NCBI GenBank assembly: GCA_902761735.1
Contig: CACWLL010000004.1
Coordinates: 1 to 64,000, forward strand
Source: an uncultured bacterium
Lineage (GTDB): Bacteria > Cyanobacteriota > Vampirovibrionia > Gastranaerophilales > Gastranaerophilaceae
Length of the DNA: 64,000 nt
Direction: 5' to 3'
Shown: positions 1 through 64,000 of the stretch, piece by piece
Position numbering within the stretch: the first letter of the stretch is position 1
How the letters are laid out: every line of letters starts with the position of its first letter
Notes under the pieces: generated by a model
What the model saw: the letters and a program-made list of their open reading frames with translations, nothing else
Databases searched by the model: none
What the model was told of the DNA's origin: nothing
Made by a program: the position numbers and the translations under genes

Positions 1-123
1 AACTATGGTGACGGTACATTGACAGTAAACACCAATATAAATAACTATGGTGACAACGGATATATTGATAACGCAGGAACGATACTTGCACAGAATATCG
101 ATAATGCTGCAAAAGTAGACAAC
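1..123 (+). repeat. Direct repeat copy A within the autotransporter passenger
   Basis: This 123-base in-frame block recurs at 637-759 with about five differences, mostly silent. It encodes a 41-residue passenger unit. Confidence 0.9.
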
Positions 124-3100
124 GCAAACGGAGGAACAATTACAGCAACCGGTACTTTAACGAACTCCAAGACGTTTAATACAAACGGAGAGGTAAATGC
201 AAATGCGTTAACAAACACAGGAGCGTTAACAATCTTTGAAGATGGTGTAGTTAATGTAAATGAAACATTAGCAAACTTTGGTGACAATGCAAATATTGCA
301 AACTATGGTGAAATAAATTCAAAGGATATCAATAATGCAAAAACCATAACAAACTATGCAAATGCAGAAATCACAGCAACCAATAATTTTATCAACTCAG
401 GAACGTTAACAAACCTTGCAAATGGTGAGATTACCGTATTGAATAAGATAACTAACTTAACAACAGGTGATATCGAAAATGCAGGAACAATCTTGGCGGC
501 AGAAATTGATAACTCGGCGCTTGTAAACAATGCAGCAGGTTCAATAACTGCAACAGGAAAACTAACGAACTCTAAGACGTTTAATTCAAATGCAACAGTT
601 GCGGCAAATGCAATGGATAACACCGGAACATACACGAACTACGGTGACGGTACGTTGACGGTAAACACCAATATAAATAACTATGGTGACAACGGATATA
701 TTGATAACGCAGGAACGATACTTGCACAGAATATCAATAATGCTGCAAAAGTAGATAACGGAACGATACTTGCACAGAATATCAATAATGCTGCAAAAAT
801 CGACAACGTAAGCAGCGGAACAATCACCGCAACAGATACTTTTGGTAATTCAAATGAAGTAAATAACAGTGGTGATATCTTAGCTAATGCGTTGAACAAC
901 ACAGGTGCGTTTACAAACACAGAAGAGGGAGATATCACTGTTAATACGACGATTCTAAACGATACGAACGGTACTTTTGATAATGCCGGGGATGTATTAG
1001 CTTTGGATATTGTGAATAATGGAACTGTTGACAATGCTAACGGCGGAACAATTACCGCAACAGATAATTTGAATAATACAAATATATTTAATTCGGATGG
1101 TAATGTTAATGCTGATTCACTTGATAACTCAGGTGTATTCACAAATAACTCAAACGGTATTGTTAATGTAAATACAGTGTTTGATAATACAAATCAGGTA
1201 AATAATGCTGGCACTGTAAATACTGAAACATTTGCAAATGAAGCATCCGGGACATTAACAAATGACGGCATCGTTAGTGCAATTGAAAACTTCAATAATG
1301 ACGGTATTGTTAATAATACCGCTGAAGGACTTGGTACATTGAATATCAAAGACGGTTACAGTAATGACTCAATTACTCAAGGCATAATTAATATTGCCGG
1401 TGATAATACCGCATTTGATAATGATGCTCCAATGACCGTTGAACAATTGTTGAATAATGATGGTACTTTGAATAATACATCTGATATAGTTGTTCATAAT
1501 ACCAACGATGATGCAACTCTCGATAACAGCGGTACAATCAATACTGATGCAGGTTCAACAATTACAGCTGACAGATTGATTAATGATAATGCAACAATCA
1601 ACATGACTCAGGCTGATATGACGATAACAGCACAAGATCAGGATATCAACGGTACGATAAACGTATTGGGAACTGACCCTTCTGATGTTTCTACATTGTT
1701 TATTGATGGTACTACTCCGAACTTTGCAGGCGAACTTAATATCGGAGATTTAACTGATCCTTCAGTTAAAACAACATTAGAGTTCCAAAGCGGTTCAATT
1801 ATTGATCAGGCTGTTATGAATATAGCACCGGGTAATGTCCTTAACATTGCCGAAGATCCTGCAGGGGATGCTCATGTCGTATTGAATGAGAATGATGCAT
1901 ACCAAGGTGATATTCTTCTTAATGACGGTACGTTAGAAATGAAGAATGTCAACTATACAACCGGAACTCAATCAACAACTGCCGGTGGTACTTCACCATA
2001 CTATGAACAAACAGGTGGTGATTTGGTATTGACAAATTCTACATTAACAATGCAGGATGCATCATTAATAAACGGTGGCGATATGCTTGTTGATTCAAGT
2101 TCCGTTTATAATTCACAAAATAATGCATTTAATGTTGACAATCTTACTAACGGCGGTTTAGTAAATGCTATAAATGGCGGATACGAAAACTACGGTATCA
2201 GTGATAACTTATATGCAGGTGACGGAGCTTCAAGTACGCAAGGTAATTTCACGCTTGACTTGTATGCAAGAAGTAATGATAATAAGAACTACGATAGCTA
2301 TGGCGGTCCTTCAACCAAGATACAAGCTGCAAACGGTACAAACGGTACATTATACATTTCCGATTTTGATTTGCACGGTGATATCTTCGGTGCCGATGCT
2401 CCAATAGATAGCAGTATTAAATTAGACGGCTTATTTGGCGGTAACGTCGTACCAGGTCAAAATATCATATTTGCCGCAACAGATAAAGAAATCTTAACAC
2501 CTATTGCGTGGTATAAGATAAACAGCAAAGGCGGCGGTAATTACGCATTTGAAATTTCCAGATTTAATCCGGAAGCGTTCAGAGGCCAAGTTACAACAAT
2601 TGCTCAGTATCAAAATCAATTAGCAATTGATGATATGTTATTTAATCACACAATGCTTGATCAAGGCTTCAAGGGTAATGATTATTTGGCAACTCATCCA
2701 AACAGATATGCTTCAGCAGGTGATTTGTATGCACCATATCAATACTCAAGAAAAGATGGTGGAGTATGGGTTAAAGCGTATGCTAATTTCGAAAAACTCA
2801 ATATGAACCATGGATTGAATGTTGGTAATAATGCTTATGGAACAATAATCGGTGCTGATTTCGGATTATACGATTTGAGTCATGGTTGGCAGTTTATGCC
2901 TACGGCATACATCGGTTATAACGGTGCTCACCAGTATTGGGATGGAACCAGTGCATATCAAAATGGCGGTCAAGCCGGCTTTATGGGAACGTTCTATAAA
3001 GACAACTTCATGATTGGTGCATTGGCATACGGTGGAATTTACGGTAACGAAATGCACACCCCAAGAGGAACAGATCATGCATTTAACTACTTTGCAGGTG

Positions 3101-3609
3101 GTTCAGCTAAAGCTGCATACAATTGGAGGTTTGCTAAGGATTGGTCATTACAACCAAACTTGTTAGTTGCATATAACTTCTTTGGACAAGAAAATTGGCA
3201 TACTGACTTTGGTCAAATGGGTATGATGTCAGGGATGTTGCATGGTATAAATGTTGCACCTGGCTTGAACCTAATCTTTGAAAAGGAAACCTTCAGTGCA
3301 TACGCTACAGTCCAGTATATGTATAATATAAATCAATCTGTTGGTGGTCGTGCCGGAAATGTTAATTTGCCTCACGTTCATATGGATAGAGGTTACCTGC
3401 AATACGGTATCGGTGTAAACAAGAAGTTCACCGAAAGATTCTCCGGATACTTGCAAGCTGTAATCAGAAATGTCGGCAGAAACGGTATCGGATTACAGAT
3501 GGGCTTCCAATGGATGTTGGGCGGCGGCTCAAAATCTAAAAACAAAAAAGGTGACGTAAACGGTCAAAGTTCGGCACCGGAAAAAACGGTTATAAAAAGT
3601 AAAAAATAA
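1..3609 (+). CDS. Autotransporter adhesin, 5'-truncated by the window edge
   Basis: The frame is open from base 1, so the true start lies upstream. The visible 1200 or so residues split into an Asn/Thr/Asp-rich passenger made of short degenerate repeats (N-x-G-x-I/L turns, as in beta-helix adhesins) up to about residue 880, and a C-terminal region of amphipathic, aromatic-rich strands from about 900 to 1165 that looks like an autotransporter beta-barrel. The family secretes its passenger across the outer membrane (type V secretion) for adhesion. Oddly, the barrel-like part does not end at the C-terminus: a Lys-rich polar tail of about 27 residues follows the last strand. A hairpin terminator lies 24 bases after the stop codon. 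Role as adhesin is inferred from family, not from a known receptor. Confidence 0.85.
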   Translation, partial: NYGDGTLTVNTNINNYGDNGYIDNAGTILAQNIDNAAKVDNANGGTITATGTLTNSKTFNTNGEVNANALTNTGALTIFEDGVVNVNETLANFGDNANIANYGEINSKDINNAKTITNYANAEITATNNFINSGTLTNLANGEITVLNKITNLTTGDIENAGTILAAEIDNSALVNNAAGSITATGKLTNSKTFNSNATVAANAMDNTGTYTNYGDGTLTVNTNINNYGDNGYIDNAGTILAQNINNAAKVDNGTILAQNINNAAKIDNVSSGTITATDTFGNSNEVNNSGDILANALNNTGAFTNTEEGDITVNTTILNDTNGTFDNAGDVLALDIVNNGTVDNANGGTITATDNLNNTNIFNSDGNVNADSLDNSGVFTNNSNGIVNVNTVFDNTNQVNNAGTVNTETFANEASGTLTNDGIVSAIENFNNDGIVNNTAEGLGTLNIKDGYSNDSITQGIINIAGDNTAFDNDAPMTVEQLLNNDGTLNNTSDIVVHNTNDDATLDNSGTINTDAGSTITADRLINDNATINMTQADMTITAQDQDINGTINVLGTDPSDVSTLFIDGTTPNFAGELNIGDLTDPSVKTTLEFQSGSIIDQAVMNIAPGNVLNIAEDPAGDAHVVLNENDAYQGDILLNDGTLEMKNVNYTTGTQSTTAGGTSPYYEQTGGDLVLTNSTLTMQDASLINGGDMLVDSSSVYNSQNNAFNVDNLTNGGLVNAINGGYENYGISDNLYAGDGASSTQGNFTLDLYARSNDNKNYDSYGGPSTKIQAANGTNGTLYISDFDLHGDIFGADAPIDSSIKLDGLFGGNVVPGQNIIFAATDKEILTPIAWYKINSKGGGNYAFEISRFNPEAFRGQVTTIAQYQNQLAIDDMLFNHTMLDQGFKGNDYLATHPNRYASAGDLYAPYQYSRKDGGVWVKAYANFEKLNMNHGLNVGNNAYGTIIGADFGLYDLSHGWQFMPTAYIGYNGAHQYWDGTSAYQNGGQAGFMGTFYKDNFMIGALAYGGIYGNEMHTPRGTDHAFNYFAGGSAKAAYNWRFAKDWSLQPNLLVAYNFFGQENWHTDFGQMGMMSGMLHGINVAPGLNLIFEKETFSAYATVQYMYNINQSVGGRAGNVNLPHVHMDRGYLQYGIGVNKKFTERFSGYLQAVIRNVGRNGIGLQMGFQWMLGGGSKSKNKKGDVNGQSSAPEKTVIKSKK
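637..759 (+). repeat. Direct repeat copy B within the autotransporter passenger
   Basis: Near-identical to bases 1-123, same reading frame. The high DNA identity, against strongly diverged neighbouring repeats, points to recent duplication or gene conversion. Confidence 0.9.
712..807 (+). repeat. Tandem 48-bp duplication (16 codons) in the passenger
   Basis: Bases 712-759 and 760-807 differ at only three positions. The unit is a multiple of three, so the frame is kept. It lies at the right end of repeat copy B, showing that the passenger grows by small in-frame tandem duplications. Confidence 0.92.
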
Positions 3610-3632
3610 TTGTAATCAGATATAGCCAAGCT

Positions 3633-3672
3633 AAGAGGTGCGTTTTGAACGTGCCTCTTACTTTATTATTAT
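3633..3672 (+). terminator. Rho-independent terminator after the autotransporter
   Basis: AAGAGG pairs with CCTCTT, continued inward by two G-U pairs and CGTT/AACG around a three-base loop, followed by a T-rich stretch. Confidence 0.8.
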
Positions 3673-3778
3673 AGTATTTGCAATTCTGATGTATATTCAA
3701 CTGATATAAGTTTATTTGCTTGTGTCTGTAAATTTTTGTAACAAAAATCGGAAAACGGAAATATTATTAATCAATTAT

Positions 3779-3807
3779 TTGCAGGCTCTGGGTCTTGTTG
3801 TTATAGT
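3779..3807 (+). promoter_or_regulatory. Sigma-70-like promoter of the small HTH gene
   Basis: TTGCAG, a 17-base spacer, then TATAGT. The start codon is 21-36 bases downstream. Confidence 0.6.
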
Positions 3808-3827
3808 AATTAGGTAGGTGGTATAAA

Positions 3828-4061
3828 ATGAGGATTTCTGATATGAATATCAAGATAAATAAAAATTTAAGGAACTTGCTTGAACCTGAATTAGATATCA
3901 TGAAACATGTTGCTCAAGGTAAAACTAATAAACAAATAGCAAAAGAAATTTATGTCAGTGAGCATACTGTAAAAGCTCATATCGCAAAAGTCCTGCATGT
4001 TATGAATGTAAAAGATCGTACAGAAGCCGTTTATAAGTTAGCAAAATTTGGGCTTATTTAG
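3828..4061 (+). CDS. Stand-alone LuxR/GerE-type helix-turn-helix protein
   Basis: A 77-residue protein that is almost nothing but a LuxR/NarL output domain: 'GKTNKQIAKEIYVSEHTVKAH' spans the recognition helices, and the 'DRTEAV' ending is typical of the fold. It has no receiver or sensor domain, so it is probably a constitutive or partner-controlled DNA-binding regulator; the target is unknown. It resembles the output domain of the response regulator at 57503-58171. Two starts are possible: the ATG at 3828, preceded by TAGGTAGGTGG, or the ATG at 3843, for which the AGGA inside the first codons could serve as ribosome binding site. It lies 80 bases before ilvD on the same strand with no terminator between. 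Confidence 0.8.
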   Translation: MRISDMNIKINKNLRNLLEPELDIMKHVAQGKTNKQIAKEIYVSEHTVKAHIAKVLHVMNVKDRTEAVYKLAKFGLI

Positions 4062-4141
4062 TATTAATCTTGATACAAAATACTGTTTGGGCTATATTAA
4101 TTATTGCTATTTTGCAATATAAGAATTCTAGAGGTTAATAT

Positions 4142-5797
4142 ATGTTGAGTGATAACATAAAAAAAGGATTGGCAAGGACTCCGCATAGGGGTTTATTGAT
4201 GGCAACCGGAGTGAGTAAAAAAAATATAGATGCTCCTTTTATCGGTATTGCCAGTGCGTTTACCGATTTAGTTCCAGGACATATCGGAATGCGTGATTTA
4301 GAACGTCAAATAGAAAAAGGTATTCACACAGGAGGCGGACAAGCTTTTATATTTGGAGTGCCGGCTGTTTGTGATGGAATTGCAATGGGACATGGCGGAA
4401 TGAGATATTCACTTCCGTCGAGAGATTTAATAGCGGACTGCGTTGAAACTATGGCAGCAGCTCATCAATTGGATGGCTTAGTTCTTCTTTCAAATTGCGA
4501 TAAAATTACTCCCGGAATGATTATAGGTGCATTAAGGTTAAATATTCCGGCTATTGTTGTAACCGCAGGTCCGATGTTGGATGGAATGTGTCGAGGTGAA
4601 AATAAATTAACTATGGTGACGGGCTCTTTTGAGGCTGTCGGGCGTTATCGAAACGGCGAAATTGATGAAGAATACCTGATTGCAATGGAAGAAAATTCTT
4701 GTCCGTCGGCAGGTTCATGTCAGGGGATGTATACGGCAAACACTATGGCATGCTTAACAGAGGTGCTGGGTATGAGTTTGTCTTATTGCTCATCAGCATC
4801 TGCAGTATCTTCTCAAAAACGCAGAATCGCATTTGATAGTGGCATGCGTATTGTAGAACTTGTAGAAAATCAAATTAAGCCTTCAGATATTATTACAAAA
4901 GAAAGCATGACAAATATGATTAAATGCTCTTTGGCGATAGGTGGCTCTACAAATACATTTTTACACACTCTTGCTATTGCAAATGCTGCGAATATAGATA
5001 TTACTTTAGATGATTTCGATAGATTAAGCCGAGAAATTCATCAGATAGTGAAAATCAATCCGTCATCTACTCTAACGATGACTGATTTTCATCAGGCTGG
5101 CGGTATCCCTGCAGTGTTAAAGTCAATGTATCAAAGTGCGGACTTGTATGATTCGAAAACTGTTTCAGGGCTTTCTGTTTCTCAAATCGCAAAAAGTGCG
5201 TATGCTGATGAAAATATAATTCCTAAATATGATAATTCAACGTATACTCAAGCAGGACTTGGTGTTTTATATGGTAATTTGGCAAAAGACGGTTGTGTTA
5301 TTAAAATATCCGGAGTCGATTCTGAGTGTTATACGTTTGAGGGAGTTGCAAAAACATTTGATAGTGAAGAAGCAGCTATGCATGCCTTGGAAGGTGATGA
5401 GATTAAAGAAGGTGACGTAATTGTAATTCGATATGAGGGTCCAAAAGGTGGCCCGGGTATGAGGGAAATGCTTGCTCCTACATCTTTATTGGTAGGTAAA
5501 GGTTTGGGCAAAAAATGTGCGCTTATTACAGACGGAAGATTTTCCGGTGCAACAAGAGGTATTTGTATAGGGCATGTATGTCCCGAAGCGGCAAACGGCG
5601 GAGTGATTGCACTTGTTGAAAATGGCGATAAAATAAAAATTGACATACCTTCCCGTTCTGTTAAGCTGCTTGTAAGTGAAGAAGAATTGCAAATGCGCAG
5701 AGCTACGCTAAAACCGTACTTGCCAAAAGTTACATCAGGTTATTTGGCAAAATATGCAAATACTGTTTCTGATGCGAGTCACGGTGCGATAGTTTAA
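4142..5797 (+). CDS. ilvD: Dihydroxy-acid dehydratase
   Basis: Converts 2,3-dihydroxy-isovalerate or -methylvalerate to the 2-oxo acid in valine, leucine and isoleucine synthesis (cytoplasm). It has the usual length (551 residues) and the family blocks: '[10 protein letters not shown]', '[18 protein letters not shown]', '[12 protein letters not shown]', '[11 protein letters not shown]' and '[10 protein letters not shown]'. The early block reads '[10 protein letters not shown]', as in the E. coli-like class, rather than the 'TPCN' of many [2Fe-2S] enzymes; cluster type is therefore uncertain but an oxygen-sensitive cluster is possible. AGAGGT sits 8 bases before the ATG. A strong terminator follows, so it is a single gene or the end of a two-gene unit with the HTH gene. 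Confidence 0.96.
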
Positions 5798-5814
5798 TAA
5801 TAAATTATATATTA

Positions 5815-5850
5815 AAAGGGCTTGTTATCTGATAACAAGCCCCTTTTTTT
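5815..5850 (+). terminator. Rho-independent terminator after ilvD
   Basis: Twelve-base stem GGGCTTGTTATC with its complement around a one- to two-base loop, followed by a run of seven or more T. Confidence 0.93.
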
Positions 5851-5884
5851 GTCGAATATATGATTTGGCATTTAAAAAAACTAA

Positions 5885-5912
5885 TTGTAACAATATGTAA
5901 CATATATATACT
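5885..5912 (+). promoter_or_regulatory. Putative promoter with dyad upstream of the first twin gene
   Basis: TTGTAA, 16 bases, TATACT. It overlaps a dyad GTAACA-N10-TGTTAC (about 5896-5917) that could be an operator. The promoter would give a leader of roughly 170 bases before the gene at 6096. Nothing else gene-like is seen in 5851-6068. Confidence 0.45.
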
Positions 5913-6068
5913 TGTTACGCAATTTTTAAATACAAAAATACTTTATATAAATATAAGAGATATTTAATAGGAAATAAAACACTGAGGTAAGTCTGAATAT
6001 GCAATATTAATTTGAAAAATGCTGATAAATCATTAAAGGTTTAAATAGCAAAACAAATTGATAAACAC

Positions 6069-6079
6069 GTGAGTAAATG
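6069..6079 (+). promoter_or_regulatory. 5' flanking motif GTGAGTAAATG of twin gene 1
   Basis: GTGAGTAAATG lies 16 bases before the ATG at 6096. Its exact reverse complement occurs after the stop codon at 6461-6471. The same arrangement surrounds the paralogue (6591-6600 and 6978-6987). Confidence 0.7.
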
Positions 6080-6095
6080 AAAAGGAGATTCAATC

Positions 6096-6440
6096 ATGGC
6101 AACATTTGATTATGGAAACTACGGGAAATTAGATGCAAAAAGCAACGCAACAGAATTAGCAAGATTAAGAAAAGAAGCAGCAGAAGCACAAATTGCGCAA
6201 ACAACCAATAGAGATGTGGCAGCTATTAAATTCCCGAAGAGTGCGGAAAAAACGGCTCCGGCAAGTGCAAATGAAGCATTAGGTTTATATGGAGTTGCAT
6301 TAACCGGTTTGGGTACAAGGGTGGATGTTTCAGCTCTTGGTTTAACCCCTCAAGCTATGTCTGTTATAAATACATATGTAACTTCGGAACAACAGGCAAA
6401 TATATCAGCAGATATGCTGGGATTCATGGCAATATCATAA
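6096..6440 (+). CDS. Unknown 114-residue protein, twin 1
   Basis: I do not recognise this family. The protein starts 'MATFDYGNYGKL', has an Ala/Glu/Arg-rich helical stretch ('ELARLRKEAAEAQ', residues about 21-33), a variable linker, then a conserved block 'NEALGLYGVALTG' and a C-terminal helix pair. There is no signal peptide, membrane segment or Cys. It is a clear paralogue of the gene at 6618. A strong AAAGGAG ribosome binding site lies 8 bases before the ATG, and codon use is highly regular, suggesting good expression. It has its own terminator and is bracketed by complementary 11-base motifs. Function unknown. Confidence 0.85.
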   Translation: MATFDYGNYGKLDAKSNATELARLRKEAAEAQIAQTTNRDVAAIKFPKSAEKTAPASANEALGLYGVALTGLGTRVDVSALGLTPQAMSVINTYVTSEQQANISADMLGFMAIS

Positions 6441-6460
6441 ATTAAAGACTTATAAATATA

Positions 6461-6471
6461 CATTTACTCAC
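6461..6471 (+). promoter_or_regulatory. 3' flanking motif CATTTACTCAC of twin gene 1
   Basis: Exact reverse complement of 6069-6079, placed between the stop codon and the terminator. In the mRNA the two could pair over 11 bases. Confidence 0.7.
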
Positions 6472-6473
6472 AA

Positions 6474-6507
6474 AAAGGGTTGTCTTATTAAGACAACCCT
6501 TTATATT
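6474..6507 (+). terminator. Terminator after twin gene 1
   Basis: Stem AAAGGGTTGTCTT with its complement around a three- to four-base loop, then T-rich sequence. Confidence 0.9.
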
Positions 6508-6590
6508 TGTAAAATTACAGTATTGTAAATAATTGTAACAAGATTTTAGGTTTAATTAAAGTTGCTTGAAAAAAATCCGTTATTAAATAT

Positions 6591-6600
6591 GTGAGTAAAT
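6591..6600 (+). promoter_or_regulatory. 5' flanking motif GTGAGTAAAT of twin gene 2
   Basis: Same motif and nearly the same distance to the start codon as in twin gene 1; its reverse complement is at 6978-6987. Confidence 0.7.
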
Positions 6601-6617
6601 AATAGGAGATGTAAATT

Positions 6618-6962
6618 ATGTCAACATTTGATTACGGAAACTATGGGAAATTAGGTGAGAAAAGCAATGCTGCAGAATTGGCAAGATTAAGAAAAGAAGC
6701 AGCGGAAGCACAATTAGCAAAAGCGCCGAAGGAAATTAAAAAAGAGGTATTTAAAAATCCGGAATTGCAAACTGCAGAAGCCAGTTCAAATGAAGCATTA
6801 GGTTTATATGGTGTTGCATTTGCCGGTATGGGTAACAAAAAAGTAAACATTGCAGATTTAGGTTTGCCGGCTGACGTTCAGGCTATGGTTAATAAATATA
6901 TTACACCTGAGCAAGAAATGGCTATTGGCTCCGATATGCAAAAATTTATGGATTTAGCATAG
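6618..6962 (+). CDS. Unknown 114-residue protein, twin 2
   Basis: Paralogue of the protein at 6096-6440, of identical length. The N-terminal 'TFDYGNYGKL', the helix 'AELARLRKEAAEAQ' and the block 'SNEALGLYGVAFAG' are shared; the linker (residues about 35-55) and C-terminal third have diverged, so the duplication is not recent. TAGGAG lies 8-9 bases before the ATG. The gene is bracketed by the GTGAGTAAAT motif and its complement and ends in its own terminator, so the whole transcription unit, not just the coding part, was duplicated. Function unknown. Confidence 0.85.
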   Translation: MSTFDYGNYGKLGEKSNAAELARLRKEAAEAQLAKAPKEIKKEVFKNPELQTAEASSNEALGLYGVAFAGMGNKKVNIADLGLPADVQAMVNKYITPEQEMAIGSDMQKFMDLA

Positions 6963-6977
6963 ATATTATAAATACAC

Positions 6978-6987
6978 ATTTACTCAC
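6978..6987 (+). promoter_or_regulatory. 3' flanking motif ATTTACTCAC of twin gene 2
   Basis: Exact reverse complement of 6591-6600, again just before the terminator. Confidence 0.7.
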
Positions 6988-6994
6988 ACTGTTT

Positions 6995-7035
6995 AGAGGT
7001 TGTCTTTTTTTAGAGGCAACCTCTTAGTTTTGTTT
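6995..7035 (+). terminator. Terminator after twin gene 2
   Basis: AGAGGTTG pairs with CAACCTCT across a T-rich loop; a T/G-rich tail follows. Confidence 0.75.
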
Positions 7036-7108
7036 ATGTTAAAATTTTATTGTAGGCGGTATGTGTGTATTATCGTTTAAATAATTGGTATAAAGAAGGG
7101 AAAAGATT

Positions 7109-8383
7109 ATGAATAAAGTTGTAGTTGGAGCTCAATGGGGCGATGAAGGTAAGGCGAAAATAACTGATTTGCTTGCACAAGAGGCAGATTTAATCATTCG
7201 TTATCAGGGGGGATGTAATGCCGGTCATACCGTTGTAGTTGAAAACAAGACTTTTAAATTTCATTTGATTCCTTCAGGTATTTTGTACGGGGGAAAAGAT
7301 TGTTTTATTGGTGCGGGAACTGTTATTCTTCCGGAATATTTTGAAGAAGAAGTCGGCGGACTTATAAAAGACGGTATTGATGTATCAAGATTAAAGGTTA
7401 GTCCACTTGCTTCAATTACTATGCCATATCATACAGAAGTTGACGGATATACGGAAAATACTGCAACAAAAGGAAAAATCGGTACTACCAAAAAGGGTAT
7501 AGGACCTACATATACTGATAAATATGCTCGTATAGGTTTAAAAATCCAAGACTTATACTCAAAAGAAACATTGAATGAGAAATTAGATGTAATTTTACCG
7601 TTAAAAAATAAAACATTAGAACAAGTTTATGGCTTAAAACCATACACAAAAGAGCAGGTATTGGCTTTGTGCGAAAAATATGCGAAAATTTTTGAACCGT
7701 ATGTATGTTTTGAGTGGCAAGAATTATTAGAAAAATCAAAGGGTAAAAATGTTTTGTTTGAGGGTGCTCAAGGCGTAATGCTTGATGTGGATTATGGTAC
7801 ATATCCATTTGTAACAAGCTCGAATCCTATTGGCGGAGGCGCAGCTGTTGGAAGCGGTTATGGACCTAAGATGATTGATGAAGTCATTGGTGTTGCAAAA
7901 GCATATGTTACAAGAGTTGGTGAAGGACCGTTTGTTTCAGAATTAACTGATGATATCGGGGTAAAGATTCGTGAAGTCGGGCATGAATACGGCGTTACCA
8001 CGGGACGCCCTCGTCGTTGCGGTTGGTTTGATGCAGTTACTATGAGGTATGCGGTTCTTGTTGGTGGCTTAACTACAATTGCACTTACCAAAATAGACGT
8101 ATTTGACGAATTCGAGGAAATAAAGGTTTGTACGGCATACAAAGATACTCGTGACGGCAAGGTTTATACATCTTATCCTACAGATGTTTATATGCATAAA
8201 TATCTTGAGCCTGTTTATGAAACACATAAAGGTTGGATGGAAGATATTACGAAAATAACCGAATACGAAAAACTTCCTGATAACGCAAAAAAATATCTTG
8301 CGAGATTGGAAGAATTGTTGGGCGTTTCTATTTCTATAGTAAGTGTAGGGCCTGACAGGACTCAGACAATATTTAGAAAATAA
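7109..8383 (+). CDS. purA: Adenylosuccinate synthetase
   Basis: Catalyses GTP-dependent ligation of IMP and aspartate, the first committed step to AMP, in the cytoplasm. Length 424 is normal. The catalytic Asp12 (in 'WGDEGKAK') and His40 (in 'GCNAGHTVV') are present, as are 'FEGAQGVMLDVDYGTYPFVTSSNP' in two parts and 'TTGRPRRCGWFD'. The N-terminal loop reads GDEGKAK where most family members have GDEGKGK. AAGGGA lies 8-10 bases before the ATG. The stop codon is one base away from the stop of a convergent small gene, with no terminator between them. Confidence 0.97.
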   Translation: MNKVVVGAQWGDEGKAKITDLLAQEADLIIRYQGGCNAGHTVVVENKTFKFHLIPSGILYGGKDCFIGAGTVILPEYFEEEVGGLIKDGIDVSRLKVSPLASITMPYHTEVDGYTENTATKGKIGTTKKGIGPTYTDKYARIGLKIQDLYSKETLNEKLDVILPLKNKTLEQVYGLKPYTKEQVLALCEKYAKIFEPYVCFEWQELLEKSKGKNVLFEGAQGVMLDVDYGTYPFVTSSNPIGGGAAVGSGYGPKMIDEVIGVAKAYVTRVGEGPFVSELTDDIGVKIREVGHEYGVTTGRPRRCGWFDAVTMRYAVLVGGLTTIALTKIDVFDEFEEIKVCTAYKDTRDGKVYTSYPTDVYMHKYLEPVYETHKGWMEDITKITEYEKLPDNAKKYLARLEELLGVSISIVSVGPDRTQTIFRK

Positions 8384-8384
8384 T

Positions 8385-8684
8385 TTACATTAAAATTTCC
8401 CATCTGCGGCGTTGAGTTTTATATTCGCCGAAATTTTTGGATGTTTTCATACGTTCTTCAAGTTCTTTCAGAAGTCTTTTTTCTGATGCGGTAAGCTCCG
8501 GCAGAATATATGGTCGAGTGCTAAGAGGGGAAAGTTTTTCTTTTGAAAAATATTTGTTGTAAAGCTGTGCGAGCATGTGGTTATATTCCTCCATTAATAG
8601 TCTGATATCTTCAGGGGGGTGGGGTATTCCGGCAGCTAAGATGCTTGCCGTTGAAAAATCATTACAGCATAAATTGTAATTCAT
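8385..8684 (-). CDS. Unknown 99-residue protein divergent from secA
   Basis: The chosen start is the ATG at 8684, preceded by GAAAGGTAAT; a longer version starting at 8810 would overlap the secA promoter and has no ribosome binding site. The protein has Cys-Cys near the start ('NYNLCC'), a helical middle and a charged C-terminal helix ('[15 protein letters not shown]'). No signal peptide or membrane segment. I do not recognise the family. It is transcribed away from secA and converges on purA. Confidence 0.6.
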
Positions 8685-8836
8685 ATTACCTTTCACTTCA
8701 CCTTTGTAATTATAAAAAATTTTTGAAGCAGCAAATTTCACACTTTCTGATAATCGAAAAATTTCTTTACATAAAATATTATGTCCATGGTACAATATAT
8801 ACAAAGACAACCAAATTTGGAGAGGATAATTTAATA

Positions 8837-11473
8837 ATGCTAAACTTGCTAATGAAAGTATTAGGCGACCCTAATGAAAGAAAAATAAAAAATATGATGG
8901 GTATAGTCGAGCATATTAATGCTTTAGAACCCCAATTCGCTGAGATGACAGATGATGAATTGAAAGCTAAAACTGCCGAATTTAAGGAAATATTGGCTCA
9001 GCGTCCGACGTCACCTGATTTTAAGACTGATAGAAAATTGGAAAAAGAAGCCTTGGACAAAATTTTGCCCGAAGCTTTTGCGACTGTTCGTGAAGCAGGG
9101 AAAAGAGTTTTAAATATGCGCCATTTTGATGTTCAGTTAATAGGCGGATATTTTTTGCATAACGGTCATATAGCCGAAATGAGAACCGGTGAAGGTAAAA
9201 CTTTGGTTGCCACTCTTCCTGCATACCTTAATGCCTTGACAGGTAAGGGTGTTCACGTAATTACGGTAAATGATTACTTGGCAAAACGTGACAGTGAATG
9301 GATGGGGAAAATATATAATTTCTTGGGGCTCTCTGTTGGTGTGATTTTATCAGGTAACAGAACAATGGATGACTACATTGATAAAAAAGCGGCTTATAAT
9401 TGTGATATTACCTACGGTACAAATAATGAATTTGGTTTCGATTACTTAAGGGATAATATGGCACAGAGTGCCGATGCTCTTGTTCAAAGGCCGTATAACT
9501 ATGCAATTATAGATGAAGTTGACAGTATTTTAATTGATGAGGCGAGAACCCCTCTTATAATAAGCGGTCGTTTGGAAAAATCTGCAGAAACATATCAAAT
9601 GATGGCAAAAGTAGCACCTCAATTGAAAAAAGATATTGATTATGAAGTTGACGAAAAGAATAAAAACATAATTTTGACCGAGGACGGTATCGATAGAGCA
9701 CAAGAAATTATTCAGGTAAAAGACTTGTTTGATTTGAACACCCAATATGCTCATCATTTATTACAAGCGTTAAAAGCAAAAGAATTATTTGTAAAAGATA
9801 CGGATTATGTAGTAAGAAATAATGAGGTAATGATTGTTGATGAGTTTACGGGCAGATTAATGGAAGGGCGTCGTTGGTCTGACGGGTTGCACCAGGCTAT
9901 CGAGGCAAAAGAAGGCGTAAAAATTCAGGATGAAACTCAAACATTGGCAAGTATTACTTTCCAGAATTTGTTCAGATTGTACCCGAAACTTTCAGGTATG
10001 ACAGGTACTGCAATGACAGAAGAAGCAGAATTCGGTAAGATTTATAACCTTGAAGTTACTGTTATTCCGACAAACAAACCTGATATCAGAATAAATTATC
10101 CTGACGTAATATATAAAAATGAAAAAGGCAAATTTGATGCAGTTGTAAGGGATATTATTGAACAAAATAAATTGGGACGGCCTGTATTGGTAGGTACTAT
10201 CAGTATTGAAAAATCAGAATACGTTTCACATTTATTGAAACAGTTAAATATTCCGCATAATGTTTTAAATGCAAAACACCACGAAAAAGAAGCTTATATA
10301 ATTGCACAGGCAGGTCGTGTCGGTGCTGTTACAATTGCGACGAATATGGCAGGTCGTGGTACCGATATTCTTTTGGGTGGTAATGCCGAGTATATGGCAA
10401 AGGAAAAACTTGATGAAACAGGTTTGACTCCGGATACTCCGGAATACGAAGAAATGAAGAAAAAACTTTTAGATGAAGCTACAATTGTCACAAAAGCAGA
10501 GCACGAAAGAGTAGTTGCGGCAGGCGGGTTGCATGTTATAGGTACAGAGCGTCATGAGTCACGTCGTATTGATAATCAGTTAAGAGGGCGTGCTGCTCGA
10601 CAGGGTGATCCGGGCTCAACCAGATTCTTTTTATCATTAGAAGATAATTTAATGAGAATATTTGGCGGGGATAAGATTACGAGCCTTATGAATGCGTTGA
10701 ATGTTGATGAAACAATGGCGATAGAACATCCTCTTATTACAAGACAAATTCAATCTGCTCAGAAAAAAGTCGAAACTTACCATTTTGATATAAGAAAAAA
10801 TGTACTTGAATACGATGATGTAATGAATATTCAACGTGAAAAGTTTTATGCTCAACGCAGAAGAGTGCTATTTGGTAAAGATTTGACTTCTGACATATAT
10901 TATATGATTGAAAGAGAGATTGACAGATTGTTGAGAAGTTACATTGCACCTGAGCAAAATCCTGATGAATATGAATTTGATGATTTAAATACAATGGTAA
11001 AAGAAGTACATTCCGTATTTCCGCAATTGTCTGCTTTTGGTATTTCGGATGTTCAGGGTGTCAGATTTGATGCTTTATATGATAAACTTAAAAATTTGGC
11101 TTTCCAATCATACAGAGATCATGAATTAGAAATAATAACATTTTATAATAATGTATTATCTCAGTACGATCCGAATTTTGTTCCGCAAGAGCCGTTTTCT
11201 TCCGATAATGTAGTGAGAAATCTTGAAAAAGATGTATTGTTACGTGTTGTAGATAACAAATGGATAGATCATCTTCATAATATTGATATGTTAAGAGAAG
11301 GTATAGGCTTGAGGGCTTACGGGCAAAAAGACCCTCTTATTGAATATAAAAAAGAAGCTTATGATTTATTTAATACTATGATGTTTGAAATTCAGTCAGA
11401 TACGGTAAAACATCTGTTTAGAACAAAATTCGGTATCCAAGTTATGGATGACGATTCAGAAGATATTGCTTAA
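8837..11473 (+). CDS. secA: Protein translocase ATPase SecA
   Basis: Motor ATPase that pushes unfolded precursors through SecYEG at the inner membrane. The ATG at 8837, with GGAGAGGA upstream, gives '[18 protein letters not shown]', a typical SecA N-terminus; an upstream in-frame extension to 8645 is not supported. Walker A 'MRTGEGKT' is at residues 115-122, the DEAD-like '[16 protein letters not shown]' near 226, and helicase motifs '[10 protein letters not shown]' and '[11 protein letters not shown]' follow. The protein (878 residues) ends in an acidic stretch and lacks the C-terminal Cys-rich zinc/SecB-binding tail seen in many SecA proteins. The 248 bases after it hold no gene I can support. 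Confidence 0.97.
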
Positions 11474-11721
11474 TATATAAACTATGTAAAAATTTGTTTT
11501 TCCATAATATTTATTTCATATAAATTTATGGGTATTCGTGCGTACAATGCGGATATAATGGGTAATGCTGCTCACTGAGCGGCAAATTATGAGATAAATA
11601 TCTTCATTCTTAGTTTATAAAAATTGACTTTTGGGAATATATCGTTAAATATATCATACGTTTAGATGTTTATCATCTTGCTGAAGTCAGTCATAATGTA
11701 AGCAAGAAAGTGTAGTCTAAA

Positions 11722-12207
11722 ATGCCTTTTCGATACAGATTGCAAAAAATATTGGATTTCCGAATCCGCAAAAAAGAAGAACAGATGTTAGTAGTACAAA
11801 AAGCTCAGCAGGCAGTCTTTATTGCAGAAGAGAATATCCGCAAGAATAACGAAGAGATTGAGGCTACAAAGGTGAACATGCGACAGGCTGATCCTATGAT
11901 GTATGAGGCATATGACAAGTACCTGATTCATCTTTGGGAAAAAGCCGAACAGTTAGAGTTGGTGCGTCAAGAAAAGCAAGCCATACTTGATGAAGAAACT
12001 CAAAAACTGATTAAAATAGAGCAAGGTGTTAAAGTTCTGGAAAAACACAAAGAAAAGTGCCGTGATATGTATCTGGAAGAAGAGAAAAAAGCGGAGCTTA
12101 AGCAATATTCGGAACTCGGGGTAACAAGATTCTTTGCTCAAAGTAAAGAAAGAATGGCTGAGGAAGAACAAGAAATTCTAAGACAACTCGCAGAATTGGA
12201 GGAATAA
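11722..12207 (+). CDS. fliJ: Flagellar export chaperone FliJ
   Basis: A 161-residue, almost wholly coiled-coil protein rich in Glu, Lys and Gln, beginning 'MPFRYRLQKILDFRIRKKEEQ', the FliJ signature start. FliJ binds the export ATPase FliI and the FlhA gate inside the cell. Context supports the call: it overlaps by one base (TAATG) with a FliK-like gene and is followed by a hook/rod gene. The ATPase FliI itself is not in the window. Confidence 0.85.
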   Translation: MPFRYRLQKILDFRIRKKEEQMLVVQKAQQAVFIAEENIRKNNEEIEATKVNMRQADPMMYEAYDKYLIHLWEKAEQLELVRQEKQAILDEETQKLIKIEQGVKVLEKHKEKCRDMYLEEEKKAELKQYSELGVTRFFAQSKERMAEEEQEILRQLAELEE

Positions 12208-13163
12208 TGAATTTAGAAACAAAATCAAGCGTAATGAATAATATCTACACAAGTAATGAGTTGACAAAAAATATTTCGAACACTCAAATAAAAAGATATA
12301 GCGATTCTGCAACATCTTTTGCTTCAGAGATGAAAGCTTCTACGGAGCAGCAAGAGGCACAAGAAGCTCCAAAGAAAGAGGAAGTGAAAGATACGGCTAT
12401 TAAAACAGAGAAAGCAGAAGATGTATCAAAAAAGGATGAGCCTAAAAAATCTGAAACTAAAAAGACAAGTAAGGTTTCAAAGGACTCTAACGAAGATTCT
12501 AAAACCCTAAACGGCGAGATTTCTCATGATAGTTTTGAAGGAAATCACGCAGATCAAATGTTTCAGGGCGGAAGCACTCAACAGAATGAGTATACTTCGC
12601 TGACAAATAAAATTCAGGCTTATATGAATGCCAATGGTGTCGATATGAATTTTGTTACGGTGAATCCGATGTCTGCAACTTCTCGTTCTCAAATTTCAGG
12701 AATGACTCCTGTTGTTGATTATTCATCTATTCAAATGTCTGACGGAGATGCAAAATTCTTTGCCGATTTAGTCGCAAAAACTGATATGTCGGCAGCTTCA
12801 GTTGCTGCTGAATTTGAAAAACAGATGCAACACGGAAATATTAAAATGGTACAATCAACTGCTAAATCAAGCATAGCATTGATTGAAGCGTTAAAAGAAT
12901 CCTCTAAAAATCATCAGGCTTTCAGAATTGATTTTGACAAAGATATTTCTGTTATTATGCAAGTTGATAAGGGTGGAAAAATTAATGCCAACTTCATTCC
13001 GGGAGATAAAGCAGTAGAAGCATATCTCAGAAATAATATAGATTTTCTTCGCCAAAGATTTGATGAAGAAAATCTTGCATACGGAGATTTAACATATTCT
13101 CAATCCCGTCGCCAAAAACAAGAACAAGAAAATAAAAATAATAAGGAGAACGCTCATGAATGA
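12207..13163 (+). CDS. fliK: Flagellar hook-length control protein, FliK-like
   Basis: 318 residues. The N-terminal half is low-complexity, Lys/Glu/Ser/Thr-rich and disordered, as expected for a molecular ruler. The C-terminal part (about 235-300) has the FliK substrate-specificity-switch pattern: 'FRIDFDKDISVIMQVDKG' then 'KAVEAYLRNNIDFLRQRFDE', equivalent to the Leu-rich beta-alpha block of the Flg_hook domain. The extreme C-terminus is Gln/Asn/Lys-rich. It is exported by the flagellar type III apparatus. The start overlaps the fliJ stop; the end overlaps the next gene by 8 bases. Confidence 0.8.
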   Translation: MNLETKSSVMNNIYTSNELTKNISNTQIKRYSDSATSFASEMKASTEQQEAQEAPKKEEVKDTAIKTEKAEDVSKKDEPKKSETKKTSKVSKDSNEDSKTLNGEISHDSFEGNHADQMFQGGSTQQNEYTSLTNKIQAYMNANGVDMNFVTVNPMSATSRSQISGMTPVVDYSSIQMSDGDAKFFADLVAKTDMSAASVAAEFEKQMQHGNIKMVQSTAKSSIALIEALKESSKNHQAFRIDFDKDISVIMQVDKGGKINANFIPGDKAVEAYLRNNIDFLRQRFDEENLAYGDLTYSQSRRQKQEQENKNNKENAHE

Positions 13164-13992
13164 TTCATACGTAACAGCCTTAAACACCCGAAAAACAACC
13201 GAAAATTGGATGGACGTTATCGCAGATAATATGACAAACGTTTACACCCCGGGTTTCAGAGAAAAACAGGTAAATTTTAAAACCTTTTTAGGCGGAGCAA
13301 TTGCAGATGATTATGCAAAAAATCTTGGGCAAGGTAAATCTACTCCGGGTACTGCAAATGAGAACTTATTTCTTGAAGGTAAAGGTTTCTTTTATGTAAG
13401 GACTCCTGAAGGCAAAAGTGTTTATACCCGTCTTGGAGAATTTACTTTTGACGGAGAGGGTTTATACAAAGATAAAGCCGGGAATACGGTTCAGGGTTAC
13501 ATCTTAAATGACAAAGGTGAAATCATGCAAGGAACAAAATCTATAACTGCCGATTTATATCAGGAAACTGCTTTAAAAGGCGGTTCATTGGATGTTCCTA
13601 CAACAAATATAAAAATGTGGATTGACCCAAACAACGGGAAATATCTTGGAAAATATGATGATTATGAAATTAAAAACGATGGTACAATATACGGCAAAGC
13701 CGATAACGGAAAGAAAACAGTACCTTTGTACAGAATTACAACCAGAAACTTCCACAATGCTGCAGCATTGTATGAATTTAAACCGGGGCAGTTTGTAGAA
13801 ACGGAAGAATCAGGTAAACCGCTTTTGGGAGTTGGAGAAATTCGTTCCGGCTTATTGGAATTATCAAATGCGGATTTTAAGGCTAATATTTCATATTATC
13901 AGATGGCAAAATTACAAATGGAAGTCGCAAACAAGCTTATTGACTCAAACAAGCAATTGCTTGAGGATGCTCTAAGGCTTGTCGGCTCATAG
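13156..13992 (+). CDS. Flagellar hook/basal-body rod protein (FlgE/F/G family)
   Basis: 278 residues. The N-terminal rod motif is clear ('MDVIADNMTNVYTPGFREKQVNF', the equivalent of the usual D-V-I-x-N-N-x-A-N-x-x-T-x-G-F), and the C-terminal 'FKANISYYQMAKLQMEVANKLIDSNKQLL' is the paired helix of the family. The middle contains the 'GKGFFYVRTPEGKSVYTRLGEFTFDGEG' domain typical of FlgF/FlgG. Whether it is rod (FlgF/FlgG) or a short hook protein (FlgE) cannot be settled from sequence alone; position after fliK favours a hook role. AAGGAG lies upstream, inside fliK. Confidence 0.85.
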   Translation: MNDSYVTALNTRKTTENWMDVIADNMTNVYTPGFREKQVNFKTFLGGAIADDYAKNLGQGKSTPGTANENLFLEGKGFFYVRTPEGKSVYTRLGEFTFDGEGLYKDKAGNTVQGYILNDKGEIMQGTKSITADLYQETALKGGSLDVPTTNIKMWIDPNNGKYLGKYDDYEIKNDGTIYGKADNGKKTVPLYRITTRNFHNAAALYEFKPGQFVETEESGKPLLGVGEIRSGLLELSNADFKANISYYQMAKLQMEVANKLIDSNKQLLEDALRLVGS

Positions 13993-14027
13993 TAAAATAA
14001 AATTTAAACTCCATTTTGAATACTTTA

Positions 14028-14051
14028 GGGAACGAATGTTCCCTTTTTATT
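14028..14051 (+). terminator. Terminator of the fliJ-fliK-flg operon
   Basis: GGGAAC-GAAT-GTTCCC followed by a long T-rich run; it ends just before the stop codon of the convergent dacB gene. Confidence 0.88.
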
Positions 14052-14052
14052 T

Positions 14053-15408
14053 TTATAAATCGGTAAAAATTGCCCTTAAAAGATATTCTTCAAGTTGCTT
14101 TTTGTCTGCCGGACTGGATTTGTGATCATTAATCATTACGGCAAAAGCATAATTGTTTCCTCTTCTTGTTGTAATATATCCGGCAATAGCGCTTACGTCA
14201 GATAGTGTTCCGGTTTTTGCTTTAAGATTATCGCCAAAATAGAGCATTCTGTTTTCCAGCGTGCCTGTTCCCGGAGTTGCCATTAATTCAGAAAATTTTT
14301 CAAAATCTTCATTTTTAGATTGTGTTTCAAGAAAATCAGTCATAAATTCAGCTGTCATTAAATTGTTCTTTGAAACACCACTGCCATCAACAACCCTGAT
14401 ATCTTCAAAATTAATTTTATTTTTTTTGCAGTAATTTTTTAACATATCTACTGCAGAATTTATAGAGCCTGTGTTATTTACATATTTCCCGCCGGCTACT
14501 TTGAATACTGTTTCCGCAGCCATATTGTTGCTATTTTGCAGAACATCTTTTGCAATTTCCGATATTTCGTGTTGGACTGAATCTACAAGATATACATTTT
14601 TATCAGGTAATTTTTTTTGTTCATATTTTCCGTAATATAAAATTTTTGAATCGCTTACGGCATCATCCATTCTCAAGCGAAAATACAATTTTATGTTTTC
14701 AACCGGAATCATTACTTCAGTATATTTTGATATAGTGCCGTTTACATCGAGTAATCGGTTAGAAATAGTTTCATTATGCGTAATTTTTATATCATCCCTA
14801 TCTCCGGTTTTTGCAAAGTTAACAAACCCAATCGGGTAAAAATCTTGGGAATATACTTCGGCAGGAGCATTTTTTCTCGTTGGTTTTATGACTATTTTTA
14901 ATAAGTTGTTATCCAAATTATAAGAACCGAATTTGCTCATTAAAGGGCTTAAATCGTCGTCCCATTGCCAGCCTTCTCCCCAGTATGCGGAGTCAAGAAC
15001 ATAGTCGTCTATATAAATGTGTTTAGGTTCAATAATTTCTTTATCTTTGGCTGTTGCAAGTAAGTTTTTTAAATCTTTAGTTGTTAAATACGGATCGGCA
15101 GCAAGCTTTAAGTATAAATCATTATCTGTCGTTTTGTATAATTTAGTATCAAATAAAAAATCATACCCGAGAGTATCCAGTGCTGCTGCAGTTGTCACAA
15201 GCTTTTGAGTGGAAGCCGGATTAACAGGCTTTTTGCTGTTAAGTTTGTATACTTCTTTTTTGGTTTTTAAATCTCTAACAGAAATAGAAACCGCACTTCT
15301 ATTTATTCCGGATGAGCTGAGAGCTTTATTTATAGAACTTGATGCTTGAGCACTCATTGCTGATAACATAAATATTATAGCCGTAAAAAAGCTTACTAGT
15401 TTTTTCAT
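14053..15408 (-). CDS. dacB: D-alanyl-D-alanine carboxypeptidase/endopeptidase (PBP4 family)
   Basis: Periplasmic peptidoglycan hydrolase of the low-molecular-mass class C penicillin-binding proteins; trims or cuts D-Ala cross-links. A signal peptide (about residues 1-22, ending Ala-Gln-Ala) precedes the catalytic domain. The active-site SxxK is in 'NPASTQKLVTTAAAL', the second motif is the 'DGSGVSKNN' segment, and KTG is in 'LKAKTGTLSDVSAIAG'. Length 451 fits. The ATG overlaps the stop of the upstream nitrilase gene (ATGA), so it is the last gene of a three-gene unit. Confidence 0.93.
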   Translation of the reverse strand: MKKLVSFFTAIIFMLSAMSAQASSSINKALSSSGINRSAVSISVRDLKTKKEVYKLNSKKPVNPASTQKLVTTAAALDTLGYDFLFDTKLYKTTDNDLYLKLAADPYLTTKDLKNLLATAKDKEIIEPKHIYIDDYVLDSAYWGEGWQWDDDLSPLMSKFGSYNLDNNLLKIVIKPTRKNAPAEVYSQDFYPIGFVNFAKTGDRDDIKITHNETISNRLLDVNGTISKYTEVMIPVENIKLYFRLRMDDAVSDSKILYYGKYEQKKLPDKNVYLVDSVQHEISEIAKDVLQNSNNMAAETVFKVAGGKYVNNTGSINSAVDMLKNYCKKNKINFEDIRVVDGSGVSKNNLMTAEFMTDFLETQSKNEDFEKFSELMATPGTGTLENRMLYFGDNLKAKTGTLSDVSAIAGYITTRRGNNYAFAVMINDHKSSPADKKQLEEYLLRAIFTDL

Positions 15409-16238
15409 ATTACCCTAACCTCGTATTTATCTTTTATATCATTAAGTATAGTACAAGTTTGTCGATATTCATACATATCATTAAGACTTATTTCACATTT
15501 CATTAAACCTTCTTTTTGGTCTTTAATTTCAGCTATCGTTTCACCCAAATAATCATAAATTCTTGAGTGACCTATATTCCATTCGTCATCTTTAATTTGT
15601 CCGGATTGTGTTAATCCAACCATAAAACATTGATTTTCTATTGCTCTTGCACGAGTTAATGTTTCCCACGGAATTGGTTTTTTGCTACCCCATGCTGCCA
15701 TATTAACAAGCAAATCAGCATCGGATTTTCTGTATTCTCGGAAAATTTCAGGGAATCTTATATCATAGCATATTGTAAGACCCGTTTTAATCCCGTCCAA
15801 TTCGACCATGACAGGTGTTTCTCCTTCAGTAATATATGTTCCTTCGGTGCAGCCGCAATATGAATATAAATGCATTTTTGAATATTTTGCGATAACTTCT
15901 CCGTTTCTGTTGATAACAGGGCAAGTATTATATAGTTTGCCGTTATTACTTTTTTCAATAAAACTGCCGCCTAAAATATTGGTATTATATTTTTTTGCTA
16001 TCTCAGAAAGCATTTTTATTGTTTTACTTTCTTCAAAATTTTCTGCGGAATTTTGAAAATTTTCACAAGACCATCCTACTGTCCAAACTTCGGGTAATAT
16101 CAAAAAATCCGTATTGTAATCCATTTCTTTTTTTAAAAGAAACTGTACCTTTTCCCTATTTTCTGAAACTTCCCCTACGATGGAGGACATTTGTAGTGCA
16201 GCAATTTTGTATGTTTTGTTATTTATTTTTTGCTCCAT
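15405..16238 (-). CDS. Carbon-nitrogen hydrolase (nitrilase family, omega-amidase-like)
   Basis: 277 residues. The Glu-Lys-Cys triad is visible: Glu in 'LPEVW', Lys in 'YSKMHLYSYCG', Cys in 'LTICYDIRFPE'. The 'CYDIRFPE' block and overall layout match omega-amidases (YafV/NIT2), which hydrolyse 2-oxoglutaramate or 2-oxosuccinamate; the exact substrate is an inference. Its start overlaps the end of the acyltransferase gene by 16 bases and its stop overlaps dacB, so expression is probably translationally coupled. Confidence 0.88.
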   Translation of the reverse strand: MEQKINNKTYKIAALQMSSIVGEVSENREKVQFLLKKEMDYNTDFLILPEVWTVGWSCENFQNSAENFEESKTIKMLSEIAKKYNTNILGGSFIEKSNNGKLYNTCPVINRNGEVIAKYSKMHLYSYCGCTEGTYITEGETPVMVELDGIKTGLTICYDIRFPEIFREYRKSDADLLVNMAAWGSKKPIPWETLTRARAIENQCFMVGLTQSGQIKDDEWNIGHSRIYDYLGETIAEIKDQKEGLMKCEISLNDMYEYRQTCTILNDIKDKYEVRVI

Positions 16239-16900
16239 GCCTTATTGCTCTTTGCTTTTTTATATTCATCAGGTAATCTGCTTTGCAGCTCTTCAAGAGC
16301 GGATTTTAATTTATTCCTGTATTCAACTTCTTGCTCTTGAGGAGTGTCTTTAGGAACATAAATCGGTTCTCCGTATAAATTAATTATATTACATTTCCCA
16401 ATAGGAACTGTCATACCGTCCCATGACGGAAGCTTTAAAAAATTTATCTGAGGGCAATACCAACAGACAGGAACAATCGGAGCTCCGGAGTGTTTTGCAA
16501 TACGAATAATCCCTTTTTTAACAGTGTGTAAAGGTCCGTTCGGCCCGTCTATCGTTATTGCCGCGCTTTCTCCTTTTTCTAACAGTTCTACCATTTTTAA
16601 GGTGCCCTCAATTGCACCGCCTCTTTTGCTGGAGCCTCTAACTGTTTTAAAACCAAGCCCTTTTACTGCGTAATCTACAATATCACCGTCAGCAGAATTG
16701 CTTATTAATATGCTTAAATGAGCTTTATCTTGAATGCCAAATACGCAAAACTGATCAGAATGCCATAATGCGTATATACAAGGTTTCATATTAGAATTAT
16801 TTATTTCGTGGATATGCGTATAATATTTTTGAATTTGCATGTAGCCACTGACTAATTTTTTAAAAATTATAACGTTATCTTTATTTATAAGTCTTACCAT
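16223..16900 (-). CDS. DUF374 family lysophospholipid-acyltransferase-like protein
   Basis: 225 residues. It has the DUF374 marks: 'ALWHSDQF' (the His-containing acyltransferase motif), 'SNSADGDIVDYAVKGLGFKTVRGSSKRGG' and 'ITIDGPNGPLHTVKKGI'. These proteins are related to lipid A acyltransferases and probably acylate a lipid or lipopolysaccharide precursor at the inner membrane. First gene of the unit with the nitrilase and dacB. TACAAT lies 7 bases before the ATG with no leader or ribosome binding site, suggesting a leaderless mRNA. Confidence 0.85.
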   Translation of the reverse strand: MVRLINKDNVIIFKKLVSGYMQIQKYYTHIHEINNSNMKPCIYALWHSDQFCVFGIQDKAHLSILISNSADGDIVDYAVKGLGFKTVRGSSKRGGAIEGTLKMVELLEKGESAAITIDGPNGPLHTVKKGIIRIAKHSGAPIVPVCWYCPQINFLKLPSWDGMTVPIGKCNIINLYGEPIYVPKDTPQEQEVEYRNKLKSALEELQSRLPDEYKKAKSNKAWSKK

Positions 16901-16907
16901 ATCGTAT

Positions 16908-16913
16908 ATTGTA
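16908..16913 (-). promoter_or_regulatory. -10 box 7 nt before the acyltransferase ATG
   Basis: TACAAT on the minus strand; only AAGACA is available as a -35 at 17 bases. The spacing to ATG implies transcription begins at or next to the start codon. Confidence 0.5.
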
Positions 16914-16974
16914 CCACAAATTAATGGTTATGTCTTTTTGTAACTTTGTCATTTCTGATGGGATTTGTAAAATA

Positions 16975-17003
16975 TTGGAAATTTTTCCTGAATATTATAT
17001 AAT
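16975..17003 (+). promoter_or_regulatory. Promoter giving a leaderless mRNA
   Basis: TTGGAA, 17 bases, TATAAT, then 6 bases to the ATG at 17010. No Shine-Dalgarno sequence fits between. Confidence 0.7.
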
Positions 17004-17009
17004 TATGTT

Positions 17010-18173
17010 ATGAAAAATAAATTTATATCCATATTAATATTATTATCATTTTTGGTGATGCCTCTTGCCGGTTTTGCTAATCCTGTTTTGCAAGGCGGGG
17101 TTCAACAAAATGAAGAAATAAGAAAAGATATCGAGAGTGAACTTTTTACCGGTAAAATAGAACATTTGGAACGTTCGGATGTTATTCATATGACGGTTTC
17201 CCAAGTGCTGGATTCAAATATTAATATCGAGGGAGATGAATTTTTTGCTGAAGTTGTAAATGATGTCAAAGGGGATACCGGAGTTATTATTCCAAAAGGT
17301 ACTTTTGCACATGGCAAAATCTCAAAAACAACTGAAGCAAAGAAACTTGGGCGTCCGGCTACTATATCATTGGATTTTGATTATTTAATCACGCCTGACG
17401 GACGAGAAATCCCCATAGAAGGTAAAATGTCAACCCAATTGCATCCCGTTGCTTCTGTTGCAAAAATCGCTGCTCAAGATGTAGGATATACTGTTGCAGG
17501 AGGTGCAGTGGGTGGTTTTCTTGCGTTAAATTGGCTGGGTATTGAAGCTGCGATTGCGTCTCAGGGTTATACCTTAGCAGGCGGCGCGGCGGTAGGTGGC
17601 GCTATCGGGTTGGCTGCCGCATTAATGAGGAAAGGTAATGATGTTTTAATTGCTCCCGGTGATGAAATAAAAGTTAAAATTAACACAAGTGTTCCGCTTC
17701 CTGTTTATAAAGATACGGCATTATTACAGCACGAACTTTTGTATCCGGGGTTGGACATCGCAATTACTAACATAAAACATGAAGAAGACCCGTTCGGGGA
17801 AGCAAACACAATTACTCTTACCGTAATGATTACTAATCGTTCGGACAAAACTGTTTCCGGATTGGATTCTGCATTAGTTAATGACTATAATGCTGTTTTC
17901 AGACCATCGGTATTTGGTGATACAAAATTGATGTTTAAGCAAATTGCTCCCGGTGATAGAGTTGTTGGGGATATTTCGTTTGCTGTTGATAATATTAACA
18001 GAAAATTTTGGTTAACATTTTACGATAGAAGAAGTCGTAAGGCTCTAACAAAAATTTCAATTGATAATGCATATAAAAAAGTTTCAGAAAAAATTAAAAA
18101 GAAAAATGATAGAATAAGAACCCGCAAAACTAATTATAAAAAAGAGAGGGATTTGTTTGATGAGTTCAGTTAA
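17010..18173 (+). CDS. Exported protein with glycine-zipper segment, unknown function
   Basis: 387 residues with a clear signal peptide (residues 1-23, ending Gly-Phe-Ala). The middle has 'IIPKGTFAHGKISKTTEAKK', a beta-rich region loosely like VirB10/TrbI-type periplasmic domains, then a Gly/Ala-rich hydrophobic stretch (about 165-210, 'AGGAVGGFLALNW', 'AGGAAVGGAIGLAAALM') that looks like a glycine zipper able to insert in membrane, then a beta-sandwich-like domain and a very basic C-terminus. I do not recognise a named family. Likely periplasmic or envelope-bound. Start chosen because the only good promoter places transcription start at this ATG. Confidence 0.75.
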   Translation: MKNKFISILILLSFLVMPLAGFANPVLQGGVQQNEEIRKDIESELFTGKIEHLERSDVIHMTVSQVLDSNINIEGDEFFAEVVNDVKGDTGVIIPKGTFAHGKISKTTEAKKLGRPATISLDFDYLITPDGREIPIEGKMSTQLHPVASVAKIAAQDVGYTVAGGAVGGFLALNWLGIEAAIASQGYTLAGGAAVGGAIGLAAALMRKGNDVLIAPGDEIKVKINTSVPLPVYKDTALLQHELLYPGLDIAITNIKHEEDPFGEANTITLTVMITNRSDKTVSGLDSALVNDYNAVFRPSVFGDTKLMFKQIAPGDRVVGDISFAVDNINRKFWLTFYDRRSRKALTKISIDNAYKKVSEKIKKKNDRIRTRKTNYKKERDLFDEFS

Positions 18174-18335
18174 TGCGCTGCATGTGCTGTTTTTATAATC
18201 CCAAATGTTAACTTTTGTAAATCAACTTTTGCCTTTCATGCAATTTAGCAATTTGCAATGTTTTTATATAAATGTAAGGTTAGTTATTAATTCTTAATGG
18301 TTAGTGAAAGGTAAAAAGATAAAGGTAGGGTTAAA

Positions 18336-18863
18336 ATGTATTTATCAGCGATTTTAAAAAGGAATGAGCTCACAATGAAGATTGCGGACTATCAGCAGCA
18401 ACTTACTGACATTGAAGAGCAACTTAGTGATTTACAGTCATATGCCGGTTGTATTGCTGATGGCGGAGTTACCATAGGAGAACTTATGAACACTCCGACA
18501 TCCATGTATAACAGGTATATAACATTTATGAACACATCTCAGGCATATTCACAAATGACTGCAGGTAATCAACTTCAGCAATTGATTGGTTCATCACAAT
18601 ATCAACAATTAATGATGCAGCAATCCGGAGGAAATCCACAAATTGAACTCTGGTATAGAAATGCTGCTTACCAAAAGTTTTTTGAACAGGCTCAGAGTTC
18701 TTTTGTAAGATATGAAAAGAATTTATTACATCAAAAGGAAAAAACCTTAATGCAACGTAAGAATGCATTGCAAGGTACTATTGCATCATATCAAGAACAA
18801 CAAAAAAGATATGAACAAGAAATTCAAAACGGCAGACAAGAGCTGTTTAGTGCGAAAGCTTAA
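18336..18863 (+). CDS. Unknown coiled-coil protein, 175 residues
   Basis: Gln-rich helical protein. The N-terminal 'MKIADYQQQLTDIEEQLSDLQSYAG' and the C-terminal 'QKRYEQEIQNGRQELFSAKA' segments are coiled-coil-like; the middle is Gln/Ser/Met-rich. No signal peptide or enzymatic motif. It could be a structural or secretion-associated protein, but I see nothing decisive. The ATG at 18336 is preceded by AAAGGTAGGG; a second in-frame ATG lies 13 codons on. Confidence 0.7.
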   Translation: MYLSAILKRNELTMKIADYQQQLTDIEEQLSDLQSYAGCIADGGVTIGELMNTPTSMYNRYITFMNTSQAYSQMTAGNQLQQLIGSSQYQQLMMQQSGGNPQIELWYRNAAYQKFFEQAQSSFVRYEKNLLHQKEKTLMQRKNALQGTIASYQEQQKRYEQEIQNGRQELFSAKA

Positions 18864-18933
18864 AGTTATTTAATCCCTTATTTATAATACAAAAATAATC
18901 CTAAAATCCTTAATCCTTAAATCCTTAATTTAA

Positions 18934-18960
18934 GGCTCCGTGACCCTGCGGAGCTTTTTG
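18934..18960 (+). terminator. Terminator after the coiled-coil gene
   Basis: GCTCCG-N8-CGGAGC followed by TTTTTG. It is preceded by three copies of ATCCTTAA-like sequence (18905-18930) of unknown meaning. Confidence 0.85.
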
Positions 18961-18979
18961 TTATTTGTAAATTACCTGA

Positions 18980-20074
18980 TTACCTGTTAAAGAGTCCCAT
19001 AAGCCACGATTGATTTTCTTTATAGGCTTCTTTTTCCAATAGATTTGTTCTGTATTTTGAAAACGGATTATAAGCACTCCATGGTGTTGGTGTCTTATAT
19101 TCTATAAGTGCGTTGTAGTATTTTTCTGCTTTATCTTCTTCTTGTAGCGTAAGCGGGGCACTATTTTTTATGATTTTATTGTAGTGATTTTCGTTGATTA
19201 TTATAGGAATATCATTGTACGTTGCACTTGGATTATCAATTAAGGTATTAACGGCAATTATATAATCTTTGAAGTTTACGTCGGCATTTGAACTTCCTAA
19301 TTTAAAGGTTATATTATTGTACTTGCCTGTTTTATCATTTTTTATATCATATAATATCTGTTTAAATTCTCCGGCCGCTATGTCATCCATGTGACGGCTT
19401 CTTATTATGTTTTGCAAAACTCCGTAGTTTAACTTCTTGACACCGTCTTTAGAACGAGCTATTGTTTCAAATTGTTTTGCGTGTACAAGTTCATGTTTAA
19501 TGAGTTTGAACATTGTGTTGTTATATATTGGGTCGTTTAAAATATCTCTGTTTATATGAATATCTCCGGTCAATATGTCATAATATGCACCGGTGTACAT
19601 AGAAGAAAATTTGTCATCAGATAATTTAGCGCCGGTTTTATTTATTTTTTTAATTTTATCATCCAAAGTCTTAAGGTTTTTGTTTTCTTGCAGCTTTAAT
19701 AAATATTGTATTCCTTGCATAACACCTAAGCCGATAAAACTCCATAGTGTTAATTTTTTTATATGACCTTTTTTATACTTTTTTAGTAGAGGTAAATTTC
19801 CGGAAGATTTGAGTTGTTGGATTTTATATGAGTTTAGTAGCTCATAAACCAATGGAACAGATGCTCCTGCCAATGATGCCGAGGTTGACCAAAAATATTT
19901 GTTTAATAAAGACCCTTCTCTTTGCTTTTTGCTAAATTTCTCCACATCAATCAAAAATTTATCAGCAGTATTTTGCGGAACATTCGTTTTTAATTCGGAT
20001 GTTTTCACTTGTTCCTGCTTGCCGATAAATGCAGGTGGCATATTATATAATTGTTTCCCTACCAAATTTATCAT
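18980..20074 (-). CDS. Putative membrane-anchored HEXXH metallopeptidase
   Basis: 364 residues, family not recognised. Two hydrophobic segments (about 60-85 and 110-128) suggest a membrane hairpin. Around residue 185-200 there is 'KLIKHELVHAKQFE', an HEXXH zinc-binding motif; a downstream 'LLEKEAYKEN' near the C-terminus could supply the third Glu ligand of a gluzincin, which is an inference. The N-terminus is a short tag 'LYNMPPAFIGKQ' resembling tags on other proteins in this window. No Shine-Dalgarno sequence precedes the start; a hairpin lies immediately upstream. The gene follows clpX but is separated from it by that hairpin. Confidence 0.7.
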   Translation of the reverse strand: MINLVGKQLYNMPPAFIGKQEQVKTSELKTNVPQNTADKFLIDVEKFSKKQREGSLLNKYFWSTSASLAGASVPLVYELLNSYKIQQLKSSGNLPLLKKYKKGHIKKLTLWSFIGLGVMQGIQYLLKLQENKNLKTLDDKIKKINKTGAKLSDDKFSSMYTGAYYDILTGDIHINRDILNDPIYNNTMFKLIKHELVHAKQFETIARSKDGVKKLNYGVLQNIIRSRHMDDIAAGEFKQILYDIKNDKTGKYNNITFKLGSSNADVNFKDYIIAVNTLIDNPSATYNDIPIIINENHYNKIIKNSAPLTLQEEDKAEKYYNALIEYKTPTPWSAYNPFSKYRTNLLEKEAYKENQSWLMGLFNR

Positions 20075-20116
20075 AAAAATACTGCCTGATTATATTAAAT
20101 CAAAACAGTATTTTTT
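20075..20116 (-). terminator. Hairpin between clpX and the metallopeptidase-like gene
   Basis: AAAAATACTG pairs with CAGTATTTTT around an AT-rich loop with a second small stem. It can terminate transcripts leaving clpX and lies directly against the next start codon. Confidence 0.6.
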
Positions 20117-20151
20117 TTGCCATTATTGTTAAATATTGTTACTGCGGTTTA

Positions 20152-21456
20152 TTATGCAGAAATTTCTTTTGAGGAATCTTTTGTTCTTAATGGAATTAAC
20201 TCTCCTGAATTTCTGTTTTTAACCATTTCGGCAGTAATAACAAGCTTTTCTGAATGTTCTTTTGACGGAACATCATACATGACATCAAGCATTAACTCTT
20301 CAACAATTGAGCGTAATGCTCTTGCACCTGTTTTACGTTTAATAGCTTCTTGAGCAATAAGATTAACAGCTTCCGGCTCAAATTCCAAATCAACTCCGTC
20401 CATTTCCAACAAACATTTGTACTGTTTAAGAACAGCGTTTTTAGGTTCGGTTAAAATCATTTTTAATGTCTTTTCGTTTAACTGATCTAAAACGGCGTAG
20501 GTTGGAACACGTCCAATAAATTCCGGAATTAAACCAAATTTTAATAAATCTTCAGGTTGGAGCTTTTTCAATAATTTAGCAGCATTAGCGTCTTTTTCAG
20601 CTTGCGACATTGCTGCTTTTGCACCAAATCCAACAGTTTGACCGACATCCGCTCTGCGTTCGATAATTTTTTCCAAGCCCACAAACGCACCGCCAACAAT
20701 GAACAGAATATTACTTGTGTCAATATCGATAAATTCTTGATGCGGATGTTTTCTTCCGCCTTGCGGAGGAACATGGGCAACCGTACCTTCTATCAGTTTA
20801 AGCAGTGCCTGTTGAACCCCTTCTCCTGATACATCTCTTGTAATTGAAGTATTTTCTGATTTTCTTGAAATTTTATCAATTTCATCAATATAGATAATAC
20901 CTCTTTCGGCTTTTGACGCATCATAATCAGAGTTTTGATAAAGTCTTAATAGAATGTTTTCAACATCATCTCCGACGTAACCGGCTTCGGTTAATGTCGT
21001 CGCATCAGCTACTGCAAAAGGAACATCCAGCATTTTTGCTAATGTTTGAGCCAACAAGGTTTTCCCTGAACCTGTAGGGCCGACAAGAAGAATGTTTGAT
21101 TTTTGGATTTCCACATTGTTCTTTAAATCGGTATTCTTATTATGTTTTAACCTTTTGTAATGGTTATAAACGGCAACGGATAATACTTTCTTGGCATCAT
21201 CTTGTCCTACGATATATTCATCCAAGTATGCTTTGATTTCGTGAGGTTTTGGAATAGGTTTTTCTTCCGAAGTTTTATCTTTTTCGTCGGTATCCTTTTC
21301 CTTCCCTTCCAAAAATTCTTCATCAAGAATTTCGTTGCAAAGCTCTACGCATTCATCGCAAATATATACTTCCGGACCGGCAATAAGTTTTTTTACCTGA
21401 TCCTGTGTTTTTCCGCAAAATGAACATTTTAATCTGCTATCGTCGTGTTTTGGCAT
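20152..21456 (-). CDS. clpX: ATP-dependent Clp protease ATPase ClpX
   Basis: AAA+ unfoldase that feeds substrates into ClpP. The zinc-binding domain has Cys11, Cys14, Cys33 and Cys36; Walker A '[15 protein letters not shown]' and Walker B '[10 protein letters not shown]' are intact, and the GYVGDDVE pore loop is present. The ClpP-docking loop region is present. Length 434 is normal. Third gene of the tig-clpP-clpX unit, the standard bacterial order; 31 bases separate it from clpP. Confidence 0.97.
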
Positions 21457-21487
21457 AAACTAATATTCTCCTATTGTAACATCAAAC

Positions 21488-22075
21488 TTATACAGCATCT
21501 CTTGATATGACTTTATCAATCATTCCGTATTCAAGAGCTTCTGCAGGAGTCATAATGTAATCTCTATCTGTGTCTTTTTCAATCTTTTTGATTGATTGCC
21601 CGGTATTTGCTGCAAGAATTTCATTTAATGATTTTTTAATTCTTAAAATTTCTTGAGCCTGAATTTCTATATCGGTTGCTTGACCTTGAGCACCGCCTAA
21701 AGGTTGGTGAATTAAAACTCTGGAATGAGGAAGCGCTAATCTCTTACCTTTTGCGCCTGATGATAATAAGAATGCCCCCATAGATGCTGCTTGTCCCAAA
21801 CAAATTGTTGAAACATCAGCTCTGATATGCTGCATTGTATCATATATTGCAAAGCCTGCAGTAACACTACCTCCGGGACTGTTAATGTATAACATAATAT
21901 CTTTTTCAGGATTTTCACTATCCAGTAACAACAGTTGCGCAACAATTAAGTTAGCCACCATATCGTCGATAGGAGTCCCAAGAAAGATGATTCTTTCTCT
22001 TAACAATCTTGAAAATATGTCAAAAGAACGTTCTCCTCTGCTGGATTGTTCGATTACTACAGGTACAAAACTCAT
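21488..22075 (-). CDS. clpP: ATP-dependent Clp protease proteolytic subunit ClpP (tig-linked)
   Basis: Serine protease forming the tetradecameric chamber used with ClpX. Catalytic triad Ser98 ('[11 protein letters not shown]'), His123 ('LIHQPLGG') and Asp172 ('DTDRDY') is intact, and the length of 195 suits a form with little or no propeptide. It lies between tig and clpX, 42 bases after tig. A second, very similar clpP is at 38757-39377. Confidence 0.97.
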
Positions 22076-22117
22076 TTTAATTTTCCCTTTCCTTATTTAA
22101 TTATACGAATTTTCTTA

Positions 22118-23446
22118 TTATTCTTCCACTTTACTTTTTTTAGATTTCTTAGGCGGAACAATTTCAACTTTGTTATTAGTAAGTAGAAATTCTCTTACCT
22201 TATCATTCATAGCTTGCTGAGAAAGTGAAGAAAGAATTTCAGGATTTTTGCTGATTTGTTTGTACAAATCTTGTTGTGAAATTCTGTATGCAGCACTCAA
22301 TTCAGCAAATTTTTTATCCAAATCGGCTCTGTCAAGATTGATGTTTTCAACCTTTGCGATTTTGTCGATAACAAGTGAATTTTTAATTCTTGTTTTTGCA
22401 TCTTCGTTAAGGTTTTTGGTTAATTCTTCGTCACCTTGAGCCTTAACTACCATTTCCCAGCTGATACCTTGAGCAGCAAGTCTGTTTTTATATTCTGCAA
22501 GTAAAGATTGAGCTTCTCTGTCAATCATTGCTTGAGGAATTTCAACAGATGCATTAGCAATTGCAGCTTTAAAAATTTCGTTTTCGGAATTGTTTTTATT
22601 TGTATTTTCTCTTGATTCATCCAAATATTTTTGAATGTCAGCTTTTAAATCTTCAACTGTTTTGAACGGTCCGACTTTTGCAACAAATTCGTCATTCAAT
22701 TCAGGAAGTTCTTTTTCATTAATTTCGTTAATTTTTACTTTGAAAACGGCTTTTTGACCTTTAAGATTATCATCGTGATAATCTTCAGGGAATGTTACGT
22801 CGATATCAAATTCTTCCCCTACATTTCTGTCCGCCAATTGTTCCGCAAACCCCGGAATAAAAGCAGAATTACCCAAATCAAGCGGATAATTTTTGCCTTC
22901 GCCGCCTTTAATTTTTTCACCGTTTACATAACCGTCAAAATCAATTTTTACAAGGTCTTTATTGTTTGTTTTTCTGTCGGTAATAATTTTAATTTCGGCA
23001 TGCTGATTTCTTAAGTTTTCAAGAGCTTTATCTAAAGCTTCAGGATCAACCGGAGAATCTTCAACCTTTAACTCTAACCCTTTGTATTGACCCAAAGTAA
23101 CTTCAGGTCGGGTTTCAACTTTTGCGGTAACCTTTAAATCTTCTCCGACATTGAAATTGTAGGAAGTAATGTATGGTTGAGTAATAACATCAAGCTTATT
23201 CTCATCAATAGCTTGTGATAATAATCTTGGCATTATTCCTTCTAAAGCTTCTTGTTTAATTCTTTCGACTCCTATTTGTCTTTCAACGAGTTCTCTCGGA
23301 GCCTTACCTTTTCTGAATCCATCGATGTTTACATATTGCGATATGCGTTTAACTGCGTTATTATATGCTTCCGCAGCATCCTTTGCCGGAACTGTGATGT
23401 CTAATTTAACTACATTGTCTTTTTCATTTTCTAGTGTAACTTGCAT
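22118..23446 (-). CDS. tig: Trigger factor
   Basis: Ribosome-bound chaperone and prolyl isomerase that meets nascent chains at the exit tunnel. The ribosome-binding signature 'GFRKGKAP' is in the N-terminal domain, the FKBP-like domain follows ('DLVKIDFDGYVNGEKI', 'IPGFAEQLADRNVGEE'), and a helical C-terminal chaperone domain completes it; a basic Lys/Ser tail ends the protein. The ATG at 23446 is chosen because AAAGGGA lies 9 bases upstream; an ATG ten codons earlier has none. First gene of tig-clpP-clpX. Confidence 0.96.
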   Translation of the reverse strand: MQVTLENEKDNVVKLDITVPAKDAAEAYNNAVKRISQYVNIDGFRKGKAPRELVERQIGVERIKQEALEGIMPRLLSQAIDENKLDVITQPYITSYNFNVGEDLKVTAKVETRPEVTLGQYKGLELKVEDSPVDPEALDKALENLRNQHAEIKIITDRKTNNKDLVKIDFDGYVNGEKIKGGEGKNYPLDLGNSAFIPGFAEQLADRNVGEEFDIDVTFPEDYHDDNLKGQKAVFKVKINEINEKELPELNDEFVAKVGPFKTVEDLKADIQKYLDESRENTNKNNSENEIFKAAIANASVEIPQAMIDREAQSLLAEYKNRLAAQGISWEMVVKAQGDEELTKNLNEDAKTRIKNSLVIDKIAKVENINLDRADLDKKFAELSAAYRISQQDLYKQISKNPEILSSLSQQAMNDKVREFLLTNNKVEIVPPKKSKKSKVEE

Positions 23447-23487
23447 TGATAATTTCCCTTTATAATTAATTTCCAATATCTTATATG

Positions 23488-23515
23488 ATTATAGCACCAA
23501 AAATAAATCTTGCAA
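23488..23515 (-). promoter_or_regulatory. Promoter of the tig-clpP-clpX operon
   Basis: Minus strand TTGCAA, 16 bases, TATAAT; about 40 bases before the tig ATG. Confidence 0.75.
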
Positions 23516-23683
23516 GTCAGCTAAATGTAGTATATTCTGTTTTTTCGCCAAAAATTAATTAAAAGTAACATATTGTAAAATTTTGCCTGAAAATAGCAAA
23601 TTTTTTCCGGAAAATGTTTTATTATATATGTGTAGAAGTTAATCTTACTTATGGTGTATGTGTAAAATAATTTAAGGAGAATT

Positions 23684-23833
23684 ATGTACAGTCCTGAATT
23701 TATGAAGTTTTTAATTAACTATCAAAAAGATGAGTTTACTCCGGAACCGACTCAAAAGGCAGTATACTTTAAAAAACCTCGTCGTGGTCGTAAGATATTG
23801 GCAACAGTAGTATTGCCGGTGCTAAACAAATAA
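23684..23833 (+). CDS. Unknown 49-residue basic protein
   Basis: A short gene with a near-perfect AAGGAGA 7 bases before its ATG. The product starts 'MYSPEFMKFLINYQKDEF', contains a basic block 'FKKPRRGRKIL' and ends in a hydrophobic 'ATVVLPVLNK'. It could bind nucleic acid or ribosome, but that is only a charge-based guess. It sits between the divergent tig promoter and two arginine tRNA genes. No family recognised. Confidence 0.6.
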   Translation: MYSPEFMKFLINYQKDEFTPEPTQKAVYFKKPRRGRKILATVVLPVLNK

Positions 23834-23902
23834 ATTATAGTAGAAGCGGCAGGCAGTTCCGCACTCACATTCTAATTATTAATGAGGAAAATTGCCAAAA
23901 TA

Positions 23903-23932
23903 TTGTACATCATGACAATTTTATATTATAAT
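23903..23932 (+). promoter_or_regulatory. Promoter of the tRNA-Arg pair
   Basis: TTGTAC, 18 bases, TATAAT; the mature tRNA starts 14 bases after the -10 box. Confidence 0.7.
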
Positions 23933-23946
23933 TGAGACAGGTGAAT

Positions 23947-24020
23947 GTGCCTGTAGCTCAGTTGAATAGAGTGTCGGTCTCCGAAGCCGAAGGTCACGGG
24001 TTTGACTCCCGTCAGGCACA
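23947..24020 (+). tRNA. tRNA-Arg (anticodon CCG)
   Basis: Full cloverleaf: acceptor GTGCCTG/CAGGCAC, D-stem GCTC/GAGT (one G-U), anticodon stem TCGGT/GCCGA with loop CTCCGAA (anticodon CCG, reads CGG), T-stem ACGGG/CCCGT with loop TTTGACT. Discriminator A; CCA is not encoded. Confidence 0.93.
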
Positions 24021-24054
24021 ATTTTTATTTGTGATATAATAAAAATATAAAAGT

Positions 24055-24130
24055 GGCTTCGTAGCTCAGTAGGATAGAGCGGCGGTTTCCTAAACCGCGT
24101 CTGCCGCGCGTTCGAATCGCGCCGGGGCCA
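24055..24130 (+). tRNA. tRNA-Arg (anticodon CCT)
   Basis: Acceptor GGCTTCG/CGGGGCC (two G-U pairs), D-stem GCTC/GAGC, anticodon stem GCGGT/ACCGC with loop TTCCTAA (anticodon CCT, reads AGG), T-stem GCGCG/CGCGC with loop TTCGAAT. Discriminator A; no encoded CCA. It follows the CCG tRNA by 34 bases and probably shares its transcript. Confidence 0.93.
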
Positions 24131-24231
24131 TATTTAATAAAAATAACCTTTATTGTGCGATAAGAACATACCGAACATAGCAGTTTAATATAAAGTCATT
24201 TGCAATATTAGTAGTGGAAAGGGAATAAAGA

Positions 24232-24498
24232 ATGAAAAAAGTAGTAACAGGATTATGTGTATTAGGCGTAATGTATACTTTTGTGCCAGCGGCTGGTGCT
24301 GCTTGGGTTAATGATTCTACTCCTGCCCCATATGTATACAATGACAATTCGCTTTTGGCACCTCAACCTGCCAAAATATTGAATAACGACGGAATACTTT
24401 ATTATGATTATTCAAGACGTAATAATATAATAAGAAATGAAAGAACTCCGGAGCATAAAAAGCTTCCGGTTAAAGGAAAACAGAAATTTATGTGTTAG
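24232..24498 (+). CDS. Small secreted protein, unknown
   Basis: 88 residues with a signal peptide (residues 1-23, cleavage near Ala-Gly-Ala-Ala). The mature part is short, Asn/Pro/Tyr-rich then basic, and ends in a lone Cys. No family recognised. GGAAAGGGA lies 7-8 bases before the ATG. It has its own strong terminator, so it is a single-gene unit between the tRNAs and ldpA. Confidence 0.75.
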   Translation: MKKVVTGLCVLGVMYTFVPAAGAAWVNDSTPAPYVYNDNSLLAPQPAKILNNDGILYYDYSRRNNIIRNERTPEHKKLPVKGKQKFMC

Positions 24499-24515
24499 AG
24501 ATTTAATAAATATGA

Positions 24516-24555
24516 AATAAGCCTTCAATGAATATTGAGGGCTTATTTTATTTTG
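24516..24555 (+). terminator. Terminator after the small secreted protein
   Basis: Fourteen-base stem (one G-U) AATAAGCCTTCAAT with its complement around GAAT, followed by T-rich sequence. Its right arm overlaps the -35 region of ldpA. Confidence 0.9.
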
Positions 24556-24564
24556 TGGTAAAAT
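24535..24564 (+). promoter_or_regulatory. Leaderless promoter of ldpA
   Basis: TTGAGG, 18 bases, TAAAAT, then six T and the ATG at 24571. The -35 lies inside the preceding terminator hairpin. Confidence 0.6.
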
Positions 24565-24570
24565 TTTTTT

Positions 24571-25566
24571 ATGTTATCTGACATATTAAAACAGGGAAAA
24601 TGCTTTAAACTCGTATGCGGTGCGGGTAATGAAGATGCAGTTGAGGTTGAAAAGCTGGTGTATCTTTATTCAAAAGCGGGATGTTCACTCTTTGACTTAT
24701 CTGCAAATCTTGAGGTTGTTCAGGCTGCAAAAAGAGGTTTAGAGCGTGCCGGTATCCTTGATGACAGATATTTGTGTGTTAGTGTCGGTATAGAGGGCGA
24801 TCCGCACATCGATAAAGCTGAAATAATTCAGAACTTGTGTGTAAAATGCGGCAGGTGTAAAAATATTTGTCCGCAGAATGCTATATTTGAAAACGGCCGA
24901 GTAAACTATGTTAAAAACAAGCGTTGTATAGGGTGCGGGAAATGTGTTGATATTTGCGAATTTAAAGCAATAAAAATGTTTTCTCAGGATGTAGACTTAG
25001 CAAAAGTATTACCTCCGATAATAGAGGAAGGGATTGATTGCTTGGAGTTTCATGCTCTAATAGAGGATGAAGCGGCTGTTATGCGGAAGTGGAAAATTTT
25101 AAGTCACTTGTATCCTAATTTTTTAAGCATCTGTGTGGATCGTTCAAAAATCGGTAATGAAAAATTATTGAATCGAGTGAAAAAGATGATAGAAAATAGA
25201 ACCCCATATACAACAATTATTCAAGCTGACGGAGCTCCGATGTCAGGCGGTTGCGATGATTATAAAACTACGTTACAGGCAGTTGCTATGGCAGAAGTTT
25301 TTCAGGATGCAAAATTGCCGGTATATATTTTGCTCTCAGGGGGTACAAATTCTAAGACTATGGAATTGTCCCGTCAGTGCGGAATTATGCCCAATGGTGT
25401 TGCAGTAGGGTCTTATGCAAGGAAACTTGTGAAAGAATATGTATCAAGAGATGATTTTTTTGAAAATACCAAAGTTGTTAATGAAGCATTAAGCAAAGCT
25501 AAAGCCTTGGTAAATAGCGTATTTTTGCAATATAATATGCGTCAGGAGAAGAAATGTCAGAGATAA
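24571..25566 (+). CDS. ldpA: LdpA-like iron-sulfur protein
   Basis: 331 residues. The start 'LKQGKCFKLVCGAGNEDAVEVEKLVYLYSKAGC' is like cyanobacterial LdpA, as is the TIM-barrel-like C-terminal part ('YTTIIQADGAPMSGGCDDYKTT', 'YILLSGGTNSKTMELSRQCG'). Two complete ferredoxin-type [4Fe-4S] sets are present: Cys90/93/96/100 and Cys119/122/125/129. In cyanobacteria LdpA senses redox state and feeds light input to the circadian clock; here no clock gene is in view, so that role cannot be assumed. Overlaps the next gene by 13 bases. Predicted leaderless. Confidence 0.85.
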   Translation: MLSDILKQGKCFKLVCGAGNEDAVEVEKLVYLYSKAGCSLFDLSANLEVVQAAKRGLERAGILDDRYLCVSVGIEGDPHIDKAEIIQNLCVKCGRCKNICPQNAIFENGRVNYVKNKRCIGCGKCVDICEFKAIKMFSQDVDLAKVLPPIIEEGIDCLEFHALIEDEAAVMRKWKILSHLYPNFLSICVDRSKIGNEKLLNRVKKMIENRTPYTTIIQADGAPMSGGCDDYKTTLQAVAMAEVFQDAKLPVYILLSGGTNSKTMELSRQCGIMPNGVAVGSYARKLVKEYVSRDDFFENTKVVNEALSKAKALVNSVFLQYNMRQEKKCQR

Positions 25567-26342
25567 TTGATAAAATAAAAAACTCATTAATTGAGCTCAA
25601 ATCAGATTACGGTATGCTTGGTATCAAATCGGAACTTGAAACAGAGGGTGCCGATTTTGAGGATATTAGAATTTTAAAATCTTTGGCTGACAGTATTGGA
25701 ACCGATTTGGTTGTAAAAATCGGCGGATGCGAAGCCGTAAATGATTTAATTCAGCTTAAACAATTCGGAATAAAGAGTATTGTTGCTCCAATGATTGAGT
25801 CCGATTATGCCGTAAAAAAATTTATTACCGCAATTACACGTATTTATACTCCGGAAGAAATTTCAAATATGAAATTATATATAAATATAGAAACTATTTC
25901 CGGATATAAAATGCTGAAAGAAATATGTAAGGTCGCAAGCGGAGGTAATTTATCAGGTATTGTTTTGGGTAGAACCGACATGGCCGGCTCAATGCATTTG
26001 CCTGGTGAGAAAATTAACGGTGATGAAATGCTTAATATTGCATCCGAAATTAAATGTGCGGCAAATAATTTCGGATTAGATTTTATTATAGGCGGAGGGA
26101 TTTCTCTTGATACAGAGAAATTTTTGAAGGGATTACAAAATTTAAAAATGTTTGAAACAAGAAAAGTATTGTTTGACTATGGTGTGTTAAGCGAAAACGG
26201 TTATGCAAAAGCTATTACAAGAGCAATAGAATTTGAAATTTTGTGGCTGGAATATTTGTTAAATTCAGGGAAAAGCCTTGAGCTGAAATATCAAAATCGT
26301 ATATCGCAACTCAAGAAACGTTTGCTTTGTTCAATGTCTTGA
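25554..26342 (+). CDS. HpcH/HpaI aldolase / citrate lyase family protein
   Basis: 262 residues with the TIM-barrel pattern of this superfamily: 'IGTDLVVKIGGCEAVNDL', 'GIKSIVAPMIESDYAVKKF', 'KLYINIETISGYKMLKEI' (metal-binding Glu) and 'GIVLGRTDMAGSM' (second acidic ligand). Members split or form carbon-carbon bonds of oxo acids or acyl-CoA thioesters; the substrate here is unknown. GGAGAAG lies in the overlap with ldpA, so the two are translationally coupled. The long C-terminal helix after residue 215 is not part of the core barrel. Confidence 0.8.
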   Translation: MSEIIDKIKNSLIELKSDYGMLGIKSELETEGADFEDIRILKSLADSIGTDLVVKIGGCEAVNDLIQLKQFGIKSIVAPMIESDYAVKKFITAITRIYTPEEISNMKLYINIETISGYKMLKEICKVASGGNLSGIVLGRTDMAGSMHLPGEKINGDEMLNIASEIKCAANNFGLDFIIGGGISLDTEKFLKGLQNLKMFETRKVLFDYGVLSENGYAKAITRAIEFEILWLEYLLNSGKSLELKYQNRISQLKKRLLCSMS

Positions 26343-26458
26343 TTGCCGTTTTTTATCTGCATATTGTCACAAATATTAATATTTAAAATTATTGCTGGTT
26401 TTTTTTTATTATTTGAAGTATTATAAGAGTAGTAAATCAATTTACCTTATAGGGAGAA

Positions 26459-27544
26459 ATGTGTAGAATGCAAGCTGAAAATAATGAAATGGTAATAGGT
26501 ATCCCGAGAGCCATGAGCTTTTATAATAACTATCCCTTTTATTACGGGTTTTTTACAGCGTTAGGGATAAAAGTTGTATTATCTGATATTACTACCAAGC
26601 AGACAATGTCTGATGGCTCTGCCCTTGTAGTTACCGAAACCTGCTTGCCGATAAAGATATATGTCGGGCATGTGCTGAATCTTATAAACAAAGGTATTGA
26701 TAAAATTTTTGTACCTTCTATTCAGTCAATTGCTCCTAAAATTTATAATTGTTCTAAAATCAGAGGATTGCCTGATTTGATTCGTAATGTTGTAAAAAAG
26801 CCTTTTACGATGGTTGAGGCAACGTTGGATAAATCAGAAAAAAATCAGGGATTATATGAGTTTTTATCAGAAGCCGTAAAGCCTTTTGGTATTACGGATA
26901 TGAATAAAATTAAAGAAGCTGCGAAGAACGGTTGGAGAACTTTTAACAACTTCCATATAATGTCAAAATCGGGTATGAGCTATAAAAAGGCTTTAAATTA
27001 TGCTTTGCAGGGCAAAGTTTTCATAGAAAATAATACAAAAGAATATCCTATATCTATTGCTTTGGTATCTCATAGCTACAATATATTTGACGACAGGGCT
27101 TGTATGAAAATTATTGAAAAGCTTGAAGCGATGGATGTAAAAGTTTATACTTCTTTACAGCTTTCTCATGAACAAATTGTTGAAGGAATCAGCACTTTGG
27201 GTGAAAACAGCATGTACTGGGCTAACGAAGGAGATATGACAGGTGCAGCAGGTCATTATCTTAAGGATAACAAGATTGATGGCATGATTGCTCTTAATGC
27301 TTTCGGGTGCGGTCCGGATTCGTTGATGGTTGAACGAATTATAAGAAAAGCTAAGCAATATAATAAACCTATAATAAATTTAACTATTGATGAACAAACA
27401 GGTGAAGCAGGTTTTGTTACCCGACTTGAAGCATTTGTAGATATGCTTTTCCGTAAAAAACGTGCAAATATAATTAACAAGATTGACATTGGTTCCGAAC
27501 AATCAAATTACAGACCTAATATAGAGTACATAGAAACAAAGTAA
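26459..27544 (+). CDS. CoA-enzyme activase-like protein (DUF2229)
   Basis: 361 residues matching the DUF2229 part of 2-hydroxyacyl-CoA dehydratase activase relatives: 'VIGIPRAMSFYNNYPFYYGFFTALGIKVVLSD', 'ETCLPIKIYVGHVLNLINKGIDKIFVPS' and 'NAFGCGPDSLMVERI', with Cys residues likely to bind iron-sulfur. It lacks the ASKHA ATPase domain of the complete activases. Reaction unknown. AGGGAG lies 5 bases before the ATG. It follows the aldolase-like gene after 116 bases without a terminator, so it may belong with ldpA and the aldolase. Confidence 0.8.
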   Translation: MCRMQAENNEMVIGIPRAMSFYNNYPFYYGFFTALGIKVVLSDITTKQTMSDGSALVVTETCLPIKIYVGHVLNLINKGIDKIFVPSIQSIAPKIYNCSKIRGLPDLIRNVVKKPFTMVEATLDKSEKNQGLYEFLSEAVKPFGITDMNKIKEAAKNGWRTFNNFHIMSKSGMSYKKALNYALQGKVFIENNTKEYPISIALVSHSYNIFDDRACMKIIEKLEAMDVKVYTSLQLSHEQIVEGISTLGENSMYWANEGDMTGAAGHYLKDNKIDGMIALNAFGCGPDSLMVERIIRKAKQYNKPIINLTIDEQTGEAGFVTRLEAFVDMLFRKKRANIINKIDIGSEQSNYRPNIEYIETK

Positions 27545-27562
27545 GATTAAAATAAAAATAAA

Positions 27563-27597
27563 AACACCTCATCTATTATTGTGAGGTGTTTTTTTAT
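27563..27597. terminator. Bidirectional terminator
   Basis: AACACCTCA-N8-TGAGGTGTT with A-run before and T-run after; serves the DUF2229 gene and the convergent kinase gene. Confidence 0.92.
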
Positions 27598-27608
27598 TTA
27601 AAAATTTT

Positions 27609-28445
27609 TTATGCACAAATATCATGTAATGTTTTAAATATATTATCAGTTATTTCTTGTATATATTCTTGTGATACAAGACCGTTTATTACGGCATCCG
27701 AAATTTGATATGTCGGACGAATATATTGTTGAGCTGTTTCATTGACATCTTTAAATTGTAAATCAGCTGCAGTACCGGTTTTCCCGCGGCTCGCCGCTCT
27801 TTTATACCAACGCTCTTTAATAACTTCAAGGGGTGTATAAACATATACTTTCACGTCCATAATGTCGCGTACCCCTTCGTTAAGTACGTATAATCCTTCG
27901 GTTAATACGACTTTTGCCGGCTTTTTTATATCTCCGTCAGGGTGAGATTCACAGGTTACAAAATCATATCTTGGAGATACTGCAGTTTCTCCATTTTTAA
28001 GTTTTAATAAATGTTCTTTCATTAATTCAAGATTAATAACTTCCGGAGTGTCAAAACTAAAACCGGTTTTAAACAAAGCTTCATAACTTCCGGCTTCCCG
28101 TAATTCTTTTGAAGTATCTTTATAGTAATCATCACAGCGAATTACTGTATAAATGCCTTCTTTTTTTTCTTTTATGCAAGCTTTAATAGTATTATCTACA
28201 AATACGGTCTTGCCAGAAGCACTTTCGCCGGTAATACCTATCAGGAAAGTTTTTTTCTTTTCTTGTACGACTTTTCTTGCGATGTTAAGTATCAAATTAT
28301 CAGAAGTTCTTAAAAACAGAGGCTGAATTTGTTTTTTGTCTTCTTCAAGTATTTTATTAAGAGCCTCTACTATTGTAGAAATAAGCTCCATATCTCCCCT
28401 GTTTGAATAATAATTATAACTTGTCAAATCGTAGCTTGTCATCAT
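27609..28445 (-). CDS. Uridine kinase / phosphoribulokinase-like P-loop kinase
   Basis: 278 residues. Walker A is 'GITGESASGKT' (residues 70-80); 'VIRCDDYYKDTS' and 'FSFDTPEVINLELMKEHLLKLKNGE' are the substrate region of the uridine kinase/phosphoribulokinase fold, and 'RWYKRAASRGKT' gives the catalytic Arg/Lys. About 65 residues precede the core, longer than in E. coli Udk. Likely phosphorylates a nucleoside or sugar phosphate; a true phosphoribulokinase is not implied. The adjacent ATG at 28442 is equally possible. Confidence 0.8.
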   Translation of the reverse strand: MMTSYDLTSYNYYSNRGDMELISTIVEALNKILEEDKKQIQPLFLRTSDNLILNIARKVVQEKKKTFLIGITGESASGKTVFVDNTIKACIKEKKEGIYTVIRCDDYYKDTSKELREAGSYEALFKTGFSFDTPEVINLELMKEHLLKLKNGETAVSPRYDFVTCESHPDGDIKKPAKVVLTEGLYVLNEGVRDIMDVKVYVYTPLEVIKERWYKRAASRGKTGTAADLQFKDVNETAQQYIRPTYQISDAVINGLVSQEYIQEITDNIFKTLHDICA

Positions 28446-28604
28446 AATAAACCTAACTCTGCTAAATTACTATTCTATAATTGTACTTTAAAATAAATAA
28501 ATTATTCCATTTTTATAAATTTTGTAACAAAATTTTTAAAATAATTAAAGTTTTGATGAGTATAGCCGTAGTATATACTGTTGATAAAATTGGGAGCGAG
28601 ATAT

Positions 28605-28712
28605 ATGAATTATTTATCCGAACAAGAAAGAGCTGAAATGAGCGAAGTAGTTAGCACAGAGTTAGAAAAGTTTTTTAACAGCGTATTAGAGTGTATAATT
28701 CTGGAAAAATAA
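28605..28712 (+). CDS. Possible 35-residue micro-protein
   Basis: GGGAGCGAG lies 4-5 bases before an ATG opening 35 codons. The peptide is acidic and helical ('SEQERAEMSEVVSTELEKFF') with a more hydrophobic end containing one Cys. There is no homologue I recognise. It lies in the 382-base gap between the kinase gene and rpsU; the rest of that gap is AT-rich with only weak promoter-like matches (TTGATG, 17 bases, TACTGT) and the rpsU promoter. Confidence 0.4.
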   Translation: MNYLSEQERAEMSEVVSTELEKFFNSVLECIILEK

Positions 28713-28752
28713 TCTGAAAATTTCTGCATACAGATAATAAAACTGCTACAAG

Positions 28753-28781
28753 TTGCTTTTTAAAAAGTTTTGTTGTACAAT
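28753..28781 (+). promoter_or_regulatory. Promoter of rpsU
   Basis: TTGCTT, 17 bases, TACAAT; about 46 bases before the rpsU ATG. Confidence 0.7.
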
Positions 28782-28827
28782 TCAATCGTGCACTAATACA
28801 AGACCATTAAAGGTGGTGAAAATATAA

Positions 28828-29001
28828 ATGGCAGAAGTTAAAGTTGGCGAAAACGAAAGTATCGAAGTAGCATTAAGACGTTTCAAAAAGAAAATCCAAA
28901 AAGCAGGTATTCTTTCTGAAGTTAAAAAACGTGAAAGATATGAAAAGCCAAGCGTAAAAAGAAAACGTAAATCTGAAGCTGCTCGTAAGAGAAAAGTTTA
29001 A
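28828..29001 (+). CDS. rpsU: 30S ribosomal protein S21
   Basis: 57 residues. The start '[21 protein letters not shown]' and the Lys/Arg-rich end '[18 protein letters not shown]' are those of S21, a small-subunit protein helping mRNA recognition. AAAGGTGG lies 9-11 bases before the ATG. Single-gene unit with its own promoter and terminator. Confidence 0.96.
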
Positions 29002-29017
29002 GATTGTAATAAATTAA

Positions 29018-29052
29018 CAAAAAGCGGTTGATTTATATCAACCGCTTTTTGT
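29018..29052. terminator. Bidirectional terminator between rpsU and proS
   Basis: AAAAGCGGTTGAT-TTAT-ATCAACCGCTTTT; both flanks are suited to either strand. Confidence 0.92.
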
Positions 29053-29065
29053 TGCAAATTTAAAA

Positions 29066-30793
29066 TTAATTATTTTTTATTCTGCTAATAAGGTCTTTAA
29101 CGGCCTCGTCAGGAGTCATTTTTAAAGTTTCTTCCGTTTCTCTGATTTTATATTCCACAAAGCCTTCGGCTAAAGTTTTTCCGGCTGTTACTCTAAACGG
29201 GAATCCGATTAAATCAGCATCTTTAAATTTAACTCCGGCACGTTCATCTCTGTCGTCCAATACAACTTCAATTCCGGCTTCCAAAAGTTTTTCATACATA
29301 TCTTTCGCAACGGTCATTTGTTGTTGGTCTTTTATGTTAACAGGAACGATAACTACGTGATAAGGTGCAATTGCAATAGGCCATTTTATTCCGTGTTCAT
29401 CATTATGCGCTTCAACAGCAGCAGCTGCTGTTCTGGATATTCCTATACCGTAGCATCCCATAATATAAGGTTGAGTTTTGCCGTTTTCATCCAAGTATAC
29501 CGCATTCATAGGTTTAGAATACTTAGTGCCCAATTGGAAAATATTACCCACTTCAATACCTTTTGTAACTTTTAACGGTTTCCCGCATATAGGGCAATAA
29601 TCTCCGGCTTCAACAAGTCGAATATCCGTATAATTTTCTATTGCAGGAATGTCTGATAAGTTTGCACCAACAAGATGCTTATCGGTTTGATTTATTCCTA
29701 CTACAAAGTTTTTCATCTCTTTAACTGTTTCATCTGCAATAATAGGAATATCCGTCATACCCTTAGGGCCTATGAATCCCGGAACAGCATCAAATCCTTT
29801 TTCAGCCATAAGCTCTGCAATTTCTGCAGATGATGCAATTCTGATATCAATTCCGCCAACGGCATTCATCAGTTTTGTTTCTTCTACATTTTTATCCGCT
29901 CTTATTAGAGCTATTACCGGTTTTTTATCAACAATATAGACCAATGATTTAAGAATTATTGAGGCAGGAATGTTTAAAAATTCGCATAATTCATCGATTG
30001 AGTGTGTGTTTGGAGTGTCGACAATTTTGGTTTCACTAAAATATTTTGAACCGTCAGTCAGTACTTCAGGCAATTTCGAAACAGCGTGATTTGAATTGGC
30101 GGAATAATCGCATTCACAATAAAATACATCATTCTCTCCGGCATCACCGTCTGTTATAACCATAAATTCGTGGCTTACACTGCCGCCGATAGCTCCGGAA
30201 TCCGATTGTACCATTTTTGTTTCTAATCCGCAGCGATCAAAAATTCTTTTATACGCATTTGCCATATTCTCATATTCTTTGTCCAGACCTTCTTGAGATT
30301 TATCAAAACTATATGCGTCTTTCATAATAAATTCACGACCCCTTAAAAGTCCATAGCGAGGTCTGACTTCATCTCTAAATTTAGATTGGATTTGATACAA
30401 ATTTACAGGCATTTGCTTGTAGGATTTTATTACATCTCTGGCAAGTGCTGTTATAATTTCTTCGTGAGTCGGACCAAGACACATAATTCTGTCGTGGCGA
30501 TCCTTTAAACGCATAAGTTCTTTGCCGTATGCATCCCATCTGCCTGATTCTTCCCATAATTCTTTTGGTTGGACAAATGGCATAAGTAACTCTTGAGCTC
30601 CGGCTCTGTCCATTTCTTCTCTTACAATATTTTCAATTTTCTTTAGAACTCTCCACATAAGCGGCATATAGTTATAAACACCGCTTGTAAGTTTTTTTAT
30701 AAATCCTGCACGAGCAAGCATTTTATGTGAAATTACTTCCGCATCAGACGGAAACTCTCTCAGGGTTTGTACAAACATTTTTGACATTTTCAT
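29066..30793 (-). CDS. proS: Prolyl-tRNA synthetase (bacterial type, with editing domain)
   Basis: Charges tRNA-Pro. 575 residues. Class II motif 2 is 'FRDEVRPRYGLLRGREFIMKDAYSF' (given in two parts by position, about residues 137-161) and motif 3 is 'GCYGIGISRTAAA'. Between motifs 2 and 3 is an INS insertion of about 180 residues (approx. 225-400), the YbaK-like domain that removes mischarged Ala. The anticodon-binding domain follows at the C-terminus. Two ATG codons lie at the start; the first is used here. Confidence 0.97.
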   Translation of the reverse strand: MKMSKMFVQTLREFPSDAEVISHKMLARAGFIKKLTSGVYNYMPLMWRVLKKIENIVREEMDRAGAQELLMPFVQPKELWEESGRWDAYGKELMRLKDRHDRIMCLGPTHEEIITALARDVIKSYKQMPVNLYQIQSKFRDEVRPRYGLLRGREFIMKDAYSFDKSQEGLDKEYENMANAYKRIFDRCGLETKMVQSDSGAIGGSVSHEFMVITDGDAGENDVFYCECDYSANSNHAVSKLPEVLTDGSKYFSETKIVDTPNTHSIDELCEFLNIPASIILKSLVYIVDKKPVIALIRADKNVEETKLMNAVGGIDIRIASSAEIAELMAEKGFDAVPGFIGPKGMTDIPIIADETVKEMKNFVVGINQTDKHLVGANLSDIPAIENYTDIRLVEAGDYCPICGKPLKVTKGIEVGNIFQLGTKYSKPMNAVYLDENGKTQPYIMGCYGIGISRTAAAAVEAHNDEHGIKWPIAIAPYHVVIVPVNIKDQQQMTVAKDMYEKLLEAGIEVVLDDRDERAGVKFKDADLIGFPFRVTAGKTLAEGFVEYKIRETEETLKMTPDEAVKDLISRIKNN

Positions 30794-30994
30794 AAGTCTA
30801 AATCCTCTAAACTAATTTCAATTCGTAATTCAATTCTATCATGTAAAAATAAAATATACAGAGTTTCAGATAATATTTTTATATATAAATCTTGATTTTT
30901 TTAAAAAATACATTAAAAGGTTGATGTTATACATGTGAAAATACTCTATTGTATTTATGGGAAATATTATACGACTTGGATAGAGGGATAAATA

Positions 30995-32242
30995 TTGGCA
31001 AAGAAAAAGACTAAAAAAAAGGTGAAGATAGAAAGTCCGAGCCTGTTATATCAGGAATACGATTGGTATGAAAACCTGTTTCCGATTGCTTTGCAAAAAT
31101 CAAGCGACGGTTTTTTCTTGCCGGGTTTAACCTTTTATATGATAGGAGTAAGTAAAAATATTAACTTATTACAACTCAGAGAAGCTCATTTTGTGACGAA
31201 AGTCCGTATAGATAAGTTTTATGATATGTTTTTGCGTATTTCTGAAGGTGCTATTGCTTTATTATTGAATAAAGGCTTAGGCAGAGCAGGCAGACCTTTT
31301 AATATTGAAAATGTATCAGATTTAGAAAAAAATATGCTAACAGGCTTTAATGAGTATGTTTCAAGGATTATCGTTCCGTTTTTAGAACCGCCGCCGGTTG
31401 TAAATTTTGTAAGAACAAACTTTGATATGACCCATATTACGTTTCTTGTAAAGGATGAAGAGGAAGGAACTTTTGGCAGATTTATTGTGTCGGTTCCTGA
31501 CGGAAGAATGTCTCCGGAAAAGATTGAGAGTCTCGGGGATAAATTTGAATATACTGAATTTTATGAATGTCATACTGATGCAAAATTAGTTCTTGGTAAA
31601 ACAAGATTTTCGGTTGACGAGTTGAAAAGTCTTGAGGAAGGGGATTTGGTTATTCTTGAGGATAGCGATATCAGGAACTTAACCCTTTACATTCAAGACG
31701 AAGTTAAAACGGTTCATATAGAACCAAATATGGATATAGAATTACCATTTGATAATGATAACGGAGGTGAGACAATGACTGAAAAAGCTGTTCCGAAGAA
31801 TTTGTGGGATACTATTGAAGTCGATATGTATGCAGAACTTGACCCTGTAAAGATTTCTCTCGGGAATCTCAAGAAAATAGAATTGGGGCAAGTTGTAGAC
31901 GTGGCAGCTCTTTATGATAATCAGATAACTCTTCGTGTGGAAAATAAAGTTATAGGACATGGCGAGTTGGTTATCGTTAATGACAGATACGGCGTTAAGA
32001 TTGCGGATATTCTGCAAAAATCAGCTTCTATGTCCGGTGAAGCTATGGGTGACTTTGGTGAAGGTGCAGGATTAAATCTTTTAGACCAGAGTGAACAACC
32101 TCAGCCGGCAGGTGCTCAGCCGCAAGCGGAAGCACAACCTGTACCTCAACAGGCTACAGCTCCAGCGCAGCAATCTGCTGAAGAAGGCGGAGAAGAAGAA
32201 TTTGATTATAGTGATTTTGAATTAGATGATTCTGATATATAA
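30995..32242 (+). CDS. Flagellar motor switch protein with two SpoA domains (FliM/FliN- or SctQ-like)
   Basis: 415 residues, start TTG with AGAGGGA 7 bases upstream. Two SpoA-type domains are visible: about 193-243 ('DAKLVLGKTRFSVDELKSLEEGD', 'EVKTVHIEP') and 274-340 ('VKISLGNLKKIELGQVVDV', 'NKVIGHGELVIVNDRYGVKI'). The second is a clear FliN/C-terminal SpoA domain. A Gln/Pro/Glu-rich acidic tail follows. The N-terminal CheY-binding motif of FliM (usual D-E-I-D-A-L) is absent; instead there is a Lys-rich start. First gene of the fliO-P-Q-R operon. Builds the cytoplasmic C-ring. Confidence 0.82.
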   Translation: MAKKKTKKKVKIESPSLLYQEYDWYENLFPIALQKSSDGFFLPGLTFYMIGVSKNINLLQLREAHFVTKVRIDKFYDMFLRISEGAIALLLNKGLGRAGRPFNIENVSDLEKNMLTGFNEYVSRIIVPFLEPPPVVNFVRTNFDMTHITFLVKDEEEGTFGRFIVSVPDGRMSPEKIESLGDKFEYTEFYECHTDAKLVLGKTRFSVDELKSLEEGDLVILEDSDIRNLTLYIQDEVKTVHIEPNMDIELPFDNDNGGETMTEKAVPKNLWDTIEVDMYAELDPVKISLGNLKKIELGQVVDVAALYDNQITLRVENKVIGHGELVIVNDRYGVKIADILQKSASMSGEAMGDFGEGAGLNLLDQSEQPQPAGAQPQAEAQPVPQQATAPAQQSAEEGGEEEFDYSDFELDDSDI

Positions 32243-32262
32243 AAACAGTATGAGAGGGATAT

Positions 32263-32751
32263 ATGGGCGGATACTTAGTTAATTTTGCAGTATATACAAT
32301 GGCTATGACGGGTTTAATATTTTTTGCCCTCATGGTTTATAAAAAATTTACTCTTGGTTCTGTTGGTAAAAAATCCAAGAGTTCGTTATTGTGCGTAGAG
32401 GAAACTATTTCAATAGCTCCGAGAAAGACTTTGTATGTGGTAAGGGCAGGTAAAGAAAAATTTCTTATTGCAGGGGATGTTGATAAAACAACTTTGATAT
32501 CAAAATTAAATTCAGATGCGGGTGATGAAACGTATTCGTCAGACACGGTTCAGCGCCGTGTACCGAATAAAAAAACAATAGCAAGAGTAAATAAAGAGAT
32601 TGTATCCGTAAAACCCGAAAAATCTATAAAAGCATCTCATTCCTCAGAAAGCAGCAGTGTTGATGATTTGCCTGTAATTGTTGATTTTAATAAAAAGACA
32701 AGGACTCAAGAAAATGTATTACATAATATGCTAAGGAAAATAAATGAGTAG
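32263..32751 (+). CDS. fliO: Flagellar biosynthesis protein FliO-like
   Basis: 162 residues. One N-terminal membrane helix (about 4-26) is followed by a small beta domain 'LLCVEETISIAPRKTLYVVRAGKEKFLIAGD', the FliO core, and a Lys/Ser-rich disordered tail. FliO helps assemble the FliP ring. AGAGGGATAT directly precedes the ATG. Call depends partly on position before fliP. Confidence 0.8.
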   Translation: MGGYLVNFAVYTMAMTGLIFFALMVYKKFTLGSVGKKSKSSLLCVEETISIAPRKTLYVVRAGKEKFLIAGDVDKTTLISKLNSDAGDETYSSDTVQRRVPNKKTIARVNKEIVSVKPEKSIKASHSSESSSVDDLPVIVDFNKKTRTQENVLHNMLRKINE

Positions 32752-32761
32752 AGGGATATAA

Positions 32762-33403
32762 ATGGAAAACGTTTTAAAAGATATAAATCCGATAGTTCAA
32801 ATGTTGGTTGTAATGACGGTATTTTCATTGATACCGTTGGTATTTTGTTGTATGACCAGCTTTTTGAGGTTTGTTATAGTTTTTTCAATGTTGAAAACAG
32901 CTTTGGGTACTCAGTCGGTGCCTCCATCTATTGTTATTATCGGTTTGTCAATGATTTTGACATTTTTTACAATGGGTCCTACATTTGAAAAAATGTACGA
33001 AATGGGGAGTGTCCCATATCAACAAAACCAAAATATGATACTTGCGATTGAAGAGGGTTCAAAACCGCTTAAAGAATTTATGATGAAGCAAACCAGAGAA
33101 GATGACTTAGCGTTTTTTGTTCAACTTTCACATAAAAAGGCTCCAGCAAGTCCGGATGAAATTACTGTTTGGCAAGTTGCGCCGGCATATATTATGAGTG
33201 AATTAAAAACAGCATTTGAAATCGGATTTATTATATTTGTTCCGTTTATTGTATTAGACCTTGTTGTAGCGAATATTTTGCTTGCACTTGGTATGTTTAT
33301 GCTGTCGCCTACGATTATTTCACTTCCGTTCAAACTGCTAATATTTATTGCGGTTGATGGTTGGGCATTAATAGTTCAGGGACTTGTTACAAGTTATAAT
33401 TAG
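32762..33403 (+). CDS. fliP: Flagellar export gate protein FliP
   Basis: 213 residues. Family blocks 'MTSFLRFVIVFSMLKTALGTQSVPP', 'LSMILTFFTMGP' and 'AFEIGFIIFVPFIVLDLVVANILLALGMFMLSP' are unmistakable. FliP forms the core of the type III export gate in the inner membrane with FliQ and FliR. It lacks the cleavable signal peptide of the enterobacterial protein. AGAGGGATATA lies 2-3 bases before the ATG, the same leader sequence as fliO. Confidence 0.96.
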   Translation: MENVLKDINPIVQMLVVMTVFSLIPLVFCCMTSFLRFVIVFSMLKTALGTQSVPPSIVIIGLSMILTFFTMGPTFEKMYEMGSVPYQQNQNMILAIEEGSKPLKEFMMKQTREDDLAFFVQLSHKKAPASPDEITVWQVAPAYIMSELKTAFEIGFIIFVPFIVLDLVVANILLALGMFMLSPTIISLPFKLLIFIAVDGWALIVQGLVTSYN

Positions 33404-33423
33404 CATTATGTGAGGTACGTATT

Positions 33424-33930
33424 ATGGTAGAAGTTTTAGCAGAATATTTAGCAAAAGGTTTTTTGACAATGTTGTCTATATCTATGCCGTGCGTACTTGT
33501 GGCAGCAGGTATCGGTCTTGTCGTCGGTATTCTGCAAGCCGTTACTCAGGTGCAGGAGCAGACAATTGCTGCAGCACCGAAAATTTTGGGTGTATTTTTG
33601 GTTATTGTAATAGGTGGTTTTGGGTTTATAAGACTATTAAATAATCTTTTTATCGAAGGTTGTGCATTAGCGTTTAATGTTGTCCCTAAAAATGATAAAT
33701 ATGTTTTGGCCGCAGATTATAATCAATATACCTCTGCATATGGCTCTTTATCTCCGTTAAAATTCAGGGGCAGAACGGATATCGACTATATAATGAAAAA
33801 TCCGAATAAAGTTCCTTATATTGATAATCAGCAAAAAATCAAAACCAGACGTTCAAATAGAATTGATAATCCGCAGCCGGATTTGTTGGAAACAAGGACT
33901 ATAAACAGGTCGATGAATAACGGGAGATAG
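33424..33930 (+). CDS. fliQ: Flagellar export gate protein FliQ with long C-terminal extension
   Basis: The first 90 or so residues are FliQ: two membrane helices with 'VAAGIGLVVGILQAVTQVQEQTIAAAPKIL' between and within them. The total of 168 residues is nearly twice the usual length of about 90. The extra C-terminal 75-80 residues are polar, Tyr/Asn/Arg-rich ('YNQYTSAYGSLSPLKFRG', 'KTRRSNRIDNPQPD') and would face cytoplasm or the gate exterior. No frame break is seen. Start ATG with GAGGT upstream. Confidence 0.92.
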   Translation: MVEVLAEYLAKGFLTMLSISMPCVLVAAGIGLVVGILQAVTQVQEQTIAAAPKILGVFLVIVIGGFGFIRLLNNLFIEGCALAFNVVPKNDKYVLAADYNQYTSAYGSLSPLKFRGRTDIDYIMKNPNKVPYIDNQQKIKTRRSNRIDNPQPDLLETRTINRSMNNGR

Positions 33931-33935
33931 AAAAA

Positions 33936-34724
33936 GTGGACGGTTTTTATGTAGAACTTGCAAAACTTTTTCCTAACATAAATGCTTATTTGTTGTCGGG
34001 TATTTATGTTTTTGCTCGTATTCTCGGGTTTTTTAGAATGGCTCCTATATTCAACAGAAAAGAAATTCCGGGAATGGTAAAACTTGCGTTAGCACTTTTG
34101 TTTACCGTGATATTAACCTCGTTTTTAACTCCAAAAATTCCTGATATATTGGCAGTAAAAGAATCAATGTTACTTTCAATAGTCTTAAACTTTGTTGTAG
34201 GCGGAATAATCGGGTATATGGCGCAGTTGATTTTGCTTGCCATTGATGCCGGTGCTGACATGATTAATATGCAAATGGGTTTATCCTCAGCGATGGTTTT
34301 AGAGCCTACAACATCATCTCAAGTTTCAATATTAACAAAGCTTATTTCGCTTCTCGGTATAATAATATTTATGCAAATTGGCGGGATTTATTGGCTTGTA
34401 CATGCTCTGTTGAGAAGTTTTGAAATATTTCCGTTATATGCAACTTCAATTCCGCTGGTTAAACTTGTAAATATGGATTATTTAATAAAAATGACCTCAA
34501 ATGTGTTATATATGGGGTTGCAAATTGCATCTCCCGTTTTACTTGCTACATTGGGGCAGGATATTATACTCGGTGTTATATCTAAAACAGCTCCGCAAGT
34601 TAACGTATTCCAATTAAGCTTTTTATTCAAACCGGTTTTTGGTGCAGCAATATTGGTTTGGATTATGCCGATGCTGATTAATGTAATAAATGATTATTTC
34701 CTTACGTACAAAAATATATTTTAA
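33936..34724 (+). CDS. fliR: Flagellar export gate protein FliR
   Basis: 262 residues, start GTG with GGGAG 7-8 bases upstream. Six or so membrane segments; 'RILGFFRMAPIFNRKEIPGMVKLALAL' and 'DAGADMINMQMGLSSAMVLEPTTSSQVSILTKL' are FliR landmarks. Completes the FliP5-Q4-R1 export gate. Last gene of the operon; flhB does not follow directly. Confidence 0.95.
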   Translation: MDGFYVELAKLFPNINAYLLSGIYVFARILGFFRMAPIFNRKEIPGMVKLALALLFTVILTSFLTPKIPDILAVKESMLLSIVLNFVVGGIIGYMAQLILLAIDAGADMINMQMGLSSAMVLEPTTSSQVSILTKLISLLGIIIFMQIGGIYWLVHALLRSFEIFPLYATSIPLVKLVNMDYLIKMTSNVLYMGLQIASPVLLATLGQDIILGVISKTAPQVNVFQLSFLFKPVFGAAILVWIMPMLINVINDYFLTYKNIF

Positions 34725-34737
34725 TTCGTATAATAAA

Positions 34738-34768
34738 AGCGGTTTCGATAAATTCAAAACCGCTTAAA
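34738..34768. terminator. Hairpin after fliR / convergent small gene
   Basis: AAGCGGTTT-N11-AAACCGCTT. The T-rich side is better on the minus strand, so it mainly ends the convergent gene. Confidence 0.75.
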
Positions 34769-34790
34769 TAATATAAGAAATGAGAGCATT

Positions 34791-34994
34791 TTAATTATTA
34801 CTCAATACTAACTTAAATGTTGCAAGATTTTTGATGGACAACATTGTGTGTTTATTGTGTTGCTCATCTGATATATTAAAAATTCTGATAATACGTTGAA
34901 TTTCTTCCAAGTCTTTTCTGTTTCTAATTACATAAACGTTGCTTATAGGGTCTGAAACTACAGACATCATTGTATTTAATTCTTGTTCTTTCAT
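34791..34994 (-). CDS. Unknown 67-residue protein
   Basis: The ATG at 34994 is chosen because AGGA lies 8-9 bases before it; longer versions (to 35099) would run through low-complexity A/T tracts. The product has a helix 'RNRKDLEEIQRIIRIFNISDEQ' and no signal or membrane segment. Family not recognised. It has the same 5' layout as the HTH gene at 3828: an ATGAGGATTTC segment with a second ATG shortly after. Confidence 0.55.
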   Translation of the reverse strand: MKEQELNTMMSVVSDPISNVYVIRNRKDLEEIQRIIRIFNISDEQHNKHTMLSIKNLATFKLVLSNN

Positions 34995-35155
34995 TTTTGA
35001 AATCCTCATTTCCTTACATTTAAATAAAGTTTTTTTTGCTTTAAAAATTGCTTTTTTTAAAAAAAAACACGTTACAAAATTTAACATTGTAAAAAGCAAT
35101 TTTTGTACATTTTATGTTTTAGTATATAAGTAGACGGTTTTTAAAAAGGTAGGAA

Positions 35156-37972
35156 ATGTCCAATTTTATAAATAACTGTAATTTAAATTTTGGAAATAAA
35201 ATATATTCGCTGAATAAATCTCCGAATATTCAACCGTCTGCGTGCGGACAGGGAGAAAGTAACCAGAAATCAGCGGACAAACTTCCAAAAATCACTAACG
35301 ATATGGGTATTCGTGTTCCGATTTCTTATGCGAAACTTGGGGAAAAAGATTTGCCTTACGGGTTAAAAGCACATTTTTATAAGCTGTCAAACGGTCAAAA
35401 AGTTGTAGTTTTACCTAAAGAGGGGAAAACGGTATTAAGAAGTTACGTGAATACGGGTTCGTTTAATGAACCTGATAATATACGCGGAATAAGCCATTAT
35501 ATTGAGCATAACTTATTTAATGGGTCGGAAGGGCTTGAGGCAGGTGAATTTTTTAAAACGGCTGATAAAATAGGTGCAGATACCAATGCAAGTACAGGGT
35601 TGGCAGAAACAAATTACTATATTGCGTCAAATCTTTTGAATGATACAGATTTAGAAGAAGAAATGAAAATTCACGCTTCAATGCTTGAATCTCCTCGATT
35701 CGCTTTGGATATGCTTGAAAAAGAAAAAGGAATTGTAAATTCTGAAATAAATATGATAACCTCAAATCCGGAAAATATTGCTTATAATAATACAATAAAA
35801 ACTCTTTTTAATATAAAAACATCTTCAAATGATGTGATTGCAGGAACAACAAATAACATTTCAAACCTGACCAGGGATGATGTTGTAAATTATTACAGTA
35901 ATAACTATTATCCGGCAAATATTGTAACGGTGATTTCCGGTGAAGTTGAGCCTGAAGAAACAATGAAGCTGGTTTCAAAGTATTTTAATTCGACAAAACT
36001 GCCTCCTAAAAACAGACATTTTGAATCTTTGTTGCCAATAGATAAAACTAAAAGGCAGGATATAATCTCGGACAAAACTCAATCCGCATTTGTCGTTATG
36101 GGTTTTGCGGGGCCTGAAAACAAAAATTTAAAAGACAGAATATATTCTCAAGCTTTATTTAATTTGATGTTTCAATCAGGTGAAGCCGGTGAAAAATTTA
36201 GACCGTTAAATGCTATGGTCATGCCTATGGAAGAAAAAATTTTATCGACTGATGATGCGCCAAAAGCTTTAATGGTGGTTGCAAATTCCTCTGAGGAAAA
36301 TAGTGAAAAAGTTTTGAAAACCTTGTATTCCAGAATCCAAAAATATCAGGATGTCCCTGTCCCGGAAGAAGATTTAGCTACGTTAAAACGTAACATGAAA
36401 AAGAATTTTACTGATATGTTTGAATCTTCTTTCGAAGTAAATAATTTTATAGGTACTTCAATATTGGAAAATTGTGTGGATGATATTAATAATTATGAGA
36501 AGATAATTGATTCTATGTCTGCGGAAGACTTACAGAAAGCAGCAAGAAAATATTTTGATTTGAATAAGAGTGCAATTACGGTGTTACATCCTTCAACTGT
36601 CAATAACGAGCAAATTATAAATAATTATAATAGTGTCAAAGATATATCTTTTGCCGGGACATTGAAGAAAAATGCAATAAATACAGATAATATAAGGCAG
36701 TACCAATTCCCGAACAGTTATAGAGCGGCAATTTATGAAAGTAATTTTCCTAATGTGCATTCGGAACTTATGCTAAGAAGTGAAAAGCCTATTTTATCCA
36801 AAAATCCGGCTGCTTATTATGTATTAAATGAAATATTTTTAAACGGCTCAATGAATTTATCAAGAGATGAATTTGATAAACAAGCCGAAAAAGTCGGTGC
36901 TACTATTGCATTAACATCTGATGAGTATGGACTTTGCGGATTATTATATTCGGGTAAGGATGATTACGATAAAGCTCAGGCTTTATTTAAGGATGTTCTT
37001 CTGAATCCCCGTTTTACAAAAGAAACCTTTGATACTGCGGTTAGAGATGTCAAGGATATTATTATCCGCTCGGAAAAAACACCTTGGAATAAATTAATGC
37101 CCGAGCTTTATCCTCATGATTATACAAAAGAGCAAGTTTTGGAAGGCTTAAATACATTATCTTTAGATGATGTAAAAGATGTGTATGCAAGATTAATGCA
37201 AAATTCACATGGGGTGGTTTCTGTTGCAGCACCAATAAAAGACAATGAGGGATTGAAAAATTCTATTTTTAATTCGATAGTTTCATTGCCAAACGTTCAA
37301 CCATACAAAAATGTTCTGAGAGAAGATTTTAAACCGGTAGAAAAATCCAAGGTTTTAACGGATGTAGATAATAAAAATCAAGCAAGAATAGTTATGTCAT
37401 ACAAATTCAGAGCAACCGGTAATATAAAAGATAAGGCTGCTTTGGAATTAATGAACCATATCTTGGGTGGAGGTCCTTCTTCAAGATTGTTTGATGATTT
37501 AAGAGAAAAACAAAAACTGGCATATTCGGTTCGCTCAAGGGTAAACAGAGAAAATACTACCGGTGTAATGAGTCTTATTATTGGTACTACAACCGATAAT
37601 AAGGAAACCGGTGAAAAAAGTTATGACAACATACAAAAATCCATTGATGGGTTTAAGGCAAATATAAATAAAATAACAACAGAAAAAGTAAGTGAGGAAG
37701 AGCTTGCAAAGGCAAAACTAGCAATGAAAAATCAAATACTTTCCAATAATGAGTCAACCTTGGGTAAAACATCTTCCATTATGAAGGGCGCAAGTAATTG
37801 GTATGGAATATCATATTACAATGATTTATTGGCAATGATTGATAATATTACCGTTGATGATATATATAATACGGCAAATTATGTATTTAAAGGTAAGCCT
37901 ATCTACTCAATTGTCGCAACTCAAAGTACACTTGATAATAACAAGGATTATCTTGATAGTTTAGTAATTTAG
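35156..37972 (+). CDS. M16-family zinc peptidase without signal peptide
   Basis: 938 residues built of two M16 halves. The N-terminal half carries the inverted zinc motif HYIEH (His114, Glu117, His118) with a likely third ligand Glu197. The C-terminal half is the catalytically dead partner ('LNHILGGGPSSRLFDDLREKQKLAYSVRS'-like block, about 760-790). M16 enzymes form a clam-shell that degrades short peptides. There is no signal peptide; instead a 60-residue polar N-terminus beginning with 'NNCNLNFGNK'. GTAGGA immediately precedes the ATG. A second M16 gene with a signal peptide is at 43802. Confidence 0.92.
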   Translation: MSNFINNCNLNFGNKIYSLNKSPNIQPSACGQGESNQKSADKLPKITNDMGIRVPISYAKLGEKDLPYGLKAHFYKLSNGQKVVVLPKEGKTVLRSYVNTGSFNEPDNIRGISHYIEHNLFNGSEGLEAGEFFKTADKIGADTNASTGLAETNYYIASNLLNDTDLEEEMKIHASMLESPRFALDMLEKEKGIVNSEINMITSNPENIAYNNTIKTLFNIKTSSNDVIAGTTNNISNLTRDDVVNYYSNNYYPANIVTVISGEVEPEETMKLVSKYFNSTKLPPKNRHFESLLPIDKTKRQDIISDKTQSAFVVMGFAGPENKNLKDRIYSQALFNLMFQSGEAGEKFRPLNAMVMPMEEKILSTDDAPKALMVVANSSEENSEKVLKTLYSRIQKYQDVPVPEEDLATLKRNMKKNFTDMFESSFEVNNFIGTSILENCVDDINNYEKIIDSMSAEDLQKAARKYFDLNKSAITVLHPSTVNNEQIINNYNSVKDISFAGTLKKNAINTDNIRQYQFPNSYRAAIYESNFPNVHSELMLRSEKPILSKNPAAYYVLNEIFLNGSMNLSRDEFDKQAEKVGATIALTSDEYGLCGLLYSGKDDYDKAQALFKDVLLNPRFTKETFDTAVRDVKDIIIRSEKTPWNKLMPELYPHDYTKEQVLEGLNTLSLDDVKDVYARLMQNSHGVVSVAAPIKDNEGLKNSIFNSIVSLPNVQPYKNVLREDFKPVEKSKVLTDVDNKNQARIVMSYKFRATGNIKDKAALELMNHILGGGPSSRLFDDLREKQKLAYSVRSRVNRENTTGVMSLIIGTTTDNKETGEKSYDNIQKSIDGFKANINKITTEKVSEEELAKAKLAMKNQILSNNESTLGKTSSIMKGASNWYGISYYNDLLAMIDNITVDDIYNTANYVFKGKPIYSIVATQSTLDNNKDYLDSLVI

Positions 37973-37973
37973 C

Positions 37974-38001
37974 TTGACATTTTCGGAAAAATCGTTAAAA
38001 T
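37974..38001 (+). promoter_or_regulatory. Strong promoter of the EF-hand gene
   Basis: Perfect TTGACA, 16 bases, TAAAAT; the -35 starts one base after the stop codon of the M16 gene. Confidence 0.85.
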
Positions 38002-38034
38002 ATATATGGATTTACAATTAGAGAGGGTTATTTT

Positions 38035-38592
38035 ATGACAAGTTCAGGCGGGAATTCGCTATTGGCGGGTATATATTCAGGACTTACCAATACATATTCT
38101 TATCTTTCGGCGCAATCTCCAAACGGAGTGACTATTGATAATATAAATAAAATTCGTACGGATGCAAAGACTGCAAATCTTGTGAATCAGAGTTTTGCAT
38201 CATATCTGCAAAACAATTTTTCAAGTATTGATAAAGATAAAGATGGTATTATAAGTGAGAAAGAGATGTCCACACTTACGGACAGAATGACGAAACAAGG
38301 TTTGTCAAAAGATGAATTAACTCAGTTGTACGCATCGGGTGCAAGTGGTTTGTCTGAGAGTACAATGGAGAATATTTTGGCACATTTCGATGAGATGGAT
38401 GCTAATCACGACGGAAGAATTACAAGTGAAGAAATCGCAGGATATGACCTAACTTGTGCAAGACAGAAAAAAGAAGATGAATTTAACAACCGTAGAGCAA
38501 CAAATATGTCTGTTTTTTACGGTAACGAAGATGCTTCTACTGATTCATACAGTATATTGAGTTATAAATACAGTAACAGGACAAACAAATAG
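38035..38592 (+). CDS. EF-hand calcium-binding protein
   Basis: 185 residues. Two canonical EF-hand loops: residues 66-77 (Asp66, Asp68, Asp70, Gly71, Ile73, Ser74, Glu77) and 122-133 (Asp122, Asn124, Asp126, Gly127, Ile129, Thr130, Glu133). No signal peptide or membrane segment; the N-terminal 'SSGGNSLLAGIYSGLTNTYSYL' is Ser/Gly/Tyr-rich. A calcium sensor or buffer is likely; target unknown. AGAGAGGG lies upstream of the ATG and a consensus promoter precedes it, so expression is probably high. Confidence 0.88.
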   Translation: MTSSGGNSLLAGIYSGLTNTYSYLSAQSPNGVTIDNINKIRTDAKTANLVNQSFASYLQNNFSSIDKDKDGIISEKEMSTLTDRMTKQGLSKDELTQLYASGASGLSESTMENILAHFDEMDANHDGRITSEEIAGYDLTCARQKKEDEFNNRRATNMSVFYGNEDASTDSYSILSYKYSNRTNK

Positions 38593-38643
38593 AGTTTAAT
38601 TTTGACTTATTCTTAGTAGCATATTGCTGAAAAGGGAAAGTTT

Positions 38644-38672
38644 AACCGAACCATAAATAGGTTCGGTTTTTC
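38644..38672 (+). terminator. Terminator after the EF-hand gene
   Basis: ACCGAACC-N7-GGTTCGGT followed by five T. Confidence 0.9.
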
Positions 38673-38703
38673 ATATCTCTATACTCTGTTTGGTATAAAT
38701 TTC

Positions 38704-38732
38704 TTTACTCAATACGATATTTGTGATACAAT
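38704..38732 (+). promoter_or_regulatory. Promoter of the second clpP
   Basis: TTTACT, 17 bases, TACAAT; 25 bases before the ATG. Confidence 0.7.
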
Positions 38733-38756
38733 TAGTACAAGAAGTAGGAGAGAAAA

Positions 38757-39377
38757 ATGGATCAAGATACTTATATGAAAATTATGGGTTATGTCCCGAC
38801 AGTTATAGAAAATTCTTCAAGAGGGGAACGTTCTTTTGATATTTTTTCAAGATTATTGAGAGAAAGAATTATATTTTTAGGTACAGAAATTGATGATGAT
38901 GTTGCAAATTCTGTAGTTGCTCAATTGTTGCTTTTAGATAGTGAAAACAATGAAAAAGATATAATGTTATATATAAACAGTCCGGGTGGTGTAATTACTG
39001 CGGGTATGGCTATTTATGATACTATGAATTTGATAAAATCGGATGTTTGTACAATTTGCCTTGGTGAAGCGGCTTCAATGGGTGCGTTTTTGCTATCCGC
39101 AGGCACAAAAGGTAAAAGAATGGCTTTGCCGGGTGCAAGAATCATGATTCACCAACCTTTGGGTGGTGCAAAGGGTCAGGCAACCGATATTGAAATTGAA
39201 GCAAAAGAAATTATGCGTATGAAAGATATGCTGATATCTATAATGGCTGAAAATTCAGGACAACCTTATGATAAAGTTAAAGAAGATTGTGAAAGAGATC
39301 ACTACTTGTCCGCATATGAAGCAAAAGAATACGGGCTGATAGACAAGGTTGTTGAAAAAATTGGTGAAAATAAATAA
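38757..39377 (+). CDS. clpP: Second ClpP protease subunit
   Basis: 206 residues, about nine longer at the N-terminus than the tig-linked ClpP and otherwise highly similar, including the block '[19 protein letters not shown]'. The triad Ser107, His132 and Asp181 is intact, so this is an active-type subunit rather than ClpR. It stands alone with its own promoter and terminator, away from clpX. Multiple ClpP paralogues are usual in cyanobacteria, where subunits can form mixed rings; that is possible here but not shown. TAGGAGAG lies upstream of the ATG. Confidence 0.95.
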
Positions 39378-39394
39378 GACATATAAAATAATTC

Positions 39395-39430
39395 AAGTCC
39401 ACGGATTTTAACCGTGGACTTTTATTATTA
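39395..39430. terminator. Bidirectional terminator
   Basis: AAGTCCACGG-N7-CCGTGGACTT, with T-rich sequence after; it overlaps the stop of the convergent asparaginase gene. Confidence 0.9.
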
Positions 39431-40378
39431 TAAAGCAGCAACAATTTCTCCGACGTTTTTGCCGTGTATTGTTCTTATTGTATTGTCATATTCAATGTTT
39501 GCCCAATGCATATTTTTCAAGGCTTCAAGAGTAACAACTTCTCTTGCTTTCATATTACAGTCTGATATTTTAACAACAAGGCATTCTTCAATTTCTGTAT
39601 TTACGACAATGCATAAGCCTCCGGCACCAACTTTTGCCACAAGAGCTTTGGAGTTTTGTATAATTTTGGTATCAGTCCTGTCTTCTCCCCCAATAATGTA
39701 TGGGTTATTTAAAAATGCATTTTTTATTTTTTCATATTTATTGTTGCAAAATAAATTAAGGTAACCTTTTGCCATATTTTCTAACGGCATAGCATATATC
39801 GGAACTCCGCACCCGTCAGTTGTTACAGGATATTGCTTTTTTAATTGACAAAGCTCATATATTTTATCTTTAATCATTTTTTGCAGCGGATGATTGATTT
39901 CATCGTATGTTTCAGTATCCCAATTGTTCATTTTGCATAATCCAAGCATCATAAGATGTTTGCCGGAACAATTATTATGCAGGACTGTCGAATTCTCTCC
40001 ATTAAGTAACATTTGTTTTTGTTTTGTTTTGGATAACGGTTCGTGTATACCACAACGCAGCATCTCTTGACTTATTCCGAATTTTTCAACAAGTTTGTTC
40101 GCTATATTCAAATGGCAGTCCTCTCCTGCGTGAGACGCACAACAAAGAGCAATTTCTTCTTCTGCCAAATCATATTTTTCGTCGAGCCCGCAGTCTATAA
40201 TTAGTGCGGCTTGTAAGGGTTTTGCACATGAACGTAAATAAAACGGATAATTGCCGCTTTCTCCTATTCTATCAACGATGTGTATTTTATTTGAAACTAA
40301 AATGTACCCGAAATGTTGTTCTTCTACAAGTCCGTCACGAATATATTTTACTAATGTAGCAGGGGAGTTAAATATCAT
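39428..40378 (-). CDS. Asparaginase (thermolabile/AnsA type, Asparaginase_II family)
   Basis: 316 residues. Blocks 'YLRSCAKPLQAALII', 'CCASHAGEDCHLNIA', 'HNNCSGKHLMMLGLC' and 'TTDGCGVPIYAMPLENMA' match the Rhizobium etli-type L-asparaginases, which hydrolyse Asn to Asp and ammonia and are unrelated to the E. coli enzymes. Cytoplasmic: no signal peptide. Its start overlaps the upstream gene by 11 bases, so it is the second gene of a two-gene unit. Confidence 0.88.
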   Translation of the reverse strand: MIFNSPATLVKYIRDGLVEEQHFGYILVSNKIHIVDRIGESGNYPFYLRSCAKPLQAALIIDCGLDEKYDLAEEEIALCCASHAGEDCHLNIANKLVEKFGISQEMLRCGIHEPLSKTKQKQMLLNGENSTVLHNNCSGKHLMMLGLCKMNNWDTETYDEINHPLQKMIKDKIYELCQLKKQYPVTTDGCGVPIYAMPLENMAKGYLNLFCNNKYEKIKNAFLNNPYIIGGEDRTDTKIIQNSKALVAKVGAGGLCIVVNTEIEECLVVKISDCNMKAREVVTLEALKNMHWANIEYDNTIRTIHGKNVGEIVAAL

Positions 40379-41117
40379 AAGTTTTCACCGCATTAACAAT
40401 TTTAGTCATAGTTCTTTTAAGAGCTTTGTTTTCCTCTTTCAAGTTCTGTATCTCTTCTTTATATTTATCAATATTTTTTTTATCGTCATTGTTATCAGGT
40501 AAAGTTTCTGGATTTATAACAAAACGTTTTTTAGCATCTGTTTTAAGTTTAAATATTGTTTTGATTGTTGCTTCCGTAATATAACCGAGTTTTACAAAAA
40601 GTTTGCCTAATAGAATACTTTCACCTTTTTCAATGGCTTTATGTTGTTCGGCTAATGCCATGTCCAATTGGTCTTGTTCTATTGACCCGATTTTTAGGAG
40701 ATACTCTCCTATCATTATTCTTTCTGAGATGAATTCAGCCATAGCGTGCAGTTCAATTTGTTCCGGAATTTCAATAAGTTTTTGTTCACAACAGAAAAGG
40801 TAAAGTTTTGAGATTTCTTCCATTGACATAAACATATTTAACGTAATCTCAAGAATATTATATCCGTCGTGGGAAAATTTTAAAAAATTATAAATATTAG
40901 CATCAAGACCGCCTTTTTTATCCCATAACTCCTGTTTGCCTCGGAAAGTAAGCGTCGGAATATGCATTGCAAAATTTTTATCGGGATGGTTTATGACGAA
41001 TCGGTCGCAGTTTTGCTCATTCATATTTTGCCACAATCTGTAGAATACAACTTGTTTTACCCATAAAGGGTACGCAAGAAATTTATTTAAAAACAATTTA
41101 AAAATATTTCTTTTCAT
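40368..41117 (-). CDS. DUF4388/MshEN-type regulatory protein with coiled-coil tail
   Basis: 249 residues. The first part (about 75-120) ends with a winged-helix-like 'HDGYNILEITLNMFMSMEEISKLYLFCCEQKLIEI', like DUF4388/PATAN modules. It is followed by two half-repeats 'IGEYLLKIGSIEQDQLDMALAEQ' and 'LGKLFVKLGYITEATIKTIF', the pattern of the type II secretion ATPase N-domain (MshEN), which in some proteins binds cyclic di-GMP; binding here is not shown. A charged coiled coil ends the protein. The ATG at 41117 has GAGGA 7 bases upstream. The pairing with asparaginase is unexplained. Confidence 0.7.
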   Translation of the reverse strand: MKRNIFKLFLNKFLAYPLWVKQVVFYRLWQNMNEQNCDRFVINHPDKNFAMHIPTLTFRGKQELWDKKGGLDANIYNFLKFSHDGYNILEITLNMFMSMEEISKLYLFCCEQKLIEIPEQIELHAMAEFISERIMIGEYLLKIGSIEQDQLDMALAEQHKAIEKGESILLGKLFVKLGYITEATIKTIFKLKTDAKKRFVINPETLPDNNDDKKNIDKYKEEIQNLKEENKALKRTMTKIVNAVKTYDI

Positions 41118-41147
41118 ATAACCATCCTCGAAGTCTTTCAGGTATTT

Positions 41148-41175
41148 ATTATACAATAAAATGTGTATTTTTCAA
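41148..41175 (-). promoter_or_regulatory. Promoter of the DUF4388-asparaginase unit
   Basis: Minus strand TTGAAA, 16 bases, TATAAT; about 30 bases before the ATG. Confidence 0.75.
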
Positions 41176-41202
41176 TATTGTAATAAATACTACTTTACTC
41201 TA

Positions 41203-41231
41203 TTGATTTATTCTTTCGGGGAATGTAAAAT
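41203..41231 (+). promoter_or_regulatory. Promoter of the VKOR-DsbA gene
   Basis: TTGATT, 17 bases, TAAAAT; 26 bases before the ATG, divergent from the previous promoter. Confidence 0.7.
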
Positions 41232-41257
41232 TAGGTGTAGGAATAAGGAGAAAGTTA

Positions 41258-42460
41258 ATGGAAAAGACTGCTGCATTTTATAAAAAACTTGCAATTATGT
41301 TAATTGCATTTGTGGGATTTTTGACAACAATAAAATTAGCGTTGATATATTATGATGCAAATTTTAATCCGTATGCTCTGCCGAGTTTTTGTTCCGTGAA
41401 TGAGTTTATTGACTGCGATGGAATAGCTAGAACTACGGAATCTCAATTTTTTGGTGTGCCATTGGCATATTGGGGAATGTTTTTATATTTGTTTATAATG
41501 TTTTTAATTGTTGCCGACAAATTAAAAAACTTTTTCTTATTTAAATTTTGCGAAGTGTTTAAAAACTCACTTGATTATATTGCGGTATTAGGTGTGTTTT
41601 CGTTTGCAATATCTATGTTATTATTAGTTTTGAGCCTATTTGAAATAAATAAGTTATGTGTTTTATGTGCATTTACATATGTATTGAATTTATTGATAGG
41701 ATTAATCGCAATAGATTATAAAAACGGAGGATTAGTAAAAGCGGTGAAACAAAGTATTCAGGATTTTGTCGATGCAATAAAAGTCAAAAAATATTTTATA
41801 GCATTTAGCATAGTTGTATTAATTGCGGTAGGCGGATTATCATATACCAGTGCGTCTGAAATTTTTGCTCCGCAGCTTAAACAAAAACACGAATTTGGAG
41901 AATTTATTGATGCAAAAACTAACAAATATGCGGTTAAAGGAAATGTTTTAGGTGATAAAGAACCTGCTTTTACCGTTTATATTTATACCGATTATAATTG
42001 TCCTATTTGCGGACCTTTTGATATTATGATTCATAAAGCAGTTAAAGAGTTAAAAGGCTTCAATGTTGTTCATGTTAATTTGCCGCTTGATATGGAATGT
42101 AATTCTCACTTAAGCAATCCGTTCCATGAAGGTTCTTGCAGGATGGCAAGATATTCAATGGCCGCAGAAAAACAAGGCAAATTATGGGATATGGATGCAA
42201 AACTTTTTGAAAAGCACCCTGCTTCAGATGAAGAAATTATAGCTATTGCTGAGAAATTGGGACTTGATACAGATAAATTAAAGGCTGATGCAAATAGTCC
42301 CGAAACTTTTGACGCAGTTAAAAAGAGTGTTAACGATGCATATGCTTCCGATATTAATGCGACACCAACAATGGTTATAAACGGCAAAAAATATGTCGGA
42401 ATTATGGGATATTCTCAACTCAAGAAATTGTTAGAGGAAAATGGTGCAAAATCAAGATAA
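41258..42460 (+). CDS. VKOR-DsbA fusion, periplasmic disulfide-bond catalyst
   Basis: 400 residues. The N-terminal half is a four-to-five-helix vitamin K epoxide reductase-like domain: Cys45 and Cys53 with 'ESQFFGVPLAYWGM', and the quinone-site pair Cys134-Val-Leu-Cys137. After another membrane helix (about 178-196) comes a periplasmic DsbA-like thioredoxin domain with Cys248-Pro-Ile-Cys251 and the cis-Pro loop 'NATPTMVING'. One polypeptide can thus oxidise substrates and pass electrons to quinone, replacing DsbA and DsbB. Two further Cys in 'LDMECNSHL' and 'EGSCRMARY' may form a structural disulfide. Overlaps queH by 20 bases. Confidence 0.93.
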   Translation: MEKTAAFYKKLAIMLIAFVGFLTTIKLALIYYDANFNPYALPSFCSVNEFIDCDGIARTTESQFFGVPLAYWGMFLYLFIMFLIVADKLKNFFLFKFCEVFKNSLDYIAVLGVFSFAISMLLLVLSLFEINKLCVLCAFTYVLNLLIGLIAIDYKNGGLVKAVKQSIQDFVDAIKVKKYFIAFSIVVLIAVGGLSYTSASEIFAPQLKQKHEFGEFIDAKTNKYAVKGNVLGDKEPAFTVYIYTDYNCPICGPFDIMIHKAVKELKGFNVVHVNLPLDMECNSHLSNPFHEGSCRMARYSMAAEKQGKLWDMDAKLFEKHPASDEEIIAIAEKLGLDTDKLKADANSPETFDAVKKSVNDAYASDINATPTMVINGKKYVGIMGYSQLKKLLEENGAKSR

Positions 42461-42998
42461 TAAAATTCTATTGCATGCTTGTTGTGCAATATGTTCAGGC
42501 TATCCCGTTTCTTATTTAAAAGAAGCGGGGTATTCCGTGATTGTGCATTTTTATAATCCTAATATCCATCCTGTTGAAGAATATGAAAAGCGATTGAACG
42601 CAGAGCGTAAATTGTGTTCGCATTTTGGGGTGGATTTAATTGAAGATGAGTATAATCCGGAAGATTTTTTTGAATATGTAAAAGGTTTTGAAGCGGAACC
42701 TGAAAAAGGCAGGCGCTGTGATAAATGTTTTGAATTAAGATTACGCAGAGCGGCACAAAAAGCAAAAGAGTTGGGCATAAATATTTTTACGACATCTATT
42801 GTTATAAGTCCCCACAAAAATTTTCAAAAATTAACTGAAATAGGGCAAAAAATTGCCGAGGAATACGGGATAGAATATCTTGCTCAAGATTTTAAGAAAA
42901 AAGACGGCTTCTTGAAAACAAACAGAATTTCAAAAGAGTTGGAACTATATCGTCAGAATTATTGCGGATGCGTCTTTTCTATCAGAAAAAACAGTTGA
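42441..42998 (+). CDS. queH: Epoxyqueuosine reductase QueH
   Basis: 185 residues. Reduces epoxyqueuosine to queuosine in the tRNA wobble position. The DUF208 Cys pattern is complete: 'HACCAIC' (Cys14, 15, 18), 'RRCDKCFELR' and 'YCGCVFS', fitting a [4Fe-4S] plus second metal site. AGAGGAAA directly precedes the ATG, inside the VKOR gene, so translation is probably coupled. QueH is the oxygen-independent-type alternative to QueG. Confidence 0.93.
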   Translation: MVQNQDNKILLHACCAICSGYPVSYLKEAGYSVIVHFYNPNIHPVEEYEKRLNAERKLCSHFGVDLIEDEYNPEDFFEYVKGFEAEPEKGRRCDKCFELRLRRAAQKAKELGINIFTTSIVISPHKNFQKLTEIGQKIAEEYGIEYLAQDFKKKDGFLKTNRISKELELYRQNYCGCVFSIRKNS

Positions 42999-43022
42999 GC
43001 TAATATCTTGACCGTTTGAATA

Positions 43023-43658
43023 TTATTGCCCTTTGTATTTTTTTATAGAAGCTCTTATTTCATCTCGAACTTGTTCTTGTACTTTTGTATATTCTGATTC
43101 AGGTATAAGTTTAGGGGCTTTTGTGAATGCACTTATCCCGTGATAGCAAGCCCAAACCGGATTAACTCTATCAGGATGAGCAATATCCCAATCTAAAGCT
43201 TTTTGCATTAAGCCCGCTAAATATTTTTTGTCATTAACTTTAGTTGCTACGTATTTTAATGTTTTTGGTGCAAGCATAGGATAAACTTCCAATTGGCTTT
43301 GGGAGGTTTTATCCTTGCACATCATTGTATCTTGATATGCTCTGAATTTACCAATGTAGTACCATAATGCAGCTTTATCCTTATTGGATTTGTATACGTG
43401 GTCTGCCATTATAATAAAGTATACAGGAGGAACTTTTTCTGAGTGAAATTCAACATAATTAGCGAGTTCATCTTTTTCTTTATTTGATAATTGGGCAAAC
43501 ATGCTCGCAGCTTCGGAACCTTCATTTTTTTCTGCGAAATCAACAAGATGTTGAACCTTTGGAGATAATGCAGCAGCATTTGCTTTTTCATTCGCTATAA
43601 AAGCTGTTCCGCTTAATAAACATAAAATTGCAGCTGTAATAATTAAATTTTTTTTCAT
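43023..43658 (-). CDS. Exported helical protein, unknown
   Basis: 211 residues starting at the ATG at 43658, which has GGAGG 6-7 bases upstream. A signal peptide (about 1-30, ending Ala-Asn-Ala) is clear. The mature part is helical with many Lys, resembling short TPR-like folds ('DKAALWYYIGKFRAYQDTMMC', 'AGLMQKALDWDIAHPDRVNPVWACYHG'). Two Cys could form a disulfide. No family named with confidence. Confidence 0.75.
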   Translation of the reverse strand: MKKNLIITAAILCLLSGTAFIANEKANAAALSPKVQHLVDFAEKNEGSEAASMFAQLSNKEKDELANYVEFHSEKVPPVYFIIMADHVYKSNKDKAALWYYIGKFRAYQDTMMCKDKTSQSQLEVYPMLAPKTLKYVATKVNDKKYLAGLMQKALDWDIAHPDRVNPVWACYHGISAFTKAPKLIPESEYTKVQEQVRDEIRASIKKYKGQ

Positions 43659-43801
43659 ATATACCTCCAAAAACTCATTTTAACTGATTCTATCCCGTGC
43701 GATATAAAAAGTCAAGGATATTAGGTTTACACTTAACTTGTTTACCTATTTTATTATCACAAATTTTATTGTATTATATATGTGAAGAGAAAGGGGATAT
43801 G

Positions 43802-46393
43802 ATGAAGAAAGTTGTTCTGTTTATTGTGTTAGTGCTTGCGGGCAGTTGTGTTTTTGCTTCGGATGCTGTTCAAAAATTTGTTTTAGAAAACGGGCAAAAT
43901 GTCATTATAAAAGAAGTCCATTCAAACCCTATAGTTACAATGGATACTTGGATAAAAACAGGTTCAATAAATGAGAATGATGATAATAACGGAGTGTCAC
44001 ATTTTCTTGAGCATTTATTTTTTAAAGGTTCAAAAAATCATCCTACGGGAGAATTTGATAAGTTGTTAGAGACTCGTGGAGGTGTTACAAACGCGGCTAC
44101 AAGTAAAGATTATACACATTATTACATAACAATTCCGTCAAAGTTCTTTGACGAGGCTCTTTCTCTTCATGCAGATATGCTCTTAAATCCGCTCGTACCC
44201 AGAAAAGAACTGGAAAAAGAGCGTAAAGTTGTTTTAGAAGAAATTGCAAAAGATGAAAATTCTCCAAATAATGTTGTGTATGACAATCTTGTATCTATGC
44301 TGTATACAAATCATCCTTACAAAAGAAAAGTTATAGGTAAACGCAGTATTATAGAAACAATTCACCGTGATGAAATTATGGATTATTATGGCAAGTGGTA
44401 TATTCCGGGAAATATGGTTACTGTTATTGTCGGAGATGTAGATGCTGGTTCTGCGTTGGAAAAAGTTAAAGAAAATTTCGGTACCGATATACAGAAGGCT
44501 GAAAAAACTGTATTCAAAAAAGAAAAACCGTTAACCGAACAGAAGCGTAAGGTTGAATATTTAGATACCCAATCGGCATATATTCTAATTGGTTTTAGGG
44601 GTGTTGCTATAAACAATTCCGACAGTTATGCTCTTGATGTTTTGGCGACGATATTGGGCGAGGGTAGGACTTCGGTTTTCTATAAAAATATTAAAGATAA
44701 AATGCAACTTGCTACTTCAATTTCTGCAAGTAATGTCGGATTTAGAGATGATGGTATTTTTTATATATCAGCAAATTTTATTCCGGAAAAACTAACTAAA
44801 TTAGAAAATCAAATATTTTGTGAAATTGATTCAATAATTAGAAACGGAGTTACCTCTGAACAGGTTTCTCTTGCAAAAAATATAATTGAGAGAGATACGT
44901 ATTATCAAAGGGAATCTATTTCAAATATTGCTCAGGAAATTGGTTATGTAATGGTTACATCAGGTGATATAAAAGTTTATGACAATTATGTTGATAATAT
45001 AAAAAAAGTTACCCCTCATGAAGTAAAGCGTGTTGCAGAAAAATATTTAGGAAAATCCCGTTCGGCTGTGTCGATAGTTTTACCGGAATCCTCAAAAGAG
45101 GTAAAGACATCCGCAGTTTCCTCTGACATAAAAGGTAGTGCTGTATTGAACAGTGAATCTAACGGGATTCAAAGTTATAAACTTTCAAATGGTGCTACAT
45201 TAATTTTTACACAAAATACTTCAAATGAAATAGTTGCGATAAGCATTTTTGCAAAGGGAGGTAATTTTACGGATGCCAAATACGGCACAGCAGCCTTAAC
45301 TTCTGAAGTTATGATGAAGGGTACAAAAAATTATTCATCGCATGAACTTGCGGAGGTTTTAGAGGATAATGGTATAAAAATCTCTCCGTCAACTCGCTCT
45401 GATGCATTTTTAATCTCGGTGTTGACGACAGTTCCTCAATATGATACAACATTGAATCTTTTGAATGAAGTTGTAAATAATGCAACTTTTTCAAATTATG
45501 AAATTGACAAGGTAAAAACGGATAAACTAAATAGCATAAAACGTTCAAGAGATATTCCTTTAAATGTAGCTCTTGAGGGATATAAAAATTTAATTTTTTC
45601 CGGTACTCCTTATACTAATTCGATTGCGTTAATGGAGAAAAATATCCCTCAAATAACAAGAAACGATATTGTGAATTATTATAACAAAATTTTTGCTCCG
45701 CAAAATATTGTAATATCTATAAACGGAAATGTGGATAAAGAAAAGACCATACAAATATTTTCTAATATGTTTAAATCTTCGGATAATTCCAAATTCCGGT
45801 ATTCGGGGCATAAATCCGAGTTGAGAGATATCTCAACGCCCAAAACTGTGGTAAAGCAAATCCCGACAACAAATACGGATTGGATAATCCTTGGTTGGCA
45901 GGTGGCCGGATTAGACGAGAAAAAAGATTTTGCTGCATTGAGTGTTATTGATTCATTATTGGGAACAGGTATGAGTTCACGATTATTCGTAAATTTAAGA
46001 GATCAGGAAGGTCTTGCTTATCAGTTAGGCTCAAGTTATTCGGCTAATGCATTAAAAGGCTCTTTTATTGTTTATATTGGAACAAATCCTGAAACCTATG
46101 ACAAATCATTAGCCGGTTTGTGGAAAGAAATTAATCGTTTAAAAACAGAATTTGTAGGTTCAAAAGAATTACAAGAAGCAAAAGATAAATTGACAGGACA
46201 ATTTGTTTTATCTTTAGAAACAAACATGGATAAGGCTTCGGCAAACGGTTGGTATGAAACGTCAATGAATGATTATAATTTTACCAATGAGTTTGAAAAG
46301 TTAATAAATTCTGTGACCGAAGCGGATATAATGCATGTCGCAAATAAATATTTTAAAGAGAATAATTACGTGATGTCTGCAGTAAAAAAATGA
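43802..46393 (+). CDS. Exported M16-family zinc peptidase
   Basis: 863 residues. The ATG at 43802 has AAGGGG 5 bases upstream and opens a signal peptide ('KKVVLFIVLVLAGSCVFAS'); a longer in-frame start at 43697 is not supported. Zinc motif HFLEH (His67, Glu70, His71) with the third Glu in 'EKERKVVLEEIAKDE' (about 146). The second half is the inactive partner, with the usual 'LGTGMSSRLFVNLRDQEGLAYQLGSSY' block. Probably periplasmic or surface peptide degradation or processing. Layout (two M16 modules) is like the insulinase-type PqqL/zinc protease group. Confidence 0.93.
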   Translation: MKKVVLFIVLVLAGSCVFASDAVQKFVLENGQNVIIKEVHSNPIVTMDTWIKTGSINENDDNNGVSHFLEHLFFKGSKNHPTGEFDKLLETRGGVTNAATSKDYTHYYITIPSKFFDEALSLHADMLLNPLVPRKELEKERKVVLEEIAKDENSPNNVVYDNLVSMLYTNHPYKRKVIGKRSIIETIHRDEIMDYYGKWYIPGNMVTVIVGDVDAGSALEKVKENFGTDIQKAEKTVFKKEKPLTEQKRKVEYLDTQSAYILIGFRGVAINNSDSYALDVLATILGEGRTSVFYKNIKDKMQLATSISASNVGFRDDGIFYISANFIPEKLTKLENQIFCEIDSIIRNGVTSEQVSLAKNIIERDTYYQRESISNIAQEIGYVMVTSGDIKVYDNYVDNIKKVTPHEVKRVAEKYLGKSRSAVSIVLPESSKEVKTSAVSSDIKGSAVLNSESNGIQSYKLSNGATLIFTQNTSNEIVAISIFAKGGNFTDAKYGTAALTSEVMMKGTKNYSSHELAEVLEDNGIKISPSTRSDAFLISVLTTVPQYDTTLNLLNEVVNNATFSNYEIDKVKTDKLNSIKRSRDIPLNVALEGYKNLIFSGTPYTNSIALMEKNIPQITRNDIVNYYNKIFAPQNIVISINGNVDKEKTIQIFSNMFKSSDNSKFRYSGHKSELRDISTPKTVVKQIPTTNTDWIILGWQVAGLDEKKDFAALSVIDSLLGTGMSSRLFVNLRDQEGLAYQLGSSYSANALKGSFIVYIGTNPETYDKSLAGLWKEINRLKTEFVGSKELQEAKDKLTGQFVLSLETNMDKASANGWYETSMNDYNFTNEFEKLINSVTEADIMHVANKYFKENNYVMSAVKK

Positions 46394-46405
46394 TATTTAA
46401 ATAAA

Positions 46406-46436
46406 TAAAAAGGGCTGTCAGGATAGCCCTTTTTAT
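46406..46436. terminator. Bidirectional terminator after the exported M16 gene
   Basis: AAAAGGGCT-N8-AGCCCTTTT with T-run; the convergent gene stops three bases later. Confidence 0.9.
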
Positions 46437-46438
46437 TT

Positions 46439-47065
46439 TTAACCTGCTTGTTGTATCAGGGAGTTTAGTTCTCTGATAAACATAAAAATAGTTTTGGCTT
46501 TATCTCCAATTCCGGTGAAAGCTTCTTCGGAACGATTAAGCAGTCTGTTTTCCGTTTCGGGTTCAATAACAGATTTTAATACCTGACTAGCAGAAAAAAT
46601 ACCTTCATTTTTAAGTTCCAGATAATTTTTCCCGTAGGATAACATTTTATTTATATTATTTTTAAGATTTGTTTTTTCGGAGGCTGACATGTTTCTGATT
46701 TTATAAACAATATCTGAACGGTTTTGCTCAAGAGTTGTTGTATAAGCTGATATTATTGAAAAAATATCCGATTCTTTTTGTTTTAAATCTATTTCTACTA
46801 ATTTTGCATTTGATTTTGGTGAAAGCTGTTTAACAATAGCCATAAATGTTGACGGAATACTTTCTTCAACTTTTGAACTTTGTGTCGCAATTTCTGATAT
46901 TGTTTTATAGGCATCTTCTCTTACTGTATCCGTATCTCTTTTTAATGTGTATGATGCCCCGTAATTTTTTTGTAATACATTAAAAAAATCTTTCAAATTT
47001 CCGGCATTTGCACTTAGTTGAATAAGAAAAATTGCACATAAGCCGGCAATAATAACTTTTTTCAT
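46439..47065 (-). CDS. Exported helical protein, unknown
   Basis: 208 residues from the ATG at 47065 (a TTG at 47074 is closer to the AAAGGG and could be the real start). Signal peptide about 1-21 ending Ala-Asn-Ala. The mature part is wholly helical and Ser/Lys/Glu-rich ('KNYGASYTLKRDTDTVREDAYKT', 'MSASEKTNLKNNINKMLSYG'), with no Cys. Periplasmic or surface location is likely; function unknown. Confidence 0.72.
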   Translation of the reverse strand: MKKVIIAGLCAIFLIQLSANAGNLKDFFNVLQKNYGASYTLKRDTDTVREDAYKTISEIATQSSKVEESIPSTFMAIVKQLSPKSNAKLVEIDLKQKESDIFSIISAYTTTLEQNRSDIVYKIRNMSASEKTNLKNNINKMLSYGKNYLELKNEGIFSASQVLKSVIEPETENRLLNRSEEAFTGIGDKAKTIFMFIRELNSLIQQAG

Positions 47066-47167
47066 AATAAACAAGAAGCCCTTTCTGTTTTATTTATATA
47101 ACCAACTACAGCTGAATTATATAATATGTTCAGAAAAATATCAATATTAATAAAATTACTTTTATGT

Positions 47168-47173
47168 TAAAAT
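47168..47173 (+). promoter_or_regulatory. -10 box 6 nt before the gtrA ATG
   Basis: TAAAAT followed by six bases and the ATG; no clear -35 and no Shine-Dalgarno sequence. Confidence 0.5.
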
Positions 47174-47179
47174 TTTTAT

Positions 47180-47581
47180 ATGGATAAATGGTTAAAGTTA
47201 CCCAAAATTTTCAGATTCTTTATAATTGGTGGTATAAATGCTGCAATATCGTATGTCATATATGCTATTGTGATATTTATCTTGGGCGAAGGTTATTATC
47301 AGTTGGCAATTGCTCTTCAGTGGTTGTTATCATCTGTTACTTCATATATAAATCAGAAGTTTTTTGTATTTTGTACAAAAGGTAATTATTTAAAAGAATA
47401 TATGAAATGTTGTTCAACTTGGGTTGTCAGTTACTTTTTGAATGCAATTGTTTTAGAAATCTTCGTAAGGTATTTAATTAAAAATGTGTATATTGCTCAA
47501 TTTATATCTTTATTTATTGTATCAATTGTGACGTACATTTTATTTAAATTTTTTGCATTCAGAACTGCTTCGGAAAATTAA
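47180..47581 (+). CDS. GtrA-family membrane protein
   Basis: 133 residues, four membrane helices, with GtrA landmarks 'FIIGGINAAISYVIYAIVIF' early, 'SYINQKFFVF' mid and 'ILFKFFAFRT' at the end. GtrA proteins are thought to flip polyprenyl-linked sugars or assist surface glycan modification. No glycosyltransferase is adjacent. Likely leaderless, as its -10 box lies 6 bases before the ATG. Confidence 0.88.
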   Translation: MDKWLKLPKIFRFFIIGGINAAISYVIYAIVIFILGEGYYQLAIALQWLLSSVTSYINQKFFVFCTKGNYLKEYMKCCSTWVVSYFLNAIVLEIFVRYLIKNVYIAQFISLFIVSIVTYILFKFFAFRTASEN

Positions 47582-47603
47582 TATTTAAAAAAATAACAAA
47601 ATA

Positions 47604-47640
47604 AAAAACACCTGTATTAATACAGGTGTTTTTTATTTTT
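47604..47640. terminator. Perfect palindromic bidirectional terminator
   Basis: Sixteen-base arms beginning AAAAAACACCTG, symmetrical, with A-run and T-run; between gtrA and the convergent DUF2582 gene. Confidence 0.94.
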
Positions 47641-47650
47641 ATCTAATTAC

Positions 47651-47857
47651 TTATTTAAGGCTAACGCTTACAGAAGTCCCTCTTTTAGAAATAGAAACTT
47701 TATCTTCTCTAGCTAACCAGCCAAGACCTAAGTCTGCAAAGTTACCCTTTAAATCTAAATCTTTTTTCATTTTAGAAAATGTAGTTGTTCCATTAGAACT
47801 TAAGTAGTTATAAATTTCTCCTGCTGAAACTCCGATTTCATCTAATAATTCTGTCAT
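47651..47857 (-). CDS. DUF2582 winged-helix protein
   Basis: 68 residues. 'IGVSAGEIYNYLSSNGTTTFSKMKKDLDLKGNFADLGLGWLAREDKVSI' spans the DUF2582 winged helix, with its characteristic Gly-Leu-Gly-Trp-Leu-Ala-Arg-Glu segment. Putative small DNA-binding or regulatory protein; targets unknown. AGGAGG lies 5 bases before the ATG, the best Shine-Dalgarno in the window, so it is probably abundant. Confidence 0.88.
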   Translation of the reverse strand: MTELLDEIGVSAGEIYNYLSSNGTTTFSKMKKDLDLKGNFADLGLGWLAREDKVSISKRGTSVSVSLK

Positions 47858-48009
47858 AATTACCTCCTATTTTTCCTTTTGAATTGTAAGATTTTTATCA
47901 TTGTTACGTTCATAATAGAATAAATTAAAAAAAAATGCAATAGTTTAACAGATGTAAATAATACACTTGTTTTTATGATAAAATACTTTATAAGGAGTAT
48001 TGATTAATT

Positions 48010-51000
48010 TTGATAATTGACGGAAGTATATCATCTGATAAAACCAACATTTTGGTTGAAAAATGTGCATCACTCTTAAATTCCGGTGTTGATGCTTCGG
48101 AAATTCTTGTCCTTGTCGCAAATTCTTCATTGAAAAACAGATTTACAGATTCTTTGTTAAATAAGCTAACAATAAATCATTTTGAAAAATTACAGGTACA
48201 TTCTTATTTTTCTCTTGTGTATAATTCTATAAATGATAATTGGGCATTTCTTGAAAATAAGAATCCGTTTCCTAATCCCAAGATATTACCAAATCTTGCG
48301 GGGTTAGAAATTTCTCAATTTATATTGAAAGACATTTTAAAGAGTGTTAAATTTAGCGGTTATAATTCAAAAAAATCTCTCTTGCATCAATTGTTTAGGC
48401 GGTATTCTTTAATTGTTCAAAATAATTTGAATGATGATGATATAGATTTCCGCTCACATGTTTTGCATGAATCCTTTGGAGAGGATGCTAAATTTGCATT
48501 AAAAAAATTTTTAAGACAAACCCTTGAACTTCGTGATTTTGATTATTTGAGGCAGAGTTTGCTTTTTGAACATATATATAAAAATACTGATTATTTTAAA
48601 GCGATAAAATATCTGATACTTGATGACGGAGATGAAATTACTCCGGCGTGTTACGATTTTATTACATATATTAAGCCGCAGCTGAAAGATTATTATATAG
48701 CATTTGACAAAAAAGGATCAAGCAGAATTGGTTATTTAAGTGCTGATAAGACTGCCGTTTGGGAGTTTGAAAAACTATTTAATGAACCTGTTATTTCCAT
48801 TGATACTCAAACAAAATTGAAATATGATGCTGAAAATCTATACAATAATGTTTTGAATAATTCTGCGGAAACATTAGAATATTTTTCTGTGCATTCTCCG
48901 TCTAAACGCTCAAAAATGATAGAGTTTACAATAACAAAAATAAACGAATTAATAAAGAATAATATATTGCCTTCTGAAATTTCGATTATTACTCCGGTTG
49001 TGGATGAGATGTTGCGGTTTACTTTAAAGGAAAGTTTAAGCAGGTTTGTTAATCCTTTATTTTTAACAGGTAGTGAGAAATTAATTCAAAATAAACTTGT
49101 ATTGACAGCTTTAAATATTTTAAAATTTAATACGGAACTTCAAAGTTCATTATCAGAAATTGACCTAAGACCAATTTTCGTAAATTGTTTAGATATCCCT
49201 TTAAAATATTGTGCAAAGATTTTAGAGGAATTTGATAAGACTAACAGTCTTATTCCGTATAAATTCGACGATGATGAATATACAGCAAAATACGAAAAAT
49301 TTTTAAATGTAATAACAAATATATTACCTAAAAAAGAAAAGCTTTCGGCGCAAGTCTTGGAAATATATGAAAGTTTGATGACTTTTAAGTCGTACGAGCA
49401 AAATGAAGTTACAAAGTTCAACTTTTTTATAAAACAATTAGAAGATTTTGAAAATGTTTATGGTGAAAAGTTTTTTGAATATAAAGAAGAATATATAGCT
49501 CAAATAGAAAATTCAATTATTTCCGAAAACCCTTATTCTACTATCGAAATTAAGAAGAATGATTTGGTGATTGGTACTCCTCAAAAAATTATCGATAACC
49601 AAATAAGAACTAAGTATCAGTTTTGGCTTGATGTATCAAGTCAGGAATGGGTTAAGTCGGATACGGGTCCTTTATATAATGCTTGGGTATTTCAAAAAGG
49701 ATGGTCAAAAGATGAGTATACTATAGAGGACAATATTTTATTAAGCAAGGAAAAGACAGCAAGAATTTTAAGAAAACTTGCCCTTTGTGCAGATGAAAAA
49801 GTGTGGGCATGTTCCTCTATGTTTGATGGTAATGGAGTTGAGAATTTTGGCGGGATTGAAGAATTTATCAAGATAAAAGCTGAAAATATTTCTGAAAATA
49901 AAAAAAGTAGCTGCAATATTGTGATTACGCCAAGAGATGACCAAAAACCTGTTCTTGAATATAAACAAGGTAAAATGGCAATATCTGCCGTTCCCGGTGC
50001 AGGTAAAACTACAATTTTGCTTGTTTTAATTCTTAAATTGTTAGAACGGGGAATTAATCCGAATAATATTTTTGTAATGACATATATGGAATCAGCGGCT
50101 CGTAATTTTAGAGAAAGGATAAAGTCAATCAGAGAAAATTCTTCAGAACTCCCGTATATAAGTACAATTCATGGACTGGCGTTACGAATTATCAAAGAGA
50201 ACGGTAACCATGAGCGTTTAGGTTTAAATGCAGATTTTGATATTTGTGACGATACACAAAAATCACGTATTATCCGTGAAGTTTTAAAAAAAGTGAAAGT
50301 TGAGGATAAAAGTTTAAATGAATTTATCCAAGCGATTTCTGTATTCAAATTAGGGCGTGGTGATTTTAAGCATTTAAAAAGTAAGGATAAAAAACTTGTT
50401 CTGTTCAAGTCCTTTTATGAGGAGTACCGACGTATCTTAAATTCAAATAATTTAATAGATTATGATGACATACTTCTTTTATCCGTAAAATTATTAGAAG
50501 AAAATCCGGATATAAGAGAATATTATCAAAACATCTGTCAATTTATAATAGAAGATGAAGCTCAAGATTCATCTTCTGTTCAGCAGAGATTAATAAATAT
50601 TTTGAGCGGCAAATATAACAATCTCATTCGTTGCGGTGATATTAATCAAGCTATTACTACAACTTTCACCAATGCAGATGTAAAAGGTTTTCGAAAATTT
50701 ATTGAAACAAGTCAGAGTGTCAGCATGAATTGTTCTCAAAGATGTTGCGAAGATGTTTGGAAGCTCGCAAATACCGTATTATTGGATTCGGAAGCTAATG
50801 AGGAAACAAAAGATGCCTTTTATCATATTTTGATGCAGCCGGTAGCCGGAAAAAATCCCGTATCGGAAAATGCGGTAACCGGTAAAATCTTTGAAACGCC
50901 TGTCGAGGAGAAAAATTACATATTAAAAGAAATCAAATCAGCATTTAACAAGAATAAAAAGGCAACTGTCGGAATACTGGTAAGGAATAATAAGCAGGTT

Positions 51001-51867
51001 ATTGAGTGGATGAATATTATAAATAATAACGGTTTTAAATGTATTACAAGAAGTGAATGTCTTGCTCAAAAATCTGTTTTCAGAATAATTTATGCAATAT
51101 TAAATATTATACTTAAACCTTTTGATAATAATATATTAGCTGCGTCTTATGCAGTGTTATCAGATTTAGGATTTTATAAAGCAAAATATACAGACATAAT
51201 AAAGAAATATCCGACAGCTTTTATTGCCGCACAATATGGGAGTCTTGAGATAACAGATTTGGAAAAATTTTTGTGGGAAGTAAATTATTGGACCAGTTTT
51301 CCGCATCTGTCTCCTGATGAATTGGCAATAAAAATCGGATTAAACTATTTTAGCAGTGAAATAGATAAATCAAATATATATTTAATTTCTACTCTTATAA
51401 AAAGATTATCTTTTGATACAAAAAATCTTCAGACAATAATAAATAGATTAGAGGAGTTGTCTCAGCGAAATTCTCTTAGCGGATTTAAATTTTTCTCCGA
51501 AGAAGATGAAAGTGATAAAGAGATTTTAGAGGGTAAGGTACAAGTTATGACCCTGCACAAGTCAAAAGGGGATGAGTTTGATTATGTATTTCTTCCGGAA
51601 ATGTCGGAAAGAAGTTTAACTATTGATTTTTCCAAATTGAAATATAAAATTTCCGATTTTATGGAACAATTGAAAGAGTTGAATCCTGATTACAAAATAA
51701 AATCCGAGTATGAGTTAAAACAGGATTTAATTGCGGAAAATTTAAGGCTTTTGTATGTCGCAATTACAAGAGCAAAAAGAAAATTATATATAACTACATC
51801 AGAGAAGGTAAAAGTTTTTGGACGGCTGAAAAAAGAAGAACCAAATAAAATCTTTGATATTATATAA
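48010..51867 (+). CDS. Fused inactive + active SF1A helicase (UvrD/AddA-like)
   Basis: 1285 residues, TTG start 12 bases after AAGGAG. The C-terminal half is a complete UvrD/AddA-type helicase: Walker A 'VPGAGKTT' at about 661-668, motif II Asp849-Glu-Ala-Gln-Asp, 'GDINQAI' (motif III), 'TLHKSKGDEFDYVFLP' (motif V) and 'LYVAITRAKRKLYI' (motif VI). The first 600 residues repeat the fold in degenerate form: 'DGSISSDKTNIL' replaces Walker A, 'LQVHSYFSLVY' is the Ia-like block and 'YLILDDGDEIT' (about 200-210) replaces motif II. AddB has such a dead helicase fused to a nuclease; here it is fused to the live helicase. DNA-end processing is the likely role, with the nuclease encoded next. Confidence 0.88.
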   Translation: MIIDGSISSDKTNILVEKCASLLNSGVDASEILVLVANSSLKNRFTDSLLNKLTINHFEKLQVHSYFSLVYNSINDNWAFLENKNPFPNPKILPNLAGLEISQFILKDILKSVKFSGYNSKKSLLHQLFRRYSLIVQNNLNDDDIDFRSHVLHESFGEDAKFALKKFLRQTLELRDFDYLRQSLLFEHIYKNTDYFKAIKYLILDDGDEITPACYDFITYIKPQLKDYYIAFDKKGSSRIGYLSADKTAVWEFEKLFNEPVISIDTQTKLKYDAENLYNNVLNNSAETLEYFSVHSPSKRSKMIEFTITKINELIKNNILPSEISIITPVVDEMLRFTLKESLSRFVNPLFLTGSEKLIQNKLVLTALNILKFNTELQSSLSEIDLRPIFVNCLDIPLKYCAKILEEFDKTNSLIPYKFDDDEYTAKYEKFLNVITNILPKKEKLSAQVLEIYESLMTFKSYEQNEVTKFNFFIKQLEDFENVYGEKFFEYKEEYIAQIENSIISENPYSTIEIKKNDLVIGTPQKIIDNQIRTKYQFWLDVSSQEWVKSDTGPLYNAWVFQKGWSKDEYTIEDNILLSKEKTARILRKLALCADEKVWACSSMFDGNGVENFGGIEEFIKIKAENISENKKSSCNIVITPRDDQKPVLEYKQGKMAISAVPGAGKTTILLVLILKLLERGINPNNIFVMTYMESAARNFRERIKSIRENSSELPYISTIHGLALRIIKENGNHERLGLNADFDICDDTQKSRIIREVLKKVKVEDKSLNEFIQAISVFKLGRGDFKHLKSKDKKLVLFKSFYEEYRRILNSNNLIDYDDILLLSVKLLEENPDIREYYQNICQFIIEDEAQDSSSVQQRLINILSGKYNNLIRCGDINQAITTTFTNADVKGFRKFIETSQSVSMNCSQRCCEDVWKLANTVLLDSEANEETKDAFYHILMQPVAGKNPVSENAVTGKIFETPVEEKNYILKEIKSAFNKNKKATVGILVRNNKQVIEWMNIINNNGFKCITRSECLAQKSVFRIIYAILNIILKPFDNNILAASYAVLSDLGFYKAKYTDIIKKYPTAFIAAQYGSLEITDLEKFLWEVNYWTSFPHLSPDELAIKIGLNYFSSEIDKSNIYLISTLIKRLSFDTKNLQTIINRLEELSQRNSLSGFKFFSEEDESDKEILEGKVQVMTLHKSKGDEFDYVFLPEMSERSLTIDFSKLKYKISDFMEQLKELNPDYKIKSEYELKQDLIAENLRLLYVAITRAKRKLYITTSEKVKVFGRLKKEEPNKIFDII

Positions 51868-51895
51868 TATAATCAATGAAAAGGAGAAATAAGCA

Positions 51896-52537
51896 TTGCA
51901 AATATTTTCACCTAACATGTTAAAAGTTTATGAAGAATGCCCGAAGAAATACGAATATAGGTATGTCCAAAAATTCAATGTACCACAGTCAAAAGGAGTT
52001 TTTGAAAAGGGTAAGAAAATACATGCACTCGCTCATTATTATTTGCGAGGTGATGATATTCAAAAATTGTTGGCGGCACTTACCGATGATGAGTATTTGG
52101 TATGGAAGTCGTTACTTAATAATGAATATTTTCAAAAAAATTATGTCAATTCAGAATATAATTTGACAACTAAGGTTGGCGATTTTTGGATTGGCGGGCG
52201 ATTAGATGCGTTTATGAAATCCGATAATAATTACTTTATATTAGATTATAAAACCGGAGCTGTACCTAAAAATCCCTCTGAAGATTATCAGACAATGGTT
52301 TATTTGATATGTGCTAACGAAGTTTTAGCAAAAGGTTGGGGGAATAATTATTCACTTTCTTTTGTGTATATAGATTTGAAAAATAATCAAAACCATAAAA
52401 TTACATTTGATACGGAGAAAAAAACACATTATTATATGGTGTTAGAAAATGCTTGTAAAAAAATTACAACGACCAGAAATTTTTTAAAAAATCAAAATCG
52501 TTGTAATTTTTGTGAATATTCAAAATTCTGTCATTAA
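51896..52537 (+). CDS. PD-(D/E)XK nuclease with Fe-S Cys pattern (Cas4/AddB-like)
   Basis: 213 residues, TTG start with AAGGAG 9-10 bases upstream. Catalytic residues: His43, Asp104 ('GGRLDAF'), Asp117 and Lys119 ('LDYKTG'), with Gln132 ('YQTMVYL'). Cys15, Cys203, Cys206 and Cys212 give the one-plus-three spacing of the [4Fe-4S] staple found in AddB and Cas4. No cas genes or repeats are nearby, and the gene follows the double helicase after 28 bases, so it is most likely the nuclease partner of that protein in break repair. Its stop codon overlaps the stop of the convergent gene. Confidence 0.9.
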   Translation: MQIFSPNMLKVYEECPKKYEYRYVQKFNVPQSKGVFEKGKKIHALAHYYLRGDDIQKLLAALTDDEYLVWKSLLNNEYFQKNYVNSEYNLTTKVGDFWIGGRLDAFMKSDNNYFILDYKTGAVPKNPSEDYQTMVYLICANEVLAKGWGNNYSLSFVYIDLKNNQNHKITFDTEKKTHYYMVLENACKKITTTRNFLKNQNRCNFCEYSKFCH

Positions 52538-53070
52538 ATACCAAACATTTTGGTAAATAATTTGAACAATGCAGAGTTATTTCTGCCATCCATTTTTCTT
52601 TGTACTCTTTCTCCCGCATTATTGAGCATATTTAATTCAGCACCCTCAGGTGAATAGAGTAATGCTCTTACTGCAGCGTCAGCTCTTTCTTGTTCCGTTG
52701 CATATTCTGCTCTGATTCTTGTTAGTTCGCCGTGGTCAAGGAATTTTCCCCCGCAAGTATAACAATCATCGATAATAATGTCCCCCTTGTCACTCGTGGC
52801 ATTTTTAACCATTTTAGCTCCGCATGCAGGACAAATCCTAACTGCATTTTCGTCTACCTTAACAGAAAAATCGTTATTTTCCATTGCTTGTATAATTTCA
52901 TCAAGTTCTTCGTGTTGTTCATCAATGAGTTTAAACTCTCTGTTATCTAAGAATATTCCGCCGCAACCCTCAGCGCATATATCTATATTTACTCCTGAAT
53001 CTGCAAGAAAAATCTTTTTCATTTTATGTCCGCAAGCCGGACAGTTGATTGTTTGGTATGTGTCACCCAT
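52534..53070 (-). CDS. Double zinc-ribbon protein (zf-TFIIB type)
   Basis: 178 residues from the ATG at 53070, with AGGAGGG 9 bases upstream. Two similar modules: 'CPACGHKM' ... 'CAEGCGGIFLDNREF' and 'CPACGAKM' ... 'CYTCGGKFLDHGEL', each a CxxC plus a Cys-rich G-G-x-F-L-D turn. A helical, Ala/Glu-rich C-terminus follows. Metal-binding is clear; function unknown (such proteins are often of uncharacterised role). Convergent with the nuclease gene; the two stop codons share the palindrome TTAA. Confidence 0.82.
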   Translation of the reverse strand: MGDTYQTINCPACGHKMKKIFLADSGVNIDICAEGCGGIFLDNREFKLIDEQHEELDEIIQAMENNDFSVKVDENAVRICPACGAKMVKNATSDKGDIIIDDCYTCGGKFLDHGELTRIRAEYATEQERADAAVRALLYSPEGAELNMLNNAGERVQRKMDGRNNSALFKLFTKMFGI

Positions 53071-53139
53071 CGGTAGTAGCCCTCCTGTTTCTCTTGCAAA
53101 TAGTAGCATATTTTTTTAGGTATTGTCAATATCATTAAC

Positions 53140-54066
53140 CTATAGAACAGCCCTAATTGCAGATATCATCCCATTTTCATCTGCTATATTTTTACCGGCT
53201 ATATCAAAAGCCGTACCGTGTCCGGGAGATGTCCTTACTATATCTAAGCCAATTGTCATATTTACGGTTTTATCTCCGGCAACCGTTTTTATCGGAATTA
53301 ACCCTTGGTCGTGGTATGTTGCTATATAACAATCATATGGAATTTTTTTATTATTAAAATATGCTTGTCCGGCATTAATAAACAGAGTATCTGCCGGCAG
53401 TGGTTCCGTTATATTTATTCCCGTTTTTCTTAATTCCGAAACCGCAGGCTTCATTATTTCAATTTCTTCTGTACCTAAAATCCCGTCTTCTCCGGCATGT
53501 GGATTAAGGCTGCATAAAGCGAATTTAGGATTTTCAATTTTAAATTTCTCTTCTAAAATCGCTTTAAGATTAGTTATCTTTGTTATAATCATATTTTTAG
53601 AAAGTTTTATATCTTTCAATGCACAATGTCTTGTCAATAGCAGTACCCTGAAATCATTTGCCAAAAACAGCATTTCTGCGTGTTGACCTTCTTTAGCTAA
53701 TTCTTCATTTAATATTTCGGTTTGTCCGTTATATTTATGTCCTGCAAGATGTAAGGCATTTTTGGCAACCGGTGCTGTTACTATAGCTTTTGGTTTAATT
53801 TCGCAAACTTTTTTTAAAGATTGATAGGAAAACTCTCCGGTTTCCGGGGTAATGTTTCCGGGTGATATGTTTTCCCCAAACGGTATTTCAATAATTTCGT
53901 ATTCTTTATCAAGTTTGCCGTAATAATCAATTACTTTTTTATTTGATATTAATACGATATCCTCTTTGGGCAAGTCTAAAGCTTTTAAAGCTTTGATTGT
54001 TATTTCTGCCCCTATTCCATTTGGATCACCGGTTGTTATTCCTATTTTTTTTGAATAATTAGTCAT
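53140..54066 (-). CDS. PdxA-family 4-phospho-sugar-acid / 4-hydroxythreonine-4-phosphate dehydrogenase
   Basis: 308 residues. 'IGITTGDPNGIGAEITIKAL' and 'VTAPVAKNALHLAGHKYNGQTEIL' are PdxA motifs with metal-binding His; 'ATYHDQGLIPIKTV' and 'RTSPGHGTAFDIAGKN' follow. The neighbour is a DUF1537 kinase, and PdxA2 proteins with such kinases oxidise and decarboxylate 4-phospho-threonate or -erythronate to dihydroxyacetone phosphate. A vitamin B6 role (PdxA) cannot be excluded. The ATG at 54066 is used; a TTG three codons earlier is possible. Overlaps the kinase gene. Confidence 0.9.
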   Translation of the reverse strand: MTNYSKKIGITTGDPNGIGAEITIKALKALDLPKEDIVLISNKKVIDYYGKLDKEYEIIEIPFGENISPGNITPETGEFSYQSLKKVCEIKPKAIVTAPVAKNALHLAGHKYNGQTEILNEELAKEGQHAEMLFLANDFRVLLLTRHCALKDIKLSKNMIITKITNLKAILEEKFKIENPKFALCSLNPHAGEDGILGTEEIEIMKPAVSELRKTGINITEPLPADTLFINAGQAYFNNKKIPYDCYIATYHDQGLIPIKTVAGDKTVNMTIGLDIVRTSPGHGTAFDIAGKNIADENGMISAIRAVL

Positions 54067-55375
54067 GGTTTTCAAAGTATTGCAAGATTTCTATAAGAGT
54101 TTTTGTACCGCCTAAATTGCCGGATTTGGTAACTATCCACTGGGAGTTATAATCTGTGCTTAATGCAATAGCAGGTGCGACTTCATCTATTAATTGAAGT
54201 TGCGTAGCATCAATTGCACGGCAGCATTTATAAGATGTTTCCCCTCCAAGCAGAATTAGTATAACGTTTTTTTGTTTAACCACTTTTTTTGTAAGCTCTG
54301 CAAGAAAATCCGTAATAAGCGCAGCTAATTTATCTCGGGTTAATTCAGCATCATATGATGTATCAGAAAATCCGTCAAAGCTTTTAAGCATTTCTGAAGT
54401 GTGGACAACCACGATATTATTTTGCCCAAGGTTAGAAACAATGCGGCTTACAAGTTCATCAGAAACACCGTTTATTATTTCTTCAATATCCGGAGCTACA
54501 AATAGTGTATTTTCATCAAAATCATCAGCGTATTCAAGCTCTTTTATTTGAGCGGCGGTGATTTCTGTGGCACTTCCGGAAATAATAAGTTTTGGAAGTT
54601 CCGGTACTATAACGGGTTCTTTATTTTCATCATTTAAATCAGCGAACCAGATATTGCTGAGTTCTCTTGCTGTTGCAGCAGTTCCTGTCGGCAGTATTTT
54701 ATAATCCGATTTATTTACGGCGAGCCATACTTGTTGGATATCTGTTGCGGATACCGCATCAACAACAATTAATTTTTTACCATTGGATATCAATTCATTT
54801 ATGGATTTTAATATAGGTCCTGCCCCTTTCATTACATCTCTTAGGTCAAGTGATGCAACAAGATGGGAGTATTCTTCGCCTATTTGAGCCGTTAACATTG
54901 TTGGAATATGGGATTCTCTTATTGGAGAAAACGGATCTCGGGCCATTTCTGTGCGTTCAATAGGAACCCCTTTTAAAAGGTGATATCCCCCAACAGTGAC
55001 TCTGCCTTCCTGTGGAAATGCCGGAATTATTACTGCCGCATCCCAATCCAAGACTTCAAGCATGCCTAATGTTTCAACGGCAATATTTCCTCTAACCGTA
55101 GAGTCAATTTTCTTGAAAAAGTAATCAGGTGCAAATTTATCTTGCATTATTTGAGTAATAGATTTTACTTTTTCGTAGGCACTATCAGGTGGAATATTTC
55201 TTGATTCGGATGAAATAGCCCAAATCTGAGTATCGCCCATATGAGAAGTGTTTTCCAGCTCTTCTCCCAGTATAATTTGTGTTCCGGCGCCACGCATGCG
55301 AAACTGTAATGCGGAATCATTTGCACCGGTTAAGTCGTCGGCAATAATACATGCAACACTTGATTTAATCATCAT
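54059..55375 (-). CDS. Four-carbon acid sugar kinase (DUF1537 family)
   Basis: 438 residues. 'CIIADDLTGANDSALQFRMRGAGT' opens the family's N-terminal domain; 'FFKKIDSTVRGNIAVETLGMLEVLD' and 'IIPAFPQEGRVTVGGYHLLKGVPI' are conserved blocks, and the nucleotide-binding C-terminal domain contains 'ILLGGETSYKCCRAI'. Known members phosphorylate D-threonate, L-threonate or D-erythronate at the 4-position. With PdxA-like next door, a short route from C4 sugar acids to a triose phosphate is inferred. Overlaps ssb by four bases. Confidence 0.88.
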   Translation of the reverse strand: MMIKSSVACIIADDLTGANDSALQFRMRGAGTQIILGEELENTSHMGDTQIWAISSESRNIPPDSAYEKVKSITQIMQDKFAPDYFFKKIDSTVRGNIAVETLGMLEVLDWDAAVIIPAFPQEGRVTVGGYHLLKGVPIERTEMARDPFSPIRESHIPTMLTAQIGEEYSHLVASLDLRDVMKGAGPILKSINELISNGKKLIVVDAVSATDIQQVWLAVNKSDYKILPTGTAATARELSNIWFADLNDENKEPVIVPELPKLIISGSATEITAAQIKELEYADDFDENTLFVAPDIEEIINGVSDELVSRIVSNLGQNNIVVVHTSEMLKSFDGFSDTSYDAELTRDKLAALITDFLAELTKKVVKQKNVILILLGGETSYKCCRAIDATQLQLIDEVAPAIALSTDYNSQWIVTKSGNLGGTKTLIEILQYFENHD

Positions 55376-55710
55376 AACGCTTGCTCTGCATCCCTTTTTG
55401 AGCCAAGTAATCTAATGCTGCTAGCGATAATTATATAACGTTCTCTATCTTCCCCTGTTGCTTTGTCAGCCCATTTGTCTTGTTGTATACGTCCTTCAAC
55501 CGCAACTTGAATACCTTTTTTTACGTATTCTCCTGCAAATTCAGCTTGTTTGTCCCATACATCGATATTGTACCAATCGGCAACTTCACTTTTAGTTTTG
55601 GAATCCCATCTGTTTACGGCAACTGAAAAATTTGCTTTTGATTTACCCGATTCGTAATATCTGATTTCAGCATCTCTGCCTACTCTCCCGACTATAACAA
55701 CTGTATTCAT
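55372..55710 (-). CDS. ssb: Single-stranded DNA-binding protein
   Basis: 112 residues, one OB fold: 'MNTVVIVGRVGRDAEIRYYESGKSKANFSVAVNRW', 'YNIDVWDKQAEFAGEYVKKGIQVAVEGRI' are typical. It ends soon after the fold ('LLGSKRDAEQAL') and lacks the acidic tip (consensus D-D-D-I-P-F) that recruits repair proteins in most bacteria. AGAGG precedes the ATG. It is the first gene of a unit with the kinase and PdxA-like genes, an odd combination. Confidence 0.93.
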   Translation of the reverse strand: MNTVVIVGRVGRDAEIRYYESGKSKANFSVAVNRWDSKTKSEVADWYNIDVWDKQAEFAGEYVKKGIQVAVEGRIQQDKWADKATGEDRERYIIIASSIRLLGSKRDAEQAL

Positions 55711-55817
55711 TTAAACCTCTTTTCTGTAATATCTTTGATAATTTTACAATAAAAACAATTACTCGATATATCTATTTTAATAATTCTTAATAAACAATGT
55801 TTTTAACGCAATTATTG

Positions 55818-55845
55818 TTGTGTTTGTTTTTTGTAAGTTTATAAT
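55818..55845 (+). promoter_or_regulatory. Promoter of the small basic protein gene
   Basis: TTGTGT, 16 bases, TATAAT; 20 bases before the ATG at 55866. Confidence 0.65.
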
Positions 55846-55865
55846 CAGAAAATAAAGGAGTGAAT

Positions 55866-56117
55866 ATGAAAACAAATTTAGCTGTTGGTGGAAAATTTAA
55901 ACGCTTTAACCCTAATCGTGTTGTCAGAAATATTTTAAATATGCCAAAAGAACAAGTAAATCAAGCACCAAAAAGTGTGCCTGTACGCAACCTTGAAGGG
56001 GTGAAACCTTATGATGTGTTTGAAGATGTTAAACAAGGTATTCAAAAGTTTAATTTATCTAACGGGCACAAAAAGAAAATTATAACTGAAGAATTGCTCG
56101 AAAAATTGTCATATTAA
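55866..56117 (+). CDS. Unknown 83-residue protein
   Basis: Start ATG at 55866 with AAGGAG 5 bases upstream; a GTG two codons earlier is not needed. The product is basic at the N-terminus ('GGKFKRFNPNRVVRNIL') and Lys-rich later ('NGHKKKIITEELLEKL'), with no signal peptide, membrane segment or Cys. No family recognised. Monocistronic, with promoter and terminator. Confidence 0.7.
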   Translation: MKTNLAVGGKFKRFNPNRVVRNILNMPKEQVNQAPKSVPVRNLEGVKPYDVFEDVKQGIQKFNLSNGHKKKIITEELLEKLSY

Positions 56118-56135
56118 TATAGTATAAAATAATGA

Positions 56136-56172
56136 AAGCTGCTTGCGAGTCCATTGCAAGCAGCTCTTTTAT
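56136..56172 (+). terminator. Terminator after the 83-residue protein gene
   Basis: AGCTGCTTGC-N9-GCAAGCAGCT then CTTTTATT. Confidence 0.9.
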
Positions 56173-56265
56173 TGTTAATTTATGTAAATAATGTGCACAT
56201 ATAACAGCAAAAAATTTTTTTATCGGCATTAAAATAAAATAAATAATTTTTTCAAAGGAGAAAAT

Positions 56266-57045
56266 ATGGACGTACAAAGAATTGAAAATGTAGCTATTCC
56301 TACTGCAGCAGCTGCTGTAGTTGGTGGAACCACAGGCTACGTAACAAAGAAAGCCTTCGCAAAAGACGGGCATATGACAAAAGATTTGTTTTATGATATT
56401 AAAGATTCTTTTGAATCTCAAAATAAAAAATTGATTGATAAATCAAATTTATTAAAAGAAATAGCTGAGAATAGTGATGCTGTTTCCATAGCGAAAAGAG
56501 CAAAAGAGTTGGGAATGGCAGCTTGGACTCCAGAAGAAAGAGTAAAAGCAATGGCAATTGCTCTTGAAACGGCAAAAGCTGGCGAAGAACCGGTTGTTGA
56601 ACTTACGGGTAAAGCAGCGGAAACCGCAAATAAATATATGGCTAAAGCTATTGCAGAGAATAACAAAAAATTACGTAAGTTTGTAAAGAAAAATTTTGAT
56701 GTTCTTGGTATTGAGGCAAACTCAGATGAATCAAAGAAAGCTGCTATAAAAAGATACCTTGCAAGCCATGATGCAATGGCAGTGAAGGCTGATTTTGATC
56801 AGGCTATAAGACGTTCGGATATTGAAGATATGAATATCAAAAAATTCATAAGAACATCATTTGAGGAAGTATTCGACAAAGAGGCTAAAGGATTTAAAAA
56901 AGGTGAAGATTTTAAAGATACGGTAAAATTCTTCAAGCGTGCCGGCAGAAATCTTAAGTTAAAAAATGCTGCTTTCTTTGCGGGTATTGCATCAGGTATA
57001 GCACTTGTAAGTTCTGTTATTACAGACAGACTGGCGAACAGATAA
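56266..57045 (+). CDS. Unknown protein with two terminal hydrophobic segments
   Basis: 259 residues. A Gly/Ala/Val-rich stretch near the start ('IPTAAAAVVGGTTGYV') and a C-terminal membrane helix ('FFAGIASGIALVSSVITD') flank a long, Lys/Glu/Ala-rich helical region. This architecture suggests a protein tethered to membrane at both ends. No family recognised. AAAGGAG lies 7 bases before the ATG. Its own terminator follows. Confidence 0.75.
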   Translation: MDVQRIENVAIPTAAAAVVGGTTGYVTKKAFAKDGHMTKDLFYDIKDSFESQNKKLIDKSNLLKEIAENSDAVSIAKRAKELGMAAWTPEERVKAMAIALETAKAGEEPVVELTGKAAETANKYMAKAIAENNKKLRKFVKKNFDVLGIEANSDESKKAAIKRYLASHDAMAVKADFDQAIRRSDIEDMNIKKFIRTSFEEVFDKEAKGFKKGEDFKDTVKFFKRAGRNLKLKNAAFFAGIASGIALVSSVITDRLANR

Positions 57046-57078
57046 AATCGAATTTTGTACGTTTATATATAATAATAA

Positions 57079-57105
57079 GCACCGTTAATACGGTGCTTTT
57101 TTTAT
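57079..57105 (+). terminator. Terminator
   Basis: AGCACCGT-TAAT-ACGGTGCT followed by T-run. Confidence 0.9.
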
Positions 57106-57132
57106 AAGATAAGGTAGTTTTAGATAAGGATT

Positions 57133-57318
57133 TTATTTATTAAAAATAGAAGGTTTTTTAGAATGTGTTGATGTATTGTTAGGGTCAAAAATAGTTTGGC
57201 AATTCATTTTAACGATTTCCGAGACTTCGTTTTCGGAGTCCTCTTCATTCCTTAAATCTTGCCAGTATGTTTTGCCTAAATCGGGCAATCCTTTTTGAAT
57301 TTCGTTAAAGTTTCCCAT
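57133..57318 (-). CDS. Possible 61-residue acidic protein
   Basis: The ATG at 57318 with AAAAGG 8 bases upstream opens a 61-residue frame. The product is polar and acidic ('RNEEDSENEVSEIV'), has one Cys and a Ser/Thr/Asn-rich end. No family recognised. Lies between convergent and divergent genes with room for its own promoter. Confidence 0.45.
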   Translation of the reverse strand: MGNFNEIQKGLPDLGKTYWQDLRNEEDSENEVSEIVKMNCQTIFDPNNTSTHSKKPSIFNK

Positions 57319-57502
57319 ACATTGTACCTTTTCGTTCAACTAAAATAACGGAGGTGAATTTGAAAAACTTTATCTTTTTCGGGAAATTGTTACATAAATT
57401 AATATTCAAGTTTTAAGATATAAAATATTTATCCATCAATAACAAATATTTTCTGATTAAATATTATGATATCTAATTTATAACATATTAGAGGAGGATT
57501 AT

Positions 57503-58171
57503 ATGGAGATTGCACCTGTAAGAGTATTGTTGGTCGAGGACCATAAGTTGATGCGTGTCGGATTGAGGTCATTATTTGATGATCAGGAGCAAGTAGAAAT
57601 TGTTTCCGAGGCACAGAGCGGAAAAGAGGCTTTAGAAAATTATAAAATTACGCATCCGGATGTCGTTTTGATGGATATAGGTTTGCCGGATATTAGCGGA
57701 ATAGAAACTACAAAAAAAATAATTGAACACAATCAAAATGCGTCTGTGATAATATTGACATCTCATTTAAGTGAGCAGGAGGTAAATGATGCCCTTCTAG
57801 CAGGGGCAAAAGCCTATGTAATGAAAGATATTAATATAGAAATATTGACAATGATTATAAGAACAGTCAAAGAAGGTGCAATGTGGCTTGACCCAAAAGT
57901 AGTCCCAATGTTAAGAGATAAAAATTGCGGGATAATACCGCCTCGACATGTTTCAAGAGCTATGTTTAAAGAGCAGCACGCAAACCTCACTCAACGTGAA
58001 TATGAGGTATTAAAGCTTGTAGTAGACGGAAAATCTAACAATGAAATAGCCCAAGAACTGACAATATCCGAGCATACAGCAAAAGCTCATGTGTGTAATA
58101 TTATTCAAAAACTTCTTGTCGATGATAGAACTCAGGCTGCTGTTAAAGCTTTAAAGGAGGGTTTGGTTTAA
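57503..58171 (+). CDS. NarL/FixJ-family response regulator
   Basis: 222 residues. The receiver domain has the acidic pair Glu12/Asp13, phospho-acceptor Asp58 ('VVLMDIGLPD'), Thr86 and Lys108. A short linker leads to a LuxR-type helix-turn-helix ('NLTQREYEVLKLVVDGKSNNEIAQEL', 'SEHTAKAHVCNII'). Phosphorylation by an unlinked histidine kinase would control DNA binding. No kinase gene is adjacent. AGAGGAGG lies 7 bases before the ATG. Its output domain is like the stand-alone HTH at 3828-4061. Confidence 0.94.
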   Translation: MEIAPVRVLLVEDHKLMRVGLRSLFDDQEQVEIVSEAQSGKEALENYKITHPDVVLMDIGLPDISGIETTKKIIEHNQNASVIILTSHLSEQEVNDALLAGAKAYVMKDINIEILTMIIRTVKEGAMWLDPKVVPMLRDKNCGIIPPRHVSRAMFKEQHANLTQREYEVLKLVVDGKSNNEIAQELTISEHTAKAHVCNIIQKLLVDDRTQAAVKALKEGLV

Positions 58172-58255
58172 TTTATTAAGCTTAAATATCAGGCATTTAC
58201 AGTATTTACTAATTTTTGAAAATTTTTTATAATTCATAATTATAGGAGATTTTAT

Positions 58256-58558
58256 ATGACTGATAAAAAACGCTGGTATGATGCCGACCCTGTTTTAAGT
58301 AAATCAATCGCACTTTGGGAAGAAGCTGATGAAGAATACCAAACAATCTGTGCCGAATATGTTATTGATAAATTGAAAGACATAGATTTTAAAATGTCTT
58401 TAGATGAGCAGTATGAGTATATTCTTCGTCGTTGGTATGATAAGAACGTTAAGGTTTCTCATGCAATGGAGTATATAAAACATGCTCCGACAGAACTAAG
58501 ACATGAACTCGCTTTAGATATAGTAGAATATTTAGAAAAAATTGAAGCTGAAAAATAA
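58256..58558 (+). CDS. Unknown 100-residue protein
   Basis: Helical, rich in Glu, Asp, Tyr and Trp ('RWYDADPVLSKSIALWEEADEEYQT', 'QYEYILRRWYDKNVKVSHAM'). No signal peptide or membrane segment. TAGGAG lies 9 bases before the ATG. It follows the response regulator by 84 bases on the same strand with no terminator, so the two may be co-transcribed. No family recognised. Confidence 0.75.
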   Translation: MTDKKRWYDADPVLSKSIALWEEADEEYQTICAEYVIDKLKDIDFKMSLDEQYEYILRRWYDKNVKVSHAMEYIKHAPTELRHELALDIVEYLEKIEAEK

Positions 58559-58586
58559 GGGTATTGTTTGTTACAATACTCCTTTT
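58557..58586. terminator. Possible bidirectional terminator at the uvrA 3' end
   Basis: AAGGGTATTG pairs with CAATACTCCTT with one bulge, followed by T-rich sequence; the uvrA stop codon lies in the loop. Confidence 0.5.
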
Positions 58587-61396
58587 AAATATTGTCCCGT
58601 ATAGGATTTTTTGTTTTTGGAAATTTCTTGCGGGGTCCCCGTTGCAATGACGGTTCCGCCGTTAATTCCCCCTTCAGGACCCAAGTCAATAATATAATCT
58701 GCAACCTTTATCAAATCTAAATTATGTTCAATTATCAGAATAGTATTACCTTGATCAGCTAATTTTTGTATGATTTTAATTAATTTATCCAAATCGTACC
58801 AATGTAATCCTACGGATGGTTCGTCAAGCAGATATAATGTCTTTCCTGTTGCGCGTTTATTTAATTCTGAAGCAAGTTTTATTCTTTGTGCTTCTCCTCC
58901 GGACAGGGTTGTTGCACTTTGTCCGAGTTTTATGTAATCCAAGCCTACATCATTAAGTGTTTGAAGTTTATTTCTGATTGGCGGAATGCTGTCAAAAAAT
59001 TCTAAGGCTTCTTTTACACTCATTTCAAGAACATCGGCAATAGTTTTTCCTTTAAATTTTACCTCTAAGGTTTCTCTATTGTAACGTTTGCCTTTACATA
59101 CAGGACATTTTACGTATACGTCGGATAGGAAATTCATTTCAATTTTGTTCACCCCGTCACCCTTACAAGCTTCGCAGCGTCCGCCTTTCACGTTAAAGCT
59201 GAATCTGCCAGGTTTGTAGCCGCGAACTTTTGCTTCATTGGTTTTAGCGTATAAATCCCTTATATGAGTAAATAAGTCAGTATAGGTCGCAGGATTAGAA
59301 CGAGGGGTTCTTCCTATCGGTGATTGGTCGATATCAATAATTTTGTCAATGTTTTCAAAGCCTAAAATGTCGTCTATTCCTTGCGGTTTCGGACGATTTC
59401 CTCGAAGTTTATGCAGGGCAAATTCATATATCAAATCCTGCATCAATGTTGATTTACCTGAGCCGGATACCCCTGTAAGAACCACAATTTTCCCTAAAGG
59501 AATATCAACATCAATATTTTTTAAATTATTTAAGTGTGCATTCTTAACTTGTAAAAATTTCCCGTTACCTTCTCTTATTTTTTCCGGAACAGAAATCGTT
59601 TTTGCCCCGCTTAAATATTGTCCGGTCAAAGACTCTTTGCATTTTATAATATCGGAAAGTGAGCCTGCGGCAATTACTTTACCCCCGTTAACTCCTGCTT
59701 TAGGACCTATGTCAACAATATAGTCAGCATTTCGCATAGTTTCTTCATCGTGTTCAACTACGATAAGTGTATTCCCTAAATTCCTCAGTTTTAATAGGGT
59801 TTTAATTAATTTGTCATTATCTCGTTGGTGTAATCCTATTGATGGTTCATCAAGTACGTATAGGACTCCGGATAATCCGCTGCCAATTTGAGTCGCAAGG
59901 CGTATTCTTTGAGCTTCCCCACCTGACAGGGAGCCTGCCATACGTGCTAAATTAAGGTAACTTAAGCCGACATCTTTCATGAATTTTAGTCTTGAACGGA
60001 TTTCGTCAAGAATTTGTTTTGCAATTTGTAGTTTATATGTATCAAGTTCCAAATATAAATTTTCAATGAAATCTAATTCATCATCAATGGACATAAGTGT
60101 AAATTCATATATATTTTTGCCTTGAATTTTAACAGCAAGCGGAAACGGTTTTAGCCTTGCTCCGTTACATTTTGGACAAGGCGTTGTTGTCATATATTTT
60201 TCAATTTCTTCTCGCCAATATTCTCCGTTTGAATCGTGGTAACGCTTTTCTAAAAACGGAATAACACCTTCAAATTGTCGGTATTTTGTTTCATAATAGT
60301 GAGTTCCGAATTTTTTTACTCTAAATTTTAATATATCGTTACTGCCGTGTAAAATTATATCCTGATGAGCTTTTGTAAGTTTGTCAAATGGGGTATCCAT
60401 ACTGATACCGTAATGTGAACATACGGATTTTAGCATATCATTATAATAATCGGTAGATGTCCTTGACCAAGGGTAGATGGCACCATCAGCTAAACTTTTT
60501 GTCCTGTCGGGTACAACTAAATTCGGGTCAATTACAAAATCCGCACCCAAGCCGCCGCATCTTTCACACGCTCCGTATGGGGCATTAAAAGAAAAAATTC
60601 TCGGTGCAAGTTCTTCAAAACTTATATTGCATTTTGGGCAAGATAACTTTTCGCTGAAAATTATTTCTTCTTTTTTTGAAACAACATCAACTATTGTAAT
60701 TCCGTCGGCCTTTTTTAATGCAATCTGAACACTGTCTGCAATTCTTGATTGTGCGGCAGGTTTTACTACAACTCTGTCTACAACAACACTTATATTATGT
60801 TTTGTAGTTTTTGCAAGCTCTATTTCATCTTCGTCAAGGTTGTATACTTCTCCGTCGACCTTAACTCTTACGAAGCCTTCTTGTCTTAATTCTTCAAACA
60901 GCGACTTGTATTCGCCTTTTTTATCTCTTACAATAGGTGCAAGAATTTGTATTTTTTCACCTTCCCCGATTTTCAAAATATTATTTACAATTTCATCAAT
61001 CGATTGAGGTTTAATTTCTTCTCCGCAATTCGGGCAATATGGAGTCCCTGCTCTAGCGTATAAAAGTCTTAAATAATCATATATTTCAGTAACTGTTCCG
61101 ACTGTGGAGCGAGGGTTATTGCTTGTTGATTTTTGGTCAATAGAGATAGCGGGTGAAAGTCCGTCAATATACTCTACATCAGGTTTATCAAGTTGCCCCA
61201 AAAATTGTCTTGCATATGTCGAAAGACTTTCGACGTATCGTCTTTGACCTTCTGCAAAAATTGTGTCAAAAGCAAGTGAGGATTTTCCTGAACCCGACAC
61301 CCCCGTAAAAACGATGAGTTCGTTTTTAGGTATTTCCAAGGAAACATTCTTTAAATTATTTTCTTTTGCACCCTTAATAATAATTTTGTCTAGCAT
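58571..61396 (-). CDS. uvrA: Excinuclease ABC subunit A
   Basis: 941 residues from the ATG at 61396 (a TTG six codons earlier is not needed). DNA damage recognition ATPase of nucleotide excision repair. Two ABC ATPase halves: '[17 protein letters not shown]' (Walker A 32-39) and '[19 protein letters not shown]', with 'LSGGEAQRI' signature twice. Zinc modules 'CPNCGEEI', 'CPKCNI...CERCGG' and 'CEACKGDG...CPVCKGKRY' are present. A minus-strand -10-like box 6 bases before the ATG suggests a leaderless mRNA. Confidence 0.97.
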
Positions 61397-61402
61397 AGTT
61401 AC

Positions 61403-61430
61403 ATGATTGCACAAAAATTTTTAATGACAA
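61403..61430 (-). promoter_or_regulatory. Possible leaderless promoter of uvrA
   Basis: TTGTCA, 16 bases, AATCAT, then 6 bases to the ATG. The -10 is weak (four of six). Confidence 0.35.
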
Positions 61431-61440
61431 ATTATGCTAA

Positions 61441-62586
61441 TTACATATTAAAAACATTTAAAAGCATTTTGTGTAATTTCACATTATGAACTCGCAAAAT
61501 ATCGACTCCGTTTTCTATTGCAACGGCAGCTAATGCAACAGAGAAGATGTCTTTAGTTGCATTGTCGGCTTCCGATAAATCCAATAAACTTTTTCTTGAT
61601 AACCCCATTAATATTGGGGAACCTAAGCTTTTTAATTCTTTTAATCTTCTCAATATTTCAAAATTATGCTCACGAGTTTTACCAAAACCGATTCCCGGGT
61701 CTATAATGATATTTTCTTTATTAATTCCCGCTTTAATTGCGTAATCTGTTTTTTCTTTTAAATCGAGGAAGATTTCGTCCATTAAGTTCGTGTATGCGGG
61801 ATTTAATTGCATAATGTCGGGAGTCCCTTTAGTGTGCTGAATAATAACGGGACAACCATAATCTGCGACTACAATTCTCATGTCATTGTCATATGTTAAT
61901 CCCGAAACATCATTTATCGCTGTTGCTCCTGCATTTAAGCAAGCCTTTGCAACTTCCGCGCTACGAGTATCAATACTTATAGGTATATCAAGATTTTTAT
62001 CGGAAAGATACTCTAAAACCGGCAAAAGTTTCTTTAGCTGCTCCTCGGATGATATCGGTTCCGAGTATGGTTTTGTAGATTCTGCACCAATATCAATTAT
62101 ATCGGCACCTTCTTCAATAATCTCATTCAACCTGGCTATTGCATTATCAAAATCATAATATTGTCCGCCGTCAGAAAAAGAATTTGTCGTGAGGTTTAAA
62201 ATCCCCATTACCCGGGGTTTTGAACGTGGAGATTCTTGTTGTTTAATAAAGTTTTCCAATTCTCTGCCGAGAGCTCTTAGTCCAAAAGGCTGGATGCCTA
62301 GTTTTACAGCAATTTTTGAAATTTGGGAAGTCGAACCTCCTAAAATACAATCTGCATTTTCTACAGTTCCCATAATTGTACCACATGGGGTTGCACAATC
62401 TGCTCCAACGGATAAAGCAGTTTGCTTTAAAATATTTGCCTGAGCGGAGGTTAAGCCGAATATTTTTATATTTTTATAAACATATTTATTCGCAGCAAAA
62501 GGTGCATATCCTTTATCAAAGCCGATTGAATTTAATTCGGTTAAAATATCTTCACTGTTAAGCTCTTTTAGAACAAATTCTTTCAT
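61441..62586 (-). CDS. folP: Dihydropteroate synthase with N-terminal extension
   Basis: 381 residues from the ATG at 62586. The DHPS barrel starts at about residue 125: 'RVMGILNLTTNSFSDGG' (pterin/phosphate loop), 'GADIIDIGAESTKP', 'PISIDTRSAEVAKACLNAG', 'INDVSG' and 'IIDPGIGFGKT'. About 120 residues precede it, absent from the E. coli enzyme, with two Cys-containing segments ('VGADCATPCGTIMGT', 'NADCILGGST'). Makes 7,8-dihydropteroate for folate. TACTAT lies 6 bases before the ATG, so it is probably leaderless. Confidence 0.93.
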   Translation of the reverse strand: MKEFVLKELNSEDILTELNSIGFDKGYAPFAANKYVYKNIKIFGLTSAQANILKQTALSVGADCATPCGTIMGTVENADCILGGSTSQISKIAVKLGIQPFGLRALGRELENFIKQQESPRSKPRVMGILNLTTNSFSDGGQYYDFDNAIARLNEIIEEGADIIDIGAESTKPYSEPISSEEQLKKLLPVLEYLSDKNLDIPISIDTRSAEVAKACLNAGATAINDVSGLTYDNDMRIVVADYGCPVIIQHTKGTPDIMQLNPAYTNLMDEIFLDLKEKTDYAIKAGINKENIIIDPGIGFGKTREHNFEILRRLKELKSLGSPILMGLSRKSLLDLSEADNATKDIFSVALAAVAIENGVDILRVHNVKLHKMLLNVFNM

Positions 62587-62592
62587 AACGAA

Positions 62593-62621
62593 ATAGTAAC
62601 ATATTTTACACAAATTGAAAA
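62593..62621 (-). promoter_or_regulatory. Leaderless promoter of folP
   Basis: Minus strand TTTTCA, 17 bases, TACTAT, then 6 bases to the ATG; no Shine-Dalgarno sequence. Confidence 0.55.
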
Positions 62622-62673
62622 GCGCGGATAATACAATAAAACTTTAACGTTTATAGTCCGAATGCTCTATCGC

Positions 62674-63156
62674 CTATTCTGTCTTAGTTGATAATTCGAC
62701 ACCGAGTTTATTTATACTTTTCATTGTGGTATCAATAACTTCTCCGACACCCGAAATAAATACAAATAAAGCAGCGCCGCCGCCTAAGAAAGAACCGAGT
62801 TTGCCGGTAAACATGCCTTTCATAAATTCAGGCATCTTAGAAGCCTTTGCCCAATTTGCAATATCAATTTTCAAAGTTTTGTAATTAACTTTTAGCGCAT
62901 TCCATAATGATTTTGTGCGTTGAGCCGGCTCAGATAATGCTTGCGCGGCTTTTGAGGTTCCGTTAACTACCTGACGGAGTTTTTCGCTTGATTTAAAATA
63001 TTTAAAAGCCGTACTTCCACGTGTAGCAGCAGCACCTGCGCCGACACCGCCGGTTACGGTTGCGGCATCTTCTACTTTTTCGCGACGGGTTTTAGCATCA
63101 CGATTAATAGGGTTTGCGGTGAAAGATACTAATTTCGGAGTAATACTAAACGGCAT
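62674..63156 (-). CDS. Unknown protein with N-terminal tag, second of an overlapping pair
   Basis: 160 residues. Starts 'MPFSITPKLVSFTANPINR', a short tag like those on several other proteins here. Then comes an Ala/Gly/Thr-rich stretch ('TVTGGVGAGAAATRGS'), a helical middle and a hydrophobic Gly-rich segment ('LGSFLGGGAALFVFISGVGEVID') that is a likely membrane helix. AAAGGAG lies 7 bases before the ATG. Overlaps the upstream gene by 11 bases. No family recognised. Confidence 0.72.
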   Translation of the reverse strand: MPFSITPKLVSFTANPINRDAKTRREKVEDAATVTGGVGAGAAATRGSTAFKYFKSSEKLRQVVNGTSKAAQALSEPAQRTKSLWNALKVNYKTLKIDIANWAKASKMPEFMKGMFTGKLGSFLGGGAALFVFISGVGEVIDTTMKSINKLGVELSTKTE

Positions 63157-63955
63157 CTCTATACTCCTTTCTGTAAGGTAAGGAGTGCATTCCGTCTATA
63201 TAGTATCTGCCTTGTTCGTCTTGTTCTACGTTATATTTGTTTCCGTCAATTGTATTTGCACCAATAGTGTTTACAGCTGCCGTTCCGCCGCCTGCAACAC
63301 CCATTGTCTCAACAAATACACGTTTAGGATTTAATTTTTTGATTTTTGCTTTAGTATTATCTTTAAATTTAACTGATTTTTCGTATACAATATTTTCTTT
63401 TACGGATTTCTTCCAGCTTGATAGTGTTTTACCTACAGAAGACTCAAGGAATGAAGATTTCCAGTCTGATAATTTTTTCTTAAATGATTTAACCCAACTG
63501 CGTTCTGCAAGATAATCTTTTGCGCTGTGATATTTCTTTGAAATTCCTTTACCCATGTCGGTGGCATGTGTTTTGATATATTTAGCGGCATCGGTTTTAC
63601 CGATTTTAGATAAAACTTCTAAAGTACCGACGGTACCCCATCTCAAACCGCCCCATCCGATAGCAATTGAGATAAGTCCCGATAAAATTTTTGTACCTGT
63701 TTTAAATCCCGGCACGGATTCTGTTGTATGAGCTATGGAATCCAAATTTTGTTTTGTCTGTTTCCATAAATCTAATTCTTTTTTAGTATCGGCTTTTTCC
63801 TGCTCAAGATTAAATCCGTCTTCTGCGGGGCTTGTATATTCATCCTCGTAAATCTCGGTATAATCAACATATTCCGATTTGTCAGGATAACGTCCAAAAG
63901 CCGGTGAAAACTGCTTGTTATAACTGTTTGTTAAATTTGGTTGAATTTTTAACAT
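63146..63955 (-). CDS. Unknown protein with N-terminal tag, first of an overlapping pair
   Basis: 269 residues from the ATG at 63955 (GGAG 8 bases upstream); the frame stays open to near the window edge, so a longer form cannot be ruled out but lacks a better start. The N-terminus is 'MLKIQPNLTNSYNKQFSPAFGRYPD', the tag type. A hydrophobic segment follows at about 95-122 ('ILSGLISIAIGWGGLRWGT'), then a very Lys/Ser-rich helical region and a Gly/Ala turn ('VAGGGTAAVNTIG'). Co-translated with the next gene. Function unknown. Confidence 0.7.
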   Translation of the reverse strand: MLKIQPNLTNSYNKQFSPAFGRYPDKSEYVDYTEIYEDEYTSPAEDGFNLEQEKADTKKELDLWKQTKQNLDSIAHTTESVPGFKTGTKILSGLISIAIGWGGLRWGTVGTLEVLSKIGKTDAAKYIKTHATDMGKGISKKYHSAKDYLAERSWVKSFKKKLSDWKSSFLESSVGKTLSSWKKSVKENIVYEKSVKFKDNTKAKIKKLNPKRVFVETMGVAGGGTAAVNTIGANTIDGNKYNVEQDEQGRYYIDGMHSLPYRKEYRDAV

Positions 63956-64000
63956 TCCACACACTCCGGTAACTATATTATTTTCTCTTTGGTTCAAAAA

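Follow-up and report, generated by a model that had tools for sequence, protein, structure and literature searches.

A fused dead-and-live helicase and a separate Cas4/AddB-type nuclease as a candidate DNA-end-processing system in the Gastranaerophilales

Two adjacent genes in an uncultured member of the Gastranaerophilaceae, a long helicase gene and a short nuclease gene (Table 1), raise the question of whether they encode a single DNA-end-processing machine and, if so, whether it arose by rearrangement of AddAB or belongs to a lineage of its own. They were studied within a window of 64,000 nucleotides (the whole stretch of contig CACWLL010000004.1 that was analysed), where both open reading frames (1285 and 213 amino acids) and the 28 bp between them, on the same strand, were found as originally predicted. 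Judged by their sequence, the neighbouring genes encode an M16-type protease, a small membrane protein, PdxA and kinase-like proteins. On the minus strand, at 53140-55375 of the window, a gene for a PdxA-like dehydrogenase adjoins a DUF1537-type kinase-like gene, which suggests a small sugar-acid pathway.

Table 1. Features of the helicase and nuclease genes, in positions of the window
Feature	Position	Strand	Details and evidence
Fused helicase gene	48010-51867	+	1285 aa, TTG start
Nuclease gene, Cas4/AddB-type PD-(D/E)XK, four Cys	51896-52537	+	213 aa, TTG start
Shine-Dalgarno AAGGAG of helicase gene (TTG at 48010)	47992-47997	+	sequence
Shine-Dalgarno AAGGAG of nuclease gene (TTG at 51896)	51881-51886	+	sequence
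N-half, residues 1-640, motor-dead SF1A helicase-like, AddB-like	48010..49929	+	AlphaFold2, Foldseek, hhalign, stand-alone homologues
Eroded Walker A of N-half, G5-S-I-S-S-D-K11-T12	48022..48045	+	sequence; homologues with GxxxSGKT
Degenerate motif II of N-half, D205-D-G-D-E209	48622..48636	+	alignments
C-half, residues 641-1285, intact UvrD/PcrA-type 3'-5' SF1A helicase	49930..51864	+	PF00580, PF13361, SF1 motifs
Live-motor Walker A AVPGAGKT, residues 660-667	49987..50010	+	sequence; G, K and T columns invariant
Live-motor motif II DEAQD, residues 849-853	50554..50568	+	sequence; columns invariant
Nuclease active site, D104 (GRLDA) to D117-Y-K119	52205..52252	+	residues invariant, 29 relatives
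Cys203-Cys212 cluster (with Cys15), putative Fe-S ligands	52502..52531	+	alignments

The C-terminal half of the long protein had been described as an intact UvrD-type helicase, and this held: it matched PF00580 (E = 1.3e-48) and PF13361 (E = 9e-27), and its Walker A motif and motif II are kept across 28 relatives. The chain stops after motif VI, at residue 1285, and carries no nuclease domain. When compared with target profiles of equal size, this half scored 444 bits against PcrA, 399 bits against UvrD-Cas4 and 307 bits against AddA.

The N-terminal half (residues 1-640) gave no helicase match in Pfam, NCBIfam, PHROG or PADLOC, and a sequence-profile search of the PDB returned a weak collinear match to Rep (E = 0.036), which was superseded by a fold search. 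An AlphaFold2 model made with 42 relatives was confident (pLDDT 88.5, pTM 0.85), its nearest solved structures in Foldseek being UvrD, AddB, AdnB, AdnA, AddA, RecB and RecC (UvrD 2is1, E = 1.4e-17; AddB 4cej_B, TM 0.63; AdnB 9np6_B, TM 0.66), and hhalign showed it to be collinear with most of the C-terminal half (99.5%, E = 1.2e-22). This confident helicase-like fold, together with the profile alignment, identifies the N-terminal half as a degenerate helicase, as had been proposed for the first 600 residues, which do fold as a helicase core. The proposed motif decay was also present: motif I is GSISSDKT, with K11 and T12 retained and the glycines gone, motif II is DDGDE (D-D-x-D-E or similar in fused relatives, among which D208 and E209 are invariant), and different residues stand where motifs V and VI would be. 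Relatives that belong to other families, whether of the order or of the class, have a normal GxxxSGKT Walker A in the N-terminal half, as do almost all stand-alone homologues described below. Erosion of this motif is essentially limited to the window's family (f1) and f6, although L113 of f14 and the stand-alone homologue L269 also show it; its loss in the dead half is specific to certain lineages. As relatives have a normal Walker A with the other motifs altered, the motor was dead before its ATP site decayed, and before that decay the N-terminal half shared the state of AddB, in which most motifs are missing from the helicase-like domain (PMC4824097). Conversely, when the helicase region of AddB was scored against the same kinds of profile, the N family ranked first (134 bits for the stand-alone and 125 bits for the fused form, from profiles that may be favoured by their larger number of sequences), followed by PcrA (110 bits), AddA (61 bits) and the C-terminal half (46 bits).

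The separate AddB/Cas4-type nuclease was likewise confirmed, as the 213-residue protein matches PF12705 (E = 2.7e-18) and has Cys15/203/206/212, H43, D104 and D117-Y-K119 all in place. Residues G101, R102, D104, A105, D117, K119 and Q132 are invariant in 29 relatives, and the four cysteines are absent from the nuclease of three linked relatives (L029, L035 and L036). Its AlphaFold2 model (pLDDT 92.8) has ACE1, AdnA, RecE, Cas4 and AddB as the nearest solved folds. Although it was the best Foldseek match, ACE1 was not supported as the cyanobacterial orthologue, a cyanobacterial nuclease having no sequence match to it. Profile probabilities for the nuclease were 97.6% with UvrD-Cas4, 95.8% with AddB and 1.6% with AddA. 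By profile, the dead half and the nuclease are both AddB-like and the motor is not AddA-like.

To what extent the two genes travel together was seen in 289 genomes of the class, in which the N-terminal half (counted at about E = 1e-34 or better) was present in 203 and the nuclease in 191. Both were found in 188 genomes, the helicase only in 15, the nuclease only in three and neither in 83 (Fisher P = 1.6e-52, for this one table of 289 genomes and with phylogeny ignored). The fused helicase occurs in nearly every Gastranaerophilales genome, a more diverged form is found in class families f9, f14 and f15, and genus g8 has lost both genes. Two of the three nuclease-only genomes are just 56% and 81% complete and the third is a weak match. 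The helicase-only genomes, where the nuclease was not detectable, belong to genera g46 (12 genomes), g16 (two) and g12 (one), and together with the three nucleases lacking cysteines they suggest that the nuclease or its Fe-S cluster is dispensable in some lineages. Of 51 loci, 35 have the nuclease next to the helicase, and in 34 of the 35 the conserved part of the nuclease begins -31 to +114 bp from the stop of the helicase gene. The adjacent genes overlap or nearly overlap in many relatives; among the unlinked cases, 11 genomes have an orthologous stand-alone nuclease elsewhere (E = 1e-59 to 1e-100). In one relative (genome G022) the helicase has an in-frame insert (L058:2305-2980) with a DUF559 nuclease-like domain (PF04480, E = 3.5e-37), bordered by repeats of the SPSPLEGE / SPYPLPQGER type, which gives the impression of a small mobile element inserted without disrupting the frame; oversize helicase frames of this kind were also seen in G146, G217 and G238.

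A profile of the N-terminal half found the dead half in other members of the phylum as a separate protein of about 646-746 amino acids. All 20 phylum genomes sampled with this stand-alone protein also have an orthologue of the C-terminal half (E = 1e-74 to 1e-176, a better match than the other UvrD paralogues) and a stand-alone nuclease of 234-335 amino acids, the frame of the N protein being broken by a stop in one of them (G416). No N protein, C orthologue or comparable nuclease was found in any of four f41 genomes, which are small (1.7-2.4 Mb). Most of the phylum has the three genes at unlinked sites, but they lie side by side in one genome of the phylum (L269) and again on the Salinibacter ruber plasmid pSR56, beside recJ; the C helicase adjoins the nuclease on contig C209 of G341 (3518-5467 and 5550-6209), and an N homologue was seen alone on an Ilyobacter megaplasmid. 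Phage and viral scans with the N-terminal half gave no homologue. Since its halves are separate genes elsewhere, the 1285-residue protein is best understood as the product of two fused genes, and the system as one of three parts, a dead UvrD-fold protein (N), a live UvrD/PcrA-type motor (C) and a Cas4/AddB-type nuclease, with N and C fused in the window's class.

The computed architecture, folds, motif state, gene linkage and co-inheritance lead us to consider it probable that the products of the two genes act as one helicase-nuclease in DNA-end processing, which would work like AddAB, AdnAB or RecBCD and has a lineage of its own. The two proteins would form a complex with a role in double-strand-break repair, in which the C motor would translocate 3'-5' and unwind DNA from the break. 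The N half, from which motifs II, V and VI are gone and, in this case, Walker A as well, would be the channel or scanning half, as in AddB or RecC, and may guide or scan a strand, by analogy with the way AddB does so for Chi. The nuclease would dock on the N-C pair and trim the 5' strand, as the AddB nuclease does (PMC4824097), leaving 3' single-stranded DNA for RecA. Because the system has no nuclease of the AddA type, it may spare the 3' strand even in the absence of Chi, and would then resemble AddAB after Chi.

Instead of this, the fused protein might be an accessory helicase of the UvrD/PcrA type, acting in replication/transcription conflicts or excision repair, with a regulatory dead half and a loosely linked Cas4-like nuclease. 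PcrA and UvrD-Cas4 are indeed closest to the C-terminal half, the 15 helicase-only genomes would fit, and, although there is a separate PcrA, such paralogues are common; however, the near-perfect co-inheritance of the nuclease, also where it is unlinked, the overlap of the genes in many relatives and the AddB-like dead half make such a role unlikely. The original prediction had instead read the locus as a rearranged AddAB, which by descent would mean that the AddB nuclease split off, the AddA nuclease was lost and the helicase parts were fused. The N family is the best match to the AddB helicase region among the sets compared and the nuclease resembles that of AddB rather than that of AddA, but this descent is not supported, because PcrA and UvrD-Cas4 both outrank AddA as matches to the C-terminal half. 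The nuclease is also nearer to UvrD-Cas4 than to AddB, true AddAB and the fused-helicase system both exist in sister families, and the halves are separate genes outside the class, from which it follows that the genes brought together by the fusion were two members of a distinct system; we therefore regard descent from AddAB as very unlikely. An anti-phage defence module, pairing a Gabija-like helicase with a Cas4-like nuclease, is highly improbable: PADLOC matched GajB and Cas4, and UvrD-Cas4 fusions are tied to defence loci (PMC5704561), but the PADLOC matches are to generic UvrD and PD-(D/E)XK domains, for which reason this reading was rejected, and the genes are near-universal and kept across the order whereas defence genes are patchy, with no gajA-like ATPase, CRISPR or restriction genes adjacent and no viral homologues.

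If the two genes of the window process DNA ends together, the question arises of which other machines accompany them. Neither a complete AddAB, as separate addA and addB genes, nor a complete RecBCD was detected in the window's genome, where the RecB and RecD models matched generic helicase motifs only. The only other candidates there are PcrA and a UvrD-Cas4 fusion of 1022 amino acids with a C-terminal Cys cluster (contig C13, L039:1204-4272); no PF12705 protein was found in this genome beyond the 213-residue nuclease and that fusion, and no second strong UvrD/RecB candidate with a nuclease besides it. Class families f8 and f13 are without the fused-helicase system and carry a true AddB-AddA pair instead. 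An extra AddB/AddA-like pair is present beside the fused-helicase system in f9, f14 and genus g16, and so exclusion is not strict and the fused system is not always the sole end-processor. Large PF12705 proteins (750-1280 amino acids) also occur in several phylum genomes. Two f12 genomes (G060 and G066, about 98% complete) gave no PF12705 protein, and neither the fused system nor AddAB was detected in them. AddB-like proteins of 930-1050 amino acids without Walker A, each adjoining an AddA-like helicase, were seen in G027 (L206), G057 (L217) and G084 (L218), and by profile these do not resemble the N family. A protein of about 1030 amino acids (L060:736-3834, also L059, L061 and L062), which is present in other families of the order, joins on sequence grounds an N-terminal PHP/EndoQ-like domain to a complete UvrD helicase.

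RecBCD has been reported to occur in marine Prochlorococcus and Synechococcus and to be incomplete in model cyanobacteria (PMC5101192), while S. elongatus is stated to have AddAB (PMC10269773), so that the cyanobacterial picture is not uniform. The trio is a strong candidate for the break-processing machine of those cyanobacteria that are without the textbook ones. More tentatively, it might be a third, unnamed class of end-processing system, ancestral in the Cyanobacteriota and present in other phyla, which would serve as the main resection machine where RecBCD and AddAB are lacking, would have no Chi attenuation and became fused in the gut-dwelling class. Its main interest lies in suggesting three genes for a step that is missing from break repair in cyanobacteria; as three co-inherited candidates, these make the question testable in transformable laboratory strains, and it has a bearing on gene targeting in cyanobacteria. 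If this is so, the dead-plus-live helicase design has been assembled in a further way, with a dead half that has, in two lineages or more, tolerated losing its ATP site.

Among the named systems, Gabija has a GajA ATPase beside GajB, whereas here the neighbours are the protease, membrane protein, pdxA and kinase-like genes, and the association of CRISPR Cas4 with cas1/cas2 is not seen, no cas genes lying beside the nuclease in the window and its NCBIfam cas4 score (47.4 bits) falling under the cut-off of 65. The UvrD-Cas4 fusion (Hudaiberdiev et al. 2017, PMC5704561) also combines a UvrD-type helicase with a pfam12705 nuclease, but as a single helicase with no dead half and with the nuclease fused to it, unlike the present proteins. 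In the unfused UvrD/Cas4-like operons, mostly of Clostridiales, UvrD and a pfam12705 nuclease are neighbours and a repair role has been suggested, with no dead-helicase partner described (PMC5704561). AdnAB of mycobacteria, a Foldseek neighbour of both the N-terminal half and the nuclease, shares two UvrD-type halves and a PD-(D/E)XK nuclease, but AdnA and AdnB each combine motor and nuclease, whereas here the fused halves carry none and the nuclease stands alone. RecBCD resembles the present system in its dead helicase half (the RecC-like role) and in a single nuclease for the whole machine, and differs in its RecD-type 5'-3' motor, which has no counterpart here, and in that our nuclease is unfused and of the Cas4/AddB type with a Cys cluster; RecB and RecD subunits as such were not recognised with their models, the matches being generic. 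The nuclease of RecBCD, which lies in RecB, acts on both strands. The expectation that one nuclease would imply end-processing different from that of both systems thus fails for RecBCD and stands for AddAB, which has two nucleases (PMC4824097). With AddAB the system shares one live SF1A motor, one dead helicase half and an AddB-type Fe-S nuclease, but the motor and dead half form one chain, the nuclease is separate and a second, AddA-type nuclease is absent: the C-terminal half, which is nearer to PcrA, does not have the nuclease that AddA carries at its own C-terminus, and the AddB-like dead half has its nuclease in a gene of its own, rather than fused to it as in AddB. No description of the trio was found in the open-licence literature, and we conclude that this is a real, conserved arrangement of known parts and an apparently undescribed new variant of the AddAB/AdnAB/RecBCD design.
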